Assembly (NCBI GenBank): GCA_023488905.1
Contig: JAMDCQ010000013.1
Coordinates: 1 to 64,000, forward strand
DNA: 64,000 nucleotides
Source of the DNA: Candidatus Bathyarchaeota archaeon
GTDB lineage: Archaea; Thermoproteota; Bathyarchaeia; Bathyarchaeales; Bathycorpusculaceae
Direction of reading: 5' to 3'
Positions 1-64,000 of the stretch are shown here, piece by piece. A program made the position numbers and the translations under genes. Each line of letters begins with the position of its first letter. The first letter of the stretch is position 1. The notes below the pieces were generated by a model. The model searched no databases. It saw only the letters and a list, made by a program, of their open reading frames with translations, and was not told the origin of the DNA.

Positions 1-557
1 ATCTTCTTGTAGAACTCTGAATCTCCAGAAATGAAATCCCAGAATGATTGACCGCATTTCTTAATATAACTACCCTTGTTTTCGTTCAAGTCTCGACCGT
101 AACAGCAACCGTTTACACAAACGAGGCTTTCTTTGCCAATTATTCTTTTGGCTTTGTTAAAGTCATCCACCATTTTTTTGGTAGCTCTGCTATTACCCCA
201 ATGAGGCCCTGACTTTACTGATACAAGATAGCGCTTACCATTTTTCGTAAAGTCAAGATCTATGCCTTCGGCGGGGGTTTTGTTACCGTGGTAAACCTCA
301 TTACATACTACTTTAGCCAACCCTTCTAAAAAATTTCCGAACATCGTTTCTTCCTGAGAAGATAAATGGGCCTCCAAGAGTGTTTTTACGAAATCGCCGG
401 AGCTAACAATATTCTTGGCTTTAAAGAGGTACGGATTCTTTCTATTCATCAACTTCATAAGGTCAAGCTTTTTAATTGAATCAAGTTTGCTTTTATGAAA
501 CAAAGCGATGTTTATGTCAATATAGGTATGAGTATTCTGCGAGATTCCGTTTGTCAT
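1..557 (-). CDS. Type II restriction endonuclease, PmeII-like (partial, runs off the window start)
   Basis: The frame stays open from an ATG at 557 to the window edge, about 185 residues, so the C-terminus is missing. It resembles PmeII-type restriction enzymes. A PD-(D/E)XK core is visible as EGIDLDF followed by YLVSVKSGPHWGN, where the lysine of SVK would be catalytic. A conserved-looking VNGCCYG segment and CGQSFWDFISG follow. Its ATG overlaps the stop of the upstream methyltransferase in an ATGA arrangement, the classic coupling of a restriction-modification pair in which methylation is made first. The family assignment comes from recalled motif order; the recognition sequence cannot be read from the protein. 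Confidence 0.8.
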   Translation of the reverse strand, partial: MTNGISQNTHTYIDINIALFHKSKLDSIKKLDLMKLMNRKNPYLFKAKNIVSSGDFVKTLLEAHLSSQEETMFGNFLEGLAKVVCNEVYHGNKTPAEGIDLDFTKNGKRYLVSVKSGPHWGNSRATKKMVDDFNKAKRIIGKESLVCVNGCCYGRDLNENKGSYIKKCGQSFWDFISGDSEFYKK

Positions 558-1372
558 TCAAACACATCCAAAGTGCGATCAACTATGCCCAGCCTTTCTC
601 GTGCATCCTGGCAATAAGTTTTGTTAATATCTATGGCTATGAAATGGCGATCCAAGTTTTTTGCAGCCAATGCAGTTGTCCCCGAGCCCCCAAAGGGGTC
701 TAAGACAGCATCACCCTTTTGGGTGAACAATTTTATAAACCAAGTTGGCAAGTCTATGGGAAAAGTTGCACTATGGGCTTTATACGAACATTCAGTTGCC
801 ATATACAGAACATTTGTTGGATATACTTCATTTCGCCCCACCCAATTTACAATTTTTTTCCCGAAACCACTTTGGGTCTTAGACTCATCCCTAGTGAAGT
901 CGGTCGAACTTAAGTTTTTCAAACGCCTTTTAGACCAATCACCGACTGGAGTCATTACTTCTTCTTGAAACATATTGAATTCTTTTTTCTTATTAAACTG
1001 AAAGATAGGCTCCCAAGCATCTCTGAATCTATTTGGCCATTTGCCAGGATAACAATTTTTTTTATGCCATACGAATTCTTCTGTCCAAAGCCAACCTTGT
1101 TTTCTCATTTCCAAAATAAGATTCAATACAAAAGTATGTCTTTCACCGTTTGATACTCTTTCCTTAATATTGAGAATGAAAGTACCATCATCCTTCAGAA
1201 CCCTGAAGAATTCTTTACTTTTTGGCAGGAACCATTCGACGAATTTGTCGGGGTGGATGCCACCATATGTTTTCTTTCGCCTATCGGCATACGGTGGAGA
1301 AGTTACTATTAAGCTAAAATATTGAGATGGAAATTCCTTAAGTACTCGCTCGCAATCACCACAGAGTATCAC
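554..1372 (-). CDS. DNA methyltransferase of a type II R-M system (beta-class, N4-cytosine or N6-adenine)
   Basis: This 272-residue S-adenosylmethionine-dependent DNA methyltransferase carries catalytic motif IV (TSPPYADRR) near the N-terminus and the SAM-binding motif I (DPFGGSGTTALAA) near the C-terminus. This permuted beta-class order is typical of amino methyltransferases. TSPPY is common in N4-cytosine enzymes but does not exclude N6-adenine. The start is GTG at 1372; the same frame is closed by a stop about 45 bases upstream. Translation is coupled by a 4-base overlap to the nuclease, which it would protect the host against. The length is normal and there is no sign of decay. Confidence 0.9.
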   Translation of the reverse strand: MILCGDCERVLKEFPSQYFSLIVTSPPYADRRKKTYGGIHPDKFVEWFLPKSKEFFRVLKDDGTFILNIKERVSNGERHTFVLNLILEMRKQGWLWTEEFVWHKKNCYPGKWPNRFRDAWEPIFQFNKKKEFNMFQEEVMTPVGDWSKRRLKNLSSTDFTRDESKTQSGFGKKIVNWVGRNEVYPTNVLYMATECSYKAHSATFPIDLPTWFIKLFTQKGDAVLDPFGGSGTTALAAKNLDRHFIAIDINKTYCQDARERLGIVDRTLDVFE

Positions 1373-1424
1373 ATCAATTGGAGTTTTCCTCGTCCGCTAC
1401 CACCTCAAATATCAGGTTATATTG

Positions 1425-1455
1425 CATTTAAACCTCAAGGTTCCTTTATATGATT
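1425..1455 (-). promoter_or_regulatory. Candidate TATA elements upstream of the R-M pair
   Basis: Read on the minus strand, a CATATAAAGG stretch and a GGTTTAAATGC stretch lie 50-85 bases ahead of the methyltransferase start. Either could be an archaeal TATA box. No transcription factor site was recognised. Confidence 0.35.
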
Positions 1456-1575
1456 TATGTTTGAACCCATTGGTCTCTCTAACAGGTTCTCTATTCTTAT
1501 TTGTTATTAAAAAGACTCTCTCAATCAAATGGTTGAAGTAGTGGAGAGGTTAGTGAAACTAATTTAACGATCCAG

Positions 1576-1758
1576 TTGATTGTTGCGACGGTTGAGGTTC
1601 CGTTTGAAGCGTTGGTAAAGGAGTTGGGTGCTAAGCGGCATGTTGAGTTTATTGCTGAAATTCGTGAGTGTTATGGGGATTCGGTGGTTGAGCTTCGTGG
1701 AGCCACAGAAAAGTTGTCCATCGCGCAGATAGAGGCAGAAATCAAAAAAGCAAACTAA
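1576..1758 (+). CDS. Small hypothetical protein, 60 residues
   Basis: This open frame starts with TTG (MIVATVEVPFEALVKELG...) and ends with a lysine-rich helix. The predicted pattern is beta-strand then two helices (VEFIAEIRECYG, IAQIEAEIKK), with good archaeal codon use and no frame competitor. No clear Shine-Dalgarno is seen, so it may be leaderless or its start may differ. I do not recognise the family. It stands alone between the R-M promoter and a repeat-rich spacer. Confidence 0.45.
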   Translation: MIVATVEVPFEALVKELGAKRHVEFIAEIRECYGDSVVELRGATEKLSIAQIEAEIKKAN

Positions 1759-1784
1759 CCCCAGCTGCCTGTAGCCGCCTAAAC

Positions 1785-2275
1785 TTGAACTGCGTTTTAT
1801 AGGGATAGGGGTAGTAGCAGAAACGCTTCGATGCGGCTTTATATAAGGAAGGGGAGGTAGCGGCAGAGAGGTGGCGTGGTGATTGCTTTGTTGTGAAAGG
1901 CTTTTTCTTTATGGCTTTTTGAGTGTGAAAATTTTTTATTAGGCGCGGCGGCGTTGTGGTCTGTTGCGGGCGGAGAATCTTCGCGAATGGGCCATGCGAG
2001 TGCCCAATGCATTGCGCTGTTCATTGCTACTCAATGATTCTTGTGAATGCAAAAGCGGTCTCAACATGCCCCCACATTCACACCGCGGCGGCTTCAACAT
2101 GGAGCCATGTTGTTCTTGTGGAGAAAAACGCAAATGCCACACCGAAACAGAAGCAGAAACACATTGCAAACCCAAAAAGCAAAGCCATCCTCAAGCAGCC
2201 ATGTGGTGTGCCATAAACAGCCACACCCACATAAAGAAAGCAAACGATTTCACCCTTTAAATAAGGGGGGTCTAG
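1785..2275. repeat. Repeat-derived spacer without a convincing gene
   Basis: About 530 bases separate 1758 from the next gene. The part at 1790-1880 contains a (C/T)TTTATATAAGG-GGGGAGG motif that recurs near 15950 and, inverted, near 39050. The part at 2130-2190 (CAGAAGCAGAAAC, CCCAAAAAGCAAAGCC) resembles the interior of the dispersed elements seen at 21160-21190. Open frames across it show mutually overlapping, compositionally odd translations and I reject them as genes. Confidence 0.45.
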
Positions 2276-2286
2276 TCAAACTTTGC

Positions 2287-2517
2287 CTATTCGAGTTCAA
2301 GGCGTTTCTTAATCGTTTCCTGCTGCTGAGGCGAAAACACTTCTTCCTCGCAACTGGGACACCACAGCGCTTTAACGTCACGCAAAACGATGCCGTCCAC
2401 CTCAAAATCAAACTGCACCTCAACATATTCCACGCAGCAGGATGGACAAAGCAACGCACCGGCTTTGGTGGCGTTATTGGGTGAATTTTTTGCCAAGCTC
2501 TTCCGCCCACGCCTCAA
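2287..2517 (-). CDS. YgiT-like double-CxxC zinc-ribbon protein
   Basis: The conserved part (LLCPSCCVEYVEVQFDF then ALWCPSCEEEVF) has two CPSC knuckles that would bind one zinc, as in YgiT/MqsA-type zinc fingers. The C-terminus is a short charged helix, and no DNA-binding domain follows. The longest frame starts inside the upstream flavodoxin gene. An in-frame TTG at 2454, just after the flavodoxin stop, would start right at the first knuckle and gives about 55 residues, so the start is unsettled. It is the last gene of the zinc-ribbon/flavodoxin cluster. Confidence 0.6.
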   Translation of the reverse strand: MRRGRKSLAKNSPNNATKAGALLCPSCCVEYVEVQFDFEVDGIVLRDVKALWCPSCEEEVFSPQQQETIKKRLELE

Positions 2518-2947
2518 CCTTGCTTAGGTCTGTGTTGTCCAGCATGGTTTTGCCGAAGTATCGGATGCGTCCCCCGAAAGCCTCCGCGTCTACAACGCTA
2601 AGCTGGGGAAATTTAGTCAACGTTTTTTCGATGAATTGGGCTTTGGCGTTGTCATAGCTTCCTGGCGTACCTGCCCATGAACAACAAACAAAAAACGCCA
2701 CCCGTTTAGCGTTTAAGTCGTTTTTAAGCAATTTAAGGGCTCTGCCGTAGATTCTGCCGCCGCGGACGCCTGCGCCGACAACCACGTTGCGGTACAACGC
2801 TAAATCGGGTGCAGCATCTTTTTTGAGGTTAACCAAATCAACTTCCAAATGATGCTTCGAACAAAGAACACCGGCGATTTTCTTCGCGGCCTCTTCAGTG
2901 GCGCCCAATTTTGTCTCATAAGCAATTAACGTTCTGTTCTGTGCCAT
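2474..2947 (-). CDS. Flavodoxin-domain protein (HemG-like)
   Basis: The 157 residues begin TLIAYETKLGATEEAAKKIAGVL, matching the FMN phosphate-binding strand-loop-helix of flavodoxin_5/HemG-type proteins. VVVGAGVRGGRIYG and FFVCCSWAGTPGSY form the later flavin-contacting loops. The likely role is electron transfer or reduction of a quinone-like or porphyrinogen substrate in the cytoplasm; the exact partner is unknown. It lies directly downstream of a same-length paralogue broken by a TAG, so this copy may be the functional one. Confidence 0.85.
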   Translation of the reverse strand: MAQNRTLIAYETKLGATEEAAKKIAGVLCSKHHLEVDLVNLKKDAAPDLALYRNVVVGAGVRGGRIYGRALKLLKNDLNAKRVAFFVCCSWAGTPGSYDNAKAQFIEKTLTKFPQLSVVDAEAFGGRIRYFGKTMLDNTDLSKVEAWAEELGKKFTQ

Positions 2948-2988
2948 TCCCCGTCACTGCCAAACCAGATAGCGTTGAGGGTAATAAA

Positions 2989-3462
2989 TTACTGGGTGAA
3001 AAGTTTGCCCAGTTCCAAAGCCCATGCTTCAACTTTGGTTATGTCGAAGGTGTCTGTGACGGTTTTGCCTAGAATTTTGAATTTGCCGCCGAAAGCCTCT
3101 GTGGATACAGGCGAGATTTTGGGGTAGTTTGAGAGTGTGGCTTCGACGAATTTAGCTTTGGCATCTGCGTAACCTTTCGGGTCGCCGCCCTGTCCTGAAC
3201 AAGTAAAAAACGCTACCTGCTTACCCGAGTAATCGTTTTCGAGGCATTTGAGGGCTTTACTGTAGACTTTGCCCGCTCTTACTCCTCCGCCCACCACGAT
3301 GTTTCTGTATTGTGTACAATCAGAAACCTTCTATTTGCCTAAGTCAACTAAGTCAACGTCAAAATTATATTTGGAACGTAGGACTTCCGCTATTTTTTGT
3401 GCTGCTTGCTCTGTTGCGCCGCTTTTAGTTTCGTAGGCGACGAGGCATTTGTTTTGGCTCAT
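2989..3462 (-). pseudogene. Flavodoxin paralogue interrupted by one in-frame TAG
   Basis: Translating from ATG 3462, preceded by a good GGAGG Shine-Dalgarno, gives MSQNKCLVAYETKSGATEQ... to DLVDLGK, then TAG, then KVSDCTQYRNIVVGGGVRAGKVY... to the end. Read through, the length is 157 codons, identical to the intact paralogue at 2474-2947, and the two align through the stop with no insertion or deletion. The TAG replaces a residue aligned with Asp in the paralogue. The most economical reading is a recent nonsense mutation or a sequencing error. A separate downstream start at 3297 would give only a headless flavodoxin without the phosphate-binding loop. Confidence 0.75.
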
Positions 3463-3477
3463 TCAAAGTGCCTCCAA

Positions 3478-3822
3478 TTATGCTTCAGGTGTTATGCGTT
3501 TGCCGCAGCTATTGCAGAAAACAGCGCCCTCAACGTTTTGGGCTCCGCAGCTGGGGCAGACAACGGCTGCAGGGGTTGCTTGGGTTTCGGCAGGTTTATC
3601 TTTGATGCTTGCCCTCGCCCGCTTCAACGCCGCCTCGGTTTCTCTTGCGGCAATCGTGAACGCACGCTCAAGCTCCGTTCCCACCCTGTAGAATGCATCC
3701 TCCAACTCGCCAGAGGGGTACTTGACGTTTGAGGTTGTGCCTTTGGGGGTTTTGGTGCCGCATTTTGGGCAAAAGTTTGCTTCGTCAGCGACTGGTGCGC
3801 CGCAGTTAGAACAATAAACCAT
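3478..3822 (-). CDS. Double zinc-ribbon protein
   Basis: The 114 residues have one zinc ribbon at each end: CSNCGAPVADEANFCPKCG at the N-terminus and CPSCGAQNVEGAVFCNSCG at the C-terminus. A helical, charged linker of about 55 residues lies between them. Such proteins act as scaffolds or nucleic-acid or protein-binding adaptors; no enzymatic motif is present. It is the first gene of a minus-strand run with the two flavodoxins and the single zinc ribbon, with 15 bases to the next ATG, so it is probably co-transcribed. Confidence 0.75.
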   Translation of the reverse strand: MVYCSNCGAPVADEANFCPKCGTKTPKGTTSNVKYPSGELEDAFYRVGTELERAFTIAARETEAALKRARASIKDKPAETQATPAAVVCPSCGAQNVEGAVFCNSCGKRITPEA

Positions 3823-3865
3823 TAATTGTCACCAACAATTATGCATGAGGATAAGAATTTAAGCT

Positions 3866-4060
3866 TTACAAACAGCTTGTCAAGCATTTTTGGGTATAGT
3901 TGTTGCCGTGAATCCCTCTTCTCAACAGTAGCCCACAGGTTGCGTTAAGAGCGGTGCTTTGTTTTCTGCGTCTTGTTTGGGTTGTAGAATGGTTGTGAAC
4001 GCCCTCATTGCAGGTAAAACGCCACATCATCGAAAACCACGCGACGTCTCTGCCACTACA
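3866..4060. repeat. Degenerate copy of the dispersed hairpin element
   Basis: Around 3895-3935 the minus strand carries a GTTGAGAAGAGGGATTC-type loop followed by ACGGCAACAACTATA, matching the hairpin half of the dispersed element in inverted orientation. The remainder up to 4060 holds no gene. Confidence 0.5.
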
Positions 4061-4069
4061 CCCCTCCCT

Positions 4070-4258
4070 TATCAGTAGATCAAAAAATGGCTGTTCTGGT
4101 TGCGGAAAACTCCACAACCAGCCTGCAGTCGCCAAAGCCAACCAAACCCAAAAAGCAACCTGCAGCACAAGCGGCTGGTTGTTGTTGAAACAAAAGGGGT
4201 CACGGCAACAACAACTACAGAAAAAAAAACACAACACAAAAACTTTGACCTACTGATA
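4070..4258 (+). repeat. Dispersed element, copy A (terminal inverted repeats plus internal hairpin)
   Basis: The left end TATCAGTAGATCAAA and right end TTTGACCTACTGATA are inverted repeats, 14 of 15 bases. Inside, GGCTGGTTGTTGTTG and CAACAACAACTAC flank a loop with GGGGTC (4173-4218). The element is about 190 bp, has no coding capacity and sits between convergently isolated genes, like a MITE. Related copies are at 14.8, 21.0, 34.4, 41.1, 54.4, 60.3 and 63.8 kb. Confidence 0.85.
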
Positions 4259-4406
4259 TACAAAGGGCAGTTTTGTGCTGTTCCACCTGATTTTGGAGAT
4301 TGAACATATGATTGACAGAATCTAACATCCCAACGGTATATGCCTACTTGCGGTAATGGTTTTTATTCTGGCGCTCCATCAATAGCTTACAAGAGAGGAA
4401 CATTTG

Positions 4407-5582
4407 GTGAATGCGAAACCACTGGTCAGCATAATCAGCGCTGGCATGAGCAAATTTGGCAAACACGACGGCTTACTCACACGCGAACTATTCGCAATAG
4501 CCGCCGCCGAAGCCTTCAGCCGCTGCCCAAAACTGCAGCCCAAACAGGATATCAAAGCCATGTTCATCGGGCATATGGGCGAAGCTTATGAGCATCAAGG
4601 GCATACAGGCAGCACACTGGCGGATTGGGCTGGACTCGCAGGCATCCCCGCCACACGCACCGAAGCCGCATGCGGCAGCTCAGGAGTTGCCTTGCGCTCA
4701 GGCATTTATGCGGTTCTCTCAGGACTCGCTGACATGGTTATCGTAGGCGGAGTCGAAAAAATGACTCATCGCACAACCGCAGAAGTCACCGAGTACCTTG
4801 CGATGGCATCAGACTATCCGTTTGAGCAGTTCCACGGCATCACATTTCCAGGACTTTTCGCGTTAATGGCTAACGCGCACATGCACGCTTACGGCACCAC
4901 AGAAGAGCAAATCGGCATGGTGGCTGTTAAGAACCACTACCACGGCAGCCTCAACCCCAAGGCGCACATGCAAAAAGAAATCACCCTGCAAAACGTCATG
5001 GGTTCAAAGTATGTGGCGTGGCCGCTTAAACTCTACGACTGCTCCCTCATAACCGACGGCGCAAGCTGCATCATAATAACCAAACCTGAACTCGCCAAAA
5101 AATACACCGACCAACCCGTCCACATAGTCGGCACGGGGCAAGCAAGCGACACCATAGGGCTATACGAACGCAAAACCCTAACCTCACTCCAATCCACCAA
5201 ACTCGCCGCCAAGACCGCTTACGAGATGGCAGGGGTCACACCCGACCAAATCAACCTTGCTGAAGTGCATGACTGTTTCACGTTTGCTGAAATCATGCAT
5301 TACGAAGACCTCGGTTTCTGCAAAGAAGGCGAAGGCGGCAAACTGGTCGAGCGCGGTGAAACGCGCCTCGGCGGACATATACCCGTCAACACCAGCGGTG
5401 GCTTGAAATCCAAAGGGCACCCTGTCGGCGCAACAGGCACTGCGCAGGCTTATGAAATGTACCTCCAACTCACCGACCAAGCCGAAAAACGGCAAGTAAA
5501 AGACGCCCAAATCGGCTTAACACAGAACATTGGCGGTTCAGGCGCAACCGCAGCCGTCCACATCTACAGGAGAGACCAATAA
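4407..5582 (+). CDS. Thiolase family acetyl-CoA acyltransferase
   Basis: About 391 residues. The nucleophilic cysteine is in TEAACGSSGVALRSG, and the C-terminal catalytic histidine segment is KGHPVGATGTAQ. The size and the partner gene match archaeal SCP2-type thiolases, which condense or cleave acyl-CoA, for example two acetyl-CoA to acetoacetyl-CoA. The start is GTG 4407 (or TTG 4404) behind an AGAGGAA Shine-Dalgarno. The gene overlaps the DUF35 partner by one base. In archaea thiolase, DUF35 and HMG-CoA synthase form a complex for the mevalonate route, but HMG-CoA synthase is not next door here, so a beta-oxidation-like role also remains possible. Confidence 0.88.
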   Translation: MNAKPLVSIISAGMSKFGKHDGLLTRELFAIAAAEAFSRCPKLQPKQDIKAMFIGHMGEAYEHQGHTGSTLADWAGLAGIPATRTEAACGSSGVALRSGIYAVLSGLADMVIVGGVEKMTHRTTAEVTEYLAMASDYPFEQFHGITFPGLFALMANAHMHAYGTTEEQIGMVAVKNHYHGSLNPKAHMQKEITLQNVMGSKYVAWPLKLYDCSLITDGASCIIITKPELAKKYTDQPVHIVGTGQASDTIGLYERKTLTSLQSTKLAAKTAYEMAGVTPDQINLAEVHDCFTFAEIMHYEDLGFCKEGEGGKLVERGETRLGGHIPVNTSGGLKSKGHPVGATGTAQAYEMYLQLTDQAEKRQVKDAQIGLTQNIGGSGATAAVHIYRRDQ

Positions 5583-5980
5583 TGAGCACAGTCGAGCCTT
5601 TCACGATTGAGCAGTTCTACAAGTTCCTCCAGCAAGGCAAACTTATGGCTAGTAAATGCCAAAAATGCGGCAAAATCCACCTTCCGCCGCGTCCGCTCTG
5701 CGACAACTGCTACTCGCAGCAATTCAGCTGGATCCAAGTTTCAGGTAAAGGCAAACTCGTCACATACACAATCATCAACGTAGCCCCAGCGCAGTTCCAA
5801 GCACTCGCACCATACGCCGTCGGCATCGTTGAACTCGAAAACGGGCAGAAAATTCCAGGCATGATACAGGACATAGCGCGGGAGCAGCTTAAAATCGGTA
5901 TGGCGTTAACGCTGGATTTCGGCACTTGTAGTGCGCCTCAGCAGTGGCCCGCTTGGCCCCGATACTGCTTTAAGCCCTAA
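5582..5980 (+). CDS. Zn-ribbon/OB-fold (DUF35) thiolase partner
   Basis: The 132 residues contain a rubredoxin-like zinc ribbon (CQKCGKIHLPPRPLCDNC) followed by an OB fold beginning GKGKLVTYTIINVAPAQF. This is the DUF35 architecture. Known archaeal members bridge thiolase to a downstream HMG-CoA synthase and channel acetoacetyl-CoA. The one-base overlap with the thiolase gene makes co-translation near certain. No catalytic residues are expected. Confidence 0.9.
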   Translation: MSTVEPFTIEQFYKFLQQGKLMASKCQKCGKIHLPPRPLCDNCYSQQFSWIQVSGKGKLVTYTIINVAPAQFQALAPYAVGIVELENGQKIPGMIQDIAREQLKIGMALTLDFGTCSAPQQWPAWPRYCFKP

Positions 5981-5982
5981 TT

Positions 5983-5993
5983 TTTAAAAAACC
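5983..5993 (+). promoter_or_regulatory. TATA-like box ahead of the structured RNA
   Basis: TTTTTAAAAAA lies about 26-30 bases before the start of the paired region at 6014. This is the spacing expected between an archaeal TATA box and a transcription start. It falls right after the DUF35 stop codon. Confidence 0.45.
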
Positions 5994-6012
5994 ACATTTT
6001 CTTCTTTATAGA

Positions 6013-6104
6013 ATTGGTGAGGTTTCTCCACTTGGCAGCTGGAGAAAAACCCCAATTTCAGGAAGAGAGGAAAACCCCAGCCATCCTGCAGAGTCCTCAC
6101 CAAC
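6013..6104 (+). ncRNA. Candidate structured RNA, three paired regions
   Basis: Perfect pairing is visible: P1 TTGGTGAGG (6014-6022) with CCTCACCAA (6095-6103); P2 TTTCTCCA (6023-6030) with TGGAGAAA (6040-6047), stacked directly on P1; P3 CAGGA (6059-6063) with TCCTG (6084-6088). Two GGAAAACCCC-like segments occur in the junction and the P3 loop. With a TATA-like box in register, this looks like a small RNA or a riboswitch-like leader; the next gene (DUF1638) begins 94 bases later. I do not recognise the class. A processed tail structure of the thiolase mRNA is the alternative. Confidence 0.5.
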
Positions 6105-6197
6105 CAAGTAAATGCTAGCTTGCTTGATTTAAATTTTGGCTTTGCGTTTCAGAAAAGGCTATTTGCCCTACTGCTCATATGGTTTTAGCTGAAATTT

Positions 6198-6821
6198 ATG
6201 TCATCCCCGAAGGAGAAAATCTGTCTTTTATCCTGTAGCGTCCTAAAACGTGAGCTACAGCAGCTAGTCAAGGAAGGCAAACTGGACGCTGAACTTGTTT
6301 TTGTGAGTAAAAACTTCCATGTGGACTACGCAGCCCTTGAGAGTAATGTCCGCAAGATTTTGGAGCATACAAAGAAGCGGTTCAAGGGCAAAATCGTGTT
6401 GGTTTACGGCGACCTCTGTCTGGGGCAGGAGGGCGAAATGAAAAAGATAGCTCAAGAATATGGCGTTGCCAAAATAGACGCAGTTAACTGCATAGACTGT
6501 CAAATGGGCGGCAAAGGCAGATACCTCGAAGCTGACCCAAACCATAACTTGATGTTTATGGGGCCCGGCATGATCGAGTTCTTTGCGGACATGAAGGAGA
6601 ACCTCAAGCGGCAGGGGATGGATGACGCGGCGTTTGCGGGGATGTTTGGCGGAATCAAGGGCATAGTGCTGCTTGACACCTGTGGGGATGCGGATCGTTG
6701 TAAAGAGGCGCTTGCGAAGTCAGGTATGAATCTTGAGGTGCTTGAAACCCGCTGTGTCGGCGCCGAGGGGGTTTTGGCGGTGGTTATGAATGCAATTAAC
6801 AATGCTTCACGTATCAAGTAA
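6198..6821 (+). CDS. DUF1638 family protein
   Basis: The 207 residues start ICLLSCSVLKRELQQLV, the cysteine-bearing signature of DUF1638, and continue with VLVYGDLCLG and NCIDCQMGGKGRY, which include further conserved cysteines. DUF1638 proteins are found in anaerobic archaea and bacteria, often near corrinoid methyltransferase genes. Biochemical function is not established. The cysteine pattern could bind a metal or corrinoid, but that is inference. A GATTTAAATTTTGG stretch near 6127 could be its own TATA box, and no methyltransferase gene is nearby. Confidence 0.75.
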   Translation: MSSPKEKICLLSCSVLKRELQQLVKEGKLDAELVFVSKNFHVDYAALESNVRKILEHTKKRFKGKIVLVYGDLCLGQEGEMKKIAQEYGVAKIDAVNCIDCQMGGKGRYLEADPNHNLMFMGPGMIEFFADMKENLKRQGMDDAAFAGMFGGIKGIVLLDTCGDADRCKEALAKSGMNLEVLETRCVGAEGVLAVVMNAINNASRIK

Positions 6822-6937
6822 CATAATTCACGCGTTAAAGATGGCTATGTGATTGGTTGGAGTGTTTGGAAACTACCGCAAATATTAAAGAATGATACAG
6901 CCTATAAGCTAAGCTGAACTAGCGGGTGTGCTGTAGA

Positions 6938-9900
6938 ATGGTAGAATCAGTTGAATTTGTTCCGCAGTCGACTCCCATGAAGAGGGTCGAAGATTGGAAA
7001 TCCAGATTAATCGATTTGTCAAAGAAGAATAATTTGCTCTATTTCCGTAAAGCTAAACGTGGAAACCTCACTATCACCCAGCCTGAGGCGCAGAAAATTT
7101 TTGATCAACTGGTGGTCAAGAAGGCACGCCTAGAATTCTACTCGCCACCTGATGCAGCTGCGCCTGAGAAGGCAGAGGCGGAAAAGCCAAAAAAAGGCAG
7201 GGGAAAAAAAGCCAAAGAGATCCCTGAGGCTAAAACTGCAAGAGCCCCAGTCAAAGCCGCCACCACAGAAGAACCTAAACGCGCAACAGGAACCCAGCTT
7301 GTCTGCGGTGACCTCACCAGCCAAGAACTGGACCGCGCCCTCAAAGCCCTTGAGCGCCGCTCCCTTTTGGATTACCGTGAACGCGGTGTCCGCATCCTCT
7401 ATGCAGCGTTTGGGTTGCTGAACTGGGTGGATGCTGAAACCAAGGAGAAGGTTCAGTCTCCGCTGATTCTGGTTCCGCTGGAGCTGGGTAAGGAGACGAT
7501 TCGGGCGCCTTACAGCATCGGCGTGCCGCCTGTTGAGGACGAAGCGGTGCTCAACCCTGCCCTGCAGGCTAAACTCAAGAATGATTACCAAATTGACTTG
7601 CCGCTGTTGCCCGAGGAAATGGAGGGCTCCAGCCTCGCCGATTTCTACCAGCAAGTTGAACAGGCAGTCTCAGAAATGGGGTGGAAAACCGAATCCGCCG
7701 TCCATTTAGGTTTGTTCTCTTTCCAGAAACTCGTTATATACAAGGACCTTGAATCCAACGCTGCCATCGTAACCCAGCACCCCATCATCCGCGCCATCGC
7801 AGGCATAAAAGAAGACAACCTCATCCTAACAGGGCTGCCTGAAGAGAAGGACGTGGATAAGATTGAGTTACCCGCTAAAACCTACCAAGTTCTCGACGCG
7901 GACAGCAGCCAACGCCTCAGCATCGAATATGCCTTACGCGGACAGAGCTTTGTTATGAAGGGTCCGCCGGGCACGGGCAAGAGCCAAACCATCGCCAACA
8001 TGATCGCGGAGTGCATCGCAAACGGCAAAAGCGTGCTTTTCGTCAGCGACAAGATGGCAGCGCTCGAAGTCGTGTATAAACGGCTCAGTGAGGTTGGTTT
8101 GGCGCATTTCTGTCTTGAATTGCACAGCAGTAAAGCTAACAAGCAGCAGGTCGTGGCGGAACTTAAACGCAGCTTAGACGAAAACCTTGTCCCCCGCAAA
8201 CTGCCCTCCGCGCATGAATTTGACCGTTTAATCGAGTACCGTGACGCCCTCAACGGCTACGTTGTGGCGTTGCATGATAAGCGTTCGTACATGCAGAGAA
8301 GCGTCTATGACGTGCTAAGTATCATATCCAGTTTGGAGCGGGTGCCCTTTGTTCCCGTCGGCTTAACCGAACTTGGCACTTTGACGCCTCAGAAGATGCG
8401 TGAACTCGAAGACTTAGTGAGCCAACTCAGCAAGGTCTGGCAGGTCGTGGAAGAACCTGACTTCCCATGGGTGGGTTACCGTGCGGACAAGTATAACCTT
8501 GAAATCCGAAGCGAACTCCTAACCACGCTGGAAGCGATAAACGAAACCTTCCGCGAACTTGAGTTCGAAGCAGAGGATTTCTCGGCTAAACTCGGCGTTT
8601 TCCCGCCCGAAACATTCCAGCGCATTCAGTGGCTGCTGGATGTCAGCAACTTTTTGTTTGACAGCCCCAAACCTGAACAGTACTGGATGACCAACCCCTC
8701 TTTAGATGCGCTTTTGGCGGAGGCGAAGGCGTACCTTGAAACCAGCAACTGGATAAAATTCACCCGCGAAAACCTCGAAGAACGCTACACCCCCTCGCTC
8801 TACGAATTGCCACTGACGCGGTCGGTGGAGATGCAGCAAGCCGTAACCGACGCAGCCAAAGCAGTGGGTACATCAATCGCTGAGGGGGAATTCCTTGCTA
8901 AACGGGAAAGGTTCCTTGCATTCATCAGAGGCACACAGCAGGCCTCTCAGAAGTGGCGTGAAACCGCAAGAGCGCTGGCCCAAGCGCTGGGGATCGACAA
9001 TGCCGCCTTCACCATCACCCAGCTAAAGCAGCTCTCGCGCATGGCGCTTTTGTGTTTTGCGGAGGATAAGCCTGAGGCGCAGTGGTTTGACGCCAAATAC
9101 CTTGAACAAGTGCAGGAAACAGTGAACAAAGCCAAAGAGCTCTACCAAGAACACAACTTGCTTAAGAGCCGCTTAGACGAAACCTACAGCGACGGCTTCT
9201 ACCAACTTGACCTCGACACACTCATCGCCAACTACAGCGGTCCCTACCAAAGCGGCATGAAATTCTTCAACAGCGCCTACCGCAGCGACCAAAAACGCAT
9301 CGCCAAACTCGCGCACGATGGCAAAGTCCCCAAAACCGTCCTCCAAGACCTCATGGACGCCCGCAAAATTAACAAGCTCTCCAAAAAAATCGAAGACTCA
9401 GCCGAAACCGTCCGCACCTTGCTCGGCCACTACTACCACAAGAGCCGAACAGACTTTAACGGCGCAGAAAAAGCCATAGCCCTCGCACAGGAAGTCAAAG
9501 CGTTCGGCTGGGCAACCCAAATCCCAGAGGCGCTCCTCAAACTGCTCACTAACCCTGCTACGCCGTCGCCGATGATTAAGAATCTCGGTCAGGAACTCAA
9601 GGGTTCCGTTGAAAAATGGGAACTCCAAGCCAAAGATGACGAACTGTTACTCCCGCAAAAGATAGCGAAATCCGACGCCACCATCACCCAAACAGCCTTG
9701 CCGATGCTGGAAGAGTGGGCAACAGAAGCTGACAGACAACTCACCCAACTGTCCAACTTAACCAGCAACACGCTCACCGTAGCCAAAACCGAACCCCAAA
9801 GCTATCAGCAACTCATAGTGGACCTCAAGAACGCTGAGGAAATCCGCAAAAAAGAAGCCCAAATAGTCGGCGAAAAAGCGCAGCTTCAAGAAAAATTTGG

Positions 9901-12604
9901 CGTCCGCTTCCAAGAGTTAGAGACCGACTGGCAAGACATTGTCTTGGTGCTTGAGTGGGTGCAGAAAGTGCAAGCTGCATTCGGTGACATACCCGTTCCA
10001 GAACTCTACGCCGAAATCGCCTCCAACGGTCCATCCGCCGCAATATCCAACACGGATTTAATCTGCAAGCGCGATGCCGCTCTGAAGGTTTTAGCTGCCT
10101 TTGAGAAACGCTTTGAAACCGAATTGCGCTACCAAGAGCAGAAACTGGTCGATTTAGAAGTCAAAGTAATCATGGAACGCATTCAGGCGTTGCGCGAACG
10201 CGTGGACGACCTGCAAGTTTGGATAGACTTCAAGGATACAAAGAACCGCTTTGCCCTGCGTGGTTTGGATGGTTTCTTTGACCGTTTAGTCGAGGAAAAA
10301 GTGCCCGCCGCGGACTTGGTGCCCCTGTTCCGAAAGAGCGCTTATCAGGAGTGGATAAACAACCTCTACAACGAAGACCCCAAGCTGGGCCGCTTCCGAC
10401 GAGAAAACCACGAGCAACTAATTGCGGATTTCCGTAAACTCGACCAAGACCTCATCCGCTTAACCTCCGCCATGGTAATAGACGCCGCGAACGGCCGTAA
10501 ACCCCAAGACATACTCATCCAAGCAGCCGACACCGAAGTCGCCATCCTCTCCAAAGAAGCCGCCAAAAAACGCCGCCTCATGCCCATCCGCACACTCTTC
10601 CAGAAAATCCCCAACCTACTCGTCAAACTCAAACCCTGCCTGCTGATGAGTCCCATCTCAGTAAGCCAGTTCCTGCCGCCTGAAGCCAAATTCGACTTAG
10701 TCCTCTTCGACGAGGCATCTCAGCTGGTGCCAGAAGACGCGATTGGCGCAATTTACCGCGGCAAGACCGTTGTGGTTGCAGGTGACAACAAACAGTTGCC
10801 GCCGACCTCGTTTTTCCAGAAGAACCTGCTTGAAGACAAGGACTGGGATGAATTAACCGACGAAGACGTGGAAGTTTTCGACAGCATTCTTGACGAGTGT
10901 TTAGGCATTGGGTTGCCAGTTAAGACGTTGAAGTGGCACTACCGAAGCAAGCATGAGGGCTTAATCGCTTTCTCCAACCACCGCTTCTACGACGACACCA
11001 TGATCACCTTCCCCGCAGCAAAAGCCGAAACCGACAGCTTAGGCGTCAAACTCGTCCACGTCCCCAACGGCCTATACGACCGAGGAGGCAACCGTGACAA
11101 CCCCATTGAAGCCGAAAAAGTCGCTGACCTCGTCTTTGAGCACTTCAAAAACTACCCCAAAAAAACGCTTGGCGTCGTCACCTTTAGCATCGCCCAGATG
11201 GAAACCGTAGAGGAAGCCATAGCACGCCGCCTGCTTGAGCACCCAGAATTTGAGCCCTTCTTCAAAGAAGACCGCTTAGGCGGCTTTTTCGTGAAGAACC
11301 TTGAAAACGTGCAGGGCGACGAACGCGATGTCATATTCTTCAGCGTCGGCTACGGCTACGACCAAAACCGCCAAATCACCATGAACTTTGGGCCCCTCAA
11401 CAAACCCGGAGGCGAACGCCGACTAAACGTAGCAGTCACCCGAGCCCGAGAAAAAGTCATCTTAATCTCCTCGATAAAGGGCTCAGACATTGACCCTGAC
11501 ACCAAAGCACTCGGCGTCCAAACCCTACGCAACTACCTCGACTACGCCGAACACGGCACCGACTCCGTTAAAAACGGCAGATGCAAACAAGGCACCTACG
11601 AATCACCCCTCGACGAAGACGTGGCTAACGAAATAAAGAAACTCGGATACGAAGTAATCCCCGAAGTAGGCTGCAGCGACTACAAAATTGACATAGGCGT
11701 CATCGACCCAGTTAACAAAGGCTGCTTCTTACTCGGCGTTGAATGTGACGGCGCAACTTACCAATCCAGCAGCAGTGCACGCGACCGCGATCGCCTCCGA
11801 GAACAGGTTTTGCGGCAACTGGGCTGGCGCATCCACCGCATCTGGGCCCCAGCCTGGGTAGCAAGACGCGACAGCGAAATCCGCCGCCTAAAAGAAGCCC
11901 TCGAACAAGCCCACAAGCAGCAAATCGAGCAAGACAGCAACATACCCATCACATTGCCGACCACGGATGTGCAGAAGAACCAGTTTGGCGGCATAGAAAA
12001 ACTCGCTGTCCCCTACAAAATTCACCCCCTCAAAGCCACATACAACCCCTACATCAAAGTCCCCAACGGCAGAACCACCGTGGACTCGAAAACCAAAAAC
12101 GAGTTCCACTTCCCAGAAAATCGCGAAAACCAAACCAAACTCCTAGGCGAACTCGTAGCCAACGAAGGTCCAGTCCACTTCGACTACGCTGTAGAACGCT
12201 TAGCCGCCACATGGAACATCAAGACAGTTACCCCCAAAATTAGCCACGCAGTCAAAGAAGCCCTAAACAACCTCATCCGCGAACAAAAAGTCACAATCAA
12301 AGGCAGCTTCATCTGGCCCGCTGGACTCAAAGAAACCTCCATCCGCATCCCAATGAAGGGCATCCCCGAATCCAAACGCAAACCAAAATACATCTCCCCC
12401 GAAGAAGCCGAAGCCGCCATGAAACTCGTCGCCCAATACGCACTGGGCATAAGTGACGAATCTTTGATTGCGGAAACAGCTAAAGTCTTCGGCGTAAACC
12501 ACGCAGGCGAAGGCGCAAAAGAAGTCTTTGGCGAAGTTCTAAAACGGCTAATCAGGGAACGGAAACTGATTCAAAAAGACGACGGCACAATAACCGTCGC
12601 TTAA
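6938..12604 (+). CDS. Giant SF1 (COG1112-type) helicase with DUF4011, Vsr-like nuclease and DUF3320 domains
   Basis: A protein of 1,888 residues. DUF4011 is at the N-terminus (DWKSRLIDLSKKNNLLYF). Walker A GPPGTGKSQT is near residue 341, a long helical insert spans about 540-1230, and Walker B LVLFDEASQLVPEDA is near 1257. GDNKQLPPTSFF follows, and helicase motif VI RLNVAVTRAREK lies near 1494. A Vsr/MTES_1575-type nuclease comes next (KIDIGV, GVECDGATYQ, ARDRDRLR, GWRIHRIW, about 1567-1645), then DUF3320 at the C-terminus. ATP-driven nucleic-acid unwinding coupled to cleavage is expected. Such proteins occur in defence settings and an R-M pair lies 5.5 kb away. GTG 6926 is a possible earlier start. 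Confidence 0.88.
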   Translation: MVESVEFVPQSTPMKRVEDWKSRLIDLSKKNNLLYFRKAKRGNLTITQPEAQKIFDQLVVKKARLEFYSPPDAAAPEKAEAEKPKKGRGKKAKEIPEAKTARAPVKAATTEEPKRATGTQLVCGDLTSQELDRALKALERRSLLDYRERGVRILYAAFGLLNWVDAETKEKVQSPLILVPLELGKETIRAPYSIGVPPVEDEAVLNPALQAKLKNDYQIDLPLLPEEMEGSSLADFYQQVEQAVSEMGWKTESAVHLGLFSFQKLVIYKDLESNAAIVTQHPIIRAIAGIKEDNLILTGLPEEKDVDKIELPAKTYQVLDADSSQRLSIEYALRGQSFVMKGPPGTGKSQTIANMIAECIANGKSVLFVSDKMAALEVVYKRLSEVGLAHFCLELHSSKANKQQVVAELKRSLDENLVPRKLPSAHEFDRLIEYRDALNGYVVALHDKRSYMQRSVYDVLSIISSLERVPFVPVGLTELGTLTPQKMRELEDLVSQLSKVWQVVEEPDFPWVGYRADKYNLEIRSELLTTLEAINETFRELEFEAEDFSAKLGVFPPETFQRIQWLLDVSNFLFDSPKPEQYWMTNPSLDALLAEAKAYLETSNWIKFTRENLEERYTPSLYELPLTRSVEMQQAVTDAAKAVGTSIAEGEFLAKRERFLAFIRGTQQASQKWRETARALAQALGIDNAAFTITQLKQLSRMALLCFAEDKPEAQWFDAKYLEQVQETVNKAKELYQEHNLLKSRLDETYSDGFYQLDLDTLIANYSGPYQSGMKFFNSAYRSDQKRIAKLAHDGKVPKTVLQDLMDARKINKLSKKIEDSAETVRTLLGHYYHKSRTDFNGAEKAIALAQEVKAFGWATQIPEALLKLLTNPATPSPMIKNLGQELKGSVEKWELQAKDDELLLPQKIAKSDATITQTALPMLEEWATEADRQLTQLSNLTSNTLTVAKTEPQSYQQLIVDLKNAEEIRKKEAQIVGEKAQLQEKFGVRFQELETDWQDIVLVLEWVQKVQAAFGDIPVPELYAEIASNGPSAAISNTDLICKRDAALKVLAAFEKRFETELRYQEQKLVDLEVKVIMERIQALRERVDDLQVWIDFKDTKNRFALRGLDGFFDRLVEEKVPAADLVPLFRKSAYQEWINNLYNEDPKLGRFRRENHEQLIADFRKLDQDLIRLTSAMVIDAANGRKPQDILIQAADTEVAILSKEAAKKRRLMPIRTLFQKIPNLLVKLKPCLLMSPISVSQFLPPEAKFDLVLFDEASQLVPEDAIGAIYRGKTVVVAGDNKQLPPTSFFQKNLLEDKDWDELTDEDVEVFDSILDECLGIGLPVKTLKWHYRSKHEGLIAFSNHRFYDDTMITFPAAKAETDSLGVKLVHVPNGLYDRGGNRDNPIEAEKVADLVFEHFKNYPKKTLGVVTFSIAQMETVEEAIARRLLEHPEFEPFFKEDRLGGFFVKNLENVQGDERDVIFFSVGYGYDQNRQITMNFGPLNKPGGERRLNVAVTRAREKVILISSIKGSDIDPDTKALGVQTLRNYLDYAEHGTDSVKNGRCKQGTYESPLDEDVANEIKKLGYEVIPEVGCSDYKIDIGVIDPVNKGCFLLGVECDGATYQSSSSARDRDRLREQVLRQLGWRIHRIWAPAWVARRDSEIRRLKEALEQAHKQQIEQDSNIPITLPTTDVQKNQFGGIEKLAVPYKIHPLKATYNPYIKVPNGRTTVDSKTKNEFHFPENRENQTKLLGELVANEGPVHFDYAVERLAATWNIKTVTPKISHAVKEALNNLIREQKVTIKGSFIWPAGLKETSIRIPMKGIPESKRKPKYISPEEAEAAMKLVAQYALGISDESLIAETAKVFGVNHAGEGAKEVFGEVLKRLIRERKLIQKDDGTITVA

Positions 12605-13281
12605 GCCTTATCCAACTTTTTTATTAATACAGGCAAGTCGATTAGCGCGGTTATGATGTAGTGTGCTCCGCTTTCCTTCAACTGTTCAGTGGCCGAGATA
12701 CCCGCGGGTAGTCCGACTGCGATGGTTTTTAGTTCTTTGGCGCTTTGCATGTCCACTTTGCTGTCGCCAACTATCACCGCGGCGTTTGGGCGAACTCCCA
12801 AGGTTTTGAGTGCCAACATGAACTGTTCAGGGTCAGGTTTAACATGCTTGACTTTGTCGCGGGGAACAACGACTTGGAAGTACTCTTGGATTTTGAAGCG
12901 GTTTAGGATGTAGTTGACTGCTTTCTCGCTGCTTGTTGTGCATAAACCGATTTTTAGCTTCATCTTCTTGAGCTCTTTGAGCGTTTCAACTGCCCCTGTT
13001 AGTAGGGTTGTGGTGGTTGCTGCTTCCATCTCGTATTTTTCAGCTATGGCTAAGCATTGTGAACGGGCAGCGTTGAAGGTTGCCTCTGGTTTGCTGTTGT
13101 TTTTAAAATAAATCTCAGTTTTCTGCATCATGTCAAAAATGCTTTCGTTAGGCTTCAGGACTGATGCGGGAACGCTAGCATGCAGCAGGTATTCTCTGAC
13201 TTCTCCACGTAGGGCTTTGTAATCCAAGTTGAAGGCTGCCAAGGTTCCGTCTAAATCGAATATAACTGCTTCAATAGGCAA
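12601..13281 (-). CDS. HAD superfamily phosphatase, phosphoglycolate phosphatase-like
   Basis: The 226 residues show HAD motif I (VIFDLDGTLAAF), motif II (LCTTSS), motif III lysine (KHVKPDPEQF) and motif IV (VIVGDSKVDMQSA). The helical cap between motifs I and II is the C1 type used on small phosphorylated metabolites. The substrate cannot be told; phosphoglycolate or a sugar phosphate is usual. Its stop shares the palindromic TTAA with the stop of the convergent helicase gene, so the two transcripts overlap at the ends. Confidence 0.87.
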   Translation of the reverse strand: MPIEAVIFDLDGTLAAFNLDYKALRGEVREYLLHASVPASVLKPNESIFDMMQKTEIYFKNNSKPEATFNAARSQCLAIAEKYEMEAATTTTLLTGAVETLKELKKMKLKIGLCTTSSEKAVNYILNRFKIQEYFQVVVPRDKVKHVKPDPEQFMLALKTLGVRPNAAVIVGDSKVDMQSAKELKTIAVGLPAGISATEQLKESGAHYIITALIDLPVLIKKLDKA

Positions 13282-13367
13282 TGTTGATTGCTCCGCTTGC
13301 TCTCGGTAAGTTTGGGGTTTACACTTCGCTAACAGAAATATACTTTGTGGTCAACGAATCAGTTAGT

Positions 13368-14351
13368 TCATTTCTCGGTTACGACGACTCTGATAGCTTT
13401 TTCCTCGGGGGCATCGAAGGTTTTGATTGCTTTTTCGAAGTCTTCAAGCCTAAAACGGTGCGTAACCAGCCCCTTAACATCCACCAGCCGCCGAGAAATC
13501 AACTCCACCGCAGACGGGTACTCCCGAGGCGAGATGTACATAGTAAAGAACGAAGCCTCATCCGCATCCTCCAAATTGAGGTAGCCTTTGGATTCACCGA
13601 TAAGCGCCACTTTACCAGTTTTTCGCACTAAAAACGGCGTCTGCTCCACAGTTTCTTTAGTGCCTGCTGCTTCGATGACAAAATCTGAACCCAGTTTGGT
13701 CAGCTTACGCACGGCTTTGACGGGGTCTTCTTTTTTGGCGTTTATCGCTACGTCTGCGCCATATTTTTGGGCAAGCTCCAGCCGGTAATCCGCTACATCG
13801 ATGGCTATGACGCGGCAACCCTTTAGCCGCGCTATTTGAGTCATCAACAACCCAATTGCACCCTGCCCAACCACAGTAACCCAGTCGCCCAAGTTAGGTT
13901 GCAGATGATTGAGCACACGCACTGCCAGCGCCACCGGCTCCACATTAGCCGCCTCTTCATCACTGACATCCGCTGGAACTGGAATGAGGCTGCGGGGCAA
14001 CATAGCTTTCCGCTCAGCAAAAAAGCCGTCCCGCGTTAAACCATAAAACTTGCCTGTGGTGCAATATGTTGGGTGGCCGCGTAGGCAGAAGTAGCAGTGC
14101 CCGCAGTTCACGATTGGAACCATAACCACCCGCTCCTTGGTATCGTCGCGGACTCCGCAAGCGTCGTGCCCGATGATTCTGCCTTTTTTCATCCATCGCC
14201 AGTCGCCGCGGTAGAAGTGCATGTCGGTGCCGCAGATGCTGCCCGCCTTAAAGTGGACAAGTACATTGTTGGGTTTAACTTTGGGTTCAGGGACCTCCTT
14301 AACGGAGATTTCGTGAGGTCCAGTGTAAACTGTGGCTTTCAAAAGTATCAC
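13368..14351 (-). CDS. Zinc-dependent medium-chain alcohol/polyol dehydrogenase
   Basis: A 327-residue MDR-fold oxidoreductase. Catalytic zinc ligands are C of SICGTD, H-D of IIGHDACG and E of NVEPVALA. Structural zinc is bound by the CGHCYFCLRGHPTYC lobe. The nucleotide-binding loop is GQGAIGLLMTQIARLKG, and the acidic residue ending the next strand (VIAIDVADYR) favours NAD. It resembles threonine, sorbitol or glucose dehydrogenases; substrate unknown. The start is GTG at 14351, with an in-frame TTG three codons later as alternative. It seems to be transcribed alone. Confidence 0.88.
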   Translation of the reverse strand: MILLKATVYTGPHEISVKEVPEPKVKPNNVLVHFKAGSICGTDMHFYRGDWRWMKKGRIIGHDACGVRDDTKERVVMVPIVNCGHCYFCLRGHPTYCTTGKFYGLTRDGFFAERKAMLPRSLIPVPADVSDEEAANVEPVALAVRVLNHLQPNLGDWVTVVGQGAIGLLMTQIARLKGCRVIAIDVADYRLELAQKYGADVAINAKKEDPVKAVRKLTKLGSDFVIEAAGTKETVEQTPFLVRKTGKVALIGESKGYLNLEDADEASFFTMYISPREYPSAVELISRRLVDVKGLVTHRFRLEDFEKAIKTFDAPEEKAIRVVVTEK

Positions 14352-14398
14352 TGATATTTAGGCGGTGGAAGCCTGATTTATGTTTACTGTTTTTATGT

Positions 14399-14665
14399 GT
14401 GTTCGCAAATATTAGCGGTCGGTGCACCCGTTTGAACCTTGAAGAGTACAGTAAAGAGAGGCTCTGGCAACTGCTCGTTGACGTCGTCCACGCTTCTGTG
14501 ATGTATCCGACTCATAAAGCCTACGTGCGCGACTCGATTCTGCCCCAAAAACCCGCTGTCTCAGCAATGGAGCTTGCAGAACGGCTGAGTATGCCTCTGG
14601 GGGAAGCATTGGTTATTCTTGAAGAGCTGGCGGAAGCGAAAAAAAACCAAGCTACCCCAACATAG
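14399..14665 (+). CDS. Small winged-helix-like protein
   Basis: Up to 88 residues. The part from the TTG at 14432 (MNLEEYSKERLWQLLVDVV...) looks like a folded helical domain with a possible helix-turn-helix at AVSAMELAERLSMPLGEALVILEELAEAK. That region would serve DNA binding in a small archaeal regulator. The upstream 11 residues from GTG 14399 are unlike protein and probably not translated. The gene ends where repeat-like sequence begins. No family is recognised. Confidence 0.5.
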   Translation: MFANISGRCTRLNLEEYSKERLWQLLVDVVHASVMYPTHKAYVRDSILPQKPAVSAMELAERLSMPLGEALVILEELAEAKKNQATPT

Positions 14666-14726
14666 TAGCTATAGATGTAAAATAAACGCAGGAAGCAAAC
14701 GCTGGAACACGCCTGCTGCTTGCATA

Positions 14727-14845
14727 AAACGCCACAACCAACCTGCAATCCACCACGCAACCCAACGCCAAAACACAATCGCCTGCACAAACCGCTGGTT
14801 GTTGTTGTGTATAGGGGGTTCTCAGCAACAACAACTATAGAAAAC
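14727..14845 (+). repeat. Dispersed element, copy B (hairpin half, ends decayed)
   Basis: The interior CACAACCAACCTGC and the hairpin GCTGGTTGTTGTTG ... CAACAACAACTATAG (14794-14840, loop GTATAGGGGG) match the other copies. The TATCAGTAGATC terminus is not evident on the left, so this copy looks eroded. Confidence 0.75.
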
Positions 14846-14906
14846 TTCCAATTCAACATAGACTTTTTTAGAAAAGGAATTAGGAATCAAGAAAAGAAGA
14901 GTTTGC

Positions 14907-15458
14907 TTACTCGACTACATAACGATACGTTACGTGTTCGCCTGCAGTTTGGCTTTTGCGAGTAATTTTCAATATATCGCCTGGTTGTGCGCCGATGGCT
15001 TTGACTGCTGGGTCACCTGATCTGATTTGTGGCATCTGGTAGGGTTTGACTTTGAATTGCATAAGAAGTTGATTCTTTTCTTTCTCGCTTAGGATTTCAT
15101 GGAATGGAACCAGTGCATGCTCAAATATGTCGAAGACAGGGAACGATTTAGGGAGTAACTCGACATTCTTCTTTTTCGCACCCAATTTAACTGCGTGAGT
15201 GTAGCGTCCCTCGGTGACCACGATTGCGCGGTCGATTTCTTTTTCCTTCAAAATCTTGTAGAGAGTGTTCATCGCAGCTATGCCAACGGTGGCTTCGCCA
15301 AGGATACACCAAACGAGCGCTCGCTCTTTATCCTGTGGAATATCAATGATGTAGGCGTATGCGCCTTCATACTTCTGTTTTTCTACAAGCTTATACTTTC
15401 GTAATTTAATTAGGACTTCAGCCTTACGTTCCTCGATTGTTAGGAGATTAGTGCTCAA
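14907..15458 (-). CDS. rpo5: RNA polymerase subunit Rpo5 (RpoH/Rpb5) with an extra N-terminal domain
   Basis: Residues 112-183 are a clear archaeal Rpo5/Rpb5 C-terminal domain: HALVPFHEIL, MPQIRSGDPAVKAIGAQPGDILKI and TAGEHVTYRYVV. Archaeal Rpo5 is normally only this domain, about 75-110 residues. Here about 110 residues precede it, and ATVGIAAMNTLYKIL ... IDRAIVVTEGRYTHAVK matches the order seen in the eukaryotic Rpb5 jaw domain (VGIKTIKVYCQRM ... ITRALIVVQQGMTPSAK). The fold there is restriction-endonuclease-like. I chose TTG 15458 because GAGGG sits 8 bases upstream; TTG 15473 is possible. It stands away from other polymerase genes. It could be the sole Rpo5 or a paralogue. Confidence 0.85.
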   Translation of the reverse strand: MSTNLLTIEERKAEVLIKLRKYKLVEKQKYEGAYAYIIDIPQDKERALVWCILGEATVGIAAMNTLYKILKEKEIDRAIVVTEGRYTHAVKLGAKKKNVELLPKSFPVFDIFEHALVPFHEILSEKEKNQLLMQFKVKPYQMPQIRSGDPAVKAIGAQPGDILKITRKSQTAGEHVTYRYVVE

Positions 15459-15624
15459 ACCACAAACCCTCAAAGATAGAGTACTCGCATGTAAAAGAGT
15501 TATTTACCCTTAAACTTTTCTCTTTAAAAAAGAGGGGCAGATAAAGGAATGGGGGATTTGCCCCAAAAAGCCGCTTTAAATGGCTTAGACGCCAATTTGA
15601 ACCGCTAAAAGTCTTCGCCGTATT

Positions 15625-15804
15625 CTAAAAGACATCTTCGTCGATTTTACGCTTGAGTTTGCCCACGTTTTCTTGGACTTTGCCTTCGGTTTTCTCCACT
15701 TTGCCTTCAGCCTGCCACTTCTTATTGCCAGTTAAATCGCCTGCGGCTTCCTTGATTTTTCCTTTAACCTGCTTGGCAACACCTTTTTCTTCATCGTGGC
15801 TCAT
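15625..15804 (-). CDS. CsbD-family stress protein
   Basis: From ATG 15804 the 59 residues read MSHDEEKGVAKQVKGKIKEA then AGDLTGNKKWQAEGKVEKTEG, the hallmark of CsbD-like proteins. These are small, highly charged, helical and probably partly disordered proteins induced by stress in bacteria and some archaea; their molecular function is unknown. An upstream in-frame start at 15819 adds five hydrophobic residues and is less likely. Confidence 0.85.
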   Translation of the reverse strand: MSHDEEKGVAKQVKGKIKEAAGDLTGNKKWQAEGKVEKTEGKVQENVGKLKRKIDEDVF

Positions 15805-15943
15805 ACTAAAAACCCACAAAAACTATGCTTCGCCAGATATAGAAAAATAGTGGCGACCGATCGCCGCCGTCAAAAACTGTGATTGCTTCATGCCTACAAC
15901 AAGTGCTTCTATGCGAAACGCAGGGGTCAACGCTGGCGGCTTT

Positions 15944-15996
15944 ATATAGAGGGAGGGGAGGTCTTTGAGAGCAACAAAACGGCTCTCTCGAATGCT
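15944..15996 (+). repeat. G-rich intergenic motif (second repeat family)
   Basis: CTTTATATAGAGGGAGGGG followed by AGGTCTTTGAGAGCAACAAA recurs, inverted and nearly identical, at about 39028-39075. Related forms lie near 1836 and 34318. The function is unknown; it resembles a TATA box fused to a purine-rich tract. Confidence 0.6.
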
Positions 15997-16046
15997 TTTT
16001 TAGGAAGCCCCTAAATCAGCCCTAAAAAGCGGGTAACCTTGACGGG

Positions 16047-16661
16047 TTAGCTCATGTAGTGGGTTATCCCAGTTATAATGTACTGGATTGCTATAGCTGC
16101 GATGAAAAGCGCCATGACCCTTGCGATAACTAACGCGCCTGTTTTACCTAAAACCCGATAAATCGCGCCTATGTAGTGCAGAATAACCCAAGTTATCGAC
16201 AGCACAACAATCACTGCTAAAATCGCTGCAAGTGCCCCATAAGTTTGAAGATTAAATATGGTGGTGGTGATTGCGCCTGGACCGACCAGCAAAGGTATGG
16301 CAATGGGGACTGCACCTAAACTCTCAGGCGAGTCAACCTCTTCTTTTATGTTTCCTGAAACCAAGATTCGAATGGCGATGATAAGTAGCAGTATGCCGCC
16401 TGCGATTCCGAAACTATAAATCGATAAACCAAAAATGTTGAGAAGTTCTTGCCCCAAAAAAGCAAAAACCAAAAGCAGAATAAACCCCACCAAAACGGCA
16501 GTGTTGTAGATCCGTTTTCTCTTTGATGGCTCTATCTTCTCGGTTAAACCCATAAAGATGGGTATGTTGCCAACTGGGTCAACGATTATGAACAGCGCAA
16601 TTATGGCGCGTACTAAGTCAGCTACGAAATCTACCGTGAGAACCCCGACTGTAGCTATACG
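16047..16661 (-). CDS. MarC-family membrane protein; no standard start codon for the conserved N-terminus
   Basis: From ATG 16553 the 168 residues carry several membrane helices and MarC features such as LVGPGAITTTI. The family's N-terminal motif VDPVGNIPIF-MGLT is split by that ATG: the 36 codons before it, in frame and open back to a stop at 16662-16664, encode LVRAIIALFIIVDPVGNIPIF. Yet those 36 codons contain no ATG, GTG or TTG. Either a rare start such as CTG or ATA is used, or an upstream frameshift has removed the start. MarC proteins are inner-membrane proteins of uncertain transport function. Confidence 0.75.
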   Translation of the reverse strand, partial: RIATVGVLTVDFVADLVRAIIALFIIVDPVGNIPIFMGLTEKIEPSKRKRIYNTAVLVGFILLLVFAFLGQELLNIFGLSIYSFGIAGGILLLIIAIRILVSGNIKEEVDSPESLGAVPIAIPLLVGPGAITTTIFNLQTYGALAAILAVIVVLSITWVILHYIGAIYRVLGKTGALVIARVMALFIAAIAIQYIITGITHYMS

Positions 16662-16696
16662 TTAGGTGCTGTGTCGATAAAAATATAGCGGAGGAG

Positions 16697-17608
16697 CTAC
16701 TTGACCAGTTTTTCCCAGTCAGCCACTCGGTCCAGAAATTCCTGGACTGGTTGACCGCCAAACGTCCGCAGCTTATCCCTCAAAGCCACATTCGCGACCG
16801 TAGCCTTCTGGAAAGCCGCCATCTCTTTTTCTCCATCAGCCAAATAAACAAAACCATCAACGCCGCCCACTCTGGCGCACCGCGCGGTAACAGTCAATAA
16901 CTCGGCGGATGTCGGCACGTCCTGTGGGGCATCGCCGGGGCCGTAAACGTAAAAGTTAACGTAGAAGGGCTTTTTAAGTAGCTTCTTGAAGCCGCGTGTG
17001 AGCATTTCCCAATACCACGGTGTGGCATAATTTTTGCTGAACATTACAGCGTTGAAGGTGTCGGCGTATTCGGCGAAGTCATCGAAGTCTACGCCGTAAC
17101 GCTCCAGCGAGCTAACAGGGTCAGGTTGGAGGCTAAGAACAAGGTCTTTTTTGACTACATCGCGAATTTGGGCCATGTAGTCTGTGACTACTTTGCGGCG
17201 CCACTCAATCCAGCTTAACCCGCTCTTTTGGAAGAGTTCTTGGCAGCGTGGGCAAGTGCAGTGGCTGTGGTCGGCGAAGTAGTGGCTGTTTAACCAAATC
17301 CCCTGCGATTGCCGGTCAACTTCGGCGATGTATTTTAGCTGTTCCTCTCTGTAGTCTGGCTGTGTGGGGCAAAGGACGCTCCAGTAGAGGTTGAAATTGT
17401 TGTTTCCAAACTTTGCCTGTCCAAGCGGTGACTGCGAGATCCAGTCAGGGTGAATTTGTCCTGTGGCGGTGTCTGCGAAAACGGCTATGTTGCTGTGCAT
17501 GTCGGGCTGCGGAGTTAGTCGTAGTCCTGTCTCGGGTTTTACTCGGAAAACGTGGAAGTCGAAGCCTTGGGGTTTGTGGGGTTGGAAGGTGAGTGAGCCA
17601 AATTTCAT
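16697..17608 (-). CDS. Uncharacterised 303-residue protein, possibly TIM-barrel glycoside-hydrolase-like
   Basis: The protein is soluble with no signal peptide. Features visible are a CTCPRCQELF cysteine pair, a DYMAQIRDVVKKDLVLSLQPDPVSSLERYGVDF-like alternation of strand and helix, and many aromatic residues (NLYWSVLCP, GIWLNSHYFADH, FYVNFYVYGPGD). The pattern is reminiscent of (beta/alpha)8 sugar-active enzymes that describe a region 'travelling' with conserved H, N and D at strand ends, but I cannot name a family. The gene starts with ATG 17608 and appears monocistronic. Confidence 0.65.
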   Translation of the reverse strand: MKFGSLTFQPHKPQGFDFHVFRVKPETGLRLTPQPDMHSNIAVFADTATGQIHPDWISQSPLGQAKFGNNNFNLYWSVLCPTQPDYREEQLKYIAEVDRQSQGIWLNSHYFADHSHCTCPRCQELFQKSGLSWIEWRRKVVTDYMAQIRDVVKKDLVLSLQPDPVSSLERYGVDFDDFAEYADTFNAVMFSKNYATPWYWEMLTRGFKKLLKKPFYVNFYVYGPGDAPQDVPTSAELLTVTARCARVGGVDGFVYLADGEKEMAAFQKATVANVALRDKLRTFGGQPVQEFLDRVADWEKLVK

Positions 17609-18038
17609 AATGTTCGCCTTATGGGGGCAAAGAAGGGGTGTGCCGTTATAAGGTTTTTGTGCAAAAGGCTTTATCGCTAATTTCTTTGGTTAGAGGAAGG
17701 TTCTACCTGGACCTTTTAAGCAGAGTCTATTTTTGGTTTTTACATTTTTTGATTTGTGTTTAGTGTTTTCAATTGAGTTTGTTTGGATGTATAGCTTTTG
17801 CGTTTCTTGTTTAGTGTTTGTTTGCGCTGGTTTAGCTTGGTTTTTTGGATGATTATCGATTTTTTTGTTTTAGTCTTGGATTTAAGTGTATGACTGCCAC
17901 GTTTTTTAACTGTTTTTAAAACGTTCATTCAATAATGCGATTTTTTTACATTCAAACGGATACTTTTAAATACCAGAATTGCGATAAATGCACAACTAAT
18001 AACGAAAATACTAAACAAGTGTTAAGAGGAAAATAAAA
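17609..18038. promoter_or_regulatory. 430-base spacer with the amt promoter; AT-rich, no gene
   Basis: A CTTTTAAATA TATA box lies at 17963-17972, predicting transcription near 17995 and a leader of about 45 bases. AGAGGA at 18025-18030 is the Shine-Dalgarno for the first ammonium transporter. The stretch 17720-17930 is very T-rich on the plus strand; its apparent lysine-rich minus-strand frame is low complexity and is not called. Confidence 0.6.
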
Positions 18039-19322
18039 ATGGCATCAGGAGATATAGCTTGGATAATAACCGCAACCGCCCTAGTCATGCTCATGACCCC
18101 CGCATTAGGCTTCTTTTACGGAGGCCTAGTTCGCAAAAAAAACCTAGTCTCAACAATCGTACAATGCTTCATCATCTTCGCAGTCATAAGCATAGTTTGG
18201 ACGCTCTGGGGCTACAGCCTCGTGTTCGGGCAATCCTACGGTGGCTTCATAGGCTTCAGCCCAGGATTGCTAGGCATGGGCAGTCTCGGCATAAGCGACG
18301 TCAACACAGCCCTCGCACCAGAAATACCTGAACTATTGTTCTTTGCTTTCCAGTTAAAGTTCGCCGCAATCACACCTGCACTCATCATCGGTGCATGCGC
18401 TGAACGCATACGCTTCAAATCACTACTCATCTTCATGGTACTGTGGTCGACACTCATCTACGTCCCAATTGCACACTGGGTCTGGAACCCAGAAGGCTGG
18501 CTAAAAGGTATAGGCGCCATCGACTTCGCAGGAGGCATCGTCGTCCACGTAGCAGCAGGCATATCAGCATTAGCAGCAGCCCTAGTCGTTGGCCACCGCA
18601 GAAGTGGCTCAGTGGACTGGAAAGACCACATGGAAAAAATCGATCAACAGAAGCGGACTCCACCACAGTTCAAACCAACAAACGTTCCCTATGTGTTGCT
18701 GGGGGCGGCTTTACTATGGTTTGGCTGGTTCGGATTCAACGCAGGAAGCGCCTTAGCAGCAAACGATTTAGCAGTTTCAGCTCTGGTCACCACAAACTTG
18801 GCAGCTGCAGGAGCCGCGGTCAGCTGGATGCTCACCGACTGGGTAGTTAAAGGCAAGCCATCCGCGGTTGGCATAGCAATCGGAGCAGTCGTAGGCCTAG
18901 TCGCCATCACACCCGCAGCAGGCTTCGTCAGTGTCCCCGCAGCCATGATAATCGGTTTAGCAGCAGGCATCATCTCAAACTTGGTCGCGAACTGGAGAGC
19001 AGGCAGATCTCGCATCGACGACTCACTAGACGTATTCGCATGTCACGGAGTCGGCGGCCTTTGGGGTTCAATCGCAACAGGCATCTTTGCATCAGCAACA
19101 ATCGGAGGAGTCAACGGTTTAATCTTTGGAAACGTGGGCCAATTCGTGTCGCAACTGGGGGCCTTAGCGGTGGTTGTTCCGTTTGCGTTCTTCGGCTCGT
19201 ATGCTTTGCTAAAACTCGTCAACGTGTTCTCACCGCTGAGAGTCAGCAAGGAAGAGGAAACCGCAGGCTTAGACTTAAGCGAGCATGGCGAAGAAGCCTA
19301 TCAACTCGACGACTTAGCTTAA
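18039..19322 (+). CDS. amt: Ammonium transporter Amt (copy 1)
   Basis: The 427 residues form about 11 membrane helices. Family signatures are FFYGGLVRKKN, FAFQLKFAAITPALIIGACAERIRF, the pore histidine in GGIVVHVAAGISAL and the second pore histidine in FACHGVGGLWGSIATG. The protein conducts ammonium/ammonia across the cytoplasmic membrane as a trimer. The C-terminus carries a charged tail (EEETAGLDLSEHGEEAYQL) that in the family contacts PII regulators. No glnK-type gene is beside it, unlike most archaeal amt loci. A close paralogue follows at 19619. Confidence 0.95.
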   Translation: MASGDIAWIITATALVMLMTPALGFFYGGLVRKKNLVSTIVQCFIIFAVISIVWTLWGYSLVFGQSYGGFIGFSPGLLGMGSLGISDVNTALAPEIPELLFFAFQLKFAAITPALIIGACAERIRFKSLLIFMVLWSTLIYVPIAHWVWNPEGWLKGIGAIDFAGGIVVHVAAGISALAAALVVGHRRSGSVDWKDHMEKIDQQKRTPPQFKPTNVPYVLLGAALLWFGWFGFNAGSALAANDLAVSALVTTNLAAAGAAVSWMLTDWVVKGKPSAVGIAIGAVVGLVAITPAAGFVSVPAAMIIGLAAGIISNLVANWRAGRSRIDDSLDVFACHGVGGLWGSIATGIFASATIGGVNGLIFGNVGQFVSQLGALAVVVPFAFFGSYALLKLVNVFSPLRVSKEEETAGLDLSEHGEEAYQLDDLA

Positions 19323-19558
19323 TCCCAACTTTTTCTTTTTTGTTTTTTTATATAGTTAACTTTTTGAGTCACTGTTTGCAGTACTTTTCCGGGCTAAACG
19401 CAGTTTTTGTTTAGACAAGTTATGTTTTTAACTGTTGTTTTTTGGACGTTTTTACGAAAAACGGCTCTTTTGCGCAAGTTTGTTGAATGAATGTGTCACA
19501 CCAAGCCATTTGATTGTACACATATCCATTTTTATCCTTTTAATCAATGCGAATGTAT

Positions 19559-19570
19559 AGTTTAAATACA
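19559..19570 (+). promoter_or_regulatory. TATA box of the second amt gene
   Basis: AGTTTAAATACA lies about 50 bases ahead of ATG 19619 and matches the TTTTAAATACC box of the first amt gene, so the two copies appear to be expressed from separate but similar promoters. Confidence 0.6.
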
Positions 19571-19618
19571 GGGTTGAATAGATTTGGTGAACAATCAACC
19601 ACACAAACAGGGAAATGT

Positions 19619-20905
19619 ATGGAAAACTCCGCAGACATCGCATGGCTACTCATGTCCACAGCACTCGTAATGCTGATGACTCCCGCCTTAGCGTTCTTCT
19701 ACGGCGGCCTAGTCAGAAGAAAAAACCTCGTCTCCACCTTGGTGCAATGCATAATCATCTTTGCAGTCGTAAGCCTCGTTTGGTTCTTTTGGGGCTACAG
19801 CCTCGTTTTCGGTCCCAGCGTAAACGGAGTAATCGGCAACCTCTCGCTTGTCGGCTTGAACGGCTTAACAATCAGCCACGTCAACGAAATCTATGCACCA
19901 GCCATCCCCGAAGTCCTCTTCTTCGCCTTCCAACTCAAGTTCGCCGCCATTACACCCGCACTCATCATCGGTGCATGCGCTGAACGCATACGCTTCAAAT
20001 CACTACTTATATTTGTAATTTTATGGTCCACCTTAATCTACTCGCCGATAGCACACTGGGTTTGGAACGCCAATGGGTGGCTTCATGTTTTAGGCGCCTG
20101 GGACTTCGCCGGAGGCATTGTTGTACATGTTGCGGCTGGCATGTCAGCTTTAGCGGCGGCATTAATCGTGGGAAGACGAAAAGGCTGCGTGTACTGGAAA
20201 GACAAACTTCAAGCACTAAACCAAAAAGGCCCCGCTTTGCCCGCAATGGGCTCTGAATTCAAACCCACAAACATCCCCTACGTCATCTTAGGTGCCGGTC
20301 TGTTGTGGTTTGGCTGGTTCGGGTTTAACGGCGGCAGCGCATTGGCAGCGGATGACATTGCGGTTTCAGCGGTTATTGCCACCAATTTGGCAGCGGCAGC
20401 TGCGGCGGTGAGCTGGATGCTTCTGGATTGGGTGCTTAAAGGGAAACCTTCCGCGATAGGCATCTCTGTTGGCGCAGTCTGCGGCATGGCAGCAGTTACG
20501 GCGGCAGCAGGCTACGTCAATTTCACAGCGGCAGTCATCATTGGCTTAGCTGCAGGTATAATTTCCAATTTGGTTGCTAACTGGCGGGCTGGCAGATCCC
20601 GCATCGACGACACGCTTGACGTGTTCGCTTGCCACGGCATCGGCGGTATCATAGGTGCAATTGCAGTGGGCTTGTTCGCAACAGCCGCAGTAAACCCCGC
20701 GGTTTCAGGCTTATTCTATGGAAACCCAGCTCAACTGGGCATCCAAGCGCTGGCAGTTCTGGTCGTGGCAGCTTTCGCGTTTGGTGGCTCGTATTTGCTG
20801 TTGCGGTTAGTTGATTTGTTCTCGCCTGTACGTGTCAGTTCAAAAGAGGAAGACGAAGGCTTAGATTTAAGCCAGCATGGAGAAGAGGCATACCACTTAG
20901 AATAG
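19619..20905 (+). CDS. amt: Ammonium transporter Amt (copy 2)
   Basis: The 428 residues are a full-length Amt closely similar to the upstream copy, with FACHGIGGIIGAIAVG, GGIVVHVAAGMSALAAA and the same C-terminal tail (DEGLDLSQHGEEAYHLE). The N-terminal ATG at 19619 (MENSADIAWLLMSTALVML) aligns with copy 1; the frame is open 24 codons further up but that stretch overlaps the promoter. This looks like a tandem duplication with separate promoters. The paralogues differ in the periplasmic loop after helix 2, so they may differ in affinity. Neither copy has a PII gene within the window. Confidence 0.95.
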   Translation: MENSADIAWLLMSTALVMLMTPALAFFYGGLVRRKNLVSTLVQCIIIFAVVSLVWFFWGYSLVFGPSVNGVIGNLSLVGLNGLTISHVNEIYAPAIPEVLFFAFQLKFAAITPALIIGACAERIRFKSLLIFVILWSTLIYSPIAHWVWNANGWLHVLGAWDFAGGIVVHVAAGMSALAAALIVGRRKGCVYWKDKLQALNQKGPALPAMGSEFKPTNIPYVILGAGLLWFGWFGFNGGSALAADDIAVSAVIATNLAAAAAAVSWMLLDWVLKGKPSAIGISVGAVCGMAAVTAAAGYVNFTAAVIIGLAAGIISNLVANWRAGRSRIDDTLDVFACHGIGGIIGAIAVGLFATAAVNPAVSGLFYGNPAQLGIQALAVLVVAAFAFGGSYLLLRLVDLFSPVRVSSKEEDEGLDLSQHGEEAYHLE

Positions 20906-20942
20906 ACATTTGTTGCTCTGCTGAAGGGGGCCCTCCCGTATT

Positions 20943-21289
20943 TATCAGTAGATCAAAAAATTTTGCTGTTCTGCTTGTGGGTTGTTCCACAACCCGTCTG
21001 CAACGTCAGCCAAGCTCAGAAACCAAAAAGCAAAACACAGCACAAACCGCTGGTTGTTGTTGTGAAGGGGAAGGGGTCTATCCAACAACTTCTATCGGAA
21101 AAAACAATTACCATTTTAAACTGCCTTCTGCTTGCGGAAGACGCCACAACCAGTCAGCAACGCCGCGCAGAAGCAGAAACCAAAAAGCAACTCGTAGCAC
21201 AATCTGCTGGTTGTTGTTGAAACAAGAGGGGGTCACGGCAACAACAACTAAAGAAAAAACAACACAACATAAACTTTGATCTACTGTTA
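20943..21289 (+). repeat. Dispersed element, copy C, compound (two hairpin units inside one pair of ends)
   Basis: The left end TATCAGTAGATCAAA (20943-20957) and right end TTTGATCTACTGTTA (21275-21289) are inverted repeats. Two hairpin modules lie between them, at 21049-21097 and 21206-21252, each preceded by CACAACC(C/A)GTC(T/A)GCAA-like and CAGAAACCAAAAAGCAA sequence. It looks as if one element contains an internal duplication. A GGGGGCCCTCCC tract borders the left end. Confidence 0.85.
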
Positions 21290-21329
21290 AAGGCAAATTT
21301 AGCTTGTTTGGATGTTTTCGGTGGATTGC

Positions 21330-22595
21330 TTAGTCGCCGTTGGCGTTTTCTTCTATTTCTTCTTCATCAGGCACTCGGTGATTCGGAGTGGTTTCTTTTT
21401 TGCGGCCTAAAGCAAAAACGCCTACAGTGGCGAGTACAGCCGTAGTTACAATGACGACGACTGCCACATTGATGAACAAATCAGAATACAACAAGCCATA
21501 CTGTGTTGGCAAAGTTGCAAGCACAGCCGCCGCTAAACCCCGTGTTAAAACAAACGTCATGATCGGGCGCTCTTTTTTGAGGCGGCTTTTTGCTGTTGTT
21601 ATCCAGACGGCTCCGAAGCGGGTTACAAACAGTAACGCGGAGAGTAAGATGCCCATAATGAAAATGTATAGCGTGGAAAATGAGAAAATTATGCCTAAGA
21701 AAACAAAAAAGAAAGTCCGAATGAGGAAAGCAATTTCGGCTTCAAAACGTTTCAGCCCCTTACTTACTGATAGAGTAACTTTTTCGTCATCGGGTTTTAG
21801 GTAACTGGTCAACTTGACTATATCACGTTCGTTGCCCAAGATTAACCCGAAAACCAATGCACTTAATGCGCCGCTGCCCCCTATGCTTTCTGAAACCGCG
21901 TAACCCAACATAACTATTCCCAATGTTAACATATAGTAAAACGGCATGGACAACACTTTTTTTAACGAAAACAGCCATACAAACCCTGCAATCAAGCCAA
22001 CTATAAGTCCAAGCAGAATCTTTCCAGTGATGCCTAACCCTATTGCGACTATGTTGGCTTCACCTGTAAGTATAACGTCTAGAATTGATAAACTGATGAC
22101 GACACAAAGTATGTCGGTTATCGCTGATTCCAGAATCAGAATTGTGCATCCTTGATCGCTTAACTTTATTTTTGCCGTTAACGAAATGACCACAATGGAA
22201 CTGCTGCCCCCAAATACGCTTCCAAACAGCAACCCGTAGATTAGAGGTACCCCGAAAGTCACAACCGTGAAAATACAGACGCCCAATACGCTGAAAACAA
22301 AACCTAAGACCGCTAACAAAAGGGCTTTGCGGCTGCTTGAGAGGACTTTTTTTATGTTTAAGCCCATGCCGCCGTCGAAGAGTATGTAAGCTAATGCTAG
22401 GGCTGCGATGAACGGGGCAAAGCTCTTAACACTTGTTGGATCAAAGACGCCTAAGGCTGGACCGAAAAGGGCGCCTAGAAAAATGAGAATAAGCATGTCG
22501 GGTAAACCTGTTTTTTTGAACAGAAAGTTTGCGGTAAACCCAATTAGGACTATGAGAGCACTTATCGTTAGCGCGATAGATACGGCGTCAGCCAA
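21330..22595 (-). CDS. Cation:proton antiporter (CPA, NhaP/KefB-like)
   Basis: The 421 residues make about 12 membrane helices. Signatures are KKTGLPDMLILIFLGALFGP, FDGGMGLNIKKVL, GSVFGGSSSIVVISL and ESAITDILCVVISL, the last occupying the ion-binding helix, with Thr-Asp where CPA1 proteins have Asn-Asp and electrogenic CPA2 members have Asp-Asp. Na+ or K+ exchange for H+ across the membrane is expected. The C-terminus is a short acidic cytoplasmic tail without an NAD-binding domain. It is divergent from the NapH-like gene and probably autonomous. Confidence 0.87.
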   Translation of the reverse strand: MADAVSIALTISALIVLIGFTANFLFKKTGLPDMLILIFLGALFGPALGVFDPTSVKSFAPFIAALALAYILFDGGMGLNIKKVLSSSRKALLLAVLGFVFSVLGVCIFTVVTFGVPLIYGLLFGSVFGGSSSIVVISLTAKIKLSDQGCTILILESAITDILCVVISLSILDVILTGEANIVAIGLGITGKILLGLIVGLIAGFVWLFSLKKVLSMPFYYMLTLGIVMLGYAVSESIGGSGALSALVFGLILGNERDIVKLTSYLKPDDEKVTLSVSKGLKRFEAEIAFLIRTFFFVFLGIIFSFSTLYIFIMGILLSALLFVTRFGAVWITTAKSRLKKERPIMTFVLTRGLAAAVLATLPTQYGLLYSDLFINVAVVVIVTTAVLATVGVFALGRKKETTPNHRVPDEEEIEENANGD

Positions 22596-22788
22596 GTGGT
22601 ATCATCCGTTTATTTGCTGTCTGTGTTTTTAAAATTTACGAAATATCCCTATTTAATATTCCGTATATATTCGTGATCGTTTTAAAGGGTTAGTCAATAA
22701 ACGTTGACAAACAAAACCGATGTTTGTCAAGGTTTCTTAACGAAAAAAGCTATATGGTAACATCCCCGAACAGTGGGTGTGGAAAGGC

Positions 22789-24423
22789 ATGGTAGGGGTG
22801 CTTGGTAAACGGCGAATGCTTCTCTGCATATCAGTCGCAGTTCTGATTGCCGTATGCTTCTTGAGCACCCAAAACATCGAACCCGCCAGCAGCTGTTACG
22901 GTCCACACATAACCGCTGACATCGACCGCACAGAAGTAAACCTAAACGAAACCGTAACATGCACAGGTAAAGTGTGCCCCGCCGCTGAAAACAAGACTGT
23001 TCGGTTTGCTTTCACTCGTCCAGATTATACATATATCGAACAATACGTGCTCACAGACCCAGTAACAGGTAATTTCACAGTTACCCAACAGCTTGACATG
23101 GTCGGGTACTGGAACATTTTTGCCATAGACGGCCACATATGTGACCGACTATTCGCTGAAGTCACTGACCCAGCAAACCCTGATGCACCGCTTCCAAGTC
23201 CAAGTGTAGATTTGAACTATAAACCCAATTATTCAGTCATAGGTGTAAGCGCAGTTTTATTGAGCTTGGGCGCCCTCGTATTCTATTTTGGAACAAGAAA
23301 TCAAACACGAAAAATCACCGCGATCAGAACCTTTGTCCAGATTGGTTTAATCTTTGTTATCTTTTTCGGCATCTTCATCGACCACTACAGTTACCCTATC
23401 CCAGCGGCGCAGATTTCAACCCATGAATTAGACATCGCAACCAACGTTTTGGGTGTAGATATGCCAGATGGGCTTCCGTTACCTTTGTACGGTTGCTATT
23501 ACCCCTGCGGCAGAATCGGAACCTGCGCACTATGGCAAATCCAAACCTACATCTACCCCTTCTTTGACGCGGGCAGCGGCTGGGGCGTCCACTACGCCTC
23601 GGAGGGTGTGCTCAGGTTGGCGGTGGTTTTCGGCATAATCATCTTGGCAGCGGTTCTACTTGGCAAGGTTTTCTGCGGCTGGGTCTGCCCGTTTGGCTTG
23701 TACTTAGATTTGATGACTCGGCTTCGGAAAGCGCTAAAAATTAAGCGCCGAGTATTCTCTGATCGCTTTAATGAACGCTTCCACCAATTAGGCTATGTCA
23801 TCTTGGCGCTCATAGTAATTCTTAGTGTCGTTTTTGCCTCCCAAGCCATTACGGGTACTCAACTTGTAAGCGGCACGGAAAAAGGCGGCAATATCTACAC
23901 CTACTTCTCAGCGCCCTTCTGCCAAGTGTGCCCCATGAAACCCCTGTGCCTACTAGCGGAATCCAGCGTTGGCTTAATGCGACCTGAGTGGCTGGTACAG
24001 AACACGACTGGGCAGTTCTTTGAAGTAGGCTTCTACTTGACCTCAACCAACCTGATAATTTTGGCAATAGTCAGCATTGCAGCATTCTTCTTTAGGCGCT
24101 CATGGTGCCAAATCTGCCCCCTCGGCGCACTAATCGCTTTGTTCAACAGGTTTCCTCCGTTTAAGTGGATTTCAGGCGTACGCCTAAACAAGGTTGAGGA
24201 GAAATGCACAAAATGCGGGATCTGCAAACGGGTGTGCCCAACCCAAGTCAAAGACGTTTACGAAAAGAAAGACGGTGACGTAGCCAACTCACAATGCATC
24301 TATTGTCTGCGTTGCGTGGAAATGTGCCCACAAGAAGATTGCCTGCAACTAAAGCTTCTCGGCAAGAAAGTTGCCACATCACGGAACTGGTTAAATAAAT
24401 CAGATACACTAAAACTGGAGTAA
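22789..24423 (+). CDS. NapH/NosR-like membrane ferredoxin with N-terminal extracytoplasmic domain
   Basis: About 544 residues. An N-terminal membrane anchor is followed by a beta-rich Ig-like domain (residues about 40-130, GPHITADIDRTEVNLNETVTCTG). A polytopic part then holds CGWVCPFG and CQICPLGALIALFNRFPP, the NapH/NosR signatures. The C-terminus has two 4Fe-4S motifs (CTKCGICKRVCP and CIYCLRCVEMCP). The protein should pass electrons between the quinone pool or cytoplasm and an outside acceptor. The outward cysteines in YGCYYPCGRIGTC and FCQVCPMKPLC may bind a further cofactor. It is followed after 13 bases by a NosD-like gene. GTG 22777 is a possible earlier start. Confidence 0.82.
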   Translation: MVGVLGKRRMLLCISVAVLIAVCFLSTQNIEPASSCYGPHITADIDRTEVNLNETVTCTGKVCPAAENKTVRFAFTRPDYTYIEQYVLTDPVTGNFTVTQQLDMVGYWNIFAIDGHICDRLFAEVTDPANPDAPLPSPSVDLNYKPNYSVIGVSAVLLSLGALVFYFGTRNQTRKITAIRTFVQIGLIFVIFFGIFIDHYSYPIPAAQISTHELDIATNVLGVDMPDGLPLPLYGCYYPCGRIGTCALWQIQTYIYPFFDAGSGWGVHYASEGVLRLAVVFGIIILAAVLLGKVFCGWVCPFGLYLDLMTRLRKALKIKRRVFSDRFNERFHQLGYVILALIVILSVVFASQAITGTQLVSGTEKGGNIYTYFSAPFCQVCPMKPLCLLAESSVGLMRPEWLVQNTTGQFFEVGFYLTSTNLIILAIVSIAAFFFRRSWCQICPLGALIALFNRFPPFKWISGVRLNKVEEKCTKCGICKRVCPTQVKDVYEKKDGDVANSQCIYCLRCVEMCPQEDCLQLKLLGKKVATSRNWLNKSDTLKLE

Positions 24424-24436
24424 GAGAGGGACAATA

Positions 24437-25396
24437 ATGCAGAAAAAGATAGTTGTGGTTGTCGCGGTTGCTATTTTGGCGGTGTCGCTTCTGGCAGGTT
24501 TCGTCTTCACAGAACCACCTCAATCTAGCTCGCAGCAAAAAACGTCGATGCAAAACATCATCATCCGCCCAGACGGCAGCATCACACCCTCTGACGCCCC
24601 AATAAAGCGCAACGGTGACATCTACACTTTCACAGATAACGTTTATGGCACCGTAAAAATCCAGAAAAGCAACATCGTGCTAAACGGCGCAGGCTACACT
24701 CTAAGTGGACCCTACAATGGTTCACAGATAAACGTGTGGGTAGTCGGCGAAGGCCCCAACCAGTCCCCCGAATTGGTTGCAGAGTACATAATCGGCGTTG
24801 ACATAGGCGCCAAAACAGTCGAGGGCGTCATAGTTGAGGACCTCAATGTTAGGAACTTTAGTATCGGCATGTACATGTGGACCAAAAACAACACCGTAAC
24901 TGCCTGCGGTGTGTCAGAGAGTATTTTGGGTATAATGCTGTCAGGTTCAAACACCACAGTTACTAACAACTGCCTTGTCCACAACAAGCAGGGCGTATTC
25001 TTCGGCTTCAACGGACAAGACGAACTAATCCCCTCAGACGTTCACATCAGCCACAACGGTTTTGTTGAGAATGAGGTGCAGATTAACGGTTGCTTCTGCG
25101 AAGATTACCCCGAAAACGAGGAGCCGCATGCGTGGGACGACGGTAGAAGGGGCAACTACTGGAGTGATTACAACGGCACAGACGCTGACAACAACGGAAT
25201 CGGCGACACCGCCTACGTTGTAGATGTTCAAAACCAAGACCGCTATCCACTGATGATGAACCCCGTACAGATACCGACACCACAAATACAGGCCGACCAG
25301 CCGTTTCCGATGCAGTGGTTGACTTTTGCGGTGGGCTCAATTTTAATTGCGCTTGTTGCATTTGTTGTCGTTCGCCGACTAACCAAACAGAAATAG
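24437..25396 (+). CDS. NosD-like secreted right-handed beta-helix protein
   Basis: The 319 residues have an N-terminal membrane anchor (VVVVAVAILAVSLLAGFVF), repeated beta-helix turns (NIVLNGAGYTL, GVIVEDLNVRNFSIGMYMW, NNTVTACGVSES, NTTVTNNCLVHNKQG), the NosD-type ending GNYWSDYNGTDADNNGIGDTAY and a C-terminal transmembrane segment with a basic stop-transfer end. The NosD family helps mature metallo-oxidoreductases or binds surface glycans. It is coupled to the NapH-like gene, mirroring NosR-NosD neighbours of nitrous oxide reductase loci, but no NosZ is present. Confidence 0.8.
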   Translation: MQKKIVVVVAVAILAVSLLAGFVFTEPPQSSSQQKTSMQNIIIRPDGSITPSDAPIKRNGDIYTFTDNVYGTVKIQKSNIVLNGAGYTLSGPYNGSQINVWVVGEGPNQSPELVAEYIIGVDIGAKTVEGVIVEDLNVRNFSIGMYMWTKNNTVTACGVSESILGIMLSGSNTTVTNNCLVHNKQGVFFGFNGQDELIPSDVHISHNGFVENEVQINGCFCEDYPENEEPHAWDDGRRGNYWSDYNGTDADNNGIGDTAYVVDVQNQDRYPLMMNPVQIPTPQIQADQPFPMQWLTFAVGSILIALVAFVVVRRLTKQK

Positions 25397-25453
25397 TTGC
25401 TTGCGCTATTCTTTTATCTAAAGTCCGATTAAGTGTTAACGGGTTGTTTTAGA

Positions 25454-26074
25454 ATGAAAGTTGTTGCTTTTAATGGAAGCCCAAGAAAAGACGGAAACAC
25501 TGCAGCATTAATCAATCATGTGCTCAAAGAACTTCAAGCTGAAGGAATTGAAACAGAATTCATCCAACTTGGCGGCCAACAAATCCATGGCTGCATTGCC
25601 TGTGGTACCTGCTGGAAACTCAAAAATAAAGAATGCAAAATAGTGAACGACAACATCAACCAATACATCAAGAAGATCACTGAAGCCGACGGCGTGGTCC
25701 TCGGTTCCCCGACATACTTCTCCATGATGACGCCGGAGCTAAAAGCGCTTATTGACCGCGCGGGATACGTTGCCATGGCCAACGATCACATGTTTAGGCG
25801 TAAAGTCGGTGCTGCAGTTGTCGCTGTTCGCAGGGCAGGCGCCATCCCAACCTTCGACGGAATAAATCACTTCTTCCTCATAAGCGAAATGATAATCCCC
25901 GGCTCGTCCTACTGGAATGTGGGTGTGGGTTTACAGAAGGGTGACGTTGAAATGGATGAGGACGGGCTTGAGACGATGGCGACTTTGGGCAAGAACATGG
26001 CTTGGCTAATGAAACGGTTACAACTTAAACCTGCAGATGAAGCCGCTACTTCCTCGTTCTTCAACCAAACCTAA
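25454..26074 (+). CDS. Flavodoxin-like NAD(P)H-dependent FMN reductase / iron-sulfur flavoprotein
   Basis: From ATG 25454 the protein has 206 residues. It opens MKVVAFNGSPRKDGNTAALI, the FMN phosphate-binding loop. The compact cysteine motif CIACGTCWKLKNKEC is typical of iron-sulfur flavoproteins of anaerobic archaea, which bind a 4Fe-4S cluster and FMN. GSPTYFSMMTPELKALIDRAG is the second flavin loop. A reductant role in oxygen or hydrogen peroxide defence, or general electron transfer, is expected. It sits between the NosD-like gene and the convergent hybrid-cluster protein gene. Confidence 0.85.
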   Translation: MKVVAFNGSPRKDGNTAALINHVLKELQAEGIETEFIQLGGQQIHGCIACGTCWKLKNKECKIVNDNINQYIKKITEADGVVLGSPTYFSMMTPELKALIDRAGYVAMANDHMFRRKVGAAVVAVRRAGAIPTFDGINHFFLISEMIIPGSSYWNVGVGLQKGDVEMDEDGLETMATLGKNMAWLMKRLQLKPADEAATSSFFNQT

Positions 26075-26132
26075 CAAAAAATTCTTAAAATAAACAAAAG
26101 TTGGGGGAAGTGCCGTTTTGGCACCTCTTGGT

Positions 26133-27749
26133 TTATTTCATTATGGCTGCGAGGTCTTCGTCAGGTGTCTTTATTGGCATAATGTTGAATTTTTCAACGA
26201 GCACGTTTAGGATGCCGAGTGTGATGAACGCTGGGAGGCTGGGTCCGATGCGGATGTCTTTTATGCCCAAGGACAGCAGTGACAGCAAGATGGCGACTGC
26301 TTTTTGCTCATACCATGATAGCACCATTGAGAGTGGTAGATCGTTGACTCCGACTTTGAACGCGTCTGCAAGTGCCATGGCGATTTTGACTGCGCTGTAG
26401 GCGTCGTTGCATTGTCCTACGTCGAGTAGTCGGGGGATGTCATCGATTGTTCCGAGTTCTTTGTCGAAGAAGCGGAATTTGCCGCACGCCAAGGTTAGGA
26501 TGATGGTGTTTTTGGGTGCTTTTTCTACGAATTCGGTGTAGTAGCTGCGTCCGGGTTTGGCTCCGTCGCATCCGCCAACGAGTATGAAGCGTTTTATGTG
26601 ACCGCTTTTAACTGAGTCGATGACTTTTCCTGCTACGCTTAGCACCGCGTTTCTGCCAAAGCCAACCAACACAGATTTGCCCTCGACATCATCTGAGAAG
26701 CCTGACATCTCGAGTGCTTTGTTGATGACTGGGGTGAAGTCTTTACCTTCTATGTGGGTTACACCTGGGTAGCCGACTGGTCCAGCTGTGAAGATGTTGC
26801 CCTTGTAGCTTTCAACTGGGCGTTGGATGCAGTTGGTGGTCATTAGGATGGCGCCGGGGAACATGGCGAATTCTCTCTGTTGATTTTGCCATGCAGTGCC
26901 GAAGTGACCGTAGAAGTGCGGGTACGCCTTGAGTTTAGGGTAACCGTGCGTGGGGAGCATTTCGCTATGAGTGTAAACGGTGATGCCTTTACCTTGGGTT
27001 TGTTGTAGTATATGTTCTAGGTCGATGAGGTCGTGTCCTGAGACAAGGATGGCTTTACCTTTCTTGTGACCAAGCGGCACTTTAGTGGGCACTGGGTGGC
27101 CGTAGGTTTCGGTGTTGCCTGCGTCAAGCAACTCCATAGCGCGGATGTTGATTTCTCCGCATTTAAAGACTAAACCGACAAATTCGTTTACGCCCAGAGC
27201 TTTGTCCAGCGGCGCAGCTAAGCCCTCATAGATGAAGTCGAAGACTTTTTGGTCTTTTTTGCCCAGCAGGTACGCGTGGTAGCTGTAGGCGGCGACTCCT
27301 TTGAGCCCAAAAGTGAGTAGCCACTGCAGCGAATGAAGGTCTGGGTTTATGGTTGGGTCGGCGTTTATGCCGTGTTGTTTGCCCTGTGCAACTAAGCCTT
27401 CCATTGTGCTTTCAAGCGGCACATGTGGTGCGGCAACGTTTACCTGTTTGTGTAGTTGTTCATGGAGTTCAGCGGTTTTTTTAATGTAAGATACGATCGC
27501 TTCTGGGTCAAAGTTGACGTTGGTTAATGTGGCGAATAATGCTTCAGCAGTGAAGACATCAACTTTTTCGTCTGTCCAGCCGGCTTTTCTTGCTTGGAGT
27601 GCATGTTGGCTGAGTTCTCTTAGTTTGTATAATAGGAGGTCTTGGAGGTTTGCGACTTCGGGTGTTTTGCCGCAGACTCCTGCGATGGTGCAGCCTGTTC
27701 CTTTGGCTGTTTGTTCGCATTGGTAACAAAACATTTGGTTTTGACTCAT
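26133..27749 (-). CDS. hcp: Hybrid-cluster protein (hydroxylamine / NO reductase)
   Basis: The 538 residues begin MFCYQCEQTAKGTGCTIAGVCGK, the N-terminal cysteine motif that binds the cubane cluster in class I/II Hcp. Later ligands of the hybrid cluster occur at GHDLIDLEHIL, TNCIQRP, GGCDGAKPGR and LACGKFRFF. The enzyme reduces nitric oxide or hydroxylamine and relieves nitrosative stress in anaerobes. A transcription regulator gene with the same direction lies 87 bases upstream, and an inverted repeat sits in the gap. An oxygen-sensitive cytoplasmic enzyme is expected. Confidence 0.95.
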   Translation of the reverse strand: MSQNQMFCYQCEQTAKGTGCTIAGVCGKTPEVANLQDLLLYKLRELSQHALQARKAGWTDEKVDVFTAEALFATLTNVNFDPEAIVSYIKKTAELHEQLHKQVNVAAPHVPLESTMEGLVAQGKQHGINADPTINPDLHSLQWLLTFGLKGVAAYSYHAYLLGKKDQKVFDFIYEGLAAPLDKALGVNEFVGLVFKCGEINIRAMELLDAGNTETYGHPVPTKVPLGHKKGKAILVSGHDLIDLEHILQQTQGKGITVYTHSEMLPTHGYPKLKAYPHFYGHFGTAWQNQQREFAMFPGAILMTTNCIQRPVESYKGNIFTAGPVGYPGVTHIEGKDFTPVINKALEMSGFSDDVEGKSVLVGFGRNAVLSVAGKVIDSVKSGHIKRFILVGGCDGAKPGRSYYTEFVEKAPKNTIILTLACGKFRFFDKELGTIDDIPRLLDVGQCNDAYSAVKIAMALADAFKVGVNDLPLSMVLSWYEQKAVAILLSLLSLGIKDIRIGPSLPAFITLGILNVLVEKFNIMPIKTPDEDLAAIMK

Positions 27750-27797
27750 AACTGTTCACTAAAACAATAAAGTGGTGGTTTTGTAAATAGGTATTGT

Positions 27798-27813
27798 CCC
27801 TAACCCTTTAGGG
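27798..27813 (-). promoter_or_regulatory. Dyad in the gap upstream of hcp
   Basis: CCCTAA at 27798-27803 and TTAGGG at 27808-27813 form a short inverted repeat 49 bases before the hcp start. It could be the operator of the adjacent HTH regulator, or a terminator for the regulator gene. It is symmetric and therefore strand-neutral. Confidence 0.4.
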
Positions 27814-27836
27814 ATTACACCCGAATGTCTGGGCTC

Positions 27837-28484
27837 TTATAGTTCATGCTTAAAATAGTGCTCAAGCAGCCGCCGAGTCCCCCGCCGCATAATCTCAGAC
27901 AGCGTCGCAGGACTAATTCCCAGCTTCTTAGACAACTCCGTAGTATCGATTTGGCGGGGAAAATCAAAAAAGCCGCTTTTCAGAGCCAACCAAAAAATCC
28001 GCTCCTGATTCTCCGTTAAAACCCCGATTTGCTGCTCAAACTTGCCCACTTTACGCACATTAACCTTGTAGCCTGCTTTTTCCAAATCAGAAATTATGCC
28101 TTTGTATGCATCAGGGGTAGGCACCATGAAACTGTAGCTGATGATGTTCCCGTGCACACTTTTTCCAGAAACCAAAAAAGCATCGTGCCCCAAAATCGTG
28201 TTGCATACCCCGCAGCCTTCGCTTTCCAGCCACACCGCGGATTTGCCTTCCACGCGGCCTTTGGCGGTGAGTTCTTTAGGGACTTTTTTGGCTTGTTCCT
28301 CACCTAAATCCATGAGGTGCCGAACGGAACCAGTGGTGGAGCTGCGTACGTCTACTACTTTTAGGTGTTTGAAGCCGAGGGCGGCGAGTTTTTTGACCAT
28401 GTGGCATTCTTTGTTTTCGATTTCTATAACGACGTGGTAGGGTTCCCGCCAAGTATCAACCAAACTGATCAGCCCTGCATGCAT
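27837..28484 (-). CDS. HTH_10-type transcription regulator, probable hcp regulator
   Basis: From ATG 28484 the protein has 215 residues. The C-terminal helix-turn-helix is TTELSKKLGISPATLSEIMRRGTRRLLEHYF, as in bacterio-opsin-activator (HTH_10) regulators of archaea. The N-terminal sensor part carries ESEGCGVCNTILG, a CGVC pair that could bind a metal or iron-sulfur cluster or respond to thiol stress. It ends 87 bases before hcp, so it is a plausible NO/redox-responsive controller of that gene. The longer frame upstream to 28715 runs through the divergent gene and is rejected. Confidence 0.82.
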   Translation of the reverse strand: MHAGLISLVDTWREPYHVVIEIENKECHMVKKLAALGFKHLKVVDVRSSTTGSVRHLMDLGEEQAKKVPKELTAKGRVEGKSAVWLESEGCGVCNTILGHDAFLVSGKSVHGNIISYSFMVPTPDAYKGIISDLEKAGYKVNVRKVGKFEQQIGVLTENQERIFWLALKSGFFDFPRQIDTTELSKKLGISPATLSEIMRRGTRRLLEHYFKHEL

Positions 28485-28560
28485 GGTAGGGGATGTTGCT
28501 GTTAAAGGTAGTTGCTTCAATAAGGTTAATACGTTAGCCGATGAGATATTCGAAACAAGG

Positions 28561-29472
28561 ATGGTTCCAGAAATCACGGCTAAAAAAACCGGATCCAACT
28601 CCAGAACAGTCACTGTGGGGCTTATCCAAACCGCAGTCTCCGAAAACATAGCGGAGAACATGCAGAAAACCCAGCGGAAAATCGCGGAAGCCGCAGAGAA
28701 AGACGCACAAATCATCTGTCTCCAAGAACTCTACCGAACAAGATACTTCCCACAGCAGGAAAACGTTGACGCCGCACCCCTTGCCGAACCCATTCCTGGA
28801 CCATCCACTGATGCACTATCAAAATTAGCCAAAAAACATGGCGTAGTCATCGTTGCGCCGCTGTTTGAGAAAGCCGCAGACGGCAAATACTACAACACCG
28901 CCGTGGTAATCGACGCCGACGGCGAACTCTTGGGCACCTACCGCAAAATCCACATACCTTATGACCCCTACTTCTACGAAAAAACCTACTTCGCAGAAGG
29001 CAACACCCCTTACCAAGTCTTTAAAACCCATTATGGGCGCGTCTCCGCGCTTATCTGCTACGACCAATGGTTCCCCGAAGCCGCCCGCATTTGCTGCTTA
29101 CAAGGTGCTGAAATCATCTTTTATCCCACCGCCATCGGATACGTCAAAGGCTACACTTCCGCTGACGGCGACTGGCATGACGCGTGGCGAACCGTACAGC
29201 GAGCACACGCCATCGCAAACGGCGTCCACGTGGCGGCTGTGAACCGTGTGGGTGAAGAGGGCGAGTTAGAGTTTTGGGGCGGCAGCTTCGTGTGCGACTC
29301 GTTTGGCAAAGTCCTCGCGGAAGCCAGTACCACAAAAGAAGAAATCGTAATCGCCCAAGTTGACATAGGCAAAAACCAGAAAATCCAAGAAGGCTGGGGT
29401 TTTTTGCGCAACAGACGCCCCGACACCTACAACCTCCTTGTCGAAAAACAAGCTGGAGGCGCCAAACCATGA
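28561..29472 (+). CDS. aguB: N-carbamoylputrescine amidohydrolase, nitrilase superfamily
   Basis: From ATG 28561 the protein has 303 residues. The nitrilase triad is visible: Glu in IICLQELYRTRYFPQ, Lys in YRKIHIP and Cys in LICYDQWFPEAAR. The sequence is close to AguB, which converts N-carbamoylputrescine to putrescine, CO2 and ammonia. The stop overlaps the ATG of the agmatine deiminase gene (ATGA), fixing the pathway assignment: AguA makes the substrate of AguB. In this arrangement the second enzyme is encoded first. Together they are the bacterial/plant-style agmatine route to polyamines. Confidence 0.9.
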   Translation: MVPEITAKKTGSNSRTVTVGLIQTAVSENIAENMQKTQRKIAEAAEKDAQIICLQELYRTRYFPQQENVDAAPLAEPIPGPSTDALSKLAKKHGVVIVAPLFEKAADGKYYNTAVVIDADGELLGTYRKIHIPYDPYFYEKTYFAEGNTPYQVFKTHYGRVSALICYDQWFPEAARICCLQGAEIIFYPTAIGYVKGYTSADGDWHDAWRTVQRAHAIANGVHVAAVNRVGEEGELEFWGGSFVCDSFGKVLAEASTTKEEIVIAQVDIGKNQKIQEGWGFLRNRRPDTYNLLVEKQAGGAKP

Positions 29473-30515
29473 GCTGCAACAGCTCCTGCCGCGAATTGGG
29501 GTTTGTTATGCCTGCAGAGTGGCAGCAGCACACCGCGATTTGGCTCGCGTGGCCCTATGACCCCACCACTTTCCCCGACCGCGTCGAGCGGGTAGAGCAG
29601 ACTTATGTGCAGATTGTCAAAGAGATTCATGAAAGCGAAGAAGTCAACCTCTTCGTCATCGATGAGCCCACCAAAAAGAAAGCTACAACCATGTTTAAGC
29701 AAGCAGGCATAGACCTAAGCAGGGTTCACATCTACGTTTCTGATTATGCGGACGTGTGGTTCCGCGACTACGGTCCCATCTTCGTCAAAAACCCGCGTCA
29801 CGAGTTGGCGATGATTCACTGGGAATTTAACAGTTGGGGCGAAAAATACGAGACGCTCCTCAAAGACAAAGAAATCCCCGACGTAATCAACAAAGACATG
29901 AGGCTCAGATGCTTCAAGCCTGGTATCGTCTTAGAAGGCGGCTCCATCGACGTCAACGGCGAAGGCACCCTACTCACCACCGAGCAGTGCCTGCTAAACA
30001 GCAACCGCAACCCGCATTTAAACAAACAAAAAATCGAGCAGTATCTCTCCGAATTTTTGGGTGTGCGCCACTTCATTTGGCTAAAGCGGGGTATCTTAGG
30101 TGATGATACGGATGGTCACATCGACGACTTAGCCCGTTTCGTAAACCCAACCACAATTGTATGCGCGTTTGAAGATGACCCCAACGACGCAGACTACGAA
30201 GCCCTAAAAGAAAACTACGAGTTACTCTGCAAGTCAGTTGACCAAGACGGCAACCCCCTAACCATCATCAATCTGCCTATGCCCAAAGTAGAAAGCGACG
30301 AAGGCTATCGCCTCCCCGCAAGCTACACCAACTTTTACATAGGCAACACCAAAGTGCTGGTGCCAGTTTTTGATCACCCCAACGACCAAAAAGCCCTCTC
30401 AATTCTGCAGGAGCTGTTTCCAACCCGCAAAGTCGTCGGCATATGCTGCAAAGACCTCGTCTACGGCTTCGGAACCCTACACTGCATCAGCCAGCAGCAG
30501 CCCTGCCCCGCCTAA
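29469..30515 (+). CDS. aguA: Agmatine deiminase
   Basis: The 348 residues carry the PAD_porph catalytic set: Asp in VWFRDYGPIF, His in DTDGHIDDLARF and the nucleophilic Cys in GFGTLHCISQQQ, plus WLAWPYDPTTFPDRVERVE near the N-terminus and the LEGGSIDVNGEGT loop. It hydrolyses agmatine to N-carbamoylputrescine and ammonia. The first 16 residues are cysteine- and serine-rich and lie before the usual start (MPAEWQQHTAIW); translation may begin at that second ATG. It is co-transcribed with aguB, with a 4-base overlap. Confidence 0.92.
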   Translation: MSCNSSCRELGFVMPAEWQQHTAIWLAWPYDPTTFPDRVERVEQTYVQIVKEIHESEEVNLFVIDEPTKKKATTMFKQAGIDLSRVHIYVSDYADVWFRDYGPIFVKNPRHELAMIHWEFNSWGEKYETLLKDKEIPDVINKDMRLRCFKPGIVLEGGSIDVNGEGTLLTTEQCLLNSNRNPHLNKQKIEQYLSEFLGVRHFIWLKRGILGDDTDGHIDDLARFVNPTTIVCAFEDDPNDADYEALKENYELLCKSVDQDGNPLTIINLPMPKVESDEGYRLPASYTNFYIGNTKVLVPVFDHPNDQKALSILQELFPTRKVVGICCKDLVYGFGTLHCISQQQPCPA

Positions 30516-30631
30516 CAGGCGTTGACATGTAGAGCAATTTCTTCTGCCTCTGTTTTTTAGTTAAGTTTAAACTCTCCAGTGGAATAATAGGTACTTCCAC
30601 AAAAATTTAGGAGCGCAGAGGGGTAAAGGGC

Positions 30632-32845
30632 ATGGTAAATCAGCAGCCGATTCGCAGCCGCGGCGTAAAAGTGCTAAAAGCAGTCTCGTCACCCCTCAGA
30701 CTGCAAATCCTCAACCTACTCTTCGACAAAAGCGCCCTCTCCTACACCGAACTTATGAACGAGCTGAAAATGAATCCCAGCCGAGACGCTGGAAGATTTG
30801 CCTATCACCTCAAGTTTATGCTTAAGGCAGGTTTGGTTGAGGCAGATGTCGAAGCAAAGAAGTATTTCCTCACCGACCTCGGCAAGATGGTGCTTGATGT
30901 CGCCGACCGCGTGGAGAAAAAAGCAGTTAAACCCCGCGGCATGATGGTGCGCACGTCGCATTTAACGTTGGAAGAGTTTGACGCTAACAAAATCGCCAAT
31001 TCACTTATCAAAGAAGCCAAGGTGCCCGCGGAACTCGCGCAGAAAGCCGCCAAAGAAGCAGAAAAACGCCTGATTAAATCAAAAATCAAGTACCTGACTT
31101 CGCCTCTTATCCGCGAAGTAGTCAACAGCATCCTCGTCGAGACAGGCCACGAAGACTACCGCCACAAACTCACCCGTGTCGGTATGCCAATCCACGAAGT
31201 GACAGGGCTTATCGAGTCGAGGGAAATAGCGGCGGACGGTGCCTCTGCAATCCGCATAGCAGGCCAAACCGTCATAGGCGAATATACGCTGCTAAACGTT
31301 TTCCCACGCGACATCGCCGATGCACACCTCTCAGGCGCAATACACCTTGACGGCCTCGGCACTTGGGTGCTTAAACCCAACGACATCATCCACGACATCC
31401 GCTATTTCCTCCAAAACGGCATAAAACTCGACAACCCCCAAATGATTTCAATGGAACCACCCAGAGACTTCAAAACCGCCTTATCCACCGCGTTTAACGT
31501 GATGCTGCACGCCAGCAAAGAAACCAACAACTCACAAGCATTCAACTACTTCAACATCGCCCTCTCACCCTACGCTCACGGAATGGACACTGAAAAACTC
31601 AAAGAAAGCCTAAGCCTTTTCATCCTAAACCTCAACCAGCATGTGGAAACCACTTTGGGCTTGGAGTTGTGTATTCCAAAACTCACCGCAGAAAAAGAAT
31701 CCACCGGACCTCACGGTAAAACTGGCAAATACGGCGATTACGCCCAAGAGTGCCTACTTTTGACTACACTTATCCTCGACATCTTCCTCGAAGAAAGCGC
31801 CCACAAACCGCTTCAAAACCCCAAACTGGTGATAAAAATTAACAGCGCCGCCTTAGGGGATGAAGCAGCGAAAGCTGTTTTGCTTAAAGCGCACCAACTG
31901 GCAGCACAGGGTGGCGTAGTATACTTTGCTAACCTAACAAAAAAAGACGGCGAAAATGTGGCTTACTCTTCGTCAGGCATAAAATTTGCTTCGGACCTGA
32001 CAGGTGACTGGGAAACTGACACCCTGCGCACTGGCTGCCTTGGCTCAGTCACCATCAACCTGCCCCGCATCGCCATGGAAAGCGAACGGGACAAAAACAA
32101 ATTCCTCGACCTCCTAAAAGAACGCCTAGAACTAGCCGCCCGCGCCCTCACAATCAAATCCAATGCGCTAAAGCAGTTCGGCAAAAACAACCTACCCTTC
32201 TTGCTTCAGAAAGGCAACGGCGACACCTACTTCAGGCTGGAAAACTGTTCCCGCATGATCAGCCTTGCGGGGTTCCGTGAAGCCGTAGAAGCTTTTACTG
32301 GAAAAAGCGTCATGATCGAGGAGGGTCGCAAGTTCTCCGAAGAAATAATCGCAAGCACCTTAGCTTTCAAGCAGAAAGTAGGCAGAAAATACGGCAAACG
32401 CCTCTACCCCGTAATGCTGGGCAACCGCGAAGCCGCCGAACGCCTCGCACAGCTTGACATCGAACGTTACGGCGTGGCTAAAGTCAAGTTTTCGGGAACA
32501 CGGGATAAACCCTACTATTCCACGCTTAAACGTATCGGCATAAAACCCGCTCAGCCGCTGCTTGCTCCACAAGGAACCACTGAAATGGCGCAGCTACTTC
32601 GGGGCTTAACTGCAGGCGGAAGCCTCGACATCTTTGAGTTAGAAGGCGCAGAATTCAGTCCCGAAGCCCTACTCGATTTAACCAAACGCATAATCGAGAA
32701 CGGCGCAAGCGAATTCTTCACCTACAACCGAGCGGTATGCTACTGTAGTAACTGCAAGAAAAACTATTACGGCACATTCCACAAATGCCCCACCTGCGGC
32801 TCAATGAGCACGCTAACGACTTTTGACCGATTCACATCAACCTAA
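30632..32845 (+). CDS. HTH / ATP-cone / NrdD-like protein without the radical glycine
   Basis: The 737 residues have an ArsR-like winged helix (about 1-95, SSPLRLQILNLLF, FAYHLKFMLKAGLVE), an ATP-cone (about 100-200) and an anaerobic ribonucleotide reductase fold with RTGCLGSVTINLPRIAM. The C-terminal zinc site is complete (CYCSNC ... CPTCG). NrdD enzymes then end with R-(I/V)-x-G-Y containing the glycyl radical; here the sequence reads TTFDRFTST and stops, placing serine at the glycine. No NrdG activase is adjacent. It may therefore be a nucleotide-sensing regulator related in logic to NrdR, rather than an enzyme; this is inference. Annotation as NrdD would be misleading. Confidence 0.78.
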   Translation: MVNQQPIRSRGVKVLKAVSSPLRLQILNLLFDKSALSYTELMNELKMNPSRDAGRFAYHLKFMLKAGLVEADVEAKKYFLTDLGKMVLDVADRVEKKAVKPRGMMVRTSHLTLEEFDANKIANSLIKEAKVPAELAQKAAKEAEKRLIKSKIKYLTSPLIREVVNSILVETGHEDYRHKLTRVGMPIHEVTGLIESREIAADGASAIRIAGQTVIGEYTLLNVFPRDIADAHLSGAIHLDGLGTWVLKPNDIIHDIRYFLQNGIKLDNPQMISMEPPRDFKTALSTAFNVMLHASKETNNSQAFNYFNIALSPYAHGMDTEKLKESLSLFILNLNQHVETTLGLELCIPKLTAEKESTGPHGKTGKYGDYAQECLLLTTLILDIFLEESAHKPLQNPKLVIKINSAALGDEAAKAVLLKAHQLAAQGGVVYFANLTKKDGENVAYSSSGIKFASDLTGDWETDTLRTGCLGSVTINLPRIAMESERDKNKFLDLLKERLELAARALTIKSNALKQFGKNNLPFLLQKGNGDTYFRLENCSRMISLAGFREAVEAFTGKSVMIEEGRKFSEEIIASTLAFKQKVGRKYGKRLYPVMLGNREAAERLAQLDIERYGVAKVKFSGTRDKPYYSTLKRIGIKPAQPLLAPQGTTEMAQLLRGLTAGGSLDIFELEGAEFSPEALLDLTKRIIENGASEFFTYNRAVCYCSNCKKNYYGTFHKCPTCGSMSTLTTFDRFTST

Positions 32846-34288
<1,443 letters not shown>

Positions 34289-34315
34289 TCAGCCACATGT
34301 TCATTCACGTAAGGC

Positions 34316-34550
34316 GCCTCTGTTCTATAAGGGAGGGAGAGGGCTGCAAAGTAGCAAACGCCCCTACAGCATTGATTTACCAGTAGATCGAAAAATTTTT
34401 GCTGTCCTGCATGTGGTTTGCCACAACCAGCAAGCAACACATTCCAGACGTAGACGCAAAAAAGCAGCCAACCGCAAAGCCACCAAGAAGATGAAGAAAA
34501 CGCCGACACCCTCTTCTTTAGTAGAAAAACAAAAAATTTGATCTTTTATT
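34316..34550 (+). repeat. Dispersed element, copy D, preceded by a G-rich motif
   Basis: TTCTATAAGGGAGGGAGAGGG at 34320 matches the second repeat family in shortened form. The element proper starts with TTTACCAGTAGATCGAAAAA (34376 onward) and ends with AAATTTGATCTTTTA near 34548. The interior keeps GTGGTTTGCCACAACCAGCAAGCAA but has lost the GGTTGTTGTTG hairpin. No gene lies in this 300-base gap. Confidence 0.7.
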
Positions 34551-34590
34551 TAAATAGATGAGGGGTCTATGAGCAGAGTAACAGAAGAGT

Positions 34591-34845
34591 TTAGCATTCG
34601 CCTAACTTTTCTAGGTATGCAACGAATTTTTCGAGTTCAGCCTTATCCATGTTAACGATGGAGCCTCGTTCAGCTTTGACGTATTTTCGGAAGGCTTCTA
34701 GGCATTTGGTGGCCCGGGTGTTTTGTTTGTAGGTGCGGATTTGGTCGCGTTCGATTTTTATGCGGTATAATGTCGCTACAAACGTGGCTAAAACAACAAG
34801 CGTGTTCGTGACGATTACAATCAAGGATATGTCTATGTCAACCAT
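34591..34845 (-). CDS. Small single-pass membrane protein
   Basis: The 84 residues have a membrane helix at the N-terminus (ISLIVIVTNTLVVLATFVATLY) followed by a basic, charged cytoplasmic helix ending KAELEKFVAYLEKLGEC. The topology resembles small regulatory or scaffold membrane proteins; no family is recognised. It starts with ATG 34845 and ends in a non-conserved cysteine. Confidence 0.6.
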   Translation of the reverse strand: MVDIDISLIVIVTNTLVVLATFVATLYRIKIERDQIRTYKQNTRATKCLEAFRKYVKAERGSIVNMDKAELEKFVAYLEKLGEC

Positions 34846-34898
34846 AGTGGGTGCCTTTTTGAAATAGAAGGAAAGGATTAGTTATTTTTGGTTTATGC

Positions 34899-36131
34899 TT
34901 AGCAGTGTCCGTTGCCGTTTTCCGGGAGGATTTTTAGTACTCGAAGGATTTTTTTGAATTCTTCCTCTTTAAGCGATGCTCGGCGTCCGTTGGCGTATAT
35001 GTCCTTGACTGTTTCAACCACCATGGCGACTGTGCCGTCGTCTGGCGCGTTTCCTGTCAATTCAGTGATTTTGTGTTTTATGATGCCTTTACCGGACTGT
35101 TTCCCGATGGTTAAGCGTCGCGTGTTACCCACTAACTCAGGCGGATAAGGCTCATATGTCCAAGGATCGTTGAGGACACCATGCGTATGGATGCCAGATT
35201 CATGAGCAAATCCATAGTCACCTACAATTGCCTTGTTAGGCGGCACAACAAAGCCTGTCGCTTTGCCGATAAAATCTGCAACTTGCTTAAGTTTCTGGGT
35301 TTTGCCCTCATACTTTTTGACGCCGCGTTGCAGGTAGAGGTTGAGGATGATTTTCTCGGTTTCAGCGTTACCTGCGCGCTCACCGATACCCAAGTAGGTG
35401 GTGCTGGCGTACACTTTGTCGTATAAGCCTGAAGCAGCTTTGATTGCGGCCATGGTGTTGCCGACTGCGTTGCCAAAGTCATCATGAGCGTGGATTTCGA
35501 TTGTGGGAATTTTGGTTTCCTTCTTAATTGTCTTCACCTTCGCGGGGATACCGACAGGCAGGGGCGCTTCTTCATCGGGCAAACCGATGCCCACTGTGTC
35601 GCATATGCGGTAGCATTCTGCGCCTGCGTCTGCGACGGCGTTGATGAATTTCTTTTCAAAAGCCCATTCTGCGCGTGTGCTGTCTTCGCCGTGTACGAAT
35701 GTGCGTAGTCCGCAGGTTTTGGCGGCGTATTCGGTTACGTCAACTACGTTGGCTAAGATTTGTTCGTTGGTTTTTTCTGGCCATTTAGCTTTGAAGTGTA
35801 TGAATGAGACGGGGTGGGAGATGCCTACTTCTTTGAAGCCGCATTTTACTGCGCTGTCGATGTCATCTTTGACGGCGCGGCACCACCCGGCGACTCGCAT
35901 GTCGAGGTTGAGGTTTTGGATGAGTTTGGCTGCTTTTTTGTCTGGTTCTTGGTAGTGAAACATTTCGATGCGTTCGACGCCGACTTCTGAGAGCAGTTGG
36001 GCTACTTTGGCGGCGTCTTTTGGTCCAGCGGCTAATCCGGGCATTTGGAGGCCATCTCGGAGGGTGGTATCGTCTACTATTGCTTCGGTTTTTAGGGGCT
36101 TCATTTTGAAGAAGTAATCTTTTATGTCCAT
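34899..36131 (-). CDS. DRE-TIM acyltransferase: homocitrate synthase / isopropylmalate synthase family
   Basis: The 410 residues begin with VDDTTLRDGLQMPGL, the family's metal-binding motif. TIEIHAHDDFGNAVGNTMAAI carries the metal-binding His-x-His, and GIGERAGNAETEKIILNL is the signature near the end of the barrel. HESGIHTHGVLNDPWTYEPY lies in the subdomain that closes the active site. The enzyme should condense acetyl-CoA with a 2-oxo acid. Candidates are homocitrate synthase, citramalate synthase or Re-type citrate synthase. The C-terminal regulatory LeuA domain is absent, which argues against feedback-regulated LeuA. Confidence 0.85.
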   Translation of the reverse strand: MDIKDYFFKMKPLKTEAIVDDTTLRDGLQMPGLAAGPKDAAKVAQLLSEVGVERIEMFHYQEPDKKAAKLIQNLNLDMRVAGWCRAVKDDIDSAVKCGFKEVGISHPVSFIHFKAKWPEKTNEQILANVVDVTEYAAKTCGLRTFVHGEDSTRAEWAFEKKFINAVADAGAECYRICDTVGIGLPDEEAPLPVGIPAKVKTIKKETKIPTIEIHAHDDFGNAVGNTMAAIKAASGLYDKVYASTTYLGIGERAGNAETEKIILNLYLQRGVKKYEGKTQKLKQVADFIGKATGFVVPPNKAIVGDYGFAHESGIHTHGVLNDPWTYEPYPPELVGNTRRLTIGKQSGKGIIKHKITELTGNAPDDGTVAMVVETVKDIYANGRRASLKEEEFKKILRVLKILPENGNGHC

Positions 36132-36313
36132 TTTTCGCTCTTCTCAGTCTATTTTTTGCGTTTCTCCCAACGCAGTTATGTAACGGGTATTATCGCTTAT
36201 CTGCAGTTGATAAACATTTCTGCATCATGTTTGTAAGTTTGTCCAATGGAATATGTGACTTAACTTCTACCTGTCTTGTCAGAATGTAAACAAAACCTTT
36301 ACATAGCAACAAA

Positions 36314-36625
36314 TTAAAAGTTGGAGAAAAGCGCCTTAAGCGTACCCGAAACAACCAAAACATGCAACGCCACAGGCACACCAGCCACCGAAGTAACCGC
36401 CGCCAAAGAAGCCCGCAGAAAAGGCAAACACACAAGCGAAACCCTAACCACCGCAACCTTACGCGCCACATCAAAAGAAATCAGAGCCAACCCAGACTGA
36501 CTTGCCCCAACCTCACCAAACAACCGAGTTAAAGACGCCCAAACAGCATCCAAAAAATCCCGCTCGGCTGGAACGCCGTCACATTCAAGTTGCACCGCTA
36601 AATATCTGCGTTTAACGCGTTTCAG
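36314..36625 (-). CDS. RNase P protein Pop5, apparent CTG start
   Basis: The core AVQLECDGVPAERDFLDAVWASLTRLFGEVG ... GLALISFDVARKVAVVRVS is Pop5/Rpp14, a protein subunit that stabilises RNase P RNA in tRNA 5'-processing. The conserved basic start KRVKRRYLAVQ lies upstream of the only GTG (36595) in this frame. The first possible initiator is CTG at 36625, which overlaps the Rpp30 stop as CTGA and has GGAGG ten bases upstream. I take CTG as the start. This gives 103 residues, near the archaeal size. Confidence 0.82.
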   Translation of the reverse strand: MKRVKRRYLAVQLECDGVPAERDFLDAVWASLTRLFGEVGASQSGLALISFDVARKVAVVRVSLVCLPFLRASLAAVTSVAGVPVALHVLVVSGTLKALFSNF

Positions 36626-37356
36626 TTTTGTTTGCCCTCCTTGACTACTCGAATGCCTGGAGCTACAAAAGCTGCGCCGAGTTTCTCGCGGTTACGCTGA
36701 ACAATAGCCATGGGATTAGAGGAAACAGTATCCAATGCGTCGGTTTCGTTTAAGCCGAACAGGTAAGCTAAACTTGCCATGTCGCGGGGCATACGCATCA
36801 GGGCGGTCTCGGAGACGCCGCTTGAAACAACTACGGATACATGGAATTCGCGTGCAATCCCAACTTCGCGCCGCAGACTTGAAAGCAACCTCACGCGTGG
36901 CGGACCTTCGAGCGTTAACAGCGGCTTCACGTCAACTTCTAAAGCTGTTTGGCTGCAGCTTGCCAGTTCTGCTTCAGCGCGGTCGAAGAAGCGCTTATGG
37001 TAGTCGAGACTTGGGAAGTTAACGAGGTCTACGCGGTGGTCTTTGGCGGCTTGGCGGGCGATTTCTTTGTTATCGCAGACTATACAGATGACCTCGACTT
37101 TACGGCGGACCTTGCGTAGGAAACGCATCAGGTCTTCTTGGTTTCGGGGTTTAAAGTCTGCTCGAACAAGAAAATCTAAACCTACCTGTGTACAGGCGGC
37201 TTTGAGTGCGTTGGTTTGGTCTTCTTCAAGTTGCCCAGTGAAGGGGATGCTGATGGCGTTGTAGCCGAGTTTGGCTGCTTTCTCGATTACGCGCTGAGTT
37301 GCCTGTGCATCTTTAGGGTTTACTCTTAGGTGTAAGTCGGCAAAGGTGCGTTTCAT
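36622..37356 (-). CDS. RNase P protein Rpp30
   Basis: The 244 residues start MKRTFADLHLRVNPKDAQATQRV, the metal-dependent phosphoesterase-like barrel entry of Rpp30. LEVDVKPLL and VVVSSGVSETALMRMPRDMASLAYLFGL follow, the characteristic late motifs. It is a partner of Pop5 on RNase P RNA. The start ATG 37356 overlaps the stop of the upstream RNA-binding gene and its own stop overlaps Pop5, so the three are translated as a chain. Confidence 0.92.
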   Translation of the reverse strand: MKRTFADLHLRVNPKDAQATQRVIEKAAKLGYNAISIPFTGQLEEDQTNALKAACTQVGLDFLVRADFKPRNQEDLMRFLRKVRRKVEVICIVCDNKEIARQAAKDHRVDLVNFPSLDYHKRFFDRAEAELASCSQTALEVDVKPLLTLEGPPRVRLLSSLRREVGIAREFHVSVVVSSGVSETALMRMPRDMASLAYLFGLNETDALDTVSSNPMAIVQRNREKLGAAFVAPGIRVVKEGKQN

Positions 37357-37850
37357 GGCAGCAACCCAAACTGCTTAGCCAATTCTACAACTTCATCGTT
37401 GGTTTTGTTTTTAAAATGAATTCTCACATGTATGGGGTCGTTTTGAGTGAACTTTGGCTGCCCCAGAAAAGCCGCTTGCTTATCGAACCTCAAGTACAAG
37501 TTGCCCCTTTCCAGATGAAGCTTGATTTCCTCGTTTAGCTGCTCCTTATCCAGTGAACTCAAGTTTGCACCGAGCTTTTCTAACGTTGAAGGAAGCAGTT
37601 TACGGTCGACAAGTTTGGCGGTTAACATGACTATCGGGTTTGAGTGGTGCCCAGAGAGAACTGTTTTCTCGAAAACAAGACTTTCAGTGAGTTCGGGGGG
37701 AAAAATATTTTTTGTTGCTGTTTCGACTTTGGCTTGGTTTTCGGTGGCGTGAGCAAAGACGCGTATTTCAATGTATCCAACTGATTTGGTGGTATCAGCG
37801 TTTTTCAGCACAGGTTTCACTTTCAGATCTTTATTTCTATGTGGAGCCAT
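37353..37850 (-). CDS. RNA-binding protein of the COG1325 (predicted exosome-associated) family
   Basis: The 165 residues include YIEIRVFAHATENQAKVETATKNIF, SGHHSNPIVMLTAKLVDRKLLPS and DPIHVRIHFKNKT, matching the archaeal COG1325 RNA-binding family found beside ribosomal eL15 and RNase P genes and long predicted to belong to the exosome superoperon. Function is inferred. It starts at ATG 37850 and overlaps Rpp30 by four bases. Confidence 0.85.
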   Translation of the reverse strand: MAPHRNKDLKVKPVLKNADTTKSVGYIEIRVFAHATENQAKVETATKNIFPPELTESLVFEKTVLSGHHSNPIVMLTAKLVDRKLLPSTLEKLGANLSSLDKEQLNEEIKLHLERGNLYLRFDKQAAFLGQPKFTQNDPIHVRIHFKNKTNDEVVELAKQFGLLP

Positions 37851-37973
37851 TTAGAAGTTTTGTTTTAATAAGCCGCTTTAAGTGAGCGATAACCAGTTTC
37901 TAGACAAAACAAGTAAAAACTGAAAAAATAAAATGTTAGGAGTCACTCAAAAATGAGTGCTTAATTGGATGGT

Positions 37974-38186
37974 TTAGGCTTTTGCATTCTTTGTGTGTGC
38001 TTTGATTGCGGCGACGTTTTCTTCGTGTTCGCTTTTACGTCGCATGTCAACTGGCAGACCTGCTTGTTGGGCTTGCTGTTTGCTGATGCCGGCTGCCTTA
38101 AGCTCGTTGGGGCTGAAGCCTTTGCCCTGTTTATGTTTGCCGTTTTGTTTGGCTACGGTGGGTTTAACGTGGTGAATATGGGCCAT
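37974..38186 (-). CDS. rpl13e: Ribosomal protein eL13
   Basis: The 70 residues contain [41 protein letters not shown], the short archaeal form of eL13, found mainly in the TACK group and not in most Euryarchaeota. This supports the lineage guess. The ATG overlaps the end of the eL15 gene by 23 bases in another frame, so the two are co-transcribed. A basic large-subunit protein. Confidence 0.87.
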
Positions 38187-38790
38187 CTCCTTTACGTTGA
38201 CGTTTTACGCCGCGGTGTTTCTTTGCGCCTCTTCTGTGGCTTGGGCGTGCTTTTTCTGCGCCTGCACCGCGGTGATGTAAGCCTCTAACGTTTTTGCCTG
38301 CGCTGGTCATGCTACGGAAGACTCGGCTTGTGTGCTGTTTCTCGGTGATCCAACTGATGTCTTTGTCAGTTTTTATGGTCGGTGCGTTGGGGTCGACAAG
38401 GATCACTTCGAACCATTTGTGTCTGCCGTCTTCGCCAACCCAGTAGCTGTTGAGCACTTCTAGGTTCGGGAAGTGTTTTGCAGTTCGTTCTTCCGCGATT
38501 AAGCGGAGGCTTTTTGCGGGCTTGAATTTGTTGACACCCATACGTTTGGGGCGTCTGCCTGATCTTGGCCGTAGTTTTCTAAGTCCACCTCTGCGGACTT
38601 TGGTTCTTGCAACTACGAAGCCTTGTTTGGCTTTGTAGCCTAGTTTTCTTGCTTTATCAAGTCTGGTTGGGTTCTCTATGCGCACCGTTGAGGGTTGCTT
38701 TCGCCATTGTACTAGGCGTTGGCGCATGAGTTCTTCAACGAAACTCTCTTCGGGTTTCGCCCATTCTTCGGCGATGTATTTGTATGCCAT
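38164..38790 (-). CDS. rpl15e: Ribosomal protein eL15
   Basis: The 208 residues start [17 protein letters not shown] and include [52 protein letters not shown] and the arginine-rich [20 protein letters not shown]. The C-terminal extension ([22 protein letters not shown]) is basic and binds rRNA. It leads the eL15-eL13 / COG1325 / Rpp30 / Pop5 series, the usual archaeal order around RNase P and exosome genes. Confidence 0.95.
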
Positions 38791-39027
38791 GTTTCAATCA
38801 CTTTTGTGTTTCTTGTTTGCGGTTCAGCCTTTCGGCCACATCCCAGCGGACAGGGTTGTCCGCCTGCAATTTCACAACAGAACGGTATGCAACGAGATAA
38901 ACCTTTTCCAAATGGAGCATGATTAGGAGCTGAAAGAAATATGGGGGGGTTAGCGGTTTTTGGCTATCTGCGATTTTTCTCTATAGGCCCCTTATTTAAA
39001 TGCGGATACGATTTCGTATGCGATAAG

Positions 39028-39120
39028 TTAGGGGCGTTTGTTGCTCTCAGAGACCTCCCCTCCCCTTATATAAAGCGCCGACAGGGTTGCTCCCCTCTAT
39101 GGTTTCTGCAACGAGTTTCT
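39028..39120 (-). repeat. G-rich intergenic motif (second repeat family, inverted)
   Basis: Minus-strand GGCGCTTTATATAAGGGGAG followed by GGGAGGTCTCTGAGAGCAAC matches the copy at 15944 in reverse. The adjacent TTGCTCCCCTCTATGGTTTC resembles GGGGTCCCTCTATAGGTTTC near 54247. No gene lies between 38791 and the tRNA at 39221, apart from this motif and the eL15 promoter region. Confidence 0.6.
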
Positions 39121-39220
39121 AATATGAGCCAAATATGTCCCTTTCGCGTTTGGATGAAACCCTGATGGGCTGTGGGAAATGATTAATAAGACAGAAGCCA
39201 AACCTTCTGTACTGCATTGG

Positions 39221-39349
39221 GCTACGGTAACCAAGCCAGGTCAAAGGTGAAGGACTCAAGATCAACGTTTGGCCGGCAGGTCTGGCCTCACGGGATGGGA
39301 TATCCTTTCCCGCAGGGGTTCGCAGGTTCAAATCCTGCCCGTAGCACCA
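39221..39349 (+). tRNA. tRNA-Leu(CAA) with a 41-base intron
   Basis: Acceptor GCTACGG pairs with CCGTAGC, followed by ACCA encoded in the gene. Exon 1 runs to CTCAAG (anticodon CAA, 39255-39260 region), then an intron of about 41 bases (39261-39301) at the canonical position 37/38. Exon 2 resumes ATCCTTTCCCGCAGGGG. The anticodon stem AAGGA/TCCTT is only continuous after intron removal. A long variable arm (CCCGCAGGGG) and T arm GCAGG-TTCAAAT-CCTGC fit type II tRNA-Leu. The intron would be cut by the archaeal splicing endonuclease at a bulge-helix-bulge. Confidence 0.93.
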
Positions 39350-39410
39350 ACCTCACCAGAGTTTAGCGAAATTTTAATACATCATCCTTTTAGATAGTAT
39401 TCTTTACTCG

Positions 39411-39659
39411 GTGGCATGTTTGGTTAACGCAGTCCTAACAGAGGAAGACAAATTAATCCTCAGAACTTTAGCTGTGGAAATCGTTGAGATCCGCAAACAA
39501 CTCAATCAACTCGCCGAAACTTTGGCAAAGCTGAACGACAAACACTTCTTGAAGGCATTTACCGACAACAAACCCGACATAACCGAAAAACAGGTGGACA
39601 AATACCAGTTATCGCTGCAAAAACAAGTAGACACCGCAGAAAACGAATTCCGCTACTAA
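39411..39659 (+). CDS. Small helical protein, unknown
   Basis: Up to 82 residues from GTG 39411. A coiled coil is likely in TEEDKLILRTLAVEIVEIRKQLNQLAETLAKL, followed by a soluble tail. A TTTTAATACATC stretch near 39370 could be its promoter. Not recognised; it lies just downstream of tRNA-Leu and converges on an Imm-5-like gene. Confidence 0.55.
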   Translation: MACLVNAVLTEEDKLILRTLAVEIVEIRKQLNQLAETLAKLNDKHFLKAFTDNKPDITEKQVDKYQLSLQKQVDTAENEFRY

Positions 39660-39660
39660 A

Positions 39661-40131
39661 TCATTTCAGAACAAATTTCTTATCAGACCTAGCCGACAAA
39701 ACTAAGGCCCTAATTTCTGGGGGTAAATGTTCATCTTGCCATTTCCGTTCTGCATCTACAGGTTTACCCGTCGCCTTCACAGCCTTTAACGCATACCAGG
39801 CAGCCCCCAGCGAGTGATCAGCCATATGCGCCGTCGCCACAATCTGTACAGCCGATCGAGCCACCAAAATGGAAAGCGGATCAGACAACTCCCTTGCTAA
39901 CGCGATTATGCCGTAAGCGGCGTTTCTTGCATCACCCACAGAAGCCTTGCCCATTCGCCAACGCTCAGCCACCTCAAACGCATGCATCAGCCGCGGATCC
40001 ATTTCGGCATTGAAAAGCGGCAGCACATGCTCTGCGCACTCCGAAGCCCACTTCATAAGCAGATAATGCTTCTCTTTAGTTAGTGGGCCACCTCTATGTT
40101 CAGCAACAAACCGTTTATCCCGCAAATGCAC
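39661..40131 (-). CDS. Imm-5-like putative immunity-domain protein
   Basis: The 156 residues are helical with conserved HRGGPLTKEKHYLLMKWASECAEHVLPLF, ERWRMGKASVGDARNAAYG and VATAHMADHSLGAAWYALKA. This matches a family labelled putative immunity protein (Imm-5-like) in bacteria and archaea. No toxin gene is nearby. The label is from comparative genomics and the activity is unknown. Confidence 0.75.
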   Translation of the reverse strand: MHLRDKRFVAEHRGGPLTKEKHYLLMKWASECAEHVLPLFNAEMDPRLMHAFEVAERWRMGKASVGDARNAAYGIIALARELSDPLSILVARSAVQIVATAHMADHSLGAAWYALKAVKATGKPVDAERKWQDEHLPPEIRALVLSARSDKKFVLK

Positions 40132-40192
40132 CCACCGTTTCCAGTTGAATAGTTTCTTATTCAGCTAATAGGTATATTTGAAATCGACTAAA

Positions 40193-40663
40193 ATGCAGAA
40201 CAAGGAAAACCGAAAGATAAGGCAGATAGGTAAGGACGAAAAAATCCCCTACAACTTACTGCTCCTTGCAGATGAAACCATTGAAGCCATAAACAAGTAC
40301 ATTTTCAGTTCAGAAATCTATGTTCTGGAGCAAAACAGAACAATCATCGCGCTCTATGCTCTACAAGTATTGAATGGGGATGAAATTGAAATTAAAAACC
40401 CTGCAGTCGCCACAGGTCATCAGGGGCAGGGAATTGGAAAACAGTTACTTGATGATGCTGTTGAGAGGGCAAAAAGCAGGGGTTTCAAAAGAATCATCAT
40501 CGGAACAGGTGATGCTTCAACTATGTTTTTGCAGTTTTATCAGAAGCAAGAGTTTGAGATATTCGGTGTCAAGAAAGACTTTTTTGTCGATAATTATTCC
40601 AAACCCATCTATGAAGGCGGAATTCGCTTAAGAGATATGGTGATGCTGAAAAGAGAGTTATAA
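40193..40663 (+). CDS. GNAT family N-acetyltransferase
   Basis: About 156 residues from ATG 40193 (TTG 40178 is an upstream option). The acetyl-CoA pyrophosphate loop is HQGQGIGKQLLDDAVERAK and the following strand is RIIIGTGDAST, then FYQKQEFEIFG, the usual last segment of the GNAT fold. The acceptor cannot be told; small metabolite or protein N-terminus are usual. The gene is transcribed alone. Confidence 0.85.
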   Translation: MQNKENRKIRQIGKDEKIPYNLLLLADETIEAINKYIFSSEIYVLEQNRTIIALYALQVLNGDEIEIKNPAVATGHQGQGIGKQLLDDAVERAKSRGFKRIIIGTGDASTMFLQFYQKQEFEIFGVKKDFFVDNYSKPIYEGGIRLRDMVMLKREL

Positions 40664-40821
40664 TGAGCCGAACAACAGGATTACACATACACAAAGTTAA
40701 TACCAGAGTCTGACGATGTAGATGGGAGATACAAGTAAGCTGTTTCTATATAGTCCTCAAAAACTAATGACAACTGCTTAATTGCATACCATAAACCTAA
40801 ACTGATATAGGAGGAAAAACA

Positions 40822-41004
40822 ATGAAAAACACATTCGTAGCATCGATACTGTTCCATTGCCCACAGTGCAACGCGAACTTTGAATTCGACGCAATAGGCG
40901 AAAACGAGTTTGTTCCCTGCCCAGTCTGCGGAACCGAATTCGTAACAACCAAAAAGGGCAACAAAGTAATGCTTGAAGCCCTCGAACAAGCTCTAATCTG
41001 TTAA
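40822..41004 (+). CDS. Small zinc-ribbon protein
   Basis: The 60 residues have two CPxC knuckles (FHCPQCNANFEF and VPCPVCGTEF) that would bind one zinc in a beta-ribbon, as in the Lys biosynthesis carrier-like or transcription-factor ribbons. A very strong Shine-Dalgarno (ATAGGAGGAAAAACA) suggests high expression. Function unknown. Confidence 0.75.
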   Translation: MKNTFVASILFHCPQCNANFEFDAIGENEFVPCPVCGTEFVTTKKGNKVMLEALEQALIC

Positions 41005-41071
41005 GAAGCAACTATTCGGGCTTAAACCCGAAGTGTTCGCACCCTTTTTATTTCTTGAACAACCCCTATTT

Positions 41072-41243
41072 TATCAGTAGTTCAAAAAATCAATCTTGGA
41101 AGTTGCCGTGGACCCCTCTTATTTCAACAACAACCAGCGGACTTGGCAAAAACGCCTGTTTTGTTGGCAACGTCTGATGCATATTGCAACTGGTTGCATT
41201 TTGATTCTGCAAGCAGAACAAACACAGTTGATCTACTGTTATA
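41072..41243 (-). repeat. Dispersed element, copy E (inverted)
   Basis: Left end TATCAGTAGTTCAAAAAA, right end GTTGATCTACTGTTA. The hairpin half is inverted relative to copy A: CCGTGGACCCCTCTTATTTC then AACAACAACCAGC at 41096-41140. Both ends and the hairpin are well preserved, which shows the element can sit in either orientation. Confidence 0.8.
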
Positions 41244-41267
41244 ATAAAAAATTATGAGATAAAGTGA

Positions 41268-42125
41268 CTATGCACTGGCAAGTATGCAACTTACCGTTGG
41301 CGGTGTATGCAGAACCACTTGAGGACTGACACATGTATCACATTCAGTTTGAATGTATCGCAGTTCTTCAACGGTTGGTACATGCAGACTACTCTTCGAT
41401 GCCACGGGTACGACATTCATCCTGTAAGCGCCTAAGCTACGTACGATTTTTGCAACCTCAACCATATGCGCCGAGTTCACCTCGGGAACACAGAGCGTGT
41501 TAACTTCCACCATCATGCCTGCGTCTGAGGCGTTTCGGATGCCTTCAAGCTGGTTTAGGCTCAAAACTTCGAAGGCTTCTTTACCCCGCAGAGTTCTGCC
41601 GTTCAAGCGCACATACGAATACATCTTTGCACCAACATCGGCGTCCACAGCGTTTACGGCGACGCGAATCGCACTCACTCCAAGTTCTTCTAGCAGTGGG
41701 AGTTTTTTTGGCAGCAGCAACCCGTTTGTGGTTATGCATCGGGTGAAGTGCGGGAACTCTTCCGCTATTAGTCGCAGTGTTTTGAAGGTAACTTCGCTGC
41801 TGAGGGCGTCGCCTGTTCCTGAGATGTCGATTACGCGGAGGCGGGGGTCTTCGTTGGCGGCTATACGTACTCGTTCGATGGCTTCTTTGGAGGTTAAGAC
41901 TTTGCCTTCCGTCAGGGTGAGGCTTGGATCGCAATAGTTACAGCCGACATTGCACTCAGATTTCACGGATAAGTCTATCCTGTTGAACCTGAAGTGAGCT
42001 CCGCCTCCGTTGATGGGCTTGCTTTGGAGCATGCGGGCACAACTCTTTTTTTGTGCTTCGGCTTTTGCGTAGCGTAGCAGGGAACTGCTGGCTGCGCTTT
42101 CTTCACATATTGCGATTTGTTCCAT
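41268..42125 (-). CDS. Radical SAM protein (MoaA/NifB-like)
   Basis: The 285 residues have CNVGCNYCDPSL, the CxxxCxxC cluster motif, after NRIDLSVKSE. IDISGTGDALSS is the GGE-like SAM loop region (GTGD), and CITTNGLLLPKKLPLLEELGVSAIRVAVNAVDA is the barrel. The fold fits small cofactor-assembly radical SAM enzymes of the MoaA or NifB kind. No auxiliary C-terminal CxxC cluster is seen, though VECDTCV lies near the end. No NifH or Moa genes are nearby. Function unknown. Confidence 0.8.
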   Translation of the reverse strand: MEQIAICEESAASSSLLRYAKAEAQKKSCARMLQSKPINGGGAHFRFNRIDLSVKSECNVGCNYCDPSLTLTEGKVLTSKEAIERVRIAANEDPRLRVIDISGTGDALSSEVTFKTLRLIAEEFPHFTRCITTNGLLLPKKLPLLEELGVSAIRVAVNAVDADVGAKMYSYVRLNGRTLRGKEAFEVLSLNQLEGIRNASDAGMMVEVNTLCVPEVNSAHMVEVAKIVRSLGAYRMNVVPVASKSSLHVPTVEELRYIQTECDTCVSPQVVLHTPPTVSCILASA

Positions 42126-42250
42126 ACCATTTCTTCTCCTGATAGTTTAGGGATGGGCTTGGCTTTTAAAAGGTTAGTTGAGAACTCTTCACAACTATTC
42201 ATAAAAATACGTGATTAATTGACAATATGCAAGTTAATATCTGCATTAGT

Positions 42251-42260
42251 TTAAATTTAT
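42251..42260 (+). promoter_or_regulatory. TATA box for the M3 peptidase, leaderless start
   Basis: TTAAATTTAT is centred about 26 bases before ATG 42280, so transcription probably starts at or next to the initiator codon, giving a leaderless message. Confidence 0.5.
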
Positions 42261-42279
42261 CCATTACAATCGCTCCAAA

Positions 42280-44145
42280 ATGAATAAACGGCGCCAACCA
42301 AATTATAATTGTTACAGCAAAATGCAAAATAACCCAGCCGCCATTACCACACCAGAGGCAAAGACTTTGACGACTCAAGACGCATGGGACCTAACCGAAC
42401 TCTTCACGGATGCATCTGATCCAAAAATCCAGGAGACCATCAGGTCTGCCAATAGAATGGCAGAGGAATTTGAAAAGAAGTATCGTGGCAAAATTGGCAT
42501 CCTCTCCGCTGATGGCTTACTTGGGTGCCTGCGTGAAGTTGAGGCGTTTGAAGCAAAATTCGGCGATGTAACTCTGTACTCTGGCCTCGCTTTTTCCGCC
42601 GACATGACTCAACCGCCGACGCAAGCACTCCACGACAAAGTGGAGAAGCTGAATGCAAAAATCAGCCAGCAACTGGCATTTTACTCACTTGAATTGGGCA
42701 AACTACTGAAAGTTAAACCCGAACTGATTGAGGAACCTGCCTTAGCAAACTACAGACATATGCTCCAGCGGGTTTACCGCCGAGTGGAACACCAACTCAG
42801 CGAGGTTGAAGAGCAGCTTATCATAGAAAAAGACCAGTTCGGCGTCAACGCATGGGAAGAGTTGCAGTGCAAATGGCTCAACACTCGCCTCTTCGAAGTG
42901 ACGGTTTTGGGGGAGAAGAAAACGCTTAGCTACTGCGAAGCCAACGGTCTTTTGCCGCACCCTGACCGCGCAACACGGGAATCCGCTAACCGCTCCATCT
43001 ACGGGGGGCTGGGCAAAGACAGTGAAATCTTCGCCTCTGCGCTACGCAACATCTGCAACGACTGGGTAACAGTTTCCCAACGGCGAAAATACCGCTCGCC
43101 CATGGAGTCCAGCCTGATTAGCAACGATGCCCAGCAAAACATAATCGAGCGTCTACTTGGCACGGTTGAGGAAGGCTCAGCTTCCTATAGGCGCTACTTG
43201 AAAATGAAAGCGAAACTGATGGGCTTAGCGGTTTTGGGCAACCACGACATCATTGCCCCATTGCCTGACGCGCCTGAGTTCAAATTTACACTTTCAGAGG
43301 CTGAAAAGCTCGTCACAGAAGCCTACAGCCGCTTCGACCCCGCCTATGCATCCGCGGTTAAAGAGATGTTCCAGAAGCGCCACATCGACGCCACGCCACG
43401 CTTCGGCAAACGTAATGGAGCCTTCTGTGCAAGTCACTACAACGGCAAATCCGCCTATATCCTGCAGAGCTTCAACGGCACCTTAACCGACGTTTTCACT
43501 TTGGTGCATGAGCTTGGACACGCAACTCATGACTGGTACATGGCTAGAAATCAGACGCTGCTGAATACCCATGTTCCCTCCATCGTAGCGGAGACCTCTT
43601 CGATTTTCGGGGAGCTTTTGCTGACGGACTTGATGCTTGAGGATGCAAAATCTGATGCGGAACGCAAGGCGCTGCTTTGCTTGGTTTTGGATGAGGCAGG
43701 GATGACTGCTTTTCAGGTTACGGCGAGGGTTTGGTTTGAGCAGGCACTCTACAGATCCGTTGAGGACTGTGAGTTCCTCGATTACAAGACCATTTGCAGC
43801 CACTGGACCAAAGCCCGCGACCGCATCTACGGCGATGCTGTCACGTGGTTCCCCGAGATGGAGGCAGAATGGAGCATGAAACCCCACTATTACATGGCGA
43901 ACTATCGCTTCTACAATTACCCCTACGTCTACGCCCAGATGTTCGTTTACTCACTCTATGAGCGGTATCTGGAAGAGGGGAGAGTGTTTGTGCCTAAACT
44001 GGTCGCCTTGCTTTCGGCAGGTAGCAGTAAATCACCCTTAGAGTTAGGCGGATTGGTTGGTTTAGAGGTGGCGGAGGCTGATTTTTGGCGTGGAGGCATA
44101 AAAGTGTTCGAGCGCTTCATTTCAGACTTGGAAAAAACCGTTTAA
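42280..44145 (+). CDS. pepF: Oligoendopeptidase F-type M3 metallopeptidase
   Basis: The 621 residues are typical in length. The zinc motif is FTLVHELGHATHDWYMARN (HExxH) with the third ligand, a Glu, expected in VPSIVAETSSIFGELLL. It trims cytoplasmic oligopeptides. The N-terminal 20 residues are poorly conserved and a downstream ATG at 42322 is an alternative. It diverges from the radical SAM gene. Confidence 0.93.
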   Translation: MNKRRQPNYNCYSKMQNNPAAITTPEAKTLTTQDAWDLTELFTDASDPKIQETIRSANRMAEEFEKKYRGKIGILSADGLLGCLREVEAFEAKFGDVTLYSGLAFSADMTQPPTQALHDKVEKLNAKISQQLAFYSLELGKLLKVKPELIEEPALANYRHMLQRVYRRVEHQLSEVEEQLIIEKDQFGVNAWEELQCKWLNTRLFEVTVLGEKKTLSYCEANGLLPHPDRATRESANRSIYGGLGKDSEIFASALRNICNDWVTVSQRRKYRSPMESSLISNDAQQNIIERLLGTVEEGSASYRRYLKMKAKLMGLAVLGNHDIIAPLPDAPEFKFTLSEAEKLVTEAYSRFDPAYASAVKEMFQKRHIDATPRFGKRNGAFCASHYNGKSAYILQSFNGTLTDVFTLVHELGHATHDWYMARNQTLLNTHVPSIVAETSSIFGELLLTDLMLEDAKSDAERKALLCLVLDEAGMTAFQVTARVWFEQALYRSVEDCEFLDYKTICSHWTKARDRIYGDAVTWFPEMEAEWSMKPHYYMANYRFYNYPYVYAQMFVYSLYERYLEEGRVFVPKLVALLSAGSSKSPLELGGLVGLEVAEADFWRGGIKVFERFISDLEKTV

Positions 44146-44258
44146 GCGTATTCGGGTTCGAAATGCTAGGTAGTTGGGATTCATAAGCTTTTATACTCAA
44201 CTAACGGCTAACTTATTAGCTGACCCCCGAAGTCGAAAGTCGTCGGAGGACAGCGTCT

Positions 44259-44597
44259 ATGGAAGAAAAATTTGAAGAAAAAAAGAGTTTTAATGGACTT
44301 TTTATTGAATCCGTTGATGAAGTCTTAACAGCCATAGGTAACTCGATCAAAATCGTGCTTTATCTGCAGCTTAAAAATAGTTATGGAATCAGTAAAGACC
44401 AAATCCCAGATCGCGTTGAGGACTTCATGAATGCTTTACAGAGCACCCTTGGCGTTGGTGCCAGACACATCGAACTGCAGGTTATTAGACAAATTCAATC
44501 TAAAACAGGAATCACCTGCCCTGTTCCCATTCAAAATGGCAAATTTATTGAGTGCGTTGTTTTTGTGAAGCAAGAATACGAGAAAGGCAAGTTTTAA
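44259..44597 (+). CDS. Uncharacterised protein, DUF3227/NitrOD5-like
   Basis: The 112 residues are mostly helical: SVDEVLTAIGNSIKIVLYLQLKNSYGIS, DQIPDRVEDFMNALQSTLGVGARHIELQVI. This layout recalls the NitrOD5/DUF3227 domains of TACK archaea, some of which are output domains of signalling proteins. It stands alone. Assignment is by recall and tentative. Confidence 0.6.
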   Translation: MEEKFEEKKSFNGLFIESVDEVLTAIGNSIKIVLYLQLKNSYGISKDQIPDRVEDFMNALQSTLGVGARHIELQVIRQIQSKTGITCPVPIQNGKFIECVVFVKQEYEKGKF

Positions 44598-44787
44598 AGA
44601 AATACGTAGTTCTCTTCGTCAAAGGTGCTTTTGGGCGTTATTCTTGTTCGTAATCCGTAGTTTAGCGGTTAAAAATAGTGTTTTTCAATCGTGCACCACA
44701 CTTCAGAACGCTTTTATCACAACCCAACCCTAAACGGTAGTAACCTATCAAGCAACCGGTAACACGAAAACATAGGGGAAACAATAA

Positions 44788-45117
44788 ATGAAACCAAAAC
44801 GCGACGAAGACCTTACGACGAGGATTATCAAAAACTTCTCCGACATCCTAATTTTGAAATATCTAAAGATCAGCCCCCTGAGCAGTGGTTACGAAATACT
44901 GAGACACCTGCATGAAAAATACAAAATCACCTTTAGTCCAGGCACAATCTACCACGAAATCTATCTGCTTGAGCGCAAAAAGTGCCTAAGAAGTGAGGGA
45001 GACGAAGGCGGCCGAGTGTACAGCTTGACCGCTGAAGGGGAACAATCGCTTGCAGACATTTTTGGGGCAAGCAAACAAATTAGCCAATTAGTAAGCGACA
45101 TCTTTTCCGAGACCTAA
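44788..45117 (+). CDS. PadR-family transcription regulator
   Basis: The 109 residues hold a winged helix: ILILKYLKISPLSSGYEILRHLHEKYKITFSPGTIYHEIYLLE and a wing GDEGGRVYSLTAEGEQSL. PadR-like proteins respond to small molecules, often hydrophobic, and repress efflux or detoxification genes. No obvious target operon is adjacent; the small cysteine protein at 45256 is the nearest. RBS and start ATG look normal. Confidence 0.87.
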   Translation: MKPKRDEDLTTRIIKNFSDILILKYLKISPLSSGYEILRHLHEKYKITFSPGTIYHEIYLLERKKCLRSEGDEGGRVYSLTAEGEQSLADIFGASKQISQLVSDIFSET

Positions 45118-45255
45118 CTATCTAGTTTCGAGACTGCTCGATTTAGTTAGTAACTCATTTTATGGTTGGTTTGTAGCAGTCACATACGTTTATGTTCCCT
45201 AACTCTAGCTAGTACAAAATGGTTTTTGCAAGAGCAACTTAGGAGGCGACTTGTT

Positions 45256-45411
45256 TTGGAGACAAAAAAGAATATACCTGAACCCGAAATGACTTCAGAG
45301 GGCAAATTCAGATGCCGCAAAGACAGCCAAGAATACGAAAACAGAGAAGACTACGAAACACACTGCATGGAAGAACACGTGAGTAGCGAAGAAAGCAGTG
45401 GGGAAATGTAA
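45256..45411 (+). CDS. Short protein with a possible single zinc finger
   Basis: From TTG 45256, nine bases after AGGAGG, the 51 residues read LETKKNIPEPEMTSEGKFRC and end EDYETHCMEEHVSS. C, C, H and H in GKFRC ... THCMEEH recall a C2H2-type finger but the first cysteine pair is not complete. A longer upstream frame exists but lacks a ribosome site. Not recognised. Confidence 0.5.
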   Translation: METKKNIPEPEMTSEGKFRCRKDSQEYENREDYETHCMEEHVSSEESSGEM

Positions 45412-45438
45412 AAAGTTGAATGGGTAAAAAGCCCAGAT

Positions 45439-45939
45439 TTATTGTTTCTCTTCTTTTTCTTGGAAGAGCTTCTTGATCACGCTGATTCGGGCCTTCTGCG
45501 CCAAGGTGTCGCTTGTGACAACCGTGAGGGCTTCTTCAGGACACCACTTAACACATTGTGGACCGTCAGGTTTGTCTTTGCAGAGATCACAGACGTAGAC
45601 CACTTTGGTTTCGGGGTGAAGCATCATGGCACCGTAGTCGCAGGCTTCAATGCACCAGCCACAACCGTTGCACTTGTCTTTATCTAAGACAATGTTGCCT
45701 GTGTCTTCGGATTGGCTAAGGGCGTTGCGTGGACATGCAGCGACACAGGCGGGTTCTTCGCAGAGTCTGCAGGTGACAGCCATGTTCGCCAACTGGTTTA
45801 CGCGAACTAGGCGGATGCGTGATTTTATGGGGTTGTAGGCTTTTTCTTTGCTGTAGGAGCAGGCGTACTCGCAGATTTGGCAGCCGACACATTTCTCAGG
45901 GTCAGCGGAGATGAATTTTCTCTGGTGAATCTTTACCAT
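45439..45939 (-). CDS. Ferredoxin-like 4Fe-4S protein, partner of AOR (pair 1)
   Basis: The 166 residues carry several 4Fe-4S motifs: CVGCQICEYACSYSKE, CRLCEEPACVAACP, CNGCGWCIEACDYGAM and CDLCKDKPDGPQCVKWCPEEAL. The four-cluster layout matches HycB/AOR-associated electron carriers. It sits directly after the AOR gene, three bases from its start, in the same direction and forms the electron outlet of that enzyme. Confidence 0.9.
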   Translation of the reverse strand: MVKIHQRKFISADPEKCVGCQICEYACSYSKEKAYNPIKSRIRLVRVNQLANMAVTCRLCEEPACVAACPRNALSQSEDTGNIVLDKDKCNGCGWCIEACDYGAMMLHPETKVVYVCDLCKDKPDGPQCVKWCPEEALTVVTSDTLAQKARISVIKKLFQEKEEKQ

Positions 45940-45941
45940 GT

Positions 45942-47834
45942 TTATGCCTCAACTATGTTTTGGAATTCTTGTAAGCCTAATTCTTTGAGTTTCTCTTTGG
46001 AGGGTATGCCTTCAACGGCCCAGCCGCGGGCTTGATAGTAGTCGTCAAGCATCAAGTCAAGTTCATCTTGAGTTACAACGGAGCCTTTTACGGGTCCATC
46101 ATCAGAGATGGGTTGATTCATGACTTTCCAGGGGAGTGTGTCGTCGTTTCTGGTTAAACCTTCGCGGGTGTTAATGAGTTTGGCGAGGGTGTTTATTCGT
46201 TCACCGGCAACGCTTAGGTCTTGGGGTGTAACTTCCGCGCCTGTTACCGCGCTGTAGAGTTTGGCTAAGTCGCCTAGTTCATTGTATAATGTGTTTCGGG
46301 CGTTCTTGCATATAATGAACGAGTCGATTAAGGCGAAGATGTCTTCGTTTTCTTTAACGAGTTTACCTCGGCCCCTCTCAGCTTTGAGACGATCAACTTT
46401 TCCCCTCAAATCTAACGCGAAGGCACCGCTTCGATTGTGGTCTGCACCACGGAACGATACCGCTGCGGCTAAGGCTGCGGTTTTCAGGCAACGCAGGTCA
46501 TAGCCAGTGACTTCTAAGCCCTTGATGTGCTGGGCAAGTTCAGCTGCATTTTTACCAATCTTCTCAGCAGCCACCTTCACACCATCAGCAAGCAATTCAC
46601 CTATACCTTCACGCTTACCGATTTTCTCGACGAGTTGAACGACTGCTTCTCCGTTACCGAAGTGGGGGTCTATGTTTTCGAGTTGATCGTGGGATAATAG
46701 GCCTTTTTCGTGGCAATCCATCAGAAAACTAATTGCGACGCCTGTGCTGGTGGCATCTAAACCGTAGTAGTTACAGAGTTCTGCGGCTCTGATTATTGCG
46801 TCGAGCTTGTCTACGCCAACGTTGGGTCCAAGAGCCCAGAGATTATCATATTCCATGCGTGCCAATGACCCTTTGTAGGGGCCCTCCCGTACGAGGGCTT
46901 CATGTTCACAGCGCATGGCGCATGAATTGCAGGCGATGATTTTTGCCACATAACGCTCGTTTAGAACTTCGGCGTTGATGTTTTCGGTTTTTTCGAAGTG
47001 TGAAGCGCTATAGTTTCTTGTGGGCATGCACATGAGTTCGTTAGTTACGCTGATGTTATCAACTGTGCCCAAAGTGCGGTATTTCTGCACTGCTGGACCT
47101 TTCATGCGTTCATGGAATTCTCTCACCATATCCATGAATACGTCGGGTTTTGCTACGGTGATGTCTCGGGTGCCTCTGACGGCGATGGCTTTGAGGTTCT
47201 TGCTGCCCATAACCGCGCCTAAACCAGTGCGGCCTGCGGCTCGAGTTTTCTCGTTAATGATGTTTGCGATTTTAGATTGTTTCTCGCCAGCCAGACCGAT
47301 TGAGGCTACTCTAACGTAGTAGTCGCCCAATTCGTCTTTGATGGCGTCTTCAGTTTCCGGAGGGGATTTCCCACAAATGTTTGAAGCGTCAAGAAGCTGG
47401 ATTGATTCATCATCTATCCAGAGATAAACGGGTTTCTCAGCTTTCCCAGTTAACACAATCGCGTCGTAACCAGCGCGTTTTAGTTCTGCTCCGAAGGTGC
47501 CGTGGCTTACTGCTTCGCCGACGCCGCCGGTTGCAGGGGATTTTGATATGAAGGCGTGTCCGTTTCCGCCCGTTGGGAACATGGTTCCTGAAACAGGTCC
47601 AAGAGCTAATACAAGGGGGTTTTCGGGGCTTAGCGGGTTTACACCTGCTTTTGAGTTTGATAACCAAAGTTTCATGCCTAAACCGATGCCGCCAACGTAT
47701 TTTTTGGCGGTTTCTTCGGTTAATTTTTCAGTGCGGGTTTTGCCTGTGGTTAGATCAACATACAATACTGTTCCTGCGTAACCGAGCAACCTTGTCCCTC
47801 CGTGAGGTTCCGAGTAGTTTATTTCAGCGAACAC
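45942..47834 (-). CDS. Aldehyde:ferredoxin oxidoreductase family protein (pair 1)
   Basis: A 630-residue tungstopterin enzyme of the AOR family. N-terminal GYAGTVLYVDLTTGKT, the cofactor-side MFPTGGNGHAFISKSPATGGVGEAVSHG and GAVMGSKNLKAIAVRGT are recognisable. The 4Fe-4S cluster ligands are IACNSCAMRCEHEA (CxxCxxxC) and a later cysteine in SFIICKNARNTLY. Typical reaction: aldehyde to acid with reduced ferredoxin; other AOR relatives act on carboxylic acids or aromatic aldehydes. The substrate is unknown. A GTG start at 47834 is used. Confidence 0.93.
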   Translation of the reverse strand: MFAEINYSEPHGGTRLLGYAGTVLYVDLTTGKTRTEKLTEETAKKYVGGIGLGMKLWLSNSKAGVNPLSPENPLVLALGPVSGTMFPTGGNGHAFISKSPATGGVGEAVSHGTFGAELKRAGYDAIVLTGKAEKPVYLWIDDESIQLLDASNICGKSPPETEDAIKDELGDYYVRVASIGLAGEKQSKIANIINEKTRAAGRTGLGAVMGSKNLKAIAVRGTRDITVAKPDVFMDMVREFHERMKGPAVQKYRTLGTVDNISVTNELMCMPTRNYSASHFEKTENINAEVLNERYVAKIIACNSCAMRCEHEALVREGPYKGSLARMEYDNLWALGPNVGVDKLDAIIRAAELCNYYGLDATSTGVAISFLMDCHEKGLLSHDQLENIDPHFGNGEAVVQLVEKIGKREGIGELLADGVKVAAEKIGKNAAELAQHIKGLEVTGYDLRCLKTAALAAAVSFRGADHNRSGAFALDLRGKVDRLKAERGRGKLVKENEDIFALIDSFIICKNARNTLYNELGDLAKLYSAVTGAEVTPQDLSVAGERINTLAKLINTREGLTRNDDTLPWKVMNQPISDDGPVKGSVVTQDELDLMLDDYYQARGWAVEGIPSKEKLKELGLQEFQNIVEA

Positions 47835-47988
47835 TATATTAAGCTAATGGGTTTATCACAGACAAATTAACGTGTTTAGTCAAGTTTGCGCTCCATTTTA
47901 AAGGCAAAACTTAGGGACCGAAAACAATTTGCCCTCGATTTTAGAATTAAAAGGATGAATAAGGCATTTAAAACGCCTAAGTTTAGAT

Positions 47989-48486
47989 TTATGTTTCGTC
48001 TTTATCTTGGAAAAGCTTCTTGATTGCGCTAAGTCTTGCCTTCTGCGCTAACACATCGCTTGTAACTACTGTGAGTGCTTCTTCAGGACACCACTTAACG
48101 CATTGTGGTCCATCTGGCTTATACTGGCAGAGGTCACAGACATAGACGGTTTTTGTCTCTGGATGCATCATCATGGCGCCGTAGTCGCAGGCTTCAATAC
48201 ACCAGCCGCAGCCGTTACATTGGTCTTTGTCGATGATTATGTTGCCTGTTTCAAGAGACTGTGAAAGCGCATCTCTTGGGCATGCGGCGACACATGCTGG
48301 CTCCTGACATTTTCTGCAGGTTACTGCTATGTTTTTAATCTGTCTGGCTCGAACAACTCGGATACGTGATTTTACTGCGTTGAAAACTTTTTCATGACTA
48401 AAGGAGCAGGCGTACTCACAGATTTGACAACCAACACACTTGTCAGAATCAGCGGAGATGAACTTTCGGTCATGAAGCGTAACCAT
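47989..48486 (-). CDS. Ferredoxin-like 4Fe-4S protein, partner of AOR (pair 2)
   Basis: 165 residues, very close to the protein at 45439-45939 in cluster motifs (CVGCQICEYACSFSHE, CRKCQEPACVAACP, CNGCGWCIEACDYGAM, CDLCQYKPDGPQCVKWCPEEAL) and in position after its AOR gene. The two gene pairs are clearly products of one duplication. Confidence 0.9.
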   Translation of the reverse strand: MVTLHDRKFISADSDKCVGCQICEYACSFSHEKVFNAVKSRIRVVRARQIKNIAVTCRKCQEPACVAACPRDALSQSLETGNIIIDKDQCNGCGWCIEACDYGAMMMHPETKTVYVCDLCQYKPDGPQCVKWCPEEALTVVTSDVLAQKARLSAIKKLFQDKDET

Positions 48487-48490
48487 CTTT

Positions 48491-50380
48491 CTAATCCTCC
48501 TTAACTATGTCGGCGTAGGCTTCTAAACCTAACTCTTTGAGCTGGGTCTTTGTTGGGAGACCTTGTTTGGTCCAGCCGCGTGCTTGGTAATAGTCGTCTA
48601 GTAGCAGGTCAAGTTCTTCTTTAGTTACAACTGAGCCTTTTGCTGGTCCGTCGTCGGGAACGGGTTTATTCATCACTTTCCAAGGAAGCGTATCGTCTTC
48701 GCGGGTTAAGCCTCCACGTGTGTTAATGAGTTTGGCGAGCGTCTGGATTCTTTGACCCGCAACAGCCATCTCTTCAGGCGTAACTTCTATACCTGTGGTT
48801 ATGCTGTAAACTTTGGCAATGTCAACCAATTCACCGTAGAATGTTCCTTTAGCGTTCTTGCAAATCATCAAGGAATCAAGCAGGTTGGTCACGTCTTCGA
48901 ATTCCTTAACGAGTTTACCGCGACCTACTTCAGCTTTTAAGCTTTCAACTATTCCCTTTAAGTCAAGGACTAACACTCCACTTCGGGTGTGGTCGGCGCC
49001 TCGGAAAGAAACCGCTGCACCTAGAGCTGCGGTTTTCAGGCAACGCAGATCATATCCAGTAACCTCTAAGCCCTTGATATGCTGAGCAAGTTCAGCAGAG
49101 TTCTTACCAATCGTCTCAGCAGCCACTTTAACGCCGTCAGCTAGGATGCCGCCGATGCCTTCGCGTTTGCCGATTTTTTCAATCAAGTTGACAAGCGCGT
49201 TTGCGTTACCAAAGTGGGGGTCTATGCCCTCGAGTTGTTCATGCGAGAGCAACCCTTTTTCGTGGCAATCCATCAGAAAACTAATTGCGACGCCTGTGCT
49301 GGTGGCATCTAAACCGTAGTAGTAGCATCGTTCGGCGGCTTTAATTATAAAGTTTGGTTGGTCTATGCCGCAGTTTGGACCCAAAGCCCAGACGTTGTCG
49401 TATTCAAGGCGCGTCATGGTTCCTTTGTAGGCGCCCTCGCGGATTATTGCCTCATGTTCACATCTCATGGCGCATGAGTTGCAGGCGATGATTTTTATGA
49501 CGAAGTGTTCGTTTAGGACTTCACCGCTGATTTTGTCTGCATTCATGAAGTGTGCCATTTCATAGTTGTTTGTGGGCATGCAGGTTAAGTCGTTGTTTAT
49601 TGAGAGGCTCTCTATTGACCCTAGTGTGCGGTACTTCTTTGCTGCAGGTCCCTTCATGCGTTCGTGGAATTCCTGGACTAAGTCGAGGAATTCGGCGGGT
49701 TTTGCTACTGCAACATCGCAGGTGCCTCGGACGGCTATGGCTTTGAGGTTCTTGCTTCCCATAACTGCACCCAACCCAGTCCTGCCTGCAACATGGGTTT
49801 TGTCGTTAAGTATGCCTGAAATCTTGGAGAGTTTTTCCCCAGCTAAACCGATGGCTGCAACACGAATGTAGTAGTCGCCTAACTCGTCTCTTATAACATC
49901 GTCGGCTTCACCTGGAGACCTGCCCCAGATGTGGCTTGCGTCACGCAGCTTAACCGAGTCGTCGTCGATAAAAAGATAAACTGGTTTTTCAGCTTTCCCA
50001 GTCATAACAACGGCATCGTAGCCTGCTCGTTTGAGTTCAGTGCCAAAAGTGCCATGCGCTACTGCCTCAGCTACACCGCCGGTTGCGGGTGATTTTGATA
50101 TGAAGGCGTGGCCGTTTCCGCCTGTGGGGAACATAGTTCCAGAGAGGGGACCAAGCGCTAGTACCAAGGGGTTTTCTGGACTAAATGCATCCATTCTTGT
50201 TTTGGTGTTTGATAGCCACAAATGCATGCCTAAACCGATGCCGCCAACGTATTTTTTAGCGGTTTCTTCTGATAGTTTTTCGGTTCTTGTTTTCCCGGTG
50301 GCTAAGTCGACATAGAGTATTTTCCCTGCGTAGCCAAACAAACGGTTAATCTCCAAGAGTGTTAAAAGTAAGGTACCCAA
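48491..50380 (-). CDS. Aldehyde:ferredoxin oxidoreductase family protein (pair 2)
   Basis: 629 residues, paralogous end to end with the AOR at 45942. Shared landmarks: LFGYAGKILYVDLATGKT, MFPTGGNGHAFISKSPATGG, GAVMGSKNLKAIAVRGT, IACNSCAMRCEHEA and SLMICKNAKGTFY. Differences cluster near the substrate side (MCPTNNYEMAHF against MPTRNYSASHF), suggesting that the pair has diverged in substrate. Start TTG 50380 or the in-frame TTG 50356, which would better fit the family N-terminus. Confidence 0.93.
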   Translation of the reverse strand: MGTLLLTLLEINRLFGYAGKILYVDLATGKTRTEKLSEETAKKYVGGIGLGMHLWLSNTKTRMDAFSPENPLVLALGPLSGTMFPTGGNGHAFISKSPATGGVAEAVAHGTFGTELKRAGYDAVVMTGKAEKPVYLFIDDDSVKLRDASHIWGRSPGEADDVIRDELGDYYIRVAAIGLAGEKLSKISGILNDKTHVAGRTGLGAVMGSKNLKAIAVRGTCDVAVAKPAEFLDLVQEFHERMKGPAAKKYRTLGSIESLSINNDLTCMPTNNYEMAHFMNADKISGEVLNEHFVIKIIACNSCAMRCEHEAIIREGAYKGTMTRLEYDNVWALGPNCGIDQPNFIIKAAERCYYYGLDATSTGVAISFLMDCHEKGLLSHEQLEGIDPHFGNANALVNLIEKIGKREGIGGILADGVKVAAETIGKNSAELAQHIKGLEVTGYDLRCLKTAALGAAVSFRGADHTRSGVLVLDLKGIVESLKAEVGRGKLVKEFEDVTNLLDSLMICKNAKGTFYGELVDIAKVYSITTGIEVTPEEMAVAGQRIQTLAKLINTRGGLTREDDTLPWKVMNKPVPDDGPAKGSVVTKEELDLLLDDYYQARGWTKQGLPTKTQLKELGLEAYADIVKED

Positions 50381-50690
50381 TGCACAGTATATTAAGGTAA
50401 TGGGTTGTCGGTGTGGAAATTCATGTTTTTACCTGTAAAAGGTATGGTTTTTTATGAAAAGTTTTTGCAGGTCTGTGGCAGAGTTTACTCGCTGGCAAAC
50501 CATTTTTTTAGACAAAGAAGACACAAAAATACGTTCACTGACAAAATATCCTCTGAAAAGACAGACAAAAGATAGCTCTCTGCCTGCTCCTACATCATGC
50601 AATCTCACAAGCAAGTTTACATAACAGCATCCACTCGATGTGGGAAGCGAAAACTTAAACAACCAAAGCAAGTCCCTCTCTACAGGACAG

Positions 50691-51746
50691 ATGCCCATGC
50701 GAACCGACAAACTCAAACAAGCCGCAAAAAACCAAACCAAACCAGCCAACTTTGCAGTTTTCAACCCCACCAACATCACCTACTTCACAGGCTTCCAAGG
50801 CGCAGCCGCACTCATAATCCTCGAACAGGGAGAAAACGTGCTCTATGTCTCAGGCGTCAACTACGAGCAAGCAAAAGCCGAAGCCAAAGGCTTCACAATA
50901 CAGCTGCTCAAACGCGGCGAGAACCTGATGGAAAAAATCGCTCAACAAACAGCCGGCGCTAAACTTTGCGTGGACACATTGCCGATTGAAAGCTGGCGTG
51001 CACTAGCTAAAGCAGTCGGCGGAGAAGAGAAACTGGAACCCGCAACCCAGCTTTTCCGAAACCTCCGCCAAATCAAAGAAAAAGAAGAAATTGATCTTAT
51101 CAGGGAAGCCTGCAAGATGGCTGATGTCGGCATAAAAACCGCTCAAGAAACAATCCGTCCGGGCTTGACGGAGAAGGAGTTGGCAGCTGAGGTCGAGTAT
51201 GCCATGCGTAAGGCAGGTTCTGATGGGGTAGCGTTTGAAACCATCGTGGCCCGCGGTGTTTGCTGTGCTTACCCTCATGGCACGGTCATGGGGCGGTCGA
51301 TTTGTGAGGGCGATTTTGTGGTGGTCGATTTAGGCGCAACCAATCGGTTTTACCGCTCAGACATAACCCGCACGTTTGTCGCAGGCAAACCCACCGAGAA
51401 GCAACAAAGAATTTTTGATGTGGTGCGGTTGGCGCAGCAGAAAGCCATAGAAGCAATAAAACCCCAAACGCCAACCAAAGACGTTGACGCCGTTGCGAGG
51501 CGGGTGATTGCGGAGGCGGGGTTCGGCGAGTATTTCGTGCACAATTTAGGGCACGGCGTAGGATTAGAAGTGCATGAGGCGCCAGTTTTGAGTCCTGATA
51601 GCAAAGACATCCTTGATGAGGGCAATGTGGTCACGGTTGAGCCGGGCATCTACATTCCAGAATATGGCGGGGTCAGGATCGAAGACACTGTTCTTGTAAC
51701 CTCGGACGGCGCAGAGAGACTAACCAAAGCCCCAACCAAACTATAA
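50691..51746 (+). CDS. pepQ: Xaa-Pro aminopeptidase/dipeptidase (M24)
   Basis: About 351 residues. Metal ligands are visible: VDLGATNRFYRSDITRTF (two Asp), HNLGHGVGLEVHE (His), EPGIYIPEYGGVRIED (two Glu). The N-terminal domain (ANFAVFNPTNITYFTGF) is creatinase-like. Removes N-terminal residues before proline, or cleaves Xaa-Pro dipeptides. The ATG at 50691 or 50697 is taken; the 17-codon upstream extension (from 50640) is repeat-rich and unlikely. It diverges from the AOR pair; the 310-base gap holds no other gene. Confidence 0.9.
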   Translation: MPMRTDKLKQAAKNQTKPANFAVFNPTNITYFTGFQGAAALIILEQGENVLYVSGVNYEQAKAEAKGFTIQLLKRGENLMEKIAQQTAGAKLCVDTLPIESWRALAKAVGGEEKLEPATQLFRNLRQIKEKEEIDLIREACKMADVGIKTAQETIRPGLTEKELAAEVEYAMRKAGSDGVAFETIVARGVCCAYPHGTVMGRSICEGDFVVVDLGATNRFYRSDITRTFVAGKPTEKQQRIFDVVRLAQQKAIEAIKPQTPTKDVDAVARRVIAEAGFGEYFVHNLGHGVGLEVHEAPVLSPDSKDILDEGNVVTVEPGIYIPEYGGVRIEDTVLVTSDGAERLTKAPTKL

Positions 51747-51796
51747 GCAAAACTAAATAGGCGCTCCAACTGTTTTCTAGCGGAGAGCGATTTGTT

Positions 51797-52360
51797 TTGA
51801 TTAAAAACCCAGCAGTCATCCTCATCGACGTGCAAAACGACTTTTTCACTGGACCGCTGAAAACCAAAAGAGTCCCCGCCATTATCCAACCCCTCCAACG
51901 GCTGCTCGTGGCGTCGCACAAAAACAGCGTGCCCGTCATCTACAGCATCGACGCCCACTACCCCCAAGACGTGGAGGTAACGCGGAAATGGGGCACGCAC
52001 GCCATAAAAGGCACCGTCGGCGCAGAAGTCATTCCTGAGTTGGCACCTGACAAAGCCGACTACGTTGTTGAGAAGCGGACTTATAGCGGCTTCTATGAAA
52101 CAGGGCTCGACCCCTTGCTACGCAGCCTCTATGGTGGCGACGGCGTCAAAACTGTGGTTTTGGGTGGCGTGCATACGAATATGTGTATTCGGCACACTTC
52201 GGCGGATGCGTTCTTCCGCGGCTACTACATCGTAATCGTCGAGGACGGGGTGGAAGCGTTCACGGAGAAAGACCACAAGGAAGGTCTCAAGTATTTGGAG
52301 TATGTTTACAACGCCAAAGTCATGGCGACTAATGAAATAATCCAAGAAATTGTCAAATAA
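51797..52360 (+). CDS. Isochorismatase-like cysteine hydrolase (nicotinamidase-like)
   Basis: 187 residues with the catalytic Asp in VILIDVQNDFF, Lys in VVEKRTYSGFY and Cys in GGVHTNMCIRHTSADAFFRG, the cis-peptide VHTNMC loop. Metal-binding His residues of true nicotinamidases (DxHxxxH) are replaced by SIDAHYPQDVEVTR, so nicotinamide may not be the substrate. Starts with TTG 51797 behind GGAGAG. It lies directly after the M24 gene, 50 bases apart. Confidence 0.85.
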   Translation: MIKNPAVILIDVQNDFFTGPLKTKRVPAIIQPLQRLLVASHKNSVPVIYSIDAHYPQDVEVTRKWGTHAIKGTVGAEVIPELAPDKADYVVEKRTYSGFYETGLDPLLRSLYGGDGVKTVVLGGVHTNMCIRHTSADAFFRGYYIVIVEDGVEAFTEKDHKEGLKYLEYVYNAKVMATNEIIQEIVK

Positions 52361-52373
52361 GGGCGTTTGAAGC

Positions 52374-52577
52374 TTAGTTTTTGTTTTCTTCAGTCACTAC
52401 CGAGCCCACCAGGACACCTATCCCAAGAGCCACGGCTGCGAGGGCGAAGGTTTCATGATGCAAATCCGTTATCTGAAACCAAAGCCCAAAACTTATTTTC
52501 TGGTCAAGCAAAATCACAAAAGCCACCGCAAAGAAAACCGCCGCAATTAATACGGGGACCCAACGCTTAAACAACAA
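52374..52577 (-). CDS. Small two-helix membrane protein
   Basis: 67 residues, two predicted membrane helices (WVPVLIAAVFFAVAFVILL and TFALAAVALGIGVLVGSVV), tail TEENKN. Convergent with the cysteine hydrolase. Not recognised. Confidence 0.6.
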   Translation of the reverse strand: MLFKRWVPVLIAAVFFAVAFVILLDQKISFGLWFQITDLHHETFALAAVALGIGVLVGSVVTEENKN

Positions 52578-52650
52578 AACCGCGCCATAGAGGGGTTGGA
52601 AATTTTTAAACTTAGCTACAAAACCCTCTGCGGGCTGGGTGTTCTTTTGG

Positions 52651-52666
52651 AGAACAGTTTTGTTCT
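52651..52666 (+). promoter_or_regulatory. Dyad AGAACA-GTTT-TGTTCT
   Basis: A perfect 6-bp inverted repeat 54 bases before the start of the secreted protein gene, behind a TTTTTAAACTT TATA-like box (about 52605). It could be an operator; the downstream HTH-membrane protein is a candidate ligand. Confidence 0.35.
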
Positions 52667-52719
52667 GTGGAGAGCATTATATGCCGCCTTGCCTGTATGG
52701 GAAGCGGTGAAAAACCAAA

Positions 52720-53526
52720 ATGAAAACCGAAAAAAAACTCGTCGTCTTTAGCATTCTTGCTGTAGCAATTGGAATTGCAACCATCGTGCCCCTAGAGTAT
52801 CTTATGACAGGGGAAACCCAAACAGTCGCTGCCTTAACCGACATTAAGCCATGGTTTAACGTTGATGTCCCCTATGCCTACTGTAACCCATATGTGACCG
52901 GCGGAAACAACACCGTTTCATGGGCTGGTGCCTCCATTGAAATCGTTGCAAACTTTACCTTAACCACCGATGCCATGCAAAACGCTGATGCCCAAATCGA
53001 ATACTACAAATTCGCGGTTTCCTCAGACCAAGGCCCCATCATTGACTTAGGCTACTACATCGTCGAAGACAAAGCCAACGTCGTTACAGGCATCTGCGGC
53101 GACGGCACAATCACCTTCGCCAACGGCTTAACCTACAATGGACCAGCCAGCAACGGCGGTCAATGCATAAATTGGCAAGCATGGTCACCTGATGCGATGT
53201 TGGGCTTTGTCAGCAACTACATGTTGGAATACAACGGCAAAGACTCCTCGCAGACAATCAACCAAATCCGAAACGCCCAAACCCTCTACATTGACGTAAC
53301 CAAAGTGTCCACCGTCACCGTTAGCGGCGACTTAACCGCCACCACCCCCGCAGACAACCAAATCATCCAGCACATCGAGCTTGCCAAAACCGACAACGGC
53401 TTTGTCTATGGAACCTACGTCAGCGGAACCCTACCGATACCGATACAGACACCGCCAGTACCAACGCCAACATCGTCCATACTGTATGTCCCGACTTTTG
53501 GCCCCGGCAACATGACCCAACCATAG
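52720..53526 (+). CDS. Secreted or membrane-anchored protein, unknown
   Basis: 268 residues with an N-terminal hydrophobic segment (KLVVFSILAVAIGIATIVPLEYL). The rest is beta-rich with many Asn and Thr, GGNNTVSWAGASIEIVANFTLTT, and a proline-rich tail (PIPIQTPPVPTPTSS). Typical of archaeal surface proteins with a glycosylated stalk. Cysteines in YAYCNPY, ITGICGD and GGQCINW may form disulfides. It precedes a membrane HTH gene by 15 bases, which may sense it. Confidence 0.65.
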   Translation: MKTEKKLVVFSILAVAIGIATIVPLEYLMTGETQTVAALTDIKPWFNVDVPYAYCNPYVTGGNNTVSWAGASIEIVANFTLTTDAMQNADAQIEYYKFAVSSDQGPIIDLGYYIVEDKANVVTGICGDGTITFANGLTYNGPASNGGQCINWQAWSPDAMLGFVSNYMLEYNGKDSSQTINQIRNAQTLYIDVTKVSTVTVSGDLTATTPADNQIIQHIELAKTDNGFVYGTYVSGTLPIPIQTPPVPTPTSSILYVPTFGPGNMTQP

Positions 53527-53541
53527 AGGTGCAGATGCCAG

Positions 53542-53997
53542 ATGGCAAACGATGAACTCGAAGGCAACACATTAAGCGTCTACGCATACATCATCCGTGC
53601 AGACAAGCCAGTGGGAACCAGAGACGTAACCAGAGGAGCAGAACTCAGCAGCACCAGCGTCGCATTCCGTCACTTGCAGAAACTTGAAAACATGGGTTTA
53701 ATCGAGAAGAACAGCTACGGCGACTATGTCCTTCGAGAGAAAGCAAACATCAATGGGCACGTGTGGGTCGGCAAAAACCTCGTACCCAGATTGATGTTTT
53801 ACTCCTTCTTTTTTATGGGCGCATTCGCCGCAGAAGTAGGATTAATTATGCTGAGTTTAGTAATTAAGGGTTTAGTTGTGCAGAGCAGCTTCTATTTTTT
53901 GACGGGGATGACGGCGGTGGCTATGGTTCTGTTTTTGTTTGAGGGGTTGGCGCTGAATCGAAAACTAAAACCAAAACATGAATCCGAGGGAACATGA
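53542..53997 (+). CDS. Winged-helix regulator with two C-terminal membrane helices
   Basis: 151 residues: a winged helix-turn-helix (VGTRDVTRGAELSSTSVAFRHLQKLENMGLIEKNSYGDYVL) then two membrane helices (LMFYSFFFMGAFAAEVGLIML and SFYFLTGMTAVAMVLFLFEGL). A one-component, membrane-tethered regulator. Its ATGA stop-start overlap with a 43-residue ORF suggests co-translation. Confidence 0.75.
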   Translation: MANDELEGNTLSVYAYIIRADKPVGTRDVTRGAELSSTSVAFRHLQKLENMGLIEKNSYGDYVLREKANINGHVWVGKNLVPRLMFYSFFFMGAFAAEVGLIMLSLVIKGLVVQSSFYFLTGMTAVAMVLFLFEGLALNRKLKPKHESEGT

Positions 53998-54125
53998 TGG
54001 GTAACAAAGTGATTCTGGCAGCGATTAAACAAGCATTAAGCACCGCCGCAGAGTACATCCTCCATGTTAACTACGACGCGGAGGGCAATCCAGTTTTGAA
54101 GGTAGCGCCCGCAACCAAGTTTATG
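53994..54125 (+). CDS. Microprotein, 43 residues, coupled to the membrane regulator
   Basis: The ATG overlaps the regulator stop (ATGA). The protein reads MMGNKVILAAIKQALSTAAE, then YILHVNYDAEGNPVLKVAPA with a short end. An amphipathic helix then a strand-turn-strand. Short but the coupling and codon use make it plausible. Unknown function. Confidence 0.5.
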
Positions 54126-54235
54126 ACAGACAGCCGTATTGAAAGCTGATCAACGCGATTTTCGCTTTTAAATAACAGGCGATCAAAAATTTGTTTGTTT
54201 GGCTATAGGTTAGGTGTTGCGTTAAACGTGCTTTT

Positions 54236-54532
54236 TTACCGTCTGGGGGGGTCCCTCTATAGGTTTCTGCATACATCTGATATTTGGATCCTAATATGAT
54301 GGCGAAAAACGCACCCAGCGATGCGCTTTGCGTGGTGTCTGTTGCGTTTTCCGTGAAACAGCAAAAGTCAACAAACCCAAAACCACACACCTCTCAGAAG
54401 CAACTTCCCCTCCCTCATCGGTAGATCAATATTTGGCAGAGTTTTGTTTTGTGGACTCTTATGTTGTGTAGTTTAATTTCCCTAAACAAAGACTAAAATC
54501 CAGAATAATTCGATTTTTTGATCTACTAATAA
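54236..54532 (+). repeat. Repeat-rich spacer with dispersed element copy F
   Basis: GGGGGGGTCCCTCTATAGGT at 54246 belongs to the second family. The element copy F has ends TCATCGGTAGATCAAT (54415-54430) and TTTTTTGATCTACTAATAAG (54515-54534), with C-rich and G-rich flanks CCCCTCCC and GGGATGGGG extending the inverted repeat outward. It has lost the hairpin half. The outer flank CTCTACACAGAGATGTCGCG mirrors ACGTCTCTGCCACTACACC near copy A, showing the repeat unit is larger than the ends. Confidence 0.75.
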
Positions 54533-54626
54533 GGGATGGGGCCTCTACACAGAGATGTCGCGTGATCCCAACAGGGCAAAATTTCACTAAAAAATGGCGA
54601 TAAACGTGGGTTTACCCGCGTTTGGA

Positions 54627-54803
54627 TTATTGGACTAATTCCGCGTCCGCGGCGCCAGCAACTAAAGCAGTTATCCTGACTTTCACATGCTCATGGAGCT
54701 TGGCGCCCTTAATGAAGACAGGAAAATTCTTGATCTTCGCAACCCCTTCACCGTTAGGAGCAACATCAAAAATGTCCACTTCAAATTCTTCCCCAATTTC
54801 CAT
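54627..54803 (-). CDS. TRAM-domain protein, basic N-terminus without start codon
   Basis: From ATG 54803 the 58 residues (MEIGEEFEVDIFDVAPNGEG, then VAKIKNFPVFIKGAKLHEHVKVRI...) form a single TRAM domain, an RNA-binding beta-barrel used as an RNA chaperone in archaea. In the same frame, 23 further codons upstream encode SPKKRAPRNAKNKGRGVAYP, a basic tail typical of archaeal TRAM proteins, but no ATG, GTG or TTG precedes it; a stop is at about 54873. The protein may start internally at 54803, or by an unusual codon. This gene is easily missed because of its size. Confidence 0.78.
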   Translation of the reverse strand: MEIGEEFEVDIFDVAPNGEGVAKIKNFPVFIKGAKLHEHVKVRITALVAGAADAELVQ

Positions 54804-54939
54804 AGGGTAAGCGACGCCTCTGCCCTTGTTTTTAGCGTTTCTGGGAGCTCGTTTTTTGGGACTTAAAGCATATCATCCTCGGTTAACAATAATGATTAAT
54901 CGAGTTGCATAAGGCTTTTGCTTTTAGAGATAAACGTAA

Positions 54940-55016
54940 TGGTGGGCCCGAGGTGATTTGAACACCTGACCAACAGATTATGAGTCTGGCGCTCTACCTA
55001 ACTGAGCTACGGGCCC
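54940..55016 (-). tRNA. tRNA-Met(CAT), elongator type
   Basis: On the minus strand: acceptor GGGCCCG pairs with CGGGCCC, then A and CCA encoded. D arm GCTC ... GAGC, anticodon stem CCAGA/TCTGT with loop CTCATAA, T arm AGGTG-TTCAAAT-CACCT. The anticodon is CAT. The loop CTCATAA and ordinary D arm favour elongator methionine rather than initiator (no GGG/CCC stack in the anticodon stem); tRNA-Ile2 with a lysidine-type C cannot be ruled out from sequence. No intron. Confidence 0.93.
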
Positions 55017-55184
55017 ACATTTGGCGCTCGTAATATTGCTGTTTCTGAATAGATTTAAACGTTTTTCAGGGCCGATGCGGTCTCGTTAATTCATGCTTCA
55101 ACGGCAGGTTAGGGCCGGGTAGATTTGGGTAAAACTACATAAGCCAAAACAGTGTTAGCCCAAAGTTAAGTGAGTTGCCAGCCG

Positions 55185-55367
55185 ATGAACCGAAAAATAA
55201 TCGTGCTTGACATTGTAGTGGCACTTCTCGTTAGCTCAGTAGCAGCAGTTTTAATCAGCGGGGCCTTTAGCCCAAAAAACGGGGAGTTCTATGTTGGCGT
55301 AACCTATGGTGGCGACAACGTAGAAGACGCCAAACTGCTAATAGACAAAGTCAACAGTATAAAGTGA
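55185..55367 (+). CDS. Short secreted protein or truncated N-terminus of a larger one
   Basis: About 60 residues from ATG 55185: a signal anchor (VLDIVVALLVSSVAAVLI) then GEFYVGVTYGGDNVEDAKLL and a stop. The GVTYGGDNVEDAKLLIDKV sequence resembles the beginning of long archaeal surface proteins, so this may be a broken gene. A downstream remainder is not visible before purC. Confidence 0.5.
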   Translation: MNRKIIVLDIVVALLVSSVAAVLISGAFSPKNGEFYVGVTYGGDNVEDAKLLIDKVNSIK

Positions 55368-55413
55368 TATAAAGGCAAAAACGGATAATCACAGCAACTA
55401 AGAGGAGACACAG

Positions 55414-56472
55414 ATGGGCAGCGTCAAAGATTTACAAATATTAACTAAACCAACCCAAACCGCTATGGGCACAGGCAGATTCCTGTTTTCTGACAGATAC
55501 AGCGTTTTTGACTGGGGCGAAATGCCCGACCACATCGACGGCAAAGGCGCTGCATTGTGCCTCATGGGCGCTTACTGTTTTGAGCAACTAGAAAAGCTTG
55601 GCGTCAAAACACATTACCGAGGATTAGTAAACTCAGCGGGTAAGGCGGTCAGGCTTGACGAACTCAGGGACCCATCAAGCATTATGGAAGTCGCGCTCGT
55701 CAACGTTTACAGTCCTAAAACAAGCGTTGTAAACCGGAAAATAGTGCATGACTACAGCGTCTACACATCCAGCCTAAAAAACTGCCTCATCCCACTGGAA
55801 ATCATCTACCGCAACGGGTTGCCAGAAGGCTCATCAGTGTTCAAGCGGTTAGCACAAGGCAAAGCAACCTTAGCAGACCTCGGGTTAGATCACCAGCCAA
55901 AACCAGGCGAAACCCTCACTAAACCCATCTTCGACGTAAGCACTAAGCTGGAAGAGACCGACCGCTACGTCACATGGACTGAGGCACAGAAAATCGCAGG
56001 CTTAACCGACCCGGAAGTATCCGACATCAAATCGGTCCTCCTAAAAGCTGACGAAACCATAACCAAAGCCGCCTCAAACGCAGGTCTAGTGAATGAGGAT
56101 GGCAAAATCGAGTTAGCCTTCGACGACCAACGCAAACTCATGCTCGTAGATGTGTTAGGCACATTGGATGAGTGCCGCTTCACATTTGGCGGGATCCATG
56201 TAAGCAAAGAAGTGGCAAGGCAATTCTACAAAAAAACCCCATGGTACAATGACTTGGAGCAAGCCAAAAGGGACGCGGAAGTCAAAGGCGTGCAGGATTG
56301 GAAGTCGCTTTGCAAGTCTCAGCCTCCTAAACTTGACCCCAAACTTAAAACCATCATAAGCCAAATGTACATGTCGGTGGCTAATGAGATGAGCGGCAAA
56401 AAAATCTTCGACACGCTAGCATTGCCCAGAGTTATTGATGATTATAAAGCGTTTATTGGTGAAAAAGCATGA
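55414..56472 (+). CDS. purC: SAICAR synthetase
   Basis: 352 residues, the long archaeal form. RFLFSDRYSVFDWGEMPDHIDGKG is the N-terminal ATP site with catalytic residues; LVNVYSPKTSVV, IPLEIIYRNGLPEGSSVFKRL and MLVDVLGTLDECRFTFGG follow. Makes SAICAR from CAIR, aspartate and ATP in purine synthesis. An AAGAGGAG Shine-Dalgarno is present. It heads an operon with two purP genes overlapping by 4 bases. Confidence 0.92.
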   Translation: MGSVKDLQILTKPTQTAMGTGRFLFSDRYSVFDWGEMPDHIDGKGAALCLMGAYCFEQLEKLGVKTHYRGLVNSAGKAVRLDELRDPSSIMEVALVNVYSPKTSVVNRKIVHDYSVYTSSLKNCLIPLEIIYRNGLPEGSSVFKRLAQGKATLADLGLDHQPKPGETLTKPIFDVSTKLEETDRYVTWTEAQKIAGLTDPEVSDIKSVLLKADETITKAASNAGLVNEDGKIELAFDDQRKLMLVDVLGTLDECRFTFGGIHVSKEVARQFYKKTPWYNDLEQAKRDAEVKGVQDWKSLCKSQPPKLDPKLKTIISQMYMSVANEMSGKKIFDTLALPRVIDDYKAFIGEKA

Positions 56473-57569
56473 ACATGCAAGACAAAATCAAACAAGTCCT
56501 AATGGATTACGACCCTGAGAAAGTACACATTGGGGTGCTGGGTTCACATTCTGCACTTGAGATTGCGTCAGGTGCTAAACAGGAAGGCTTCAAAACCGTC
56601 GTCGTATGCCAGAACGGCAGAGAAAAAACCTACGCACGCTACTACCGCAACGTGTTTGACGAATTCATTTTCCTCGACCAATTCTCGGACATAACCACGC
56701 CTGAAACGGTTAAGGAGTTGCAAGACCTTAACACGATTTTTGTCCCCAACCGCAGCTTCAGTGTATATGCAGGCTACGACGCGATTGAACAGAAATTCAC
56801 TATTCCGCTTATGGGCAACCGATATCTACTCAAAACAGAGGAACGTACAGCCCCAAAAAACCAGCTCTGGCTCCTAAAAGAAGCAGGCATACAAATCCCC
56901 AAAGCTTTCAAGTCACCCAAAGAAATCGACCGCCCAGTCATCGTCAAAGTCGCCGAGAAAGGCAGAACGATTGAGCGCGCCTTCTTCTATGCTTCTACGC
57001 CTGAAGAGTATGAGCGGGAAGCTGAGAAACGCATTAAAGCAGGCATAATCACCCGTGAAGCCCTTGAAGAATCAGTGATTGAAGAGTATGTGTTAGGTGC
57101 GAAATTTAACGCGAATTACTTCTATTCACCCTTAAACGATGACATTGACCTTTTGGGTTTTGATCGCCGCATCCAAACAGACCTCGACGGCGTCCTCGAT
57201 CTCCCCGCAAGAGAACAACTCGAACTCAACGTAGCAACACAGAACATCGAAATCGGCCACATGGGCGTTACCATGCGCGAAAGCCAGCTTGAAAAAATCT
57301 TTGGAGCCGCAGAACGCTGGGTGCAAATCTGCGCAAAAGAGTTCCCGCCAGGCATGATTGGTCTCTTCGCCTTACAGGGTGCAGTTACCAAGGACTTGCA
57401 GTTCCGAGTCTTCGACGTAAGCCCCCGAGTCCCAGGATGCCCATGCGTTGAACCGACCTCACCCTACATGAAATACAAATACGGCGTAGAAGTAGGTCCA
57501 GGCAAACGGGTCGCCATGGAAATTAAACGGGCAATCAGAAAACGCCGCCTATTGGAAGTTGTGACATGA
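56469..57569 (+). CDS. purP: FAICAR synthetase PurP (copy 1)
   Basis: 366 residues. IGVLGSHSALEIASGAKQEGFKTVVVC is the N-terminal PurP signature; KVAEKGRTIERAFFY, FNANYFYSPLNDDIDLLGFDRR, MIGLFALQGAVTKDLQFRVFDVSPR are the ATP-grasp-like core. PurP formylates AICAR with formate and ATP, avoiding folate. Overlaps purC by four bases and purP copy 2 by four. Confidence 0.9.
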   Translation: MNMQDKIKQVLMDYDPEKVHIGVLGSHSALEIASGAKQEGFKTVVVCQNGREKTYARYYRNVFDEFIFLDQFSDITTPETVKELQDLNTIFVPNRSFSVYAGYDAIEQKFTIPLMGNRYLLKTEERTAPKNQLWLLKEAGIQIPKAFKSPKEIDRPVIVKVAEKGRTIERAFFYASTPEEYEREAEKRIKAGIITREALEESVIEEYVLGAKFNANYFYSPLNDDIDLLGFDRRIQTDLDGVLDLPAREQLELNVATQNIEIGHMGVTMRESQLEKIFGAAERWVQICAKEFPPGMIGLFALQGAVTKDLQFRVFDVSPRVPGCPCVEPTSPYMKYKYGVEVGPGKRVAMEIKRAIRKRRLLEVVT

Positions 57570-58651
57570 TAGACAGCAAAGCCGTCGGCAGAATCATCGA
57601 TAAATATGACCAAACAAAACTTGCGATCGGCACGTTAGGCTCCCATAGTTCACTTAACATTTTCAAGGGTGCCAAAGAAGAAGGTTTCCGCACGGTTTGC
57701 ATCTGTAAAGAGAAAGATGTCATCATGTACCAGAAGTACCCGCTGGTTGACGAGTTAATCATAGTCAAAGACTTCACTGAATTGTTAAATGAGAAACTTC
57801 AAGAGCACCTCCGCAACCTAAACGTCGTTTTGATTCCACACGGTTCCTTTACCGCATACCTGAGCACTGAGCAATTAACTGACAACCTAAACGTACCCAT
57901 GATGGGCAACCGCCAATTGCTCCACTGGGAGGCTAACCGCAAATCACAGGAAGAATGGCTAAGACAAGCTGGACTGCGATTGCCAGCCACCTTCCAATCG
58001 CCAGATGACATCGACCGCCTAATAATCGCCAAACTCCAAGGCGCAAAAGGCGGCAGAGGATACTTCCTTGCCAATTCGCCCAAGAGCTTCTACAAGAAAG
58101 CAGACGAAATGATCAAACGCGGCTTAATTACCAAAGAAGACATCGACAAAATCCACCTGCAAGAATACGCTTTGGGCGTAAACGTTTACCCCAGCTACTT
58201 CAGCAGCATCCTAAACGACGACGTCGAATTGCTTGCAATGGACCGCCGCTACGAATCCGCAGTGGACAGCATCGGAAAAATCCCCGCTCAGGAACAACTC
58301 GAAATCGACGTAATCCCAACATACACAGTCGTCGGCAACTTCCCCATAGTACTTCGCGAATCGCTGCTGCCAGAAGTTATGCGCATGGGTGAAAAAGTAC
58401 ACAAAAAAGCACGCGAATTAGCCCCACCGGGTATTATCGGGCCTTTCTGCTTAGAAACCGTCATCACAGACGACCTCAAAATCTACTGCTTCGAAATCAG
58501 TGCGCGCATCGTTGCAGGCACAAACGTCGGCATCGGAACTTCGCCTTATGCTTACTTGCGGTACGGCGAGAACATGTACATGGGCAGACGCATTGCTATG
58601 GAACTAAAAGAGGCAGTGAAGCAGAAGCGGCTACACGAAGTCGTGGCATAA
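57566..58651 (+). CDS. purP: PurP paralogue (copy 2)
   Basis: 361 residues, same fold: IGTLGSHSSLNIFKGAKEEGFRTVCIC, KLQGAKGGRGYFL, VYPSYFSSILNDDVELLAMDRRYES, GPFCLETVITDDLKIYCFEISARIVAG. The GRGYF ATP loop matches the canonical PurP more closely than copy 1 (KGRTIERAFF). Many archaea carry two PurP; only one is a proven FAICAR synthetase. This arrangement leaves open which one is active. Confidence 0.88.
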   Translation: MIDSKAVGRIIDKYDQTKLAIGTLGSHSSLNIFKGAKEEGFRTVCICKEKDVIMYQKYPLVDELIIVKDFTELLNEKLQEHLRNLNVVLIPHGSFTAYLSTEQLTDNLNVPMMGNRQLLHWEANRKSQEEWLRQAGLRLPATFQSPDDIDRLIIAKLQGAKGGRGYFLANSPKSFYKKADEMIKRGLITKEDIDKIHLQEYALGVNVYPSYFSSILNDDVELLAMDRRYESAVDSIGKIPAQEQLEIDVIPTYTVVGNFPIVLRESLLPEVMRMGEKVHKKARELAPPGIIGPFCLETVITDDLKIYCFEISARIVAGTNVGIGTSPYAYLRYGENMYMGRRIAMELKEAVKQKRLHEVVA

Positions 58652-58658
58652 GTTGCAA

Positions 58659-59420
58659 TTATTCAAGACATCGCTGAAGTAAATCTTCAAAGTTTCTTCG
58701 GTTTCTCTCTTTCCTATATTTCCTCAAGGCAGCAACCAGTTCAGCTCTATTTCTGTCGCCTATGATTTGGGCGATTGCTTTACACACATCACTGTTGCCC
58801 TGAAACAGGTACTGGCAAACTGACGTAACGTTTGATGCGTTGCGTTGTGTACTTGCTGTTTCGAAATCCACAATAAACGGCTTATCTGTTCCGTCTACGA
58901 GGAGGTGTTTTGGGGCTTTGCTGAGTTCCCCATGGTCGAGGCTGATTTCGTCGAGTCGCCAACACTGCTCCAAAATGTCGGTTAAAATCTTACGGACGAC
59001 TGCTTTGTCTTTGTGTGTTTGAAGCCAAACCTCAAGCAAATCCCCATTGACGAGTTGCATTAACAGAAAATGTTTGGTTACTGCCCGAAACTTCGGGCCA
59101 ACACCAACGCTATTGGCTTTGCTGAGCAGTTCCGCTTCGCGCTCCAAGCTTTCCCGGTCCGAATCAACCCTCTGCATCTTAAGCGCCAACCGCTCGTTGC
59201 CCACACGCGCGACCACAACTATGCCGACATACCCCTTTCCCAGTACAGACAAAGTGAAAGCGGAGGCTTTACCGCTGAACTCCAACGCTTCAACGCCAAG
59301 CTTCTGCATCTCTTCGATGCGCACTTGGATTTCGCTGGGGCTTGCTCGTGGATAACAAACGACTGAAGCGTAAGGTTCCTCTTTGATTTGGCTTAAGGGA
59401 ATGATGGTTGATTTTGGCAT
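58659..59420 (-). CDS. Predicted Ser/Thr protein kinase (COG2112)
   Basis: About 253 residues from ATG 59420. A nucleotide loop GKGYVGIVVVARVGNERLALKMQR with the ATP lysine, EREAELLSKANSVGVGPKF, catalytic LDHGELSKAPKHLLVDG in place of HRD, and VDFETAST for DFG. Similar to the archaeal COG2112 lineage near RIO kinases. Convergent with purP by seven bases. The longer frame up to 59576 overlaps a divergent gene and is not used. Confidence 0.85.
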   Translation of the reverse strand: MPKSTIIPLSQIKEEPYASVVCYPRASPSEIQVRIEEMQKLGVEALEFSGKASAFTLSVLGKGYVGIVVVARVGNERLALKMQRVDSDRESLEREAELLSKANSVGVGPKFRAVTKHFLLMQLVNGDLLEVWLQTHKDKAVVRKILTDILEQCWRLDEISLDHGELSKAPKHLLVDGTDKPFIVDFETASTQRNASNVTSVCQYLFQGNSDVCKAIAQIIGDRNRAELVAALRKYRKERNRRNFEDLLQRCLE

Positions 59421-59553
59421 GGCGTTCCGCTCAAAACAGGGTCGCGAGGCAAAAAGCCTTTTCGTCTCTGCTCCGGGCAGTGTGTGTCCAAAAAATACGT
59501 CTCCACCCAAAAATAGCCACCTCAGCTTCCAATAAACCGAATAAGTGGATACT

Positions 59554-60213
59554 ATGCCTGTTAGTTCAGACGCCAAACATTACATTAAAAGCGTCGTCGT
59601 TGCCCTGTTAGGTGCGGTAGCGGCAGCGTTGGGAATAGTCGCTGTAGGGTTCTTCGGAGACTACTTCAAAGCTAATCCATTCTACGCCCCAATAATGATT
59701 ACAGGGTCATTAGGCATCGACGTTTTTGGCGCTATTGTACCTGTTATTGTAGGGTTAATTTGTGCAGTGCTATTGTTTGGGTTGCGTTTTCCTCCAAAAA
59801 AATTCGGAGTTGCTTTAGCCGCCTCGATCGTTTTGGCTTTCCTGTTGTCCCGTTTAACCGATGAAGGATTGGTGGGTTATCCCCTGCTTTTTGCTATCGC
59901 AACTGCGATTGTAATGGTTGCATTGAATTATTACTCAAATCCCTTTGCTACCCCTCAGAAAAAATTCCTTCCCTCTTTACTGCTTGCTCTTATTTGCGTT
60001 CCTCTATCCCTGATAGTTGTTGATTTAGCGTATTCTACCGTTTTTCCTAATTCCGTTTTAGGCGGCAATGGATTAACCGACGGCATCCTGATTTCTACCC
60101 TCTACGCGCCTTTCGTGTTGACAGCAGCCTTGTCTGTCGTTTCGTATGTGTCTGAGACGGTTTTGTTGATTAGAAAACAGCAGGTTGCATCCAAGAAGCA
60201 GCTAGGGACGTAA
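59554..60213 (+). CDS. Polytopic membrane protein, unknown
   Basis: About 219 residues, six predicted membrane helices (SVVVALLGAVAAALGIVAVGFF, IVPVIVGLICAVLLFGL, VALAASIVLAFLL, LFAIATAIVMVAL, LPSLLLALICVPLSLIVVDL, LTAALSVVSYVSETVLLI). No motif recognised. Precedes the repeat that abuts the EF-2 gene. Confidence 0.65.
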   Translation: MPVSSDAKHYIKSVVVALLGAVAAALGIVAVGFFGDYFKANPFYAPIMITGSLGIDVFGAIVPVIVGLICAVLLFGLRFPPKKFGVALAASIVLAFLLSRLTDEGLVGYPLLFAIATAIVMVALNYYSNPFATPQKKFLPSLLLALICVPLSLIVVDLAYSTVFPNSVLGGNGLTDGILISTLYAPFVLTAALSVVSYVSETVLLIRKQQVASKKQLGT

Positions 60214-60229
60214 TCAAACCCTATAGTTG

Positions 60230-60414
60230 AACAGCAGATCAAAGGTTAGTTGATTTGCTTGTGGCGCGCTTCACAACCAGCCTGCGACTTAGCAGAAGCG
60301 CAGAAAACGAAAAGCAGCCGCCCACAGACGCCGTTGGTTGTTGTTGTGTATAGGGGGTTTTCTGCAACAACTACTATAGAAAAAACAAACCAACCAACCT
60401 TTGAGCAACTGTTA
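60230..60414 (+). repeat. Dispersed element, copy G, abutting the EF-2 gene
   Basis: Ends AACAGCAGATCAAAGG and CCTTTGAGCAACTGTT are inverted repeats; hairpin CGTTGGTTGTTGTTG and CTGCAACAACTACTATAG at 60332-60380 with loop GTATAGGGGG. It lies 58 bases ahead of the EF-2 start and could affect its transcription. Confidence 0.85.
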
Positions 60415-60471
60415 AATAAAAAAGATAATATGCACGTCGGTTCCAACTATGGCTGTCTTACGGGTTACAAG

Positions 60472-62592
60472 ATGCCGCGGTTCAAGCAAATCCCCCAAAT
60501 CCAAGCACTTATGGGCAGCAAAGAGCACATACGCAACATAGGCATAATCGCGCATATCGACCACGGCAAAACCACATTGGCTGATTCTCTTTTGGCTGGA
60601 GCAGGGTTGCTTTCGCCACAAATGGCCGGGATCGCAAGGGTCCTCGATTACCTAGACGAAGAGCAGAAACGCAAAATCACAATAAAAACCGCCAACATAA
60701 CACTGCTCTACAAAAAAGCCGCACAAACCTACCTTATCTACTTGATTGACACCCCGGGGCACGTGGATTTTACAGGCAAAGTCACACGAGCGCTTCGCGT
60801 AATCGACGGCGCAGTCGTGGTAGTGGATGCAGTGGAGGAGATAATGGCACAAACCGAAATCCTCACCCGCCAAGCACTCGAAGAACGCGTTCGCCCCGTC
60901 CTGTTCATAAACAAAGTTGACCGTCTCATCACCGAGTTGCAGTTGAGCGAGGAGCAAATCCAAGCTAAACTCAACCAGATCATTAGCCGATTCAACGACC
61001 TAATTGAGCTCTACACCGAGAACCCCTATAGGAACCTATGGAAAATTAACCCCTCAGCTGGCAATGTGGCCTTCGGTTCAGCGCTGTATGGTTGGGGCTT
61101 CACTTATGGCATGGCAAAACAGCATGAGATCAAATTCGCAGAAGTCATCAAAGCGGTCAAAGCGGGTGAGCAAGCTAAACTAAAAAAATCCTTGCCTGTT
61201 TATGAGGCGATCTTTGAGATGGCTGTGGATGTGGTTCCAAGTCCACGGGAAGCGCAAGCTTATCGAATGACGAAAATTTGGGACGGTCAGGTTGGGTCTA
61301 AAGTGGGTAAATCGCTTGCAAAATGCAGCGACGACGGACCAGCGGTGATGTATATAACAAACATTCATGCTGTTCCCAACGGCGATACTACCGTTTCAGG
61401 CAGGGTGTTCTCAGGTAGAGTCAAGAACGGTGACAAGTTGCACCTTGTAGATGCCCTGACTAACACAGAGGTTAAACAGGTGGCCATCGATATGGGGTCG
61501 TTCCATGAAGATGTTCATGAGGTTTCAGCAGGCAACTTGGCATCATTGACGCTGACGGGCAGAGTTCAAGCAGGGGAAACCCTTGTTGACTTAGCAGATA
61601 AAGAGGGCATGGTTCCCTTCGAGGGCATCAGCTACGTTTCTGAACCTGTCGTGACGTTAGCGGTTGAACCGAAAAATCCCAAAGATATAGAGGCATTGCA
61701 GCAGGGGTTAGAGAGACTTGCGTCGGAAGACCCCAACCTCAAAGCCGCCACAGACAAGGAAACAGGCGAATACCTACTTAGCGGCATGGGAGAGTTGCAC
61801 CTCGAAGTAGCCCTTAACCAACTAAAAAGCGAAAGCGCAATCGACGTCGCAGTTTCGTCGCCAAGAGTCGTTTACATGGAGTGCGCACAGAAAAAGGGCG
61901 ATGTGGCTTTGGCTAAGAGCCCAAACAAACATAGCAGCTTCTGGGTACAGGTTGAGCCAGAACAAGATGCCCAGTCAACCGACGACGATAAAGGCATTGT
62001 TTTGTCGCTTGACGAGCACCGCAACATACTTTTTGATTGTAATAGCAAAACCGATGATGTCTGCAAAGAGGTTCTGGAGGCAATCATCGCGGGGTTCGAG
62101 TACGCTTGCCGTGCTGGTCCGTTGTGTGGTGAACCGATTCGGCACCTCAAAGTCAACCTCCTCGATTTCGAACTTGACGAAGGTGCAGAGACTAACTCTG
62201 AGGTTATGCGAGGCGTCGGCAAAGCAGTCTTCGCAAGCTTCCTTACCGCAGACCCAACCCTCCAAGAGCCCATCTACAAAATAATAATTACCGTTGCGTC
62301 TGAACTTGCCAGCGAATCCTCGCGAATCATCTCAACCAGAAGGGGCAAAGTTACCTCTTTTGAGCAGAAGGGACTGCTAAGTCAAATCAGCGGCTACATC
62401 CCAGTTGCCGAAACGTTTGGTTTCTCCAAAGAACTCCGCTCCGCAACGTCGGGCAGAGCTGTATGGCAGTCCTTCTTTGACCACTGGGAGAAAGTGCCCC
62501 CTAAACTTGCCGCAGAAGTCATCGTTGAACTACGCAAACGCAAAGGCTTAGCGCCTGAAGTTCCTAAACCTGAAAAGTTCATGGAGCAGTAG
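60472..62592 (+). CDS. Elongation factor 2 family protein without the diphthamide histidine
   Basis: 706 residues. G domain: IAHIDHGKTTLADSLLAGAG, DTPGHVDFTGKV, NKVDRL. Domain II and III: GRVQAGETLVDLADK; GMGELHLEVALNQLK. Domain IV keeps SPNKHSSFWVQVEP. In place of the diphthamide loop LHxDxxHRGxxQ, it has LDEGAETNSEVMRGVGKAVF (near residue 570), with no histidine. C-terminal GYIPVAETFGFSKELRSATSGRAVWQSFFDHWEKVP and RKGLAPEVPKPEKF are normal. It may be an aEF-2 paralogue (aEF-2p) or the sole EF-2 in a dph-less organism. The in-frame extension from 60250 through the repeat is rejected. Confidence 0.85.
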   Translation: MPRFKQIPQIQALMGSKEHIRNIGIIAHIDHGKTTLADSLLAGAGLLSPQMAGIARVLDYLDEEQKRKITIKTANITLLYKKAAQTYLIYLIDTPGHVDFTGKVTRALRVIDGAVVVVDAVEEIMAQTEILTRQALEERVRPVLFINKVDRLITELQLSEEQIQAKLNQIISRFNDLIELYTENPYRNLWKINPSAGNVAFGSALYGWGFTYGMAKQHEIKFAEVIKAVKAGEQAKLKKSLPVYEAIFEMAVDVVPSPREAQAYRMTKIWDGQVGSKVGKSLAKCSDDGPAVMYITNIHAVPNGDTTVSGRVFSGRVKNGDKLHLVDALTNTEVKQVAIDMGSFHEDVHEVSAGNLASLTLTGRVQAGETLVDLADKEGMVPFEGISYVSEPVVTLAVEPKNPKDIEALQQGLERLASEDPNLKAATDKETGEYLLSGMGELHLEVALNQLKSESAIDVAVSSPRVVYMECAQKKGDVALAKSPNKHSSFWVQVEPEQDAQSTDDDKGIVLSLDEHRNILFDCNSKTDDVCKEVLEAIIAGFEYACRAGPLCGEPIRHLKVNLLDFELDEGAETNSEVMRGVGKAVFASFLTADPTLQEPIYKIIITVASELASESSRIISTRRGKVTSFEQKGLLSQISGYIPVAETFGFSKELRSATSGRAVWQSFFDHWEKVPPKLAAEVIVELRKRKGLAPEVPKPEKFMEQ

Positions 62593-62594
62593 AC

Positions 62595-63455
62595 ATGCAG
62601 CTTGAAGTTGTGTTTGATTTGGATTTTTCGCTCTGTTGTGGGCAGGTGTTTCGTTGGAGAAGAATCGCTGGTTGGTGGTATGGGGTTGTCGGCGATAAAG
62701 TCATCAAGATTCGACAATGCGGCTCGGAGTTGGAGTTTTGGGGTGCCAGCGACCGGTTTGTACGGCAGTATTTTAGGTTAAACGATAATTTGACTGAAAT
62801 CAACAAGTGTATCGCTAAAGACAGCTACATCCAAGCTGCGCTTAAGCGGTTTGAGGGGTTGCGCATAGTACGACAGGTGCCCTGGGAATGCCTTGCCAGC
62901 TTCATCTGCGCTACCTACAAGAGCATAGCCGCCATAGAGTTGATGCTGCGTAAAATTTCTGAAAAATATGGCGAAAAAAGGGTCATTGATGGCTTGGACT
63001 TCTATACTTTCCCGTCCGCTCAAAAGCTTGCGGGTGCAAGCGAGAATGGGCTGCGTGAATGCGGTTTAGGTTACCGCGCAAAGTACTTACAGGCGACCGC
63101 TAGAAAGATTGTTGACGACAAAATAGACCTTGAAGCCCTCAAAGCTCTGCCATATTTGGATGCGAGGAAGAAGCTTTTCGAGTTTTCGGGTGTTGGTTTG
63201 AAGGTGGCTGATTGTGTGTTGCTGTTTTCGCTGGAGAAGCCAGAGGCGTTTCCGGTGGATGTCTGGGTTAAACGGGTAATCCTCAACCACTATGCTGACC
63301 AGCTCCCTGCGGAGTTAGTGACGAAGATGAAAAGCCATGACTCCTTAACTAACGGCGAATACCAAAAAATCGGCGGCTTTGCCCGCATATACTTCGGCCG
63401 CTACGCAGGTTACGCACAGGAGTACCTCTATCACTACGAGCGGACGCAACATTAA
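62595..63455 (+). CDS. ogg: OGG1/AlkA-type DNA glycosylase (8-oxoguanine)
   Basis: 286 residues. HhH-GPD core: GYRAKYLQATARKIVD, LFEFSGVGLKVADCVLLFSL (Lys is the nucleophile), FPVDVWVKRVI (catalytic Asp). N-terminal FSLCCGQVFRWRRIAGWWYG is the OGG_N domain that binds the damaged base. Bifunctional base excision of 8-oxoguanine is expected. The ATG lies three bases after the EF-2 stop, implying an EF-2/ogg operon. Confidence 0.9.
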   Translation: MQLEVVFDLDFSLCCGQVFRWRRIAGWWYGVVGDKVIKIRQCGSELEFWGASDRFVRQYFRLNDNLTEINKCIAKDSYIQAALKRFEGLRIVRQVPWECLASFICATYKSIAAIELMLRKISEKYGEKRVIDGLDFYTFPSAQKLAGASENGLRECGLGYRAKYLQATARKIVDDKIDLEALKALPYLDARKKLFEFSGVGLKVADCVLLFSLEKPEAFPVDVWVKRVILNHYADQLPAELVTKMKSHDSLTNGEYQKIGGFARIYFGRYAGYAQEYLYHYERTQH

Positions 63456-63493
63456 AATTCCCTCAGTAGGCAATTGCTTAACGGGTGCCATGT

Positions 63494-63748
63494 ATGAGTG
63501 AAGGCAAAATTGAAGAATTAATCAAACACAAACGAGCATTCCTACAGCAAACTAACCCCGATTATGCTGCAGGCGGTAACGACATGCTTGACGACGTTGA
63601 AGCCGCGCTTAAAGAGGCAAAAGCTGAAATTGCTCATAACCTTGAACTCGTTAACTGCCTGCGCAAGGAACAGGGAGAAGAGGCTTATCAAAAAGACTGC
63701 CTTAGCATGTTTAACACATGGTACGATAAGTGGTTTGGCAACCCCTAA
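63494..63748 (+). CDS. Small helical protein, unknown
   Basis: 84 residues from ATG 63494 (GTG 63485 possible): SEGKIEELIKHKRAFLQQTN, MLDDVEAALKEAKAEIAHNLELVNCLRKE, ending with LSMFNTWYDKWFGNP. A soluble helical protein with a tryptophan-rich end. Not recognised. Confidence 0.6.
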   Translation: MSEGKIEELIKHKRAFLQQTNPDYAAGGNDMLDDVEAALKEAKAEIAHNLELVNCLRKEQGEEAYQKDCLSMFNTWYDKWFGNP

Positions 63749-63754
63749 ACTCTG

Positions 63755-63860
63755 TTTTTCTAGTAGTAGTTGTCGGGTAGACCCCTATACACAACAACAA
63801 CCAGCCGATTGCCCTACATATTGCTTTTTTGCGTCAGCATCCGCCCCACAACGCAGACTG
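63755..63860 (-). repeat. Dispersed element, copy H (inverted hairpin half)
   Basis: CTAGTAGTAGTTGTCGGGTA, then GACCCCTATAC followed by ACAACAACAACCAGC at 63760-63807 mirrors the hairpin half of copy G on the other strand. The remaining bases to 64000 hold no gene I can support. Confidence 0.7.
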
Positions 63861-64000
63861 ATTGTGCAACCTGCCACAAGTAGCAACCACAGAAATCCAC
63901 ATCAACCTCGAATCAGCCCTATTCCTAACAACAGAAGAATAGACAAGCAAAGTCCCACAACATAGAAGACGAAACCCTACTAATCGAAGCGGGATTTCAA

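Follow-up and report, generated by a model that had tools for sequence, protein, structure and literature searches.

What does a protein do that joins a winged helix and an ATP-cone to the body of a class III ribonucleotide reductase (RNR), when that body lacks its radical glycine? The question is raised by a gene in a 64,000-nucleotide stretch of Candidatus Bathyarchaeota DNA, here called the window. A preliminary description, made from the letters of the stretch, had reported this combination of domains and proposed that the protein may be a dNTP-sensing regulator of nrd genes built from a dead reductase. We followed this proposal through the protein, its relatives, its gene neighborhoods, and its promoters.

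Architecture of the protein and loss of the reductase residues

The reading frame is present at the stated positions and intact (Table 1), and the order of a helix-turn-helix (HTH), an ATP-cone, and an NrdD fold was borne out by Pfam. HTH_5 matched residues 20-70 with 31.7 bits and DUF7347 residues 14-88 with 29.9 bits (curated cut-offs of 22 and 27.6), while the ATP-cone scored 32.7 bits over residues 104-177 (cut-off 25.8) and the NRDD domain 213.6 bits over residues 212-733 (cut-off 26.2, E = 7e-63). Within the winged helix, an alignment of relatives revealed the conserved stretch R-D-A-G-[KR]-F-x-Y-H-L. The NCBIfam matches of the protein included the NrdD equivalog TIGR02487 at 234 bits, below its cut-off of 326.35, and did not include the NrdR family TIGR00244. 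An AlphaFold model built with 33 relatives as input had a mean pLDDT of 84.8, and the best 36 PDB matches found for it by Foldseek were all class III reductases; the NrdDs of T4, T. maritima, S. thermophilus, and P. copri were among the matches, with E = 8e-27 to 9d3x. Positions 28483-30515 of the window, just upstream of the regulator gene, hold a carbon-nitrogen hydrolase-like gene that overlaps by 4 bases an agmatine-deiminase-like gene (PF04371), a pair that probably belongs to a putrescine-type pathway and has no relation to the regulator.

Table 1. Positions of the protein, its parts and its promoter element in the window, and of the nrd operon of the same genome.
Feature	Position	Strand	Basis or remark
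HTH/ATP-cone/dead-NrdD protein, 737 aa	30632..32845	+	ATG to stop, stop codon included
Putative core promoter and own operator, GTTAAGTTTAAACTCTCC	30560..30577	+	Conserved in genus alignment
ArsR-like winged helix, residues 14-88	30671..30895	+	Pfam PF01022 and PF24038; invariant columns
Divergent ATP-cone, residues 104-177	30941..31162	+	Pfam PF03477; invariant R107, T108, S109, E114
NrdD-like body, residues 212-733	31265..32830	+	Pfam PF13597; Foldseek to class III NrdDs
First active-site Cys lost, LKPND for LGPYC, D251	31370..31384	+	Cys in 0/146 regulators, 16/16 NrdDs
Thiyl-radical Cys loop lost, SSGI for SMCC, residues ~447-450	31970..31981	+	Cys in 0/146 regulators, 16/16 NrdDs
Zinc ribbon CxxC...CxxC retained, C705, C708, C719, C722	32744..32797	+	Invariant in Bathyarchaeia alignment
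C-terminus RFTST-stop in place of the glycyl-radical loop RxxGY	32828..32845	+	Own NrdD: RVVGYLRP
nrdR-nrdD-nrdG operon	L079:13474-16747 (G000:C17:97474-100747)		Also L230-L259

The protein ends in CxxC...CPTCGSMSTLTTFDRFTST-stop with no RxxGY near its C-terminus, and comparison of RFTST-stop with the RVVGYLRP of the true NrdD in the same genome confirmed that the glycyl-radical motif is gone. The body had also been called intact up to the zinc site, which is wrong: both active-site cysteine positions (C79 and C290 in T4 numbering) are lost as well, GPYC having become KPND and SMCC having become SSGI. The case for a dead reductase is thus stronger than first claimed, with two cysteines missing besides the radical glycine. 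The losses are kept in the orthologues, since neither catalytic cysteine occurs in any of 146 distinct relatives (a set without the ammonia oxidisers, which we counted apart), and none of the 146 has RxxGY in its C-terminal 80 residues. The sole RxxGF match in that region, in L195, lies ahead of the zinc ribbon. We also considered whether a glycyl motif might stand elsewhere or be hidden by a frameshift and ruled this out, the stop being at the same place in nearly all congeners. Each zinc-ribbon cysteine, by comparison, is present in at least 136 of the 146 relatives. The ammonia-oxidiser forms end at the zinc ribbon or shortly after it, and both active-site cysteines are absent from them too. 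Because the radical glycine and both active-site cysteines are absent, known RNR chemistry is impossible for the window protein, and it is nearly certain that the protein is dead as a reductase.

Distribution, selection, and ancestry of the HTH-NrdD family

A protein search of 257 Bathyarchaeia genomes returned a strong relative (E < 1e-80) in about 197; the named relatives are Candidatus Bathyarchaeota, Bathycorpusculum among them. Families f25 and f27 have a true NrdD only, without the HTH form. When the search was widened to the phylum, the same architecture was observed in many further families of Thermoproteota, ammonia-oxidising archaea included, and among these were nine sampled genomes, from three families, with an archaeal ammonia monooxygenase.

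Purifying selection on the protein is strong, above all in the winged helix and the cone. Within the window's genus dN/dS was about 0.10 overall, with 0.028 for the winged helix, 0.037 for the cone, and about 0.13 (0.127) for the reductase body, all of these being rough values as dS is close to saturation. In a maximum-likelihood tree of the cone and body, a branch with support of 100/100 separated the true NrdDs from all HTH forms; a number of the deep branches are long, and we are unsure how they are ordered. With a root placed inside NrdD, a single origin of the HTH form would follow, before the split of the ammonia oxidisers and Bathyarchaeia. In five shorter relatives of 539-617 aa (L191, L193, L197, L200, and L203) the zinc ribbon is missing and the NrdD body is further reduced; they may represent further decay or a separate sub-family.

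Gene linkage and promoter elements

The idea that the protein regulates nrd genes fared differently at the level of the family and in the genome from which it came: in many lineages the gene is genetically tied to nrdD or nrdJ, but no link was found in the window's genome. In 15 of 15 ammonia-oxidiser genomes examined, the regulator gene lies directly upstream of a class II nrdJ on the same strand, and the same arrangement was observed in G535, from elsewhere in Thermoproteota, and in Bathyarchaeia family f18. In families f4, f6, f9, f21, f22, and f23 it lies directly upstream of a class III nrdD. The adjoining NrdDs fall in two distant clades of the tree, so that with NrdJ there are three types of partner enzyme, and the regulator has thus been kept with an RNR gene though the type of enzyme changes. 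Nor is it bound to class III, since in families f10, f13, f15, and f18 the regulator co-occurs with a class II enzyme and no NrdD was matched. In the stretches examined from f2, f3, f5, f10, f13, and f15, no RNR gene adjoins the regulator.

In Nitrosopumilus-like ammonia oxidisers (L300-L306, L312), about 110 bp before nrdJ are strongly conserved (GTAACGGTGTCAACAAAATTGATCCAAAG...TTTTTTGCCGCAG...). This leader had no match to a known RNA motif in Rfam, and the conserved stretch between the regulator and nrdJ is possibly an operator or a leader RNA. GATCYAA repeats also occur before the regulator and nrdJ in Nitrosopumilus-like genomes (L312, L300-L307), with four copies in L307. These repeats, seen in close relatives, are suggestive of a possible binding site for the ammonia-oxidiser regulator, and we left them out of the evidence for the regulator reading. 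The nrdJ of three genomes (G013, G016, and G025, at L260, L276, and L275) are read as frames of 920-1280 aa in which the PF02867 match is long or split, which may point to inteins or extra domains.

Expectation-maximisation recovered an element, ACTYTAATTTTTTAAACA, before the regulator gene in most of the families sampled, with a motif log-likelihood of 179 compared with 62-64 for shuffled sequences. A score above 14 bits was reached by 37 of 185 regulator upstream regions, a set that includes related genomes, and by 2 of 454 other genes; the upstream region of one of these two also belongs to a regulator. The element is also found at the nrdD promoter of G222 and at the nrdJ promoters of G211 and G034. 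Six genomes (G028, G066, G069, G223, G211, and G222) have a single genome-wide match each, four of them at the regulator and two at an RNR promoter; among four further genomes with a single match, three have it before other genes and one has it where no gene could be assigned. The search pattern was fixed after upstream regions had been inspected. Over 30 genomes it gave 33 matches and a reversed control pattern about 30, so the evidence is the position of the matches and not their number. There is overlap between ACTYTAATTTTTTAAACA and the apparent TATA box, and part of the element may be core promoter.

A second pattern, the inverted repeat TTTAWAC-N6-GTWYAAA, was observed at nrdJ or nrdD without mismatch in f10, f15, and f22 and with one mismatch in f21, compared with 1 of 454 other genes when up to one mismatch was allowed. 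In G222 the ACTYTAATTTTTTAAACA element and the inverted repeat are fused as ACTTTAATTTTTTAAACTATTCTGTACAAA.

The picture is narrower in the window's own genus. At two mismatches or fewer, GTTAAGTTTAAACTCTCC has one site only in the window's genome, upstream of the regulator gene, and it occurs solely before that gene in five of six genomes of the genus; in the sixth, G096, three mismatches separate the gene's own site from GTTAAGTTTAAACTCTCC. The window's genome encodes one true NrdD, whose gene lies 65 kb downstream of the regulator within the same contig, as the middle member of nrdR-nrdD-nrdG (Table 1), and no class I or II reductase was matched in that genome. The products of the operon are a 152-aa NrdR, a 708-aa NrdD with MCCR and RVVGYL, and a 225-aa NrdG-like radical-SAM activase, the last named by its position and sequence features. 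An NrdG-like gene, whose presence the preliminary description had left to be checked, therefore exists, beside the true nrdD rather than beside the window gene. Since a textbook NrdR is encoded with nrdD and nrdG, the window protein is no stand-in for a missing NrdR in its own genome. We also considered it as a regulator of the nrdR operon in the genus and rejected this: GTTAAGTTTAAACTCTCC was sought there, and only NrdR-like boxes were found, two of them spaced by about 32 bp and lying below a TATA box. The distance from the regulator to the nrd genes is 65, 18, 10, and 4 kb in four genomes of the genus and elsewhere 435 kb, or the genes are on other contigs; linkage within the genus is not general. 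The sequence of the window's genome thus gives no support for a role of the protein at RNR genes there, and its action may be confined to its own gene and to targets whose site is weaker.

NrdR itself (TIGR00244 above its cut-off) was detected in 69 of 163 more complete Bathyarchaeia genomes, nearly all of them in f1, the window's family. Its near limitation to one family suggests transfer of a bacterial-type nrdR-nrdD-nrdG cassette. Elsewhere in Bathyarchaeia, outside f1, the HTH-NrdD protein is the sole candidate RNR regulator that we can name.

A probable regulator derived from a reductase, and alternatives to it

We hypothesize that the HTH-NrdD protein is a one-component transcription regulator derived from a class III RNR subunit, a dimer that would bind an operator and make RNR expression track the nucleotide pool. 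As a whole we consider this explanation probable. Within it, dimer formation, DNA binding, the sign of regulation, and nucleotide sensing are what we infer: that the protein is a DNA-binding regulator is predicted as very likely, and that the family regulates RNR genes as likely. A winged helix would have been joined to an NrdD copy with its ATP-cone, barrel, and zinc ribbon, and the chemistry would then have gone with the first active-site cysteine, the thiyl-radical cysteine, and the glycyl radical. Most likely the protein would form an NrdD-like dimer and so bring two winged helices to an AT-rich operator, one that shares sequence with the core promoter of the regulator gene and, in several lineages, with that of nrdD or nrdJ. 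Binding of nucleotides to pockets taken over from the reductase, allosteric or substrate, would alter DNA binding, and RNR expression would follow the dNTP or NTP pool. Repression is the likelier sign of regulation because the promoter element overlaps the apparent TATA region. On a wider claim we are evenly divided, namely that the family is ancient and was made once from a class III reductase, with its chemistry dead and its sensing pockets kept, that it controls NrdD or the B12-dependent NrdJ, and that it fills the place of the bacterial NrdR in Bathyarchaeia, ammonia oxidisers, and other Thermoproteota.

The putative job is that of NrdR (TIGR00244), the zinc ribbon and ATP-cone repressor of RNR genes, in that DNA binding and an RNR-type nucleotide-binding domain are combined in one protein; like NrdR, the family is linked to RNR genes and has a conserved element before its own gene. 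The build is different. NrdR has about 150 aa with an N-terminal zinc ribbon followed by the cone, whereas the 737-aa window protein starts with a winged helix, contains an NrdD barrel, and has its zinc ribbon at the C-terminus; its cone lacks KRDG, and its promoter element is unlike the tandem NrdR boxes about three helix turns apart. The two proteins co-occur in the window's family. With NrdD (TIGR02487, PF13597) the window protein has in common the fold and the order of cone, barrel, and zinc ribbon, but it has no active-site cysteines or glycyl radical, carries an N-terminal winged helix, and falls below the equivalog cut-off. Its N-terminal 75 residues resemble the archaeal ArsR/DUF7347 winged-helix regulators (PF01022, PF24038), except that here the winged helix is fused to a reductase body. 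In BirA, NadR, and PutA, which are enzyme-derived or enzyme-fused regulators, an enzyme fold is re-used as a sensor and is catalytically still active; the window family likewise re-uses an enzyme fold in a putative regulator, but its catalytic residues are lost. We know of no enzyme-derived regulator built from ribonucleotide reductase, and our searches of openly licensed papers found no account of the HTH-NrdD protein.

As far as we found, the control of RNR expression in archaea without NrdR is undescribed, and the HTH-NrdD family is a concrete and widely conserved candidate for it, present in most Bathyarchaeia and, in ammonia-oxidising archaea (a group with culturable members), encoded beside an RNR gene. 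If the proposal is true, the family would plainly illustrate how an enzyme can become the sensor of its own pathway. A practical caution follows for annotation: NrdD-like genes in aerobic archaea are not necessarily reductases.

Both ATP and dATP are ligands of the cone in NrdR (PMC9110341). In class III enzymes the cone takes ATP or dATP, and dNTPs occupy a site at the dimer interface (PMC11226230). In the HTH-NrdD proteins the KRDG signature of the cone is replaced by RTSH or RTSR, the RTS being invariant in regulators from Bathyarchaeia to ammonia oxidisers, and in the stretch that contains the specificity site (Glu290 and Asn298 in P. copri; PMC11226230), the window protein does not align by sequence. 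We put nucleotide sensing by the protein at about even or a little better. A DNA-binding regulator could instead answer to a signal other than dNTPs (substrate NTPs, a redox change felt at the zinc ribbon, or a partner protein, for instance RNR itself) and use its cone and barrel only for dimerisation. The uniform change of KRDG to RTS would fit this, as would the faster evolution of the body than of the winged helix, the invariance of the zinc cysteines in the Bathyarchaeia alignment, and some relatives of 540-620 aa in which the zinc ribbon is missing and the body further reduced. We nevertheless regard it as unlikely: the whole NrdD fold, and not a small dimerisation domain, is kept in distant lineages, which suggests that the ligand pockets matter, and the RTS variant is partly common to catalytically intact archaeal NrdDs, those of the same lineages having RTTDG or a similar sequence in the cone.

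The operon-like linkage to RNR genes could also mean that the dead NrdD pairs with an active RNR and tunes its activity, with the winged helix as a protein-interaction or oligomerisation module; NrdD folds do dimerise in class III RNR. This is improbable, as the neighbor is often NrdJ of class II, whose fold is so distantly related to NrdD that the two are unlikely to form a heterodimer, the region of the recognition helix is among the most conserved parts, and the gene, which in many genomes has no linkage to RNR, carries a conserved promoter element of its own. That the protein is still an enzyme, either an unusual reductase or another nucleotide enzyme working through other residues, would account for the retained NrdD body and the strong Pfam match, but we give it very little credence with both catalytic cysteines and the glycyl radical absent in every relative and a separate active NrdD or NrdJ in the genomes. 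A pseudogene or recently inactivated copy, suggested by the lost catalytic residues, is refuted for practical purposes by a full-length protein that is nearly class-wide, common to distant lineages, and evolving at a dN/dS of ~0.1.

The regulator derived from a class III subunit remains our preferred reading. A separate observation concerns the enzymes: the catalytically intact archaeal NrdDs at L062-L065, L077, L082, and L083 have RTTDG, RRSDG, or a similar sequence in the cone and not KRDG, and the allosteric behavior of such NrdDs may differ from that of the bacterial enzymes.
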